IMG/VR virus record: IMGVR_UViG_3300036985_000965
Coordinates: 1-29,287 of that record
Length of the DNA stretch: 29,287 nt
Source of the DNA: a virus
Strand: one strand, 5' to 3'
Shown: positions 1-29,287 of the stretch, piece after piece
Layout of the letters: the number at the start of each line of letters is the position of its first letter
How positions within the stretch are numbered: the first letter of the stretch is position 1
Notes under the pieces: model-generated
Told to the model about the DNA's origin: nothing
The model's input: only the letters and a program-made list of their open reading frames with translations
The model's database searches: none
Made by a program: the position numbers and the translations under genes

Positions 1-1
1 C

Positions 2-445
2 ACATTCAGCGGCCCAATACGTGCCGGTAACATCCGCAACACTACAGGTACCACAGTAGGCACTAACATTGCTAACGTGGGTCAAGTTGTAATGGCTCAA
101 TCATCAGCAATCACACAAACTTCAGCAGTAACATCAATCGTAATCCCAGCAAACAGCCAAATCGTTGAAATTAACGTATGGGTTACAGAAGCTTGGGACA
201 ATGCAGCCACTACATTTGGCGTAGGTACAACAGTTTTAGCTACTAAGTTTACAGCCGCAGGCGCCGTTGATGGTGCAGCAGTTGGTGTATTATCAGTTAC
301 TCCGGGTACCGATTTAACCCGCACATTAGCATTTATTGATGTAGGTACTACAGACGTTAAGATTGCTGTTACTTCTACCAATACAGGTTCTGGCACAGGC
401 GTTATCACTGTTCGATACGTTCAAGCTAACAACTTAACTGCTTAA
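2..445 (+). CDS. Head-decoration-like virion protein, 5'-truncated
   Basis: The frame is open from the left edge (first full codon at position 2) to the TAA at 443-445, so the true start lies outside the window. An internal GTG at 77 is not a convincing start because the residues before it (beginning TFSGPIRAGNIRNTTGT) read as normal protein. From memory, this N-terminal FSGPIRAG-type block followed by an IVIPANSQIVEINVWVTEAW-like beta segment is seen in small structural proteins of uncultured podo-like phages, usually next to the capsid gene. The protein is rich in Thr/Val/Gly, with no Cys and no charged clusters, as expected for a beta-sandwich virion protein. Its position at the head of the virion operon, before the adaptor genes, fits a capsid stabiliser or decoration protein. 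That role is inference; only the virion-type composition and context are seen directly. Confidence 0.7.
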   Translation, partial: TFSGPIRAGNIRNTTGTTVGTNIANVGQVVMAQSSAITQTSAVTSIVIPANSQIVEINVWVTEAWDNAATTFGVGTTVLATKFTAAGAVDGAAVGVLSVTPGTDLTRTLAFIDVGTTDVKIAVTSTNTGSGTGVITVRYVQANNLTA

Positions 446-453
446 TTAATCTT

Positions 454-467
454 GGGGCTTCGGCCCC
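454..467 (+). terminator. GC-rich UUCG tetraloop hairpin between virion genes
   Basis: A perfect 5-bp stem GGGGC/GCCCC closes a TTCG tetraloop, 9 bases after the stop of the preceding gene. UUCG closed by C-G is an unusually stable RNA loop. Only a poor T-stretch follows (GCTTATAATCT), so this may be a weak intrinsic terminator or an mRNA-stabilising 3' end that lets the abundant upstream decoration/capsid transcript accumulate. The next gene has its own strong ribosome-binding site (AAGGAG at 479-484). Confidence 0.5.
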
Positions 468-490
468 GCTTATAATCTAAGGAGATTAAT

Positions 491-1276
491 ATGAGCATAG
501 TTTCATCAATAACCCGCGTAGGTACGTATGAGCCGTTTGAGCTGCAAGTAGCTCGCGGTCAAATCACGATGCACTCAGCTATAAATGTGTTTGGCTACAA
601 TCCAGATGTAGATACATCTGAAGAATCTATATGGCCAGATGGCGGGACCATACCACATCCTACTGTGGCCTCTGTTTTAAAGATAAGCTCTACTAGCGCT
701 AACGATACATCAGCTGGTACGGGCGCAAGAACAATTGCTATTTTTGGTCTTGATGCAAATTACAACGAAATTAGCGAGTCTGTCCTTTTAGATGGACAAA
801 ATTCTGTAAATACAGGGAATAGCTACCTTTATATAAACGGTTTTTACGTAACTACAGCAGGGTCAGGCGGCGTAAATGCGGGGAATATTAATGCAGGTAC
901 AGGCGTAGTAACAGCAGGTGTTCCAGCAGTGTTATACGACATCATTGCAACTGGCTACAATAACCGCACAACTGCGCACTACTGTGTTCCAGCTGGTTAC
1001 ACAGGCTATTTAACTACAGGACTTGTCACCACAGGTCAGGTAACAGGCTCTACTTCTGTTACTGCGTTCCTTAAACAGCATGGCCCAGATGACATTTTAC
1101 GTGTTGGTGCAGTGTCTACTTTAAATAATGGCTCTGTGCAATACGACTTTACATATCCGTACATAATTCCAGAAAAGAATTGCGTAGGCGCAACTGCAAT
1201 AGGCTCTTCTGCAAACAATTCTGCCAGTGCATACTTAAACATCGTACTGATTAAGAACGACGGAAGTGTTGCATAA
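491..1276 (+). CDS. Minor virion structural protein (261 aa)
   Basis: It starts at ATG 491 behind a consensus AAGGAG. The product is beta-rich with few charged residues. The opening segment (EPFELQVARGQI, then INVFGYNPDVDT) and the central GARTIAIFGLDANYNE segment resemble a conserved but functionally unassigned virion protein of T7-like marine and freshwater phages, as remembered from such genomes. There is no signal peptide, membrane span or catalytic motif. The 5' end is 45 bases after the decoration-like gene and the 3' end overlaps the next start by one base (TAATG), so the two are translationally coupled. The exact place in the virion is unknown. Confidence 0.65.
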   Translation: MSIVSSITRVGTYEPFELQVARGQITMHSAINVFGYNPDVDTSEESIWPDGGTIPHPTVASVLKISSTSANDTSAGTGARTIAIFGLDANYNEISESVLLDGQNSVNTGNSYLYINGFYVTTAGSGGVNAGNINAGTGVVTAGVPAVLYDIIATGYNNRTTAHYCVPAGYTGYLTTGLVTTGQVTGSTSVTAFLKQHGPDDILRVGAVSTLNNGSVQYDFTYPYIIPEKNCVGATAIGSSANNSASAYLNIVLIKNDGSVA

Positions 1277-1518
1277 TGGAAATGATGGTATGGAATATCG
1301 TGCTATCTTTTATGGTAGCCATTATGGGCTTTTTACTTAAAGCTAAGTTTGAAGATTTAGATAGGCTTAGTATTTTACTTAATCGAACGAGAGAGGAGAT
1401 AGCCCGTGATCATATTACGCGTGCAGAAGTTAGGGCAGACATTGAAAAAATTATGGAACGGTTTGACGACGGCATTAACCGTCTGGAAGCAAAAATTGAT
1501 AAACTTGCTGAAAAGTAA
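1276..1518 (+). CDS. Small membrane-anchored coiled-coil protein (80 aa)
   Basis: One hydrophobic segment at about residues 5-22 (VWNIVLSFMVAIMGFLL) is followed by a highly charged helical stretch with heptad-like spacing to the C-terminus. This predicts an N-terminal membrane anchor with a coiled coil. The start overlaps the stop of the upstream gene (TAATG at 1274-1278). Proteins of this size and plan occur between capsid and adaptor genes of T7-like aquatic phages; their function is not known to me. A lysis role is possible given the anchor-plus-coil shape, but the recognisable lysis cassette lies 10 kb downstream, so it is not called a holin or spanin here. Confidence 0.65.
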   Translation: MEMMVWNIVLSFMVAIMGFLLKAKFEDLDRLSILLNRTREEIARDHITRAEVRADIEKIMERFDDGINRLEAKIDKLAEK

Positions 1519-1536
1519 TAATTAAGGAGAAATATT

Positions 1537-1899
1537 ATGGCTGGAAAAGGTATGGGTGCAGCGACTGCCGGTGGCGGTTGTATTGAAAAAGGTCCTAAAA
1601 ACAAAATGGTAAAGGGCACTAGTAAAACAACAGGTCCAGTATTTTTAGCTAACGGCGGGGCTATAACAAAAGCAATAGCAGGCGCGGCTAAAAATACGAT
1701 GAATAAAATGATGTCTTCAAAAGCTCCAACGCCCCCAACGGCTGCCCCAACAAAAGGAGGCATGCTAAGTAGCTTGCGGGGTAGTAGACCATCAATGATG
1801 ATGGCAGAAGGCGGTGACGTAAGTCCTCGCAAACGCATGGCAATGGGCATGAAAGACGGCGGCTGTGCTAAAAAAATGAAAAAAGGTGGCAGCTGCTAA
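1537..1899 (+). CDS. Basic Gly/Lys/Met-rich phage protein (120 aa), unknown function
   Basis: A strong AAGGAG lies ahead of ATG 1537. The product is low-complexity and strongly basic, with Gly, Lys and Met runs, four Cys residues, two AxGG boxes (LANGGAI near residue 38, MAEGGDV near residue 91) and a C-terminal KDGGC-KK-KKGGSC tail. No enzyme motif is visible. Related boxes (FADGG, LAKGG, AMGG) recur in the ejection-type proteins downstream, so this may be a small virion-associated or DNA-associated protein. The coding call rests on the good start site, tight packing (its stop abuts the next ATG) and the shared motif. Function is unknown. Confidence 0.6.
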   Translation: MAGKGMGAATAGGGCIEKGPKNKMVKGTSKTTGPVFLANGGAITKAIAGAAKNTMNKMMSSKAPTPPTAAPTKGGMLSSLRGSRPSMMMAEGGDVSPRKRMAMGMKDGGCAKKMKKGGSC

Positions 1900-2574
1900 A
1901 TGGCTACTTCAGGTACCACGATATTTGATTTACAGATTGACGAGCTTATAGAAGAGGCTTTTGAACGTTGCGGCATGCAGATGACCAACGGTAATCAGCT
2001 TAAATCTGCTCGTCGTTCGCTCAATCTAATGTTTTTAGAGTGGGCAAATCGTGGCCTGAACCTTTGGACTATTGAACTTGCTACCTATAATCTAGGGGTA
2101 GGGGAAGAGGTTATTGACTTGGACGCAGACACGGTTAACGTATTGTCTGCGGTCATACGAGATAGTTCTCAAAGCCCTCCTGTAGATATCGTTATTGATA
2201 GAATTAGTCGAGCAGAGTATCTACATATTCCAGATAAATCAACACAGGCTCGTCCTGCGCAGTTTTATGTAGAACGCACTAATGTGCCTAAGGTATATTT
2301 CTACCCTGCTCCAAATCTAGATGCAACGTATCAATTTAGATATTACCGTATTAAACGCATGGATGATGCGGGTAACTACTCTAACACTGCAGACGTTAAC
2401 TTCCGTTTCTTGCCTTGTTTGTCAGCAGGACTAGCTTATTACTTGTCTTTGAAGTATACGCCAGAACGCACACAGGCTTTAAAAAGCATTTACGAAGAAG
2501 AGTTTGCTCGCGCGGCTGCAGAGGATAGAGATACGGCAAGTTTTTATATTGTGCCTGCTGTAATGGGATACTAA
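1900..2574 (+). CDS. Head-tail adaptor-like protein (P22 gp4 / SU10 adaptor type)
   Basis: The 224-aa product opens with a helical segment (IDELIEEAFERCGM, then ARRSLNLMFLEWANRGLNLWTIE) typical of the adaptor proteins that bind the portal of podoviruses. The middle is beta-rich with PxxFYVERTNVPKVYFYPAP, and the C-terminal half is helical. Such proteins form the ring between portal and tail nozzle; a nozzle-like gene is present at 12776. The ATG directly follows the upstream stop (TAA-ATG). A second adaptor-like gene lies at 2923-3579. Family placement is by recognition of the sequence pattern, not by a search; T7 gp11-like is the alternative name for the same role. Confidence 0.7.
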   Translation: MATSGTTIFDLQIDELIEEAFERCGMQMTNGNQLKSARRSLNLMFLEWANRGLNLWTIELATYNLGVGEEVIDLDADTVNVLSAVIRDSSQSPPVDIVIDRISRAEYLHIPDKSTQARPAQFYVERTNVPKVYFYPAPNLDATYQFRYYRIKRMDDAGNYSNTADVNFRFLPCLSAGLAYYLSLKYTPERTQALKSIYEEEFARAAAEDRDTASFYIVPAVMGY

Positions 2575-2575
2575 T

Positions 2576-2926
2576 GTGGGATATGCCTCAGGTAAGTTTT
2601 CGTATGGATTATGTGACTACTGCGGCCAGCGGTATCCGTACAACGTATTAAGAAAAAACTGGCGAGGATTCAAAGTCTGCCCGGATGACTATGAGCCAAA
2701 AGAGCCTCAACTAGAGCCACTACAGTTTGTTCCTGATGCTCAAGCACTTGAGCAGCCACGTCCTGATCGCGTAGAACCTATGCAGGTTTATGTAAATGCT
2801 CCAGGCGATACGGCTTTCCAAAGTATTGGCAGTGCAAATAACTCAGTAGATATGCGTCCATATCCAGTAGATAAAGATCTTGTTGCAGAAGGTTCTGTAG
2901 GCACTGTTAGGGTACAAATAACATGA
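2576..2926 (+). CDS. Zinc-ribbon-like phage protein (116 aa)
   Basis: The only workable start in this frame is GTG 2576, one base after the upstream stop codon. The N-terminus carries C13-x2-C16 and, after WRGFKV, C35-x2-D38, followed by YEPKEPQLEP. This matches a common small phage protein in which a CxxC pair and a C-x-x-(C/D) pair form a ribbon-like knuckle; the fourth metal ligand here would be Asp38 or another residue. The C-terminal half is Pro-rich and probably extended. It lies between two adaptor-like genes and its end overlaps the next start (ATGA), suggesting a role in head-tail joining. That role is inference. Confidence 0.65.
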   Translation: MGYASGKFSYGLCDYCGQRYPYNVLRKNWRGFKVCPDDYEPKEPQLEPLQFVPDAQALEQPRPDRVEPMQVYVNAPGDTAFQSIGSANNSVDMRPYPVDKDLVAEGSVGTVRVQIT

Positions 2927-3579
2927 CATATGATGAATTATTAACCAATATTCGTAACTACACCGAAGTAGACGCTGATGTGTTTACTGATTCGGTGTGT
3001 AATACGTTTATATTGATGGCAGAGAACCGTATTCTTAGGGACATTGATTTAGATGTCTTTAAATTAGAGGTCACTGGTACCATGACCCTAGGGAACAAGT
3101 TTTTAACGGCTCCTAGCGACATTCTGACGCACCGATATATCATGATGACCAAGGATAATGAGCAATTATTCCTTGAATTCAGGGATACTTCATACATGAA
3201 GGAATATTGGCCTAACGGAAACACGACTGGAACGCCTCGTTTCTACTCCGTTTGGGACCAAAATACGTTCTATATTGCACCTACTCCTGACGATTATTAC
3301 ACCGTTGAACTAGGTTATATACGCAAACCAGAGCAATTATCTTCCACTAATCCAGAAACATGGGTCAGTATCAATGCCCCAGAAGCCTTAATGTATGCTT
3401 GTTTAATTCAAGCATATAGCTACACTAAAGGTCCTTCTGACCTCATGGGATACTTTGAAAACAGCTATAAACAAGCTATTCAAGGTCTTGGTGTTGAGCA
3501 ACAAGGTCGTCGTCGTAGAGATGAATGGCGTGACGGGATGGCTAGATTGGTGGTTAAATCGCCCTCTCCAGGGCCTTAA
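2923..3579 (+). CDS. Second head-tail adaptor-like protein (218 aa)
   Basis: The product starts TYDELLTNIRNYTEVDADVF and continues with FILMAENRILRDIDLDVF, the N-terminal helix pattern of phage adaptor proteins of the SU10/T7 gp11 type. It has the following beta segment (PRFYSVWDQNTFYIAPTPD) and ends in helices with a basic RRRRDEWRDG tail. The start overlaps the stop of the zinc-ribbon gene by four bases. With the gene at 1900 this gives two adaptor-class proteins in one operon; one may contact the portal and the other the nozzle or fibres. The assignment is by family resemblance. Confidence 0.7.
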   Translation: MTYDELLTNIRNYTEVDADVFTDSVCNTFILMAENRILRDIDLDVFKLEVTGTMTLGNKFLTAPSDILTHRYIMMTKDNEQLFLEFRDTSYMKEYWPNGNTTGTPRFYSVWDQNTFYIAPTPDDYYTVELGYIRKPEQLSSTNPETWVSINAPEALMYACLIQAYSYTKGPSDLMGYFENSYKQAIQGLGVEQQGRRRRDEWRDGMARLVVKSPSPGP

Positions 3580-3605
3580 CTATTTAATGGATTATCTGGT
3601 ATTAT
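3576..3605 (+). promoter_or_regulatory. Candidate sigma70 promoter with extended -10
   Basis: TTAACT (3576-3581), an 18-base spacer and TATTAT (3600-3605) preceded by TGG give an extended -10 arrangement. It sits in one of the few non-coding gaps of the virion operon (3580-3631). A small hairpin GCCCT-CTCC-AGGGC (3561-3574) lies just upstream, at the end of the adaptor gene. It could drive the fibre-proximal genes. The match is modest and unsupported by other data. Confidence 0.3.
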
Positions 3606-3631
3606 TACATTTACCAAAATAAAGGCTGGAC

Positions 3632-4063
3632 ATGGCAATTTCACAGGCATTATGCACTAGTTTTAAAGTACAGCTACTAAGTGGCGCACAAAACTTTAAT
3701 ACTGGCACCACTAAGGTATACAAGATGGCTTTGTATACATCTTCAGCGACCTTAGACGCCTCAACTACCGTGTATTCAACGGCCAATGAAGTAGTAGGAA
3801 CAGGATATACTGCAGGAGGTAATGTACTTACTGTGTCTCAAATTCCAACAAATGGTGGATCGACTACCGCCTTTATTGATTTTGCAGATGTAACGTGGCC
3901 TTCCGCTACTATTACGGCCAGAGGGGCTTTAATATATAATAGTACAGATGACACCTCTGTTGCAGTGATAGATTTTGGATCCGACAAGATATCAACGTCA
4001 GGTGACTTTACAATTATTTTTCCACCGGCGGACGCAACTAACGCCATTATTCGCATTTCTTAG
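3632..4063 (+). CDS. Small beta-rich virion protein (143 aa)
   Basis: AAAGG precedes ATG 3632. The sequence has the pattern of a recurrent phage structural protein: AISQALCTSFKVQLLSG, then FKMALY-like VYKMALYTSSATLDASTTVY, then GTGYTAGGN, ARGALIYN and a C-terminal ATNAIIRIS. It is nearly free of lysine/arginine clusters and is predicted to be all-beta. I have seen this family in many uncultured phages without an assigned role. Placement before the fibre genes suggests a tail or fibre-base component. No catalytic motif is visible. Confidence 0.65.
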   Translation: MAISQALCTSFKVQLLSGAQNFNTGTTKVYKMALYTSSATLDASTTVYSTANEVVGTGYTAGGNVLTVSQIPTNGGSTTAFIDFADVTWPSATITARGALIYNSTDDTSVAVIDFGSDKISTSGDFTIIFPPADATNAIIRIS

Positions 4064-4072
4064 GAGTTTATT

Positions 4073-4678
4073 ATGCATAAAGAAGTAGCAGGATTTGGCG
4101 ACATCAGCAGCGCCGCTTTAATTAAAACAGCTGACTTTGTAGAACAAGTCGGTATGGAAGGCCACTATGTAGCTAAATGCTATGACAAAGATGGCAATTT
4201 AAAATGGGAAGATACCATTGGAAACTTAGTAGTAGCTGTTGGAAAACAGTTAATGCTAGATACTCTTTTGTCAGGTAGTGCATATACAGCAACAGCCCGT
4301 ATGGGTTTAGTTTCTGGCGCGTCCGCTCCTACCTATGCAGCTGCAGATACACAAGCATCTCACGCAGGTTGGTTAGAGTCTGGCTTGGCTAACGCTCCTA
4401 CATACTCAGGTAGCCGCCCAACAATTACGTTTAGCTCAGCAACATCATCTGGTACAACTCCTACAAACGTAACAACTAAAGCAGGCGCTGCAGCGGTATC
4501 GTTTACATTTACTGGTTCAGGTACAGTAGCAGGTTGCTTTATCAATATCAACGGTTCTGCCACAATTGATAATACAACAGGTACATTGTACTCAGCAGGT
4601 AGCTTTACTGGCGGTAACAAAACCGTTGCTTCAACAGACGTATTAAACGTAACGTATAGCACTACAGCAACATCATAA
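4073..4678 (+). CDS. Phage structural protein (201 aa)
   Basis: AGGAG is well spaced before ATG 4073, 9 bases after the previous stop. The N-terminal 60 residues are mixed alpha/beta with a conserved CYDKDGNLKWEDTIGNLV segment and a helix VGKQLMLDTLLSG. The rest is Thr/Ser/Gly/Ala-rich and beta, containing GCFININGSATIDNTTGTLY. The pattern matches a common unassigned virion protein that occurs next to the 143-aa type in aquatic phages. A role in the tail/fibre assembly is inferred from position only. Confidence 0.65.
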   Translation: MHKEVAGFGDISSAALIKTADFVEQVGMEGHYVAKCYDKDGNLKWEDTIGNLVVAVGKQLMLDTLLSGSAYTATARMGLVSGASAPTYAAADTQASHAGWLESGLANAPTYSGSRPTITFSSATSSGTTPTNVTTKAGAAAVSFTFTGSGTVAGCFININGSATIDNTTGTLYSAGSFTGGNKTVASTDVLNVTYSTTATS

Positions 4679-4696
4679 TCTACTGAGAGGTGGGTT

Positions 4697-4939
4697 ATGA
4701 CTATTAAAGTAGAGTTTGAGTTTCAGACTGAGTATGGCGTGTATAGGGATGCTTTGTATCTTGCGGATGACCACGCCTATTCAGAAGAAGAAATAGATGC
4801 TATGAAACAAGAGCGGGTAGACAACTGGATTGCAGTTATTACTGCACCTCCACCTCCTCCTTTGCCCGAAGATACCGTTGTTGATTCAATCCCAGCTGAC
4901 GCTGTTCTAGTGGAAGACTCGCCTGTAGGAGCCATCTAA
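4697..4939 (+). CDS. Small acidic phage protein (80 aa)
   Basis: A strong GAGAGGTGG lies upstream of ATG 4697. The N-terminal half (VEFEFQTEYGVYRDALYLADD, then a helix with EEEIDAMKQERVDNWIAVI) is compact; the C-terminal half has a PPPPPLP run and is acidic. It is probably a conserved small partner of the following fibre gene, whose ATG overlaps its stop (TAATG at 4937-4941). It could be a fibre chaperone or base component. No function is known. Confidence 0.6.
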   Translation: MTIKVEFEFQTEYGVYRDALYLADDHAYSEEEIDAMKQERVDNWIAVITAPPPPPLPEDTVVDSIPADAVLVEDSPVGAI

Positions 4940-7900
4940 TGGCATCTAGATATTGGGTTGGTGGTACAGCAACATGGGATGCAACTGCTGGAACTAAATG
5001 GGCTTTAACTCCTGGTGGTGCAGGTGGTCAAACTGTCCCTACGTCTGCTGACCAAGTATTTTTTGATGCTGCGTCAGGTGCCTCGGTTGTAACTCTTTCA
5101 TCCCCTCCTGCTTGTGGTTCACTTAATTGTACAGACTTTACTGGAACTCTAGCAGGCAACACTACACTTACCGTTCAAGGAAGTTTTACTTTATTTGCCG
5201 GGATGACATATGCGCTTCAAGGGAGATTGCTACTTACAGGGTTATCCTCTGGAGGCACATACAACATAACTACCGCTGGAAAAATACTAACTAACAATAC
5301 TGGTTCAAACAACACGCTTGGAACAGGTACTTGGAATTTATTAGATAGCCTTACATGTGCCGGTAACGCAGGTGGATTTCTAATCAATACGTTAACAGTG
5401 TTTAATACAAACAATTTTAATGTATCTCTATCAAGTGAGTTAAACTTTGCAGGGGCTTCAGGCACTGTAAATTTAGGTTCTTCAACCATTACCCTTACCA
5501 ACACTCAGTATATTTTTCGGGTAACAAATACAGGTTTTACATTAAATGCTGGTACGTCAACAATAGTTATCCCAAACGTAACTATTTCAGCTGCTGGTAT
5601 TGGTTTTGCTGGCGCTGGAAAAACATTTTATAACGTAAACATAACAAGCACTTCAGTTGGGACATTTAGTTTTACTGGTACAAATACGTTTAATAACTTA
5701 TCGATTTCTGGTAAAACAAATACTGCTGGTTTATCTACCTATACATTTACAGGCAATCAAACAGTAAACGGCACATTTACTGTTTCTGCTGGAACAAACG
5801 CAACGTACCGAGTTTTTTTGACTTCTGATGTAGTAGGGACAAATAGAACTATTACTGCCGCAGTCGTATCTTTAACTGATACCGACTTTCAGAGTATCAC
5901 CGGAGCAGGTGCAGCTACTTGGTCAGGAACTAGAAGTGGTGATACCACAGGTAATAGTGGAATTACATTCCCAGCAGCTAAAACAGTTTATTGGGGATTA
6001 TTAGCTGGTTCTCAAAACTGGCAGGCAGCAGGGTGGGCTACTTCAAGTGGTGGTACACCTGACATAAACAACTTTCCATTAGCTCAAGATACGGCTGTTA
6101 TTGATAATAGCAGTACGGCTACGACTATTACAGGTAGTACTGTTTATTTTGTAGGAACTATTGATTGTTCAACAAAAACAAGTGCACTAACCCTATCCAT
6201 AACAGGTAAAAATATTGTAGGTAATGTAACTTTTGGATCAGGGATTACAGCGACATCATTCAATAATACTTTTTATGGTAATGCCGCACAAACATTAACA
6301 ACGGCTGGAAAAACAATTAGTAATATTGCAATTAATAAAAGAAGTGGTAGCACTTTATCACTTGGAGATGCTTTAACAACAACTTCAACTCTTGTTGTAA
6401 ATACAGGGGGATTTGATGCAGTTATCTACAACGTAACAATACCTTCGTTCAATTCAAATAGTACAAGCGTAAGAAGTTTGTCAATGGGTACAGGTTTATG
6501 GACTGTGACAGGTACAGGTACTGTATGGAATATACAAACAATAACTAACCTCACCTTTACCAAAGGAACTGCAAATATTCTTCTTTCAGACACTACAACA
6601 GGTACAAGAACTTTTGCTTCTTCACTTATATATAATAAATTAACTATTGGCGGTACAACAGGAACATCAACTTTAACTATTCTTGGAACTAATAGTTTTT
6701 CTGAAATAGCTTCTACTAAAACAGTAGCACATACAGTTAGCTTTAATAATAACGCAACAACAACAATTACAACTTGGTCTGTTACAGGTACAACAGGTAA
6801 TGTAGTAACAATTAATAGTAATACTGCTGGCACACAAGCATCAATAGCAATTACCAATAAAACAACAAGCATTAATTACTTAAATATTAGGGATATAGCT
6901 GGAACAAATACAACACCAGTAACATTTTGGGTTGGTGCTAACTCAACAAATACAAGCAACAACCGTGGTATTGCTTTTGCATCAGGTGCAGCAACTTCGG
7001 CTTACATTTTAACATCAGGAACATCCTTTACAACACCGGTTGATTGGAACAACGCCAATAACTCCATCTATCTTATTGGCGGTGGCGGTGGCGGTTCAGG
7101 TAGCGTAATAGCGGTTGGTAATGCTAATAAAGCCGCTGGTGCAGGTGGTGGTGGGGGTGGTTTTAGGGTTCTTACTAACCAGACATTAAGTGGAACAATT
7201 ACTTACGCTATTGGTGCTGCTGGTGCTGCGGGTCCAGGTAACGCTGTAGCCTCTGGTGGAGGCGCTGGAGGTACAACAACTTGGAATATAACCAACACTG
7301 CCACAGGAGGTGCAGGAGGCGTATCAATGGCCAACTCCTCTGGTGCTCCGCCCCCTGCTTCAACGGGTGGTTCTGGCGGTACAGGGACTTATACTGGGGG
7401 TACCGGCGGTGCAGGGGGTACTACCGGAGTATTTTCAGAATTTGGTGGAGGTGGTGGTGGAGGTGGCGCTGCTGGAGTTAACGGTAATGGCGGTAACGGG
7501 GGTACTGGAGTTTCAGGGGCAACTACAGCTGCGACTAATTCAGGTGGAGGTGGCGGCGGTAATGGTGGAGGTACTGCTGGCGGTAACGGTACAACAGCAC
7601 CATTGTCCGGTTCAGGTGGTAATAACTCATCCGCTACAGGCGGCGGCGCTTCTGTTGCAACAGGTAAAGGTACTGCAGGTACAGTAGGTGGTGGCGGTTC
7701 AGGCGGTGCGGCATCAGGGTTTGCTGGTGGTAATGGTGGTAATGGTGCAGATATTCTTGGTGGTATTGGCTCAGGTGGCGGTTCAGGCGGTTCAACCAAT
7801 CTAGCAAATACAACAGGTGTGGTGGGGCTTTATGGCGCAGGGGGAGGTGGCGCAGGGTACGGAACAGGATCAACTACCTACCCAGGGGTTGCTGGCGCAC

Positions 7901-8853
7901 AAGGCGCAATTATCCTTGTTTACTCAACAAGCTCCCCCCCACTTTCTGCTGATATTACTGAAAACTCTGGGGTAGCAGATATACTTTCAGCGCTAGGTAT
8001 CTTTGCAAGTTCTGCTACAGAGTCTACAACACTAGCAGATACTTCTTCTGCTGGATTTGTATTTAGTGTAGATATTTCAGAGCCTAGTATTCTTGCTGAT
8101 TTACCTAACACAATCAATTTAATTGTCACTGCAATTACCGAGGCGGTTACACTTGCGGACAGCAGCAGTGCACAAACTGTGTTTCTTGTGTCTTTAACTG
8201 AAATACAAACCTCCGCAGATGCGCAAACAGTTGTTGCGATATTCAGTGCAATTGATACTGAAGGGTTAACATCCGCAGATACGCAAGCTTTTGATGCGAT
8301 ACTTAATGCAATTAATACCGAAGGGTTAACAGCTAACGATATAACATCGTCTCAGGCAAACTTTATTTCTAGTAAAATTGAAGGCATTACAATATTAGAC
8401 GCTGAAAGCGCACAAGCTGTTTTTGCGAGTAGTGTATCAGAACCCAGCGATGTAACCGATACCAGCGTAGTATTTAGGGTACTTGCAGATAGCCTAACCG
8501 AAAATTCAGTATTAGCGGATAGTCAAGTTGGTATTACGTTATTTCAAAGCGATATAAATGAGAATTTAACAACAGCGGATATAGTAGCAGCGCAAGCTGT
8601 ATTTGCTAGTTTTATATCTGAGGCTACAGACATAGCTGATTTAATTGTTGGATACGGGTGGTTTACCGTGGACGATGCGCAAACAGTAGTGTGGACTGGG
8701 GTAAACGACGGACAAACCGTAACTTGGGTAAATGTGTCTGATACGCAAACACCTAACTGGACACCGATAAATGATACCCAGACTGGTACGTGGACTAATG
8801 TAAATGATGGACAAACCCCTAATTGGGTAGAGGTAAACGATTCGCAGCCGTAA
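4939..8853 (+). CDS. Giant repeat-built tail adhesin/fibre protein (1304 aa)
   Basis: This is a mosaic protein. Residues 1-710 are a Thr/Asn/Gly-rich beta-solenoid-like region. They hold two related openings: YWVGGTATWDA at residue 5 and YWGLLAGSQNWQ at residue 351. Residues 714-986 form an extreme glycine-rich domain with GG(A/T/N)GG runs. Residues 1007 to about 1244 are twelve 20-residue repeats with an invariant-like E-x(4-5)-A-D core. The last 60 residues are 5.5 copies of an 11-residue Trp repeat. There is no signal peptide and no catalytic motif. Glycine-rich domains of this kind occur in phage distal adhesins, where polyglycine-II helices display variable receptor-binding loops. The start overlaps the upstream stop (TAATG). 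A receptor-binding or virion-surface role is very likely; details are inference. Confidence 0.75.
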   Translation: MASRYWVGGTATWDATAGTKWALTPGGAGGQTVPTSADQVFFDAASGASVVTLSSPPACGSLNCTDFTGTLAGNTTLTVQGSFTLFAGMTYALQGRLLLTGLSSGGTYNITTAGKILTNNTGSNNTLGTGTWNLLDSLTCAGNAGGFLINTLTVFNTNNFNVSLSSELNFAGASGTVNLGSSTITLTNTQYIFRVTNTGFTLNAGTSTIVIPNVTISAAGIGFAGAGKTFYNVNITSTSVGTFSFTGTNTFNNLSISGKTNTAGLSTYTFTGNQTVNGTFTVSAGTNATYRVFLTSDVVGTNRTITAAVVSLTDTDFQSITGAGAATWSGTRSGDTTGNSGITFPAAKTVYWGLLAGSQNWQAAGWATSSGGTPDINNFPLAQDTAVIDNSSTATTITGSTVYFVGTIDCSTKTSALTLSITGKNIVGNVTFGSGITATSFNNTFYGNAAQTLTTAGKTISNIAINKRSGSTLSLGDALTTTSTLVVNTGGFDAVIYNVTIPSFNSNSTSVRSLSMGTGLWTVTGTGTVWNIQTITNLTFTKGTANILLSDTTTGTRTFASSLIYNKLTIGGTTGTSTLTILGTNSFSEIASTKTVAHTVSFNNNATTTITTWSVTGTTGNVVTINSNTAGTQASIAITNKTTSINYLNIRDIAGTNTTPVTFWVGANSTNTSNNRGIAFASGAATSAYILTSGTSFTTPVDWNNANNSIYLIGGGGGGSGSVIAVGNANKAAGAGGGGGGFRVLTNQTLSGTITYAIGAAGAAGPGNAVASGGGAGGTTTWNITNTATGGAGGVSMANSSGAPPPASTGGSGGTGTYTGGTGGAGGTTGVFSEFGGGGGGGGAAGVNGNGGNGGTGVSGATTAATNSGGGGGGNGGGTAGGNGTTAPLSGSGGNNSSATGGGASVATGKGTAGTVGGGGSGGAASGFAGGNGGNGADILGGIGSGGGSGGSTNLANTTGVVGLYGAGGGGAGYGTGSTTYPGVAGAQGAIILVYSTSSPPLSADITENSGVADILSALGIFASSATESTTLADTSSAGFVFSVDISEPSILADLPNTINLIVTAITEAVTLADSSSAQTVFLVSLTEIQTSADAQTVVAIFSAIDTEGLTSADTQAFDAILNAINTEGLTANDITSSQANFISSKIEGITILDAESAQAVFASSVSEPSDVTDTSVVFRVLADSLTENSVLADSQVGITLFQSDINENLTTADIVAAQAVFASFISEATDIADLIVGYGWFTVDDAQTVVWTGVNDGQTVTWVNVSDTQTPNWTPINDTQTGTWTNVNDGQTPNWVEVNDSQP
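7078..7896 (+). repeat. Glycine-rich domain within the adhesin (residues 714-986)
   Basis: About 270 residues dominated by GGx, GGGGG and GGAGG motifs, introduced by a typical lead-in (ILTSGTSFTTPVDWNNANNS, then IYLIGGGGGG) and closed by GAIILVYS. The lead-in plus closing strand is the hallmark of the phage/bacterial glycine-rich domain class. Codons for Gly are mixed (GGT, GGC, GGA, GGG), which limits exact DNA repetition. Confidence 0.7.
7957..8670 (+). repeat. Twelve in-frame 60-bp repeats (20-aa unit)
   Basis: Twelve consecutive units of exactly 20 codons occupy residues 1007 to about 1244 of the adhesin; the twelfth degenerates into the next repeat block. Representative units are TENSGVADILSALGIFASSA, TESTTLADTSSAGFVFSVDI and TENSVLADSQVGITLFQSDI. 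Consensus is (T/S)-E-x3-(L/T/V)-A-D-x12, with the Asp kept in all twelve and the Glu at position 2 in every unit. The DNA has diverged at third positions, so the period is held by protein structure, not by recent duplication. Confidence 0.9.
8671..8850 (+). repeat. 33-bp repeats encoding an 11-aa Trp motif (5.5 copies)
   Basis: The C-terminal 60 residues of the adhesin are five full units plus a partial one: DDAQTVVWTGV, NDGQTVTWVNV, SDTQTPNWTPI, NDTQTGTWTNV, NDGQTPNWVEV and NDSQP. Consensus is (N/D/S)-D-x-Q-T-x2-W-x2-(V/I). One Trp and one Gln-Thr per unit suggest a short beta-strand ladder at the tip or stem end. Confidence 0.9.
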
Positions 8854-8856
8854 GTG

Positions 8857-8884
8857 TTGCATATATACGAAAATGCAGTAAAAT
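8857..8884 (+). promoter_or_regulatory. Weak candidate sigma70 promoter
   Basis: TTGCAT (8857-8862), a 16-base spacer and TAAAAT (8879-8884) lie in the 55-base gap between the adhesin gene and a 37-codon ORF. The -10 is good (5/6) and the -35 is poor (3/6). It could give separate transcription of the second fibre gene. Confidence 0.25.
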
Positions 8885-8908
8885 ACAAGTAATTAAAAGG
8901 GCCACCTT

Positions 8909-9022
8909 ATGACTACTTCTGTCCCAAAAAAAGAAGATACAACCAAAATACAAGTGCAAGCACCACAAAACGTTACAGTAATGGTCACAGGGTTTTCAGT
9001 GTCTCTGAGCACCTTAAAGTAA
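8909..9022 (+). CDS. Small hypothetical protein (37 aa)
   Basis: An ATG at 8909 sits 8 bases after AAAAGG and opens a 37-codon frame ending TAA 9020-9022, followed after 16 bases by the next fibre gene. The product starts MTTSVPKKEDTTKIQVQAPQ and ends VTVMVTGFSVSLSTLK: a charged N-terminus and a short beta-type hydrophobic C-terminus. It fills an otherwise empty gap in the same direction as its neighbours with a plausible ribosome-binding site. No function can be assigned; it may be a small fibre-associated peptide. Confidence 0.5.
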   Translation: MTTSVPKKEDTTKIQVQAPQNVTVMVTGFSVSLSTLK

Positions 9023-9038
9023 ACTAAAGGATTACATC

Positions 9039-11660
9039 ATGGCAAGTACCTATTCACCACTTTTACGTATTCAACTTATCACAACTGGTGAACAGTCTGG
9101 TACTTGGGGTACGACTACTAACACTAACTTAGGCACCTTAATTGAAGACGCTATTGCTGGAACGGCGGCTATTGATGTTACTTCGGGCAATATTACCTTA
9201 ACCTCCGTAGATGGTCTGTATGACCAATCACGGTGCGCCGCGATCCGTGTCTCAGGGACACCGGGCGTATCCCGCAATATTATCGCACCCGCGGCTAGTC
9301 ATATATATGTCGTGGCCAACGGATCAGATGCAGCGGTTGTATTAAAGACATCCACCTCTACAGGTTTGACTATCCCTACGGGCCAAATATACCTTGCCTA
9401 TTATGACCCTACTGTAGGCGTGGCTGACTTTAAGATGGTAGGTCAGGCTATTGCGTCTACTAATACGGCCAATACACTGGTGTTACGCGATGCTTCTGGC
9501 AACTTCTCTGCTGGCATGATTACGGCTAATTTAACGGGTAACGTTACAGGTAATGCAAGCACTGTTACAACCAATGCCAACTTGACGGGCGCTGTTACTT
9601 CTGTGGGCAATGCCACTTCATTGGGGTCTTTTACTTCTGCTAATTTAGCTGCTGCATTGACCGATGAGACAGGTACTGGTGCAAATGTATTTGCCACTAG
9701 TCCTACATTAGTGACGCCTTTATTAGGCACGCCAACGTCAGGCACGTTGACTAATTGTACTGGTCTTCCAGTAGGCTCAGGCGTAAGTGGATTAGGCACT
9801 GGCGTTGCAACGTTTTTAGCGACCCCATCAAGTGCCAACCTTGCCGCGGCTCTTACAGACGAGACAGGAACTGGTGCAAATGTATTTGCCACAAGCCCTA
9901 CACTAGTTACTCCTTTACTTGGCACGCCTACCTCAGGCACTTTAACCAACTGTACAGGATTGCCTATTTCATCAGGCGTAAGTGGGTTGGGTACTAACGT
10001 TTCAACATTCTTAGCAACCCCTACTAGCGCTAACTTGGCCGCGGCGTTAACTGACGAGACAGGAACTGGCTCTGCTGTGTTTTCTGTGTCTCCAGCACTA
10101 ACTGGGACACCAACCGTTCCTACAGCGTTAACCGGCACTAGCACTACGCAAATTGCTTCAACTGCGTTTGTAGTTAATCAAATCGGTGCTATTTCAGCGG
10201 GAGTTACTTCGTTTAGTGCAGGGACAACAGGCTTTACTCCTTCTACCGCTACGACGGGTGTCGTTACGTTAGCCGGTAATTTAGCCGTAGCTAACGGGGG
10301 AACAGGTGCAGTTGCGATTACAGGGACTGGCAATAACGTATTGTCAACAACCCCTACCCTTGTAACGCCGATATTAGGCACCCCTACTTCAGGTACTTTG
10401 ACAAACTGTACAGGTCTTCCAATAGCGTCAGGTGTTTCAGGACTAGCTGTCGGCGCAGCGACATTCTTAGCTACGCCCTCAAGTACTAATTTAGCCGCGT
10501 TACTTACAGACGAGACAGGATCAGGTGCTAACGTATTTGCTACTAGCCCGACTTTAGTCACACCAATTTTAGGCACACCAGCATCAGGTAACTTAACCAA
10601 CTGTACCGCCCTGCCTATTTCATCAGGCGTATCGGGCTTAGGTACAGGTGTAGCGACATTCTTAGCTACGCCATCAAGCGCTAACTTAGCAGCAGCGTTA
10701 ACGGATGAGACAGGCACTGGCTCTGCTGTGTTTGCTACTAGTCCTACTTTAGTAACACCTGCACTTGGTACTCCAACATCAGGTACTTTGACAAACTGTA
10801 TAGGTCTTCCTGTGAATACAGGCGTAAGTGGATTAGGTACAGGAGTCGCAACATTTTTAACTACTCCAACAAGTGCCAATCTAGCTGCTGCTCTTACAGA
10901 TGAAACAGGTACTGGCTCTGCTGTGTTTGCTACTAGTCCTACTTTAGTCACACCAAACTTAGGGACACCTAGTACTTTAGTTGGTACAAATATTACAGGT
11001 ACTGCAGCAAGCCTTACTGCGGGAAACGCCACAACGGCAACAACGGCAACAACGGCAACTAATATTGCCTCTGGTGGCGCAGGTCAAGTTCCATACAACA
11101 CTGGTTCAGGAGCTACATCTTTTGTTGCAGCGGGTACAACAGGACAAGTATTAAGGTCAACTGGAACTTCAGCGCCTGCCTGGGGCAGCGCTATTACCGT
11201 TGAGACATCATTTTCCCTGATTGGTGCTCAAGCGCTTACGTATACAGCAATTCCTTCTTGGGTTAGGAAAATTACTATATTGATAGCGGATGCTAATACT
11301 TCAGGTACCTCTCCTATAATATTTCAAATAGGAGTAACTACTCTAACCACCTCTGGATATAAAAACTCTAAGACTAACCAAACTTCTACAGGTACTGCAG
11401 GTAGCTATAACGCGTCTGCAACGGGAGCAGAGATTAGTCAGGGCTCAGCTTCCTCTAACATAACGGGGTCCGTGACATTTACACGCGCACTTGGAGATGT
11501 ATGGACATGGTCTGGCGTATTTGGTGGAAGTGTTACAAACTTTATGATGACAACCTGTGGGAATGTTACCGTAGTAGGTAATGTAAACATCGTTGGTGTA
11601 ACCTTCGTCAATGGTACCGACCAGTTTGATAGCGGAACTATTAACGTTTATTATGAGTAA
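9039..11660 (+). CDS. Tail fibre protein with 65-aa repeats (873 aa)
   Basis: The N-terminal ~130 residues (TYSPLLRIQLITTGEQSGTW, then GTTTNTNLGTLIEDAIAG) resemble the virion-attachment domain of podovirus/prophage fibre proteins. Residues 200 to about 645 are six full or partial copies of a 65-residue module containing NLAAALTDETGTG, SPTLVTP-LGTPTSGTLTNC and SGVSGLGTG. A different fibre module (GTSTTQIASTAFV, residues about 368-380) is inserted in the third copy. A low-complexity linker (ATTATTATT) leads to a C-terminal ~150-residue domain rich in aromatic and beta residues, the probable receptor-binding head. AAAGGA precedes the ATG. The repeat family is common in phage fibres; trimeric fibre function is inference from that. 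Confidence 0.8.
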   Translation: MASTYSPLLRIQLITTGEQSGTWGTTTNTNLGTLIEDAIAGTAAIDVTSGNITLTSVDGLYDQSRCAAIRVSGTPGVSRNIIAPAASHIYVVANGSDAAVVLKTSTSTGLTIPTGQIYLAYYDPTVGVADFKMVGQAIASTNTANTLVLRDASGNFSAGMITANLTGNVTGNASTVTTNANLTGAVTSVGNATSLGSFTSANLAAALTDETGTGANVFATSPTLVTPLLGTPTSGTLTNCTGLPVGSGVSGLGTGVATFLATPSSANLAAALTDETGTGANVFATSPTLVTPLLGTPTSGTLTNCTGLPISSGVSGLGTNVSTFLATPTSANLAAALTDETGTGSAVFSVSPALTGTPTVPTALTGTSTTQIASTAFVVNQIGAISAGVTSFSAGTTGFTPSTATTGVVTLAGNLAVANGGTGAVAITGTGNNVLSTTPTLVTPILGTPTSGTLTNCTGLPIASGVSGLAVGAATFLATPSSTNLAALLTDETGSGANVFATSPTLVTPILGTPASGNLTNCTALPISSGVSGLGTGVATFLATPSSANLAAALTDETGTGSAVFATSPTLVTPALGTPTSGTLTNCIGLPVNTGVSGLGTGVATFLTTPTSANLAAALTDETGTGSAVFATSPTLVTPNLGTPSTLVGTNITGTAASLTAGNATTATTATTATNIASGGAGQVPYNTGSGATSFVAAGTTGQVLRSTGTSAPAWGSAITVETSFSLIGAQALTYTAIPSWVRKITILIADANTSGTSPIIFQIGVTTLTTSGYKNSKTNQTSTGTAGSYNASATGAEISQGSASSNITGSVTFTRALGDVWTWSGVFGGSVTNFMMTTCGNVTVVGNVNIVGVTFVNGTDQFDSGTINVYYE
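9636..10973 (+). repeat. 195-bp modules encoding a 65-aa fibre repeat
   Basis: Copies begin at 9636, 9831, 10026, 10482, 10677 and 10872, each at an S-(A/T)-N-L-A-A codon set. Copies 1, 2, 4 and 5 are exactly 195 bp. Copy 3 is split by an inserted module (about 10090-10345) and resumes with TPTLVTPILGTPTSG. Copy 6 is cut after 34 residues. Copies share long nearly identical DNA stretches, so homologous recombination or copy-number change is likely. Confidence 0.9.
11031..11057 (+). repeat. 9-bp tandem repeat (ACAACGGCA x3)
   Basis: Three perfect copies encode an Ala-Thr-Thr linker between the 65-aa repeats and the C-terminal head domain of the fibre. Being in multiples of three, slippage would lengthen or shorten the linker without breaking the frame. 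Confidence 0.85.
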
Positions 11661-11663
11661 CGC

Positions 11664-12104
11664 ATGAAACTCTCGGAGCACTTTAGTTTAAATGAATTTA
11701 CCGCATCAGAGACAGCGCTGCGTAAAGGCATCGACAACATCCCAGGGCCAGCCGTCACGGAAAAGTTACGCATGCTGGCTGCTACACTGGAGCAAGTTCG
11801 TAGCCTTTTGGGCAATAATTCCATTCGTATATCTAGTGGCTATCGCAGCCTTGCTCTTAATCGTGCTATTGGAAGTGGTGATTTATCTGCGCACGTACTG
11901 GGTTATGCCGTTGATTTTACGTGTCCGGGCTTTGGTACACCGAAAGAAATAGCCAACAAGATCGCGCAGTCACCGATTAAATTCGACCAGCTCATATATG
12001 AAGGCACGTGGATACACTTAAGCATAGACCCACGCAACAGACGAGAAGTGCTCACTGCGCATTTTGGCAAAGGCAAAACAAGTTACACAAAAGGGATTGC
12101 ATGA
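11664..12104 (+). CDS. Endolysin, peptidase M15 type
   Basis: The 146-aa product carries the zinc-peptidase pattern of the M15 family: SGYRS (residues 58-62), S75-A-H77-x6-D84 within SAHVLGYAVDF, and W116-I-H118. H77, D84 and H118 are the expected zinc ligands and E113 is a candidate catalytic acid. Such enzymes cut peptide bonds in the peptidoglycan stem. The length is normal for a single-domain phage endolysin; there is no signal peptide or SAR anchor, so export depends on a holin. The ATG is three bases after the fibre stop with no good ribosome-binding site, which suggests coupling to fibre translation. The stop overlaps the next ATG (ATGA). Confidence 0.88.
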   Translation: MKLSEHFSLNEFTASETALRKGIDNIPGPAVTEKLRMLAATLEQVRSLLGNNSIRISSGYRSLALNRAIGSGDLSAHVLGYAVDFTCPGFGTPKEIANKIAQSPIKFDQLIYEGTWIHLSIDPRNRREVLTAHFGKGKTSYTKGIA

Positions 12105-12289
12105 AGAAGTGGTATAAGTCTAAAGTGCTTTGGTTTAATGTGGCTGTTGCTGTCGGTGCAGCGGTTGAGGCATCACTTACACTTGTACAGGGCTACTTCG
12201 ACCCACGCGTATTTCTAGGAATAATAGGCGTAATGGCGGGGATTAATGTTGTACTCCGATTTTTAACTACAACTGGGGTATCTAAGTGA
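12101..12289 (+). CDS. Holin-like small membrane protein (62 aa)
   Basis: The start is taken at ATG 12101, overlapping the endolysin stop and preceded by AAGGG, rather than at an upstream in-frame ATG (12008) buried in the endolysin. The product MKKWYKSKVLWFNVAVAVGA continues with two hydrophobic segments (about residues 11-29 and 37-55) joined by a short loop with DPR. A basic N-terminus and two membrane spans in a 62-aa protein next to an M15 endolysin and spanins fit a class II-like holin. The identity is contextual; there is no sequence motif that defines holins. Confidence 0.7.
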   Translation: MKKWYKSKVLWFNVAVAVGAAVEASLTLVQGYFDPRVFLGIIGVMAGINVVLRFLTTTGVSK

Positions 12290-12774
12290 TACCCTTGACC
12301 TTTAACTTTAAACACGCTTTAATTGCAGGCAGTGTCTTTATAGCCTTTAGTGCAGGTTGGGTAACTAACGGATGGCGCCACGACGCTGCACTTAAAAAAG
12401 CACTGCAAGAAACAATAGACTTACAACGCGCATACGATGACTATGCTAGGGAAGCGGTATCTAAATTTCAGAACCATCAAGCCGAGCAAGTTATCGTCTA
12501 TCGTGATATAAAAAGGAAGGTAAAAGATGTTACGGATAACAGGATATGTTTTGTTGACAGCAATGCTCTCAGCTTGTGGAACAGCGCTCTTACAGGGAAC
12601 GTGCCCAAAACCGCCACAAGAACTACTAAAGAGACCCCCCTTACCAGTTCCGTTGTTACAGATGAGCAAGTCCTTACCAACGTCGTAGAGAACTTTGAGC
12701 AATCTAAACAGATACGCGATCAACTCAATGCACTCATTGACTGGTTTGAAAATAACGAAGCAATAGGTAAGTAA
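12286..12774 (+). CDS. Rz: Inner-membrane spanin (Rz-like i-spanin)
   Basis: It starts at GTG 12286 overlapping the holin stop (GTGA). The 162-aa protein has one N-terminal membrane span (about residues 11-27, ALIAGSVFIAFSAGWV) and a periplasmic helical region with charged heptads (LKKALQETIDLQRAYDDYAR). Conserved-looking NRICFVDSNALSLWNSAL and a C-terminal helix (NFEQSKQIRDQLNALIDWFE) follow. This is the plan of phage i-spanins, which join an outer-membrane lipoprotein to disrupt the Gram-negative outer membrane in the last lysis step. The embedded Rz1-like lipoprotein in its +1 frame strongly supports the call. It also implies a Gram-negative host. Confidence 0.85.
   Translation: MIPLTFNFKHALIAGSVFIAFSAGWVTNGWRHDAALKKALQETIDLQRAYDDYAREAVSKFQNHQAEQVIVYRDIKRKVKDVTDNRICFVDSNALSLWNSALTGNVPKTATRTTKETPLTSSVVTDEQVLTNVVENFEQSKQIRDQLNALIDWFENNEAIGK
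12527..12688 (+). CDS. Rz1: Outer-membrane spanin (Rz1-like), embedded in the i-spanin gene
   Basis: This 53-codon frame lies entirely inside the i-spanin gene in the +1 frame. It begins at ATG 12527, six bases after a strong AAGGAAGG (12513-12520), and ends at TAG 12686-12688. The product MLRITGYVLLTAMLSACGTA starts with a basic residue, a hydrophobic core and a lipobox L14-S-A-C17, so signal peptidase II would cut before Cys17. The mature 37 residues are Pro-rich (CPKPPQELLKRPPLPVP), as in lambda Rz1. An embedded lipoprotein gene inside an i-spanin is the classic Rz/Rz1 arrangement. It is too short for normal ORF length cut-offs and is likely to be missed by automatic annotation. Confidence 0.88.
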   Translation: MLRITGYVLLTAMLSACGTALLQGTCPKPPQELLKRPPLPVPLLQMSKSLPTS

Positions 12775-12775
12775 T

Positions 12776-14638
12776 ATGCCATTATTAAAACTAACACTAA
12801 AGCCAGGCATTGATAAGCAAAACACCGAATACGGAGCCGAGGGAGGCTGGGTAGACGGGGACTATGTTCGTTTTCAAGATGGACTACCTGAAAAAATAGG
12901 TGGCTGGCAGCATTTTAATGGCACAGCTCAATACCTAATAGGCATGGTCAGTGATGTAATGACCTGGAATGCTTTAGACGGTGTTCCATATATTATTGTT
13001 GGGACTACCCGTAAACTCTATGTGGGGAGTAATGAACAGTGGTCGGATATCACTCCGATTAGAGAAACGACAACGACTGCGACTTTTAATACCACAATAG
13101 GCAGTGACATAGTAAAAGTGAATGAGTCTACCCTAGACATGCGGGAAGGAGATTTTGTCACGCTATCTAGTGTTACAGGTAATCCAGGAGGCATTCCTGA
13201 TACCACCCTGGCGGGTGAATATGAAGTACAAAATATTATCAGCGCTACTCAATACACCATCAAGGCCTCGGTCAATGCTACAAGCACTGCTGGCCCGGTA
13301 GGTACGGCCACTATTACATATCAAATAAGCGTTGGCGATGACATCAGTTATTTTGACTATGGATGGGGAACAGGCACATGGGGTCTTTCTACATGGGGAA
13401 CACCTCGCAGCCCTTCCGTGGTACTAGGGTCATCTCTTGAGTCACGCATATGGCAGTTAGATAACTACGGAGAAGACGTTATATGCCAATTGGTAGACGG
13501 TGGAACGTACCTTTGGGATACTAGTTTAGGTGCAGGAACTCCTGCTGTTCAGATTGCAGGTGCTCCAACGAAGAGTACATTTGCGCTTGTTTCCACCCCT
13601 GATAGGCATTTAATATGCTTTGGAACAGAGGACGTAATTGGCACTACAACATCCCAAGACCCTATGTTTGTGCGTTTTTCAGACCAGGAAAACATCGCGG
13701 AATTTGAACCTACTGCAACAAATACGGCGGGTGGACAACGGCTCACGGACGGTAGTCATATCGTATCGGCCATTCGCTCACGTGGTCAAATTCTTATCTT
13801 TACGGATACTTCGCTACATGGCATGCAGTATGTAGGTCCTCCGTACACCTTTGGTTTTTCTCAGTTAGGTACTAACTGTGGATTGATCGGGGCCCACGCG
13901 TCAGCGGATGTCAACGGTGTAGCCATGTGGATGGGAACGGGTGCTTTTTATGTGTTTGATGGTACAGTAAAGAAAATACCATGCACTGTTCAGGACTATG
14001 TATTTAAAGACTTAAATAAAGTCCAAGGCCCTAAGATATGTATGGCCGTCAACTCCGAATACAATGAAGTAACGTGGTTCTATTGCTCGTTTACCTCTGA
14101 CTATATTGACCGTTATGTTACCTATGACTACATAGAAGGTGTGTGGTCTATTGGCACTATGGCAAGAACAGCCTGGACAGATACGGGTACCTATGACCAG
14201 CCTATTGGAATTGAATACCTGCCAACAAGCACTGCAACACCTATTGGAACTACTATCAATGGATTAACAGCAGGACGTTCTTTGGTATATTTACAGGAAA
14301 TAGGCGCCAATGCCGTCGATCAGCCCATAACTGCGTATTTACGGTCAGGTTATTTTGATATTGGCGATGGAGACCAAATGCTGTTTATGAAGCGCTTTAT
14401 CCCTGACTTTAGGAATTTTGTAGGCGACCTTACAATGCGACTATTACTGCGAGCATATCCGTCTACTACGGCAAGTCCTAGTTCACTAGATCCCTATGTA
14501 ATTGATCCTACTACGGATAAAGTAGATACGAGAGCTCGCGGTAGACAGATTTCCGTGAGCATGGAAAGCGATACTCTTGATAGTACTTGGCGCTTTGGTA
14601 CTCTTCGCGTGGATATTCAACCGGATGGCCTACGATGA
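12776..14638 (+). CDS. Tail nozzle / tubular protein B-like (P22 gp10 / T7 gp12 type)
   Basis: The 620-aa protein opens PLLKLTLKPGIDKQNTEYGA with VDGDYVRFQDGLPEKIGGWQ, a characteristic opening of podovirus tail-hub/nozzle proteins. A GWGTGTWGLSTWGTPRSP segment (about residues 196-213) and repeated VYLWD/VFDG-type strands are consistent with a beta-propeller-like platform. The C-terminal region (FMKRFIPDF, then RGRQISVSMESDTLDSTWRFGTLRVDI) is also typical. It would form the hexameric nozzle at the end of the short tail, below the adaptor ring encoded at 1900-3579. The ATG comes one base after the i-spanin stop, and its own stop overlaps the next ATG (ATGA). Confidence 0.75.
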   Translation: MPLLKLTLKPGIDKQNTEYGAEGGWVDGDYVRFQDGLPEKIGGWQHFNGTAQYLIGMVSDVMTWNALDGVPYIIVGTTRKLYVGSNEQWSDITPIRETTTTATFNTTIGSDIVKVNESTLDMREGDFVTLSSVTGNPGGIPDTTLAGEYEVQNIISATQYTIKASVNATSTAGPVGTATITYQISVGDDISYFDYGWGTGTWGLSTWGTPRSPSVVLGSSLESRIWQLDNYGEDVICQLVDGGTYLWDTSLGAGTPAVQIAGAPTKSTFALVSTPDRHLICFGTEDVIGTTTSQDPMFVRFSDQENIAEFEPTATNTAGGQRLTDGSHIVSAIRSRGQILIFTDTSLHGMQYVGPPYTFGFSQLGTNCGLIGAHASADVNGVAMWMGTGAFYVFDGTVKKIPCTVQDYVFKDLNKVQGPKICMAVNSEYNEVTWFYCSFTSDYIDRYVTYDYIEGVWSIGTMARTAWTDTGTYDQPIGIEYLPTSTATPIGTTINGLTAGRSLVYLQEIGANAVDQPITAYLRSGYFDIGDGDQMLFMKRFIPDFRNFVGDLTMRLLLRAYPSTTASPSSLDPYVIDPTTDKVDTRARGRQISVSMESDTLDSTWRFGTLRVDIQPDGLR

Positions 14639-14811
14639 GTAAAATTAATAACGTTCGATTACCCAATGCTGCAGCAAATCAGTATAGCCCTGACCAAATT
14701 AACCAGTTTATTAGGTCTTTAGAGCAGATTATTCTGCAACTTAATAGTAATTACACTCCTAACGTAACCGAGGATAAGGGCGAGGCTATGGCCTGGTTCT
14801 ATGGCAACTAA
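14635..14811 (+). CDS. Small helical virion-associated protein (58 aa)
   Basis: The start is placed at ATG 14635, overlapping the nozzle stop, not at the in-frame ATG 14587 inside the nozzle gene. The product has NNVRLPNAAANQYSPDQINQ followed by a helix FIRSLEQIILQLNSNY and ends AMAWFYGN. A helix with a strong hydrophobic face suggests a small oligomer. This type of protein is recurrent after the nozzle gene in related phages and has no assigned role. Its stop overlaps the next ATG. Confidence 0.65.
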   Translation: MSKINNVRLPNAAANQYSPDQINQFIRSLEQIILQLNSNYTPNVTEDKGEAMAWFYGN

Positions 14812-15149
14812 TGGCAAACTTATATAAACGTTACTACAAAGCTTTTTCCGGAGCTACGACAGAGGACATATTGACCGTTCCTGCGGCTACAACGGCAATT
14901 GTAAAATCAATTATTGTATCTAATCCAACAGGTTCTTCTATAAATGTAACGGCAGCATTTGCCCCATTAGGAACAGGGACTATAACGATTGCTCCTGCTC
15001 TAGCGGTTGCTACTAATGCCTATGTTGACTTATTGTCGGGAAAAGTAGCTGGACCTTTGATATTGGAAGCTACAGATATCTTAAAAATAACTTCATCAGC
15101 AGCTGATTTAAATGTGACTGTTTCTGCATTGCTTGTAGACAGGAACTAG
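14811..15149 (+). CDS. Small beta-rich structural protein (112 aa)
   Basis: The product has a lysine/tyrosine-rich start (MANLYKRYYKAFSGATTEDI) and a conserved-looking LTVPAATTAIVKSIIVSNPT segment. The rest is alternating hydrophobic beta strands ending LKITSSAADLNVTVSALLVD. This is the pattern of small phage proteins often found with tail or head-decoration genes. It lacks any enzyme motif or export signal. The TAATG overlap with the previous gene links it to the nozzle group. Function is unassigned; a decoration or tail-accessory role is inference. Confidence 0.6.
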   Translation: MANLYKRYYKAFSGATTEDILTVPAATTAIVKSIIVSNPTGSSINVTAAFAPLGTGTITIAPALAVATNAYVDLLSGKVAGPLILEATDILKITSSAADLNVTVSALLVDRN

Positions 15150-15176
15150 TAAAATAGCTCATAATTACAACATCTT

Positions 15177-15210
15177 CGCCTCCTTTACTGAGGTGCGGCC
15201 CTGTGAGGCC
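15177..15210 (+). other. Two adjacent RNA hairpins in the gap before the ejection-protein genes
   Basis: In the 87-base gap 15150-15236, CGCCTC (15177-15182) pairs with GAGGTG (15190-15195) through one G-U pair and a 7-base loop, and GGCC (15197-15200) pairs with GGCC (15207-15210). The T-stretch after them is poor (ATTTATGTATT). The pair could be a partial terminator, a processing site or a translation control element ahead of the 627-aa gene, whose AAAGG lies at 15226-15230. Confidence 0.35.
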
Positions 15211-15236
15211 ATTTATGTATTAGGGAAAGGTTAAAC

Positions 15237-17120
15237 ATGGCGGAAGAAATGCAAGGTATTATGGCGCTCCAAGAAGGGCAGCCACAAGAGGCAGGCGGTC
15301 AAATTGATCCGTCTCAGTTCAGTCCGGTTATTGAAAGCTACGCGAAAAATAGTCCTCGCGAGTTCAATAAAGACATCTTAGGCGGCATTGCGGAAGCGGA
15401 TCCAGCATTGGCGGATCAATTCATTCGTGAACTAGCTACAATGAACTTGTCTCAAGAAGTTATTGATGCCTTGCAGTTGATGGTAGACAATATCTTAGCG
15501 GCACCCCAGGATTACGCTGAAGATAGAAAAGGCCTTATTGCAGAAGGCGTGCCTGAAGACTTGCTTCCAGAGCAGTTCGACCCTGCCTTCTTTGCCGCAT
15601 TTAATTTAGCCCTTGACCAACTAGAGTCTCAACAGGCTCCTATGGCCCCTGCTGTTCCTGCTTTTGCAGATGGTGGTATTATCAATGCTAAAGCAATATC
15701 CCAAGAATTAGCTAAGATGGGCCGTGGTGAGGATACTATTTTGGCCCACATCAACCCTCAAGAAGCTCGCATGCTTCGTGAAAATGGCGGTAGCGGTACT
15801 ATTAACCCTGACACGGGCCTTCGTGAGTTTGGGTTATTTAAGAAAATATTTAAAGGGATAGGTAAGGTTGTAAAAGGCGCAGTTAAAGGCCTAGGCAAGG
15901 TAATCAAAAAGATTGCGCAAAGTCCTCTTGGCAAGATTGCTCTTACCATGGCTGCTGTATACTTCATGGGCCCTGCAGGTTTTAACCTAGCAGGTGGCAT
16001 GGGAATGACAGGTGCGATGGCTTCTGCAGTAAATACTTTTGCAGGTAGTACTCTTGTTAACCTTGTATCTGGTCAAAAACTAGGCGATGCGCTTAAAGGC
16101 GGTATCGTTGCAGGTGCCATGGCAGGTGTTGCTACCGGCGTGATGAAATCCTTTGGCCCTGCTACTCCAGCGCCTGTAACAGAAGGCAGCTTTACCCCAG
16201 TCACTCCGCAAGGTATTGAGACACTACCTTCTATTCCAACCCCTGATGTAGCCACCTACGATATATCGCAAGGTGTTCAAGGTGCACAGGGCCTTCAAGG
16301 TATTCAAGGCATTCCGATGGACGGAACTGCAATGCCAACTGCCCCTCAACTGCCTACGGCCAACGTGCCAGCACCCGTGGCTCCAACTGCACCGGTTCAA
16401 CCAACTGCTGCTACGGCTCCTGTTGCAACGCCTACGCCTACTCCAGGTGTAATGGACTCCTTAAAAGCGGGTAATTTTGGGGATGCCGCTTCTGCTGCGT
16501 ATAAAAATATTTCTCCTTCTGCTATCCAGCAACAAGGCGTAGGAGCAGCTCAGGAAGCGGCTACGAAAGCATATGAGCAAGCGATTGCAGCTAATATGCC
16601 TAAAGAATTGGCAGTAAGCCTTGGTAAAGAGGCCTATCAGGCAGCAATGCCAGGCATGTTATCTACCTACGGTCCGATGGCCGCGGTCGGCCTAGGTGCA
16701 GCCTATCTAGGCGGTGCGTTTAAACCTATTCCAGCCGAACCCCCTGCTAATGCGGACATGTTCAAAACTACCGGTGCTGATTTATTAGCTAAAGAACCAG
16801 AAAAATACGGACTGCAGTTTGGTGGAGTTAATACTACCTATGCCGGTAATCCCTATGCTAGACAAAATAATCCGTATCAAACGACGGCCCCAGTTGCACT
16901 GGCTAAAGGGGGGATTGCTTCACTTGAGGATTTCCCTCGTAAAAATGGCCCTATTAGCGGTCCAGGTACCGGGACTTCTGATTCTGTCCCAGCGATGTTA
17001 TCAGACGGTGAATTTGTATTTACAGCTAAGGCAGTACGTGCCATGGGCCAAGGATCACGCAGAAAAGGCGCTAAACGCATGTACGCCTTAATGAAACAGC
17101 TCGAAAAGAGAGGGAAATAA
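15237..17120 (+). CDS. Internal virion / ejection-type protein with basic amphipathic region (627 aa)
   Basis: Residues 1-140 are acidic and helical. A FADGG box follows (residues 143-147) with GIINAKAISQELAKMGRGED. Residues 198-250 are a Lys/Gly repeat region (LFKKIFKGIGKVVKGAVKGL, then GKVIKKIAQSPLG) running into hydrophobic Ala/Gly helices: a likely membrane-active or DNA-binding segment. Residues about 300-420 are Pro/Ala/Thr-rich with VQGAQGLQGIQGI. The C-terminus has LAKGGIASLEDF and GTGTSDSVPAMLSDGEFVFT followed by a basic helix (RRKGAKRMYALMKQLEKR). Such proteins are carried in podovirus heads or tails and delivered with DNA. The role is inferred from size, composition and position with three similar large genes. 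Confidence 0.6.
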   Translation: MAEEMQGIMALQEGQPQEAGGQIDPSQFSPVIESYAKNSPREFNKDILGGIAEADPALADQFIRELATMNLSQEVIDALQLMVDNILAAPQDYAEDRKGLIAEGVPEDLLPEQFDPAFFAAFNLALDQLESQQAPMAPAVPAFADGGIINAKAISQELAKMGRGEDTILAHINPQEARMLRENGGSGTINPDTGLREFGLFKKIFKGIGKVVKGAVKGLGKVIKKIAQSPLGKIALTMAAVYFMGPAGFNLAGGMGMTGAMASAVNTFAGSTLVNLVSGQKLGDALKGGIVAGAMAGVATGVMKSFGPATPAPVTEGSFTPVTPQGIETLPSIPTPDVATYDISQGVQGAQGLQGIQGIPMDGTAMPTAPQLPTANVPAPVAPTAPVQPTAATAPVATPTPTPGVMDSLKAGNFGDAASAAYKNISPSAIQQQGVGAAQEAATKAYEQAIAANMPKELAVSLGKEAYQAAMPGMLSTYGPMAAVGLGAAYLGGAFKPIPAEPPANADMFKTTGADLLAKEPEKYGLQFGGVNTTYAGNPYARQNNPYQTTAPVALAKGGIASLEDFPRKNGPISGPGTGTSDSVPAMLSDGEFVFTAKAVRAMGQGSRRKGAKRMYALMKQLEKRGK

Positions 17121-19604
17121 ATGGCTAACGAAACCAGTACCCAGATTGTACGGGAAGCTCCCGAAATTGAGGCCTATAAACTAGGTCTCTTAAAAGAAGC
17201 ACAAAATCTATACAAAACACCACTAAACTTACCTGCCCAGGAGGCAGCGGCTTTATCTGGTACAACTAACCAGGCCATAGACCTTGCCAAACAAGGCATT
17301 GGTGCTTATCAACCTTACCTAGATGCAGCATCAGCTGGCATTACACAAGGTCAAAACATCGCGGGCCAAGGCGCAAACGTTGCTGCCAATGTAAATGCGG
17401 CGCCTACCTTTGCTAATGCGCAAGGAATTATGAATGCAGGTGTAAATGCTGCAGGAGGCATTGGCCAAGCGGCTGACTTAGCCGGCAATTACCTACAAGC
17501 TAACCTAGGTGAATCACAAGGGGTATTAGGCACTGCAGCAGGTATGGCGCAAAACTCTATCAATGCAGGTATTCCAGTACAGGGCGCCGCGTTAGGTACA
17601 GTTGGTCAAGGTATCAATGCATACGGCCAGATGGAAGGCGGCGCTGCTGCACAAGCAGCAGGACAAGGTATGGTAGGCCAAGGCGCTCAACGTTCCGATC
17701 AAATGGTAACTGCCTCGATGCCTGCCTTAGCACAAGGCCAGGAGTCTATTGGGCAAGGTATGCAAACGGCCGGTCAGATAGCAGGAGCCGGTTTAGGTGC
17801 GCAACAAACAGGTCAAGCTATGGTGGGCCAAGGCGCAGAAGCCTATAACAGAATGGAAAGTGGTGCTGCGGCACAGGGCATTGGCCAGGGCATGGTTGGT
17901 CAAAGTGCTGGTATGGCCAATCAAATGGTGGGCGCTGCTATGCCTGCCATAGGCCAAGGTCAAGCTACTATAGGTCGTGGGATAGAAACCGCAGGCCGTA
18001 TATCTGACGCAGGTCTTGGTGCTCAACAAACAGGTCAAAACTACGTAGCACAGGGTGCAGGTATGGCTAACCAAATGGTTGGCACGGGCATTACTGCACA
18101 GGAAAGAGGGTTAAATATTGTTGATCAGGGTATTGCAGGCCTAAATAGAGGCACGGCATCCTATAATCCAGAATCTGCACAGGCTTTCATGAATCCGTAT
18201 CAACAACAAGTAACGGATAAGGCCCTACAAGAAATGCGTCGTCAAGCAACTATCGCGGCCCAAGGAACAGCAGCTCAAGCTGTTCGTTCAGGCGCATTTG
18301 GCGGTACACGTGAAGGCGTTCAACGCGCTGAACAAGAGCGTAACCTTCAAGACTTGATGTCACAACGCGTATTCCAAGACATGTCTGCTAATTACAACCA
18401 GGCTCAGACAGCAGGTATGACGGCCTTTGAACAAGCTCGTCAACGCGAACTTACTGCCGGTCAAGGCACTATAAATGCAGGTACTGCTACGGGTAATCTA
18501 GGCACAAATGCTGCTAATATCTACAGTGCAGCAGGTCAAAACCTAACAAATGCAGGTACTGCTACCGGTGCTCTAGGCACTAACGCGGCTAATATTCTTG
18601 CTAATCAAGCAGGTCTAGAAGGCACGTTAGGTAGTCAACAAGGTGCTTTAGGTACAGCCGCTGCTAATGTGTACAGTCAAGCAGGTCAAAATCTAACCAA
18701 CGCTGGGCAAGCGGCAGGTGCTTTAGGGGCTAATGAAGCCAACATATACGCTAATATGGGCCAAGGCCTAACAAATGCTGGTACTGCAACCGGCGCCTTA
18801 GGGACCAATGCATCTAACATTCTTGCTACTCAGGCAGGGCTGGAAGGAACGCTTGGTTCTCAACAAGGTGCACTAGGTACCCAGGTAGCCAATGTATACG
18901 GTCAGTCCGGTCAGAACTTAGTTAATGCAGGGCAAGCTACAGGCGCACTTGGTGTTAACGAGGCTAACATATACAGCAACATGGGCCAAGGCTTGACCAA
19001 TGCAGGCGCTACACAAAGTAACATAGGAAATGTGGCCTCTAACATATACGGTAATGCAGCTAATACGACTGCTAATATAGGCAGCACCTTAGGTAATCAA
19101 GCTATTTCCAATACGCAACTAGGGCAGTCTGGTGTAGCCAATATGGGCAACTTATCTGCCTCTGAAGCGGCCACATTGGGCAATCTAGGCCAAGGCATAG
19201 GTGCGTTAGGTACATCTGCTGCTAATGTGGACTTGAGTAAAGCTAATACAATGGGTAATATTGGTACTAACATTGCTAATATGGGTACTGCTCAGGGTCA
19301 GATAGGCGAGGCTGTTCAACGTGCAGGCGTGACAGACGTCAACTTGTTAAGTGGCATTGGCTCTATTGAACAACAAAATGCTCAAAATCAACTTGATGCT
19401 GTACGTAATACGCAGCTTCAAGAAACAATGGCACCGTATCAACAATTGGGTTTTGTCTCAGATATCTACAAAAATGCGCCAACCTCACAGATGTCAATGA
19501 CCTCTTCTAGTGCACCTCAGCCTTCTACTTTCCAAACAGTAGCGGGTACAGTACTAGGCGGCGTTACCACAGCGGCTGCAGCAAGTAAAGCTGGTTTATT
19601 TTAA
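17121..19604 (+). CDS. Repeat-rich ejection-type virion protein (827 aa)
   Basis: The ATG directly follows the upstream stop. Residues 1-60 are a charged helical start (VREAPEIEAYKLGLLKEAQN). Residues 60-345 are Ala/Gly/Gln/Met-rich with two 74-residue repeats (170-317). Residues 347-451 form the most ordinary-looking segment: NPESAQAFMNPYQQQVTDKA, then AQAVRSGAFGGTREGVQRAE and QARQRELTAGQ. Residues 452-651 are eight 25-residue repeats, and a Gly/Asn/Ala tail runs to the end. The NPYQQQVTD and AFGGxREGVQ blocks recur in internal proteins of aquatic podoviruses, as I remember them. A long helical or fibrous internal/ejection protein is the best guess; a tape-measure-like protein is the alternative. 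Confidence 0.6.
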   Translation: MANETSTQIVREAPEIEAYKLGLLKEAQNLYKTPLNLPAQEAAALSGTTNQAIDLAKQGIGAYQPYLDAASAGITQGQNIAGQGANVAANVNAAPTFANAQGIMNAGVNAAGGIGQAADLAGNYLQANLGESQGVLGTAAGMAQNSINAGIPVQGAALGTVGQGINAYGQMEGGAAAQAAGQGMVGQGAQRSDQMVTASMPALAQGQESIGQGMQTAGQIAGAGLGAQQTGQAMVGQGAEAYNRMESGAAAQGIGQGMVGQSAGMANQMVGAAMPAIGQGQATIGRGIETAGRISDAGLGAQQTGQNYVAQGAGMANQMVGTGITAQERGLNIVDQGIAGLNRGTASYNPESAQAFMNPYQQQVTDKALQEMRRQATIAAQGTAAQAVRSGAFGGTREGVQRAEQERNLQDLMSQRVFQDMSANYNQAQTAGMTAFEQARQRELTAGQGTINAGTATGNLGTNAANIYSAAGQNLTNAGTATGALGTNAANILANQAGLEGTLGSQQGALGTAAANVYSQAGQNLTNAGQAAGALGANEANIYANMGQGLTNAGTATGALGTNASNILATQAGLEGTLGSQQGALGTQVANVYGQSGQNLVNAGQATGALGVNEANIYSNMGQGLTNAGATQSNIGNVASNIYGNAANTTANIGSTLGNQAISNTQLGQSGVANMGNLSASEAATLGNLGQGIGALGTSAANVDLSKANTMGNIGTNIANMGTAQGQIGEAVQRAGVTDVNLLSGIGSIEQQNAQNQLDAVRNTQLQETMAPYQQLGFVSDIYKNAPTSQMSMTSSSAPQPSTFQTVAGTVLGGVTTAAAASKAGLF
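17628..18071 (+). repeat. Two 222-bp repeats (74 aa each)
   Basis: Residues 170-243 and 244-317 of the 827-aa protein align without gaps: MEGGAAAQAAGQGMVGQGAQ matches MESGAAAQGIGQGMVGQSAG, and AGLGAQQTGQAMVGQGA matches AGLGAQQTGQNYVAQGA. A looser spacing of about 11 residues between small/hydrophobic positions is visible within each unit. Confidence 0.88.
18474..19073 (+). repeat. Eight 75-bp repeats (25-aa unit) with 225-bp higher-order repeat
   Basis: Units start every 75 bp from 18474. Consensus is N-A-G-x-A-T-G-A-L-G-T-N-A-A-N-I-Y, then x-G-Q-x-L-T. Units 2-4 (18549-18773) and 5-7 (18774-18998) form a second-level duplication of 75 residues (225 bp) with the same order of variants, including the odd unit TLGSQQGALGT. 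Unit 8 is degenerate. This implies triplication of a 25-aa unit followed by duplication of the triplet. Confidence 0.88.
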
Positions 19605-19613
19605 GGAAATACC

Positions 19614-21698
19614 ATGAAATCTAAGATAACAGATCGACCCATGTTTAAAAAACCAGTAGATGAGACTGACGTAGAAAACGTCGGCATCATGCAGGGCTTT
19701 ATGGATGCTATGGAAGAAGATGACAGCGAAGACCAATACGAGATGGACGATAACGAAGCGGCGAAAGTAGCCGATCGTCGTCCTAATTCACCAGAAATAT
19801 TGATGAATAACCTTCGTGGTGACATGCGCTCTATCGATGCGCGGGTCGAGGAACTTGCTGACTTAGTGGGATACAACGCTGCGGCAGACACCCCAGAAGA
19901 CGTGCTTGCCTTATTGCAACCAGTACTAGCACAGCAACAAGGTGCTCCAATGCCTCCACAGGGTATGCCTCAAGGCATGCCACCGGGCATGCCACCGGGC
20001 ATGGACCAAGGAATGGCGCCACAAGGTATGCCAATGCCTGCAGATGCAGGTATGGGTGGCATCGGTGCGTTGCCCACGGACCAAGGAGCAATGCCTCAAG
20101 AACCAGTGGCCATGGCCATGGGCGGCTATGTTCAAAATTTTAGAGACGGGACCGACGAGGATGGCGTAACCCCTATTGAAGACACATCCTCATTTCCAGC
20201 AGGAATGTTTGATGCCGACACTGTTGCGCAATCCCGTAGGAGGCTTTTAGCTACTTTAAATGCACAGCCTATGACGGCCCCTAACCTAGAGGCAGGAGTT
20301 AATTCCCGTACCGCTATGTATGAGCGTCTATTGGGGTCAGACAAAAACTTAACCCAAGCACAAATGTTAGCTGAGCTAGGTAGTCGTGCTTTTAATTACG
20401 CAGCAAACGTGGATGATCAAGGTAATCAGATGAGAGGGGGTTCAGCCGCTTCTCGTTTTGCCGGTTCAATGCGTACACTACCAACTGCGGTTGGTGGCAT
20501 TCTTGCAGAAGACGCCAAACAAAAACGCGCTATTCGGGGCATGGCTATTTCCGCTTCTGAAAAAGACATGGAAAACGTGCGTGATTATAATGCTAAACTT
20601 GCTGCAACACAGCAAAGAGCCGATGCGGCCGTTCTTAAGTCAGGTAGTAGTTCTGCTTTCCCAAAAAGCGAGTGGGCGAACGTTGTTATAAATACACCAG
20701 GTCTATTAGAAAGATATGGCCAAGGTAAGACCAGCAAAGAAGAAGACAGAATGATTTTCACTGCAGCCTTGGAACAGTTTAAACCTACCTACACTATCTA
20801 TACAGATGACCTGGGTCGTAAGGTCGAGAAAACTATTCCTGGTACAGAGCACCCAGAAGTGGTGGATGCATTTACTTCTAGGGGCACTATGGAACAGCTT
20901 CGCCAATCTCTTGCTGGAACATATAAAGGAACGGGTAGAGCACCTGCTCCTGGGTCAGCTCCTGCCCCCGGCGGTACTTCTGCGGAACCTACTGGCCAGG
21001 CGGAATGGACAGGTGGTACAATACCTGAAAAACAACTTAACCAACTTAGGACAAGAGCACAGAATGGGGAAAAGGATGCGCAAGATGCATTATTAGCCTA
21101 TGAAAGGTCCTTGAAAAAAAATACACCTAAACTAGCATATGAACCCTTTAATGAACCTACTTACTATGGTGCTATTGAAGGAGCGTTTGGTTTAGGCAGT
21201 TATATAGGGGACATGGTATCTAAAAAAATCCCATTTAATCCGGCAGGCGACATTGCAGTTAGAGCGCAACAAGACACGGCTATTATAGAAAATCTAGCCC
21301 CTAGAATTAAGGCCACATTACGCGAAACAACAAAACTAACTCAAACTGAGCTAAATGCAATCGATAAGTACACCGACTTGAATATTTCAGCTTTTAAAAG
21401 TGAAGCAGCGGCGAAAAATAGCGTTATCGGGCTTGCTCGTACGTTATACACTATTCGTAAAGATGCCGAAAAAACTGCATTAGATAAAAACCTAGCGGTT
21501 ACTGTGACTAATGAAGCGGCTGCAAAAGCAGCAGAAGTAGACAAGGTCATTAAAATGCTTGGCGCACCTCCTCCTGTCTCTACGCAACAAGAGTATGCTG
21601 ACCTTCCTATGGGTGCAGAGTATTTAATTTACGATGCGGAAAACCGTACCTGGACTCCAAAGGTTAAAACGATTAAGTGGTCTCCTCAAAAACGATAA
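19614..21698 (+). CDS. Internal virion / ejection-type protein with Met-Pro-Gly repeat (694 aa)
   Basis: AAGGA precedes ATG 19614. The N-terminal 110 residues are acidic and helical (MEEDDSEDQYEMDDNEA). Residues about 111-145 are a low-complexity Q-G-M-P / P-G-M-P repeat. An AMGGYVQNFRDG box follows at residues 168-180. Residues 200-350 are helical with SRRRLLATLNAQP and AELGSRAFNYAANVDD, and residues about 440-465 form a Pro/Ala/Gly linker. The C-terminal 60 residues include STQQEYADLPMGAEYLIYDA, an ending I recognise from phage internal proteins. There is no membrane span or enzyme motif. It belongs to the block of four large genes after the nozzle and probably enters the cell with the DNA or forms the internal core. 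Confidence 0.6.
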   Translation: MKSKITDRPMFKKPVDETDVENVGIMQGFMDAMEEDDSEDQYEMDDNEAAKVADRRPNSPEILMNNLRGDMRSIDARVEELADLVGYNAAADTPEDVLALLQPVLAQQQGAPMPPQGMPQGMPPGMPPGMDQGMAPQGMPMPADAGMGGIGALPTDQGAMPQEPVAMAMGGYVQNFRDGTDEDGVTPIEDTSSFPAGMFDADTVAQSRRRLLATLNAQPMTAPNLEAGVNSRTAMYERLLGSDKNLTQAQMLAELGSRAFNYAANVDDQGNQMRGGSAASRFAGSMRTLPTAVGGILAEDAKQKRAIRGMAISASEKDMENVRDYNAKLAATQQRADAAVLKSGSSSAFPKSEWANVVINTPGLLERYGQGKTSKEEDRMIFTAALEQFKPTYTIYTDDLGRKVEKTIPGTEHPEVVDAFTSRGTMEQLRQSLAGTYKGTGRAPAPGSAPAPGGTSAEPTGQAEWTGGTIPEKQLNQLRTRAQNGEKDAQDALLAYERSLKKNTPKLAYEPFNEPTYYGAIEGAFGLGSYIGDMVSKKIPFNPAGDIAVRAQQDTAIIENLAPRIKATLRETTKLTQTELNAIDKYTDLNISAFKSEAAAKNSVIGLARTLYTIRKDAEKTALDKNLAVTVTNEAAAKAAEVDKVIKMLGAPPPVSTQQEYADLPMGAEYLIYDAENRTWTPKVKTIKWSPQKR
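19974..19997 (+). repeat. 12-bp tandem repeat in the Met-Pro-Gly segment
   Basis: Two perfect GGCATGCCACCG units followed by a third partial one encode GMPPGMPPGM. It is part of a longer degenerate run of G-M-P-x units (about 19957-20040), a slippage-prone spot that would stay in frame. Confidence 0.85.
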
Positions 21699-21707
21699 GG
21701 AAGTAAC

Positions 21708-24700
21708 ATGGCAGAAAAAGACCCATCTTGGACCCCTGGTCAGGTAGTAAGTGTAGAGTTTGGATCATCCGAGGATGCGCCAGAGGATGCAGCACCGGCA
21801 GCCCCAAGTAGTGCTCCATTTACATTAGAAAATCTTAAGTCTCTTGAGAAAAACGCTCCTCCAGGGCTGTCTAAAGAGGCTATTCCTATTCCAGAATGGT
21901 CAGGTGACCCAAATAGCAAACCATTTACCTTAGAAAACCTAAGGGCTTTAGGCTTGGAGTCCTCCCCTAATCCTTCGGCTACAGATTACACTATTGCTTC
22001 AGGCATTGGCTCAGCTAAAGGTGCCATAGAAGGTGCGGGGGCTTATGCGGGCATTAAAGCAGGGCTTAAAATTGGAGAGGCATTAGCGCCTACCTTGAGT
22101 AAACTTCCTCCTAGAGTAGCGCCTTATGCTGTAGGTGCGGGTTATGTTGGTGGGGTGGGGGCAGGATTAGTCGGCGGCGCTACTATTGCCGATGCCATAA
22201 TGCAGTACCTACCGGAGCCTCCTAAAGGGACCAAGGCCCACGAAGCATGGTTTGAGACATTTGTATCAGGCATGGTAGCGTCACCTTCGGCTAGACTATT
22301 TCCAGAAGCAGGGGAAGGCGCAGGTGTATTAAAACGTGCTATTAGCGCGATTGGCCTATATGCTAGAGCTAATCCTAAGCCTTTCTTTAAGAAAGAAGTG
22401 TTGTCTAATATGTATTCTGCCTTAGGTGGTTCACTGGCAGTAGACGCTGACCCAAACAGTCCTTGGCTACGTACAGGTATGGAAATAACCTTCGGTACAC
22501 TTAGTCCAGGTAAATTTGCGTTCGATGCTAAATCAGCCGTTTCAAACTTAAAAAACCAAGCCCATACGGCCATTAGTTCAGGCACTGCCTCTCGGAACGT
22601 GGCCAACTACTATGCTTCTCTTTTAGAAGACACAGGCCTTGATGTAGAGACATTAATCAAAAAGCTAAATACGCCTGATGCGTTAGATGTAAATGGAAAA
22701 CCCATTAAACTTACGGCTGCTCAAAAGCTAGGTATTTCACCGTTTACCTCGTTAGAGCGTACACTTATTAATAATAGTGTGGATTTTGCTAATCAATCTA
22801 ATAAGATGGCAACGGATGCTTTAGTTGCGTATAAAACACTTATTTCAAAACTACAGGCAAGTGGCGATCCAGCGGCCATGACTGCTGCGGCTAAACTACG
22901 TGATGCCCATTACGATAATTTACTTACCTCAGCCATCAATGGTGCACAAGTTCGTGCTGTCAATGCCGCAGAAACACTAGGTAAATCAGGCTCCGCCTCA
23001 AGAGAAGAGATTGGCTCTATTCTACGTAAATCAGTGGATTCTGCATTGTCTAATGCTCGTGAAATGGAAAGTTCCCTATGGGGCGCACAAGTTCGTGCAG
23101 AAGGATTTAAAAAGAATGCCAAAGGGGTTATTGTGCCAGTTAAATTGGCCCCTCAAAATACTAAAGAAGCGTTCTTGGAAATTGCGCATGATCTTACGCC
23201 AGAAGACCTTAGCCGTGGATTTAGTGACGTAAATTCAGCATTAAAACGTTTTGGTGTTAATGCAGATGCGTTAAAAATATACAGGCAAGGCATGCAGACA
23301 CAGGAGTTCATTGATACCGGCCGTATCCCTGCTGAATACCTTGCTAAGATAAAAATAAAACAAGTTCCTGCTTATGACCTAATTGCGTTCCGAAGCTCGC
23401 TACTAGATGCGGCCCGTAAAGCAGAAGGTGCAGGCGAAGCAGGCGCTGCGCAAAAATACAGCCACTTAGCGTCAAGTGTATTAGATGATTTAAACACTCT
23501 TCCTGGAACAGGGTACGCTAACGCTCGTGCGTTCTCTAAGAAACTAAATGATGCGTTTACCCGTACATTTGGCGGGGAATTAAACGCTACTAATAAACTA
23601 GGTGCAGACCGTTATCAGCCTGAGATTCTTGTAAGCAAGGCGTTTGCAAGGTCCGGAGATGTCAACGCACTAAGAATGCGTGAAATAGAAGACTCTGTGA
23701 AATTTATGGGTAATCAATACGATGATGCTGTTGCCCAGTTTGGCATTGATAGCCCACAAGCAACTGCCCTTTTTAAATATAAGGACTTGTCTACGCAACA
23801 GTTTACTTCTGTGCGCGACGCTCAATCACGCGTCATTAAACTTGCCGTGGCTGAAATGGCAGATCCTAATACAGGATTGATTAATCCAGATAGACTGGCT
23901 AGATACGTCGCTAAAAATGCGGACTTAATTGAACGACTAGGCCTAACCAATGAGCTTTCCAGCGTGGCAGCGGCACAACATACGTATATGTCCGTAGTGG
24001 ATACGGAAAGTGCTTTAAATAAATCCTTAAGATCAGAAAAAGCTTTTGCTAGTCTTTTGAAGCATACTGACGATCCCACCCGTGCATTAACCGATGCTCT
24101 TAATAGTGACAATCCTGTTAGCGCCATGCGTAGCATGGTCAAGATCGCTAAAGAAGCCGATCCAAAAGTTAGGGCCGACGCGGAAAAAGGTTTAGTTTCA
24201 ATGGTATTCCAACACGCTTTTGAAATGGCTTCAAAAAATGGCAACTTTGATGTGCAAGCATACGAAGATGCATTGTTTAAGCCTATTAGAAGTGGCCAGC
24301 CATCCGTAGTCAATATCATGCGTGCCAATGGCCTAATGTCATTAACACAGCTTAAGAACATGAAACGTCTGCTGGATCCAATGAGCAGAATATCGGAAGC
24401 TGCAAAAGCAGGTAGGCTAGAGAATACCATGCCAGGAGGCGTTGTAAATGAAGTAGAATCGCTTGCGATAAATCAGTTAGGGCTAAAACTTGCTGCTGCA
24501 ACTAAGCCAGGAGGTCCGGGCAGCCTTGCATGGGCCTCTAAAGTATCGCGGGCTACATCCAACTTCTTTAGTAAAACACCTGCCCGTCAAGCCATGAAGA
24601 TGCTTGAGGAAGCTGCTTTAGATGATGAAGTAACAGCTGCCTTTTTGGCTAAGGGTAAGACAGAAGGCGATCGTAAAGCATTAAATCTATCTCTTCTTCG

Positions 24701-25037
24701 CCGCATGTACTCACCTGGCGTGACTTCTTCTGCTACCTTTAGACAGTTAATGGACGATGATGAGAAGAAACAAGAAGAACTTGACGCTAAGGAACGCGCT
24801 CAGGCAAGGGCTACAGAAGTACCTGCTCAACAACAGCTTCGTAGAATGCCTCCTGCTCCTAATACTCGTGGCACAAACAAGCCTGCAGCTCCTGCACCAG
24901 CAGCACCTGCCCCGGCAGCACCAGCACCGGGCCCTGTATCATCGGCCACGCCTCAAGGACCAGAAGGCGAGCAGTCTGCAAGCCGTAAAATGCTTCAGTC
25001 TTTATTCCCAATGGACACAATCTCGTCCATGGCGTAA
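21708..25037 (+). CDS. Very large internal virion / ejection-type protein (1109 aa)
   Basis: AAGGAAG precedes ATG 21708. The N-terminus holds two copies of PFTLENL(K/R)(S/A)L 35 residues apart (residues 37 and 72). Residues about 100-175 are Gly/Ala-rich hydrophobic helices (GAGAYAGIKAGLKIGEALAP, then GAGYVGGVGAGLVGGATIAD) that could insert in membrane. The rest, to about residue 1000, is charged helical sequence without an enzyme motif I can recognise. The end is a Pro-Ala linker (PAAPAPAAPAPAAPAPGP) and a short conserved-looking MLQSLFPMDTISSMA tail. Size and position as the last virion gene compare with the large internal protein T7 gp16, although no lytic transglycosylase motif is seen. 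Its last 43 bp overlap the end of the opposite-strand exonuclease. Confidence 0.6.
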   Translation: MAEKDPSWTPGQVVSVEFGSSEDAPEDAAPAAPSSAPFTLENLKSLEKNAPPGLSKEAIPIPEWSGDPNSKPFTLENLRALGLESSPNPSATDYTIASGIGSAKGAIEGAGAYAGIKAGLKIGEALAPTLSKLPPRVAPYAVGAGYVGGVGAGLVGGATIADAIMQYLPEPPKGTKAHEAWFETFVSGMVASPSARLFPEAGEGAGVLKRAISAIGLYARANPKPFFKKEVLSNMYSALGGSLAVDADPNSPWLRTGMEITFGTLSPGKFAFDAKSAVSNLKNQAHTAISSGTASRNVANYYASLLEDTGLDVETLIKKLNTPDALDVNGKPIKLTAAQKLGISPFTSLERTLINNSVDFANQSNKMATDALVAYKTLISKLQASGDPAAMTAAAKLRDAHYDNLLTSAINGAQVRAVNAAETLGKSGSASREEIGSILRKSVDSALSNAREMESSLWGAQVRAEGFKKNAKGVIVPVKLAPQNTKEAFLEIAHDLTPEDLSRGFSDVNSALKRFGVNADALKIYRQGMQTQEFIDTGRIPAEYLAKIKIKQVPAYDLIAFRSSLLDAARKAEGAGEAGAAQKYSHLASSVLDDLNTLPGTGYANARAFSKKLNDAFTRTFGGELNATNKLGADRYQPEILVSKAFARSGDVNALRMREIEDSVKFMGNQYDDAVAQFGIDSPQATALFKYKDLSTQQFTSVRDAQSRVIKLAVAEMADPNTGLINPDRLARYVAKNADLIERLGLTNELSSVAAAQHTYMSVVDTESALNKSLRSEKAFASLLKHTDDPTRALTDALNSDNPVSAMRSMVKIAKEADPKVRADAEKGLVSMVFQHAFEMASKNGNFDVQAYEDALFKPIRSGQPSVVNIMRANGLMSLTQLKNMKRLLDPMSRISEAAKAGRLENTMPGGVVNEVESLAINQLGLKLAAATKPGGPGSLAWASKVSRATSNFFSKTPARQAMKMLEEAALDDEVTAAFLAKGKTEGDRKALNLSLLRRMYSPGVTSSATFRQLMDDDEKKQEELDAKERAQARATEVPAQQQLRRMPPAPNTRGTNKPAAPAPAAPAPAAPAPGPVSSATPQGPEGEQSASRKMLQSLFPMDTISSMA

Positions 25038-25702
25038 TACTTCTCGACGCGTCTTAACCACTCTTCTTTATATCGTACAAACTCCTGGCCGGCCGTGGAA
25101 TACTCCATGGTCGTGCCGTCTTGTACTGCCATCAACACCACACCGTATTCAATGTTAGTGCCATGGATGATGTCATGCGCTAGCGCATACGCGGCCAGCT
25201 GGTGAAAGTAATCGTCAATCCACTCACGCTTCTTAGGCTTAACGCTCTGCTTAAAGTCAATAATGGCAGGCTTTCCGCGATACACGCCCACTAAGTCCGT
25301 GGTCCCTGCATATTTATCCGGGTAATACAATGCGACCTCAGAGCCCCATATCTCGTCTATATTCTTAAAGTATGTGTTGATCAGTCTGTAGCCCATCTCG
25401 TAGCCCTTGCACATCAGCCAGTTCGTTGGCCGTGGTAAGTTGCGATAGGCTATCATGCGTTCCATCACCCCATGCATGTGCGTGCCCACTGTAGCGGCCT
25501 CATTCTTTATACGGTCCGCTTCCTCCTGCCCAACCCTCGCGGCCCACGCGTCAAGATGAGACTGGTCTTTAGTCTTGGATAGCACCGTCGTTACGCTTGG
25601 CAGCTTCTGTTCACGGTAGACATAGCGACGTCCTTCGGGGGCGTCTACACGCTGCAGTGTTTCATATTTATATAACTTTTTGATAGGGATTAAATCAACC
25701 AT
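24995..25702 (-). CDS. PD-(D/E)XK exonuclease, Cas4/RecB-like
   Basis: The 235-aa product shows the ordered motifs of the RecB/Cas4/MGME1-like nucleases: GTHMH (residues 73-77) with E81, E122 in the strand GSEVALYY, D136 in GTTDLVGVY, D149-x-K151 in PAIIDFKQS, and Q168 in YFHQLAAYALA. These are the metal-binding and QxxxY-type positions. There are no clustered cysteines, so no iron-sulphur cluster as in true Cas4. Such enzymes resect DNA ends in phage recombination or replication. It is the second gene of a minus-strand pair; its start overlaps the helicase end by 13 bp. Its own 3' end runs 43 bp into the last virion gene. Confidence 0.85.
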   Translation of the reverse strand: MVDLIPIKKLYKYETLQRVDAPEGRRYVYREQKLPSVTTVLSKTKDQSHLDAWAARVGQEEADRIKNEAATVGTHMHGVMERMIAYRNLPRPTNWLMCKGYEMGYRLINTYFKNIDEIWGSEVALYYPDKYAGTTDLVGVYRGKPAIIDFKQSVKPKKREWIDDYFHQLAAYALAHDIIHGTNIEYGVVLMAVQDGTTMEYSTAGQEFVRYKEEWLRRVEKYYAMDEIVSIGNKD

Positions 25703-27144
25703 TCTTTTAGCTCCTCGCCCATTACTTGGTTAGCGATGTCAATCTTAGCTCGCAGGGCCTGCACAATCTTCTCGTCTACTGTCTTAGGTGATATCAGGTC
25801 AATGTATGTCACGTTCTTGGTCTGGCCAATACGGTGCGCACGGTCTTCTGATTGCAGGCGTACTTCCAAGTCAAAGCTATTGCTGAAGTAGACGACCACA
25901 CTGGCTGCCGTCAAGGTCAAGCCGTAGCCGCCGGTGCGTGGGTTGCCAACGAAGAAACGCAGCTCTGATTCAGGGTCTTGGAAGTCAATAACAATCCGCT
26001 GCCTGTCTTCTGATTCCGTGTCACCGTAGTACGTGGCGACGGAGTTCATGCCGTATTCCTTCTGTAGCGCTATCTTGATTGCCTCGATGTCATGGCGGTA
26101 ATTAGCCCATATGATGATCTTGCCACTGGTCTCTTCTACAATGCTAAGTAGTTCTTTGACCCGATTGTTAGGCAGCTCCTTGACCGTGCCGTCGTCCAGT
26201 TTTAAGTGACCACACACTATCTGATGCAAGCGCATAATCTGCGTCAAGGCGTTGACGGTAGACGCCATGCCTTCCTTGAACATAGCCAGTGCCATTGTCT
26301 TCATTTCGTTATACGCTTTAATCTGCTCTTCGGTTAAGTCCACTTCGCGCTTGGTATACATCTTATCCGGCAGGTCCAGGCACTCTTCTTTAGTCACGCG
26401 GAAAGCAAAGCGATTTATCTTCTCTTGCAGCTCGTCAAGATGGCGATACCCAACAACCTGTTTAAAGGAGTGCGTGGCCAGGCTACGTTCTACAGTGACC
26501 GCGTACCGTGCCTGGAAAGCATAGAAGCTACGGGCGTCTAAACAATCCTCAGACAAGAATGCGCATTGTTGGTACAAGTCCATAGGGCTCTTAGTGACAG
26601 GCGAGCCAGTCATAATGCGACGGTATTTAGCAAGCTTGCCTACCTTAACAGCGTTCTTGGCCCGCGCAGCAGTGGGCGTCTTAATGGTAGTGCTCTCGTC
26701 AATCGCCATATACGCTTCATGCGACATAAGGAAACGACTCGCGAACTTAACACCTTTCTCCGTGGACAACGCTTCAATGTTCATGATTAGAACCTTCAAG
26801 TCTTCTGTCACATCAAACAATCTATCCATCGCATCTTTCTCTGCCTTCTTAGGCGATGGGTTCCATATGGCCATTCTAAATACTACGTGTGCGGGTAAAT
26901 GCTTGGGTATTTCCGTGTCTAACCAATTTCGGTATACGCCCTTGGGCGCGACAATTAATACAGCATTTATGTTGCCCTGGTCATATAGCATGGCTATATT
27001 ATTGATGACCATGAAGCTCTTTCCGGTACCCATGTCGGCAAACAGTGCTGCCACGCGATGGTTCCAAAAGCGCTCTAGGTAAGCTTGTTGATGTAAAAAT
27101 GGTTTGTTCTTAAACGGGTAGTTGTGTAAAAATTCAGTTGTCAT
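25690..27144 (-). CDS. SNF2-type SF2 DNA helicase/translocase
   Basis: The 484-aa protein has a full set of SF2/SNF2 motifs. Walker A is ADMGTGKS (residues 36-43), with IVAPKGVYRNW (motif Ia, 64-74) and D149-E-S-T as motif II in place of DEAH. Motif III is MTGSPVTKSPMDLYQQ (178-193), GKIIIWANYRHDIEAI is motif IV, and GGYGLTLTAAS (405-415) is motif V. Motif VI is RLQSEDRAHRIGQ (429-441), the SNF2 arginine-finger signature. The length is near the minimal helicase core, with no extra domains. Small SNF2 helicases are common in phage replication modules and probably remodel replication or recombination intermediates. It is followed by the exonuclease in the same operon and is transcribed divergently from the unknown/SSB-like/primase genes. 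Confidence 0.9.
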   Translation of the reverse strand: MTTEFLHNYPFKNKPFLHQQAYLERFWNHRVAALFADMGTGKSFMVINNIAMLYDQGNINAVLIVAPKGVYRNWLDTEIPKHLPAHVVFRMAIWNPSPKKAEKDAMDRLFDVTEDLKVLIMNIEALSTEKGVKFASRFLMSHEAYMAIDESTTIKTPTAARAKNAVKVGKLAKYRRIMTGSPVTKSPMDLYQQCAFLSEDCLDARSFYAFQARYAVTVERSLATHSFKQVVGYRHLDELQEKINRFAFRVTKEECLDLPDKMYTKREVDLTEEQIKAYNEMKTMALAMFKEGMASTVNALTQIMRLHQIVCGHLKLDDGTVKELPNNRVKELLSIVEETSGKIIIWANYRHDIEAIKIALQKEYGMNSVATYYGDTESEDRQRIVIDFQDPESELRFFVGNPRTGGYGLTLTAASVVVYFSNSFDLEVRLQSEDRAHRIGQTKNVTYIDLISPKTVDEKIVQALRAKIDIANQVMGEELKEWLI

Positions 27145-27166
27145 GATCTTTCTTTCTAGTTAAGGG

Positions 27167-27195
27167 TTGCAATCCCATAAATGTGAGTGTACACT
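27167..27195 (+). promoter_or_regulatory. Candidate divergent promoter with palindromic operator
   Basis: The 82-bp gap between the divergent helicase (minus) and the 115-aa gene (plus) contains TTGCAA (27167-27172), a 17-base spacer and TACACT (27190-27195), each 4/6 to the sigma70 consensus. A perfect 10-bp palindrome AGTGTACACT (27186-27195) covers the proposed -10, where a repressor would block transcription. The transcript would start about 25 bases before GTG 27227, ahead of the GGGAG ribosome-binding site (27214-27218). Confidence 0.35.
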
Positions 27196-27226
27196 GTCTT
27201 TTCGAATTTAGAAAGGGAGAAATATA

Positions 27227-27574
27227 GTGCCAACAGTTTTTGTCGTCTCTGAGACGGGTTCACATAACATTACGTCTGCTTTAAACTATGGCGACATAGA
27301 GACAGTATTACCGCCTAATGCGCAAATTGCATTTTCCGTGTATCCTACTGTACGCAGGATTCAACGTAAGTTAGAAAAGTTTACGGATGAGGATTATCTC
27401 CTCTTTATAGGTGATCCTACTGCCATTGGAATCATCAGTGCTATTGCAGCAAGTAAAAATAATGGTAGATTTAAGTGCTTGAAATGGGATAAACTAGAAA
27501 AACGGTACATTCCAATCCAAGTTGATTTGTTCCCCAAGAAAGGAGAAATAGATGAGTTTGACGAATACATTTGA
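27227..27574 (+). CDS. Conserved phage protein of unknown function (115 aa)
   Basis: The start must be GTG 27227: the protein has no internal methionine, and GGGAG is well spaced upstream. The product is alpha/beta, with TVFVVSETGSHNITSALNYG, then PPNAQIAFSVYPTVRRIQRK, then TDEDYLLFIGDPTAIGIISA and NGRFKCLKWDKLEKRYIPIQ. I recall this family from uncultured phage replication regions, without a function. The DYLLFIGDP strand-turn followed by a helix resembles a nucleotide-binding-type fold edge, but no P-loop or catalytic set is present. It overlaps the next gene by 23 bp and opens the operon carrying the SSB-like and primase genes, so a replication-accessory role is plausible. Confidence 0.65.
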   Translation: MPTVFVVSETGSHNITSALNYGDIETVLPPNAQIAFSVYPTVRRIQRKLEKFTDEDYLLFIGDPTAIGIISAIAASKNNGRFKCLKWDKLEKRYIPIQVDLFPKKGEIDEFDEYI

Positions 27575-28106
27575 GGAAGACGCAGGCGCGCTTCAGGTTA
27601 AAGACGATGACATTCAAGGCATCGCTAATCTAGCTAAACGTGCTAAGCATCTTGAAAAAGAAATACTAGACCTTGAGACAGTCTTCAAGGAACGTAAAGA
27701 GCAATACCGTAAGCTGACCGAGGAATCTATTCCAGAGGCATTATCCGGTATGGGCATGAAAGCGTTCCGTATGGAGGATGGCTCATCGATTGAAATTAAA
27801 GCCTTCTATAGTGCCTCGATTTCAGAAGCACGTAGAGCTGAAGCCTATCAATGGCTCAGGGACCACGGCTTTGATGACATTATTAAGAACACTGTCAGTG
27901 TCCGCTTTGGACGTGGTGAAGACGAGCTATGTGCACGTCTATTGAATCTACTTGGCGAGACTGGCTACCCTGCTGATCAAGCCGAGAAGATAGAACCGAT
28001 GACCTTAAAGGCATGGGTTAAAGAGCAGGTTGAACGCGGTAACGAGTTCCCCAGCGAGTTGTTTGGCGCATACATTGGCCAAAAAGCAGTAATTAAATCA
28101 GCATAA
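27552..28106 (+). CDS. Conserved coiled-coil phage protein of unknown function (184 aa)
   Basis: AAGGAG (27539-27544) is ideally placed before ATG 27552 inside the previous gene. Residues about 20-60 form a charged coiled coil (ANLAKRAKHLEKEILDLETV, then FKERKEQYRKLTEE). The conserved-looking middle is IPEALSGMGMKAFRMEDGSS and KAFYSASISEARRAEAYQWL, then DDIIKNTVSVRFGRGEDE. The C-terminal segment is EPMTLKAWVKEQVERGNEFP then ELFGAYIGQKAVIK. I know this pattern as a recurrent protein encoded next to SSB-like genes of phages, with no named function. The coil suggests an oligomer; partnership with the SSB-like protein or primase is inference from the operon. Confidence 0.65.
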   Translation: MSLTNTFEEDAGALQVKDDDIQGIANLAKRAKHLEKEILDLETVFKERKEQYRKLTEESIPEALSGMGMKAFRMEDGSSIEIKAFYSASISEARRAEAYQWLRDHGFDDIIKNTVSVRFGRGEDELCARLLNLLGETGYPADQAEKIEPMTLKAWVKEQVERGNEFPSELFGAYIGQKAVIKSA

Positions 28107-28126
28107 CGAAAAAAGGATAAAGCATC

Positions 28127-28897
28127 ATGGCTAATAAATCAGAAATAGCAGAAGTAAAAGGTAGTTCAGCACTAGTATTGGGTTCATCATTTGAAGACGA
28201 CGCACAAAGCGGCTTTGACAATATGAATCAGGAAGACTTTGCGCTTCCATTCCTACGTCTATTAACAAACACTTCTCCTGAAGTGGGTGAAGTAGATGGC
28301 GCATTACCCGGTATGATTTACAACAGCGTTACAGGTGAATTGTATGACGGTAAGAAAGGCATCCTTGTTGTTCCTACAGCCTATGTTCGTCAGTACATAG
28401 AGTGGGCACCACGCGGTAGCGGCTCAGGCGCACCAATCAATATCTATCCAAGCACTAGCGACATCTTGTCTAAAACACATCGTGAGACAGGTGAGAACCG
28501 TGACTATTTAGATAGCGGCAACTACATTGAAAACACTGCCAACCATTATGTAATGGTATTGGACAGCAACGGCACTCCAAGCCCAGCATTGATTGTGATG
28601 AAATCAACACAATTGAAAAAGTCACGTAAGTGGAATTCAATGATGATGTCTGTTAAACTAAACGGTAAGAACGGTTTATACACGCCTCCTATGTATAGCC
28701 AAATCTATCGCCTATCTACTGTCGGTGAGTCAAACGACAAGGGTAAATGGTTTGGTTGGGAAGTAGAGCGCGTTGGTTCAGTTGAAGACGCTAATGTTTA
28801 TCAAACAGCAAAACTGTTTGCACAATCCATCAGTGCCGGTGATGTAAAAGTTAAACATCAAGACGAAGCAGCAAGAGAAGAAAACTTACCCTTCTAA
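28127..28897 (+). CDS. SSB-like phage protein with acidic LPF tail (256 aa)
   Basis: AAAAGGA precedes ATG 28127. The product is beta-rich, with DFALPFLRLLTNTSPEVGEV, then GMIYNSVTGELYDGKKGILV, then YIEWAPRGSGSGAPINIYPS, and the strongly conserved-looking STQLKKSRKWNSMMMSVKLN. It ends KVKHQDEAAREENLPF, resembling the acidic ...DDxIPF tail by which single-stranded-DNA-binding proteins recruit partners. The length (256 aa) is larger than bacterial SSB and similar to phage ssDNA-binding proteins. It is encoded between a conserved unknown gene and a primase, as expected for a replication module. The SSB role is inference from tail and context; an OB fold cannot be proven by eye. Confidence 0.6.
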   Translation: MANKSEIAEVKGSSALVLGSSFEDDAQSGFDNMNQEDFALPFLRLLTNTSPEVGEVDGALPGMIYNSVTGELYDGKKGILVVPTAYVRQYIEWAPRGSGSGAPINIYPSTSDILSKTHRETGENRDYLDSGNYIENTANHYVMVLDSNGTPSPALIVMKSTQLKKSRKWNSMMMSVKLNGKNGLYTPPMYSQIYRLSTVGESNDKGKWFGWEVERVGSVEDANVYQTAKLFAQSISAGDVKVKHQDEAAREENLPF

Positions 28898-28996
28898 GTG
28901 TTTGGGGGAAAGCGGATGCTGAGTCTAATACTATTGTTTAAATAGCGCAGTACACAGACGTAGCGAGTACCCCATCTTTAATCTGAGAAAGATAGA

Positions 28997-29287
28997 ATGA
29001 CTGACATCACACGATTTAAAGCAATATTCAAAGGATTAGATATTGCATATGGCACATATAAAATTGAAAAAGCCAAAGACAATGGTAAACAGGCAGGTAA
29101 GGCTATGGTCATCCGTAAGCCGCCTACTGATAACCTATGGATTGACCACCTTAATGGCGTAGAACCCAGTTTAGGTATTATTCCTATTCGAGCAGACAAC
29201 ACCTGTATATGGGGTTGTATTGATATCGACCAATATCCACTAGACCATGCCGGCCTTGTCACAAAAGTGCGCAAGCTAAACTTACCT
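28997..29287 (+). CDS. Archaeo-eukaryotic-type primase (TOTE-like), 3'-truncated
   Basis: ATG 28997 opens a frame without stop to the right edge (97 codons). The translation MTDITRFKAIFKGLDIAYGT, then WIDHLNGVEPSLGIIPIRAD, then NTCIWGCIDIDQYPLDHAGL matches the start of the AEP-superfamily primase domain described from TOTE conflict systems and also found in phage replication proteins. D76 and D78 in GCIDIDQY are the expected catalytic metal-binding Asp pair. The rest of the catalytic domain (His and third acidic motif) and any helicase part lie beyond the window. It follows the SSB-like gene by 99 bases, supporting a replicative primase or primase-polymerase. The conflict-system origin of the family does not mean defence here. 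Confidence 0.75.
   Translation, partial: MTDITRFKAIFKGLDIAYGTYKIEKAKDNGKQAGKAMVIRKPPTDNLWIDHLNGVEPSLGIIPIRADNTCIWGCIDIDQYPLDHAGLVTKVRKLNLP

Follow-up and report, generated by a model that had tools for sequence, protein, structure and literature searches.

In phage lambda, the inner-membrane protein Rz meets the outer-membrane, lipid-anchored Rz1 in the periplasm, and, after degradation of the peptidoglycan, the complex they form disrupts the outer membrane through fusion (PMC6139136, PMC5295617). Embedded Rz1 genes read in the +1 frame form a long-described architectural class; about 70% of the described embedded o-spanins end at 0.9-1.0 of the i-spanin, and spanins with unusual lipoboxes are on record (PMC6139136). 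A further kind of overlap between lysis genes has been described in S. aureus phage 187, where the holin-like gene hol187 is embedded out of frame in the endolysin gene ply187 (Loessner 1999, as cited in PMC5810103).

We analyzed virus record IMGVR_UViG_3300036985_000965 of IMG/VR, a contig of 29,287 bases that we refer to over its full length (positions 1-29,287) as the window. Profile searches identified a lysis cassette in the order M15 endolysin, 62-aa holin, Rz, and virion structural protein (phrog_3287). The endolysin is an M15 peptidase of 146 aa (11664-12104, + strand; Peptidase_M15_3, 1.3e-16; phrog_894 endolysin, 1.4e-36), and the small holin that follows it (12101-12289, + strand) matches phrog_5847 holin at 2.8e-4. 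Since both genes lie immediately upstream of Rz, the spanin belongs to a holin/endolysin cassette. Elsewhere in the window are two long ORFs of low complexity and repetitive internal structure that probably encode virion proteins, one of 873 aa with repeated LAAALTDETGTG blocks (9039-11660) and one of 827 aa rich in GTATGALGTN-type repeats and with no PHROG match (17121-19604). An 80-aa protein with an N-terminal membrane span and a probable coiled coil (1276-1518; phrog_7885, phrog_462, phrog_404) is encoded far from the lysis cassette.

The Rz-type i-spanin gene encodes 162 aa (12286-12774, + strand), and its GTG start codon overlaps the stop codon of the holin gene. The original prediction had assigned this gene the Rz plan, and the evidence agrees: the product matches phrog_1403 Rz-like spanin at 4.5e-14, residues 11-27 form a hydrophobic segment, and the protein is laid out as an N-terminal membrane span, a long helix, a linker, and a C-terminal helix. 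In a low-confidence AF2 model (mean pLDDT 60), helices span residues 8-78, 92-103, and 126-159, with residues 104-125 forming an unstructured linker that underlies the Pro-rich part of Rz1.

Wholly within this 162-codon ORF, in its +1 frame, lies a 53-codon frame (12527-12688, + strand) encoding an Rz1-type o-spanin lipoprotein, with a 53-aa precursor (MLRITGYVLLTAMLSACGTALLQGTCPKPPQELLKRPPLPVPLLQMSKSLPTS) and a mature part of ~37 aa. The features originally read from this frame were all recovered at the predicted positions. A strong Shine-Dalgarno-like AAGGAAGG (12513-12520, + strand) is separated from the ATG by six bases (12521-12526), the lipobox LSAC occupies residues 14-17 of the product, and the mature part is Pro-rich, with 8 Pro in 37 residues. 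The residue at +2 is Gly rather than Asp, and a second Cys follows 9 residues after the lipid Cys; the lipoprotein signal was recognized by motif only (LSAC plus Gly at +2). Used alone as a tblastn query, the 53-aa product found nothing in cultured phages.

Comparison with lambda reveals an extensive likeness (PMC6139136, PMC5295617). In both systems Rz1 lies wholly within Rz in the +1 frame and has a lipobox, a short Pro-rich mature part (37 aa here, 40 in lambda), and a second Cys 9 residues past the lipid Cys (C20 and C29 in lambda), while Rz consists of an N-terminal span, helix, linker, and helix. The position of the Rz1 Pro-rich part over the Rz linker also mirrors the complementary sensitive domains of lambda Rz and Rz1 that were found genetically (PMC5295617). 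In contrast with lambda, the window Rz1 has no penta-proline but the motif CPKPPQELLKRPP.P.P instead, the window Rz belongs to PHROG 1403, and the adjoining endolysin is an M15 peptidase. Within the window Rz, Rz1 covers codons 81-134 of 162, or ~0.50-0.83 of the gene, and so stops short of the 0.9-1.0 at which about 70% of the described embedded o-spanins end (PMC6139136).

Burkholderia phage KS9 (NC_013055) likewise carries a holin, an M15 endolysin (53% identical to that of the window), and an Rz gene with an embedded Rz1, although its holin gene precedes the endolysin gene; a tblastn search with the window Rz gave no match to KS9 Rz. Bordetella phage vB_BbrM_PHB04 (NC_047861) has a homologous Rz of 28% identity with an embedded +1 lipoprotein, MNLRKLSLLLSIPMVLSACGTVPSGLTCPPPPASLLVRPAEP... 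(L053 2766-2990), which lies in an annotated Rz-like spanin and is itself unannotated. These two phages divide on the suggestion that relatives may be mis-annotated as lacking an o-spanin: it holds for PHB04, whose RefSeq entry lists the i-spanin and omits the Rz1 within it, but not for KS9, in which both genes are annotated as Rz-like spanin.

Two viral scans yielded 50 loci with an Rz relative, of which one (L043) was too short, leaving 49 that were informative. These homologues were searched for the sequence changes proposed as refuting an embedded Rz1, and none turned up: no stop interrupts the +1 frame, and both the Cys and the Pro-rich segment are kept. In all 49 informative loci, which are not independent and include a few duplicates, a frame in the expected place encodes a hydrophobic N-terminal segment with a lipobox-like Cys and a mature part rich in Pro. 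The Rz1-type frame is embedded in 48 of them and overlapping in one (L015), and the lipobox/Pro-rich frame is kept down to ~25% Rz identity. The homologous Rz1 products contain 8-11 Pro in the mature part, and purine-rich AAGG or AAAGG is the homologues' counterpart of AAGGAAGG. Non-canonical lipoboxes occur among 26 homologues, with LCSC in six and LWSC in one.

In L015 (2129-2597), Rz resembles the window Rz in its N-terminal span only, and the overlapping Rz1-type frame extends beyond the end of Rz. In L033 (3001-3492), the N-terminal half of Rz is near that of the window and the C-terminal half is very different, a pattern suggestive of recombination; Rz still harbors the embedded lipoprotein frame, though with a changed sequence (MLRTIVFVSLIGTQLGCGMNPF...).

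Whether the +1 frame could be an untranslated chance ORF arising from Rz codon use was assessed with the variation among 26 Rz genes. In favor of chance are the shortness of the frame, at 53 codons, and the weak direct match of its product to the Rz1-type profile phrog_456 (E 0.055). However, the Rz1 frame is open in every one of the 26 Rz genes, and the pairwise difference at Rz third positions is suppressed to 0.181 inside the overlap from 0.499 outside it. In 900 simulations in which Rz evolved along the gene tree with the second frame unconstrained, at most 25 of 26 frames were open (mean 6-14), and divergence in the overlap never fell below 0.30. At Rz codons 105-119 the pattern is inverted, with a difference of 0.347 at position 1 and 0.057 at position 3; therefore, Rz1 is the constrained product in this stretch.

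Chance also fares poorly against the motifs, since the lipobox and the Pro-rich motif CPxPPQELLKRP are still present in Rz genes merely ~40% identical; related forms (e.g. CPxPPASLLVRP) occur in more distant loci, PHB04 included. When the window Rz gene was recoded synonymously 20,000 times, the exact 12527-12688 span stayed open in 83 cases, and 12 cases gave rise to some alternative-frame ORF, 40 codons or longer, that carried a lipobox near its N-terminus. Because such outcomes are this rare in recodings, and because frame and motifs are retained in the informative homologues, the frame is more than a chance opening, and we regard a chance ORF as exceedingly improbable. An antisense frame over Rz (12421-12825) was considered and set aside, since no more than 2 of the 26 homologues keep it open.

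A translated, selected lipoprotein could still have a role other than partnering Rz, for instance as a lipoprotein moron or a Cor-type superinfection-exclusion protein, and one homologue does show a weak match to Cor (0.19). Homologues of the 53-aa product, however, match Rz1 PHROG profiles better than the window product does (4.6e-4, 9e-5, and 2.4e-7), the frame is located in the Rz gene of a holin/endolysin cassette, and its Pro-rich tail overlaps the Rz linker, as it does in lambda (PMC5295617). We thus consider a non-Rz1 role very unlikely. Taken together, these data indicate that 12527-12688 almost certainly encodes Rz1, the o-spanin partner in a two-component Rz/Rz1 spanin of the embedded lambda/KS9 class. 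The embedded spanin is real and under selection in both frames; it is of a kind already known, to which the window pair adds a new member.

Its mode of action can be modeled on lambda, from which we infer Rz1 lipidation, complex formation, and membrane fusion. The Rz1 precursor would be exported and its lipobox cleaved, with a lipid placed on Cys17, and the presence of Gly rather than Asp at +2 would direct it to the outer membrane. Rz would be anchored in the inner membrane, and the Pro-rich periplasmic tail of Rz1 would bind the Rz C-terminal helix. The holin and the M15 endolysin would first remove the inner-membrane barrier and the peptidoglycan, after which the Rz-Rz1 complex would fuse or disrupt the outer membrane to release the phage.

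A diderm (Gram-negative) host, as the original prediction had proposed, is a reasonable inference for the window phage. The window's structural (stabilization) protein is 63% identical to its counterpart in phage DSL-LC04, whose host on record belongs to the Gammaproteobacteria, and ~40% identical to pelagiphage proteins. DSL-LC04 has no detectable Rz relative, and its lysis region contains no lipoprotein frame; when cellular genomes were scanned twice with alignments of Rz, no prophage relatives emerged.

While neighboring alternative frames were being checked as controls, a second embedded ORF surfaced in the endolysin gene. This ORF (11692-11952, + strand) lies in the +1 frame of the endolysin gene (11664-12104) and encodes an 86-aa candidate holin/antiholin with a basic N-terminus and one long hydrophobic helix; AF2 predicts a single helix at residues 24-85, with a mean pLDDT of 90-95 over residues 41-60. 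We compared 67 distinct M15 endolysins, of which 30 are at least 60% identical to that of the window and 37 at most 56%. In each of the 30 close endolysins, the +1 frame runs open over 86-98 codons and is strongly hydrophobic, with 19-residue hydropathy maxima of 2.8-3.6 in every case, values that indicate a membrane span. It starts with ATG in 27 of them and with TTG one codon earlier in the other 3. No open hydrophobic +1 frame of that length is found in any of the 37 distant endolysins, whose +1 frames reach at most 74 codons in 36 cases; the exception (L052) has 124 codons and is charged, not hydrophobic. None of the 30 keeps a +2 or an antisense frame open across the endolysin.

Third-position differences among the close 30 endolysins amount to 0.262 over residues 36-84 and 0.510 over residues 98-146, compared to 0.472 and 0.445, respectively, among 36 distant ones; endolysin third positions are thus constrained only in the clade that carries the ORF. 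In 800 neutral simulations of the endolysin, at most 20 of 30 tips were open compared to the 30 observed, and the overlap/non-overlap third-position ratio never fell below 0.76 compared to 0.51 observed. The simulated hydropathy of the core averaged 0.95 (maximum 1.58) compared to 2.13 observed. The 30 open frames and the ratio of 0.51 indicate protein-coding selection in the +1 frame. The frame might instead be a by-product of the M15 motif, but we rejected this reading because the 37 distant M15 endolysins lack it. The constraint could conceivably reflect some other requirement on the nucleotide sequence, although the observed pattern fits a +1 coding frame.

From this comparative pattern, the ORF at 11692-11952 is probably best read as a clade-specific, overprinted membrane lysis gene, a candidate holin/antiholin. 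Profile searches placed its product in no known family (best E 0.05), and cultured phages yielded no match. Two points weigh against this reading: the ORF has no good Shine-Dalgarno sequence, with GGAG lying 13 nt upstream, and the cassette already has a separate holin gene. Several of the more distant M15 endolysins (such as L119, L126, and L092) are preceded at ~200 nt by a separate gene for a 68-69-aa one-span protein (MSEP/MINIDPVEYGKLISKVESLEKK...); the window has no such gene upstream of its endolysin.

The ORF resembles hol187 of phage 187, as that gene is portrayed in the secondary account, in that a gene, holin-like in phage 187 and a candidate holin/antiholin here, lies wholly within the endolysin gene and out of frame. 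The window differs in also having a separate holin gene, and its case is known from comparative evidence. Phage 187 has a Gram-positive host, and its endolysin is unrelated to that of the window. For the full proposal of a doubly overprinted cassette, in which 11692-11952 encodes a translated, selected, single-span membrane protein of 86-91 codons that is of clade-only origin and active as a second holin or antiholin, we see an even balance between its being right and its being wrong. If true, a phage infecting a diderm host would have its holin gene nested in the endolysin gene, with comparative evidence behind the arrangement.

The Rz/Rz1 overlap shows that Rz1 can be under more constraint than the segment of Rz in which it is embedded, and the window provides a clean, deep example. 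PHB04 is a concrete reminder that an embedded Rz1 can drop out of annotation. If the ORF at 11692-11952 is expressed, the cassette would encode three lysis-related membrane proteins, an o-spanin, and an endolysin in ~1.1 kb by means of two independent overprintings, and both embedded genes would escape standard gene finding.
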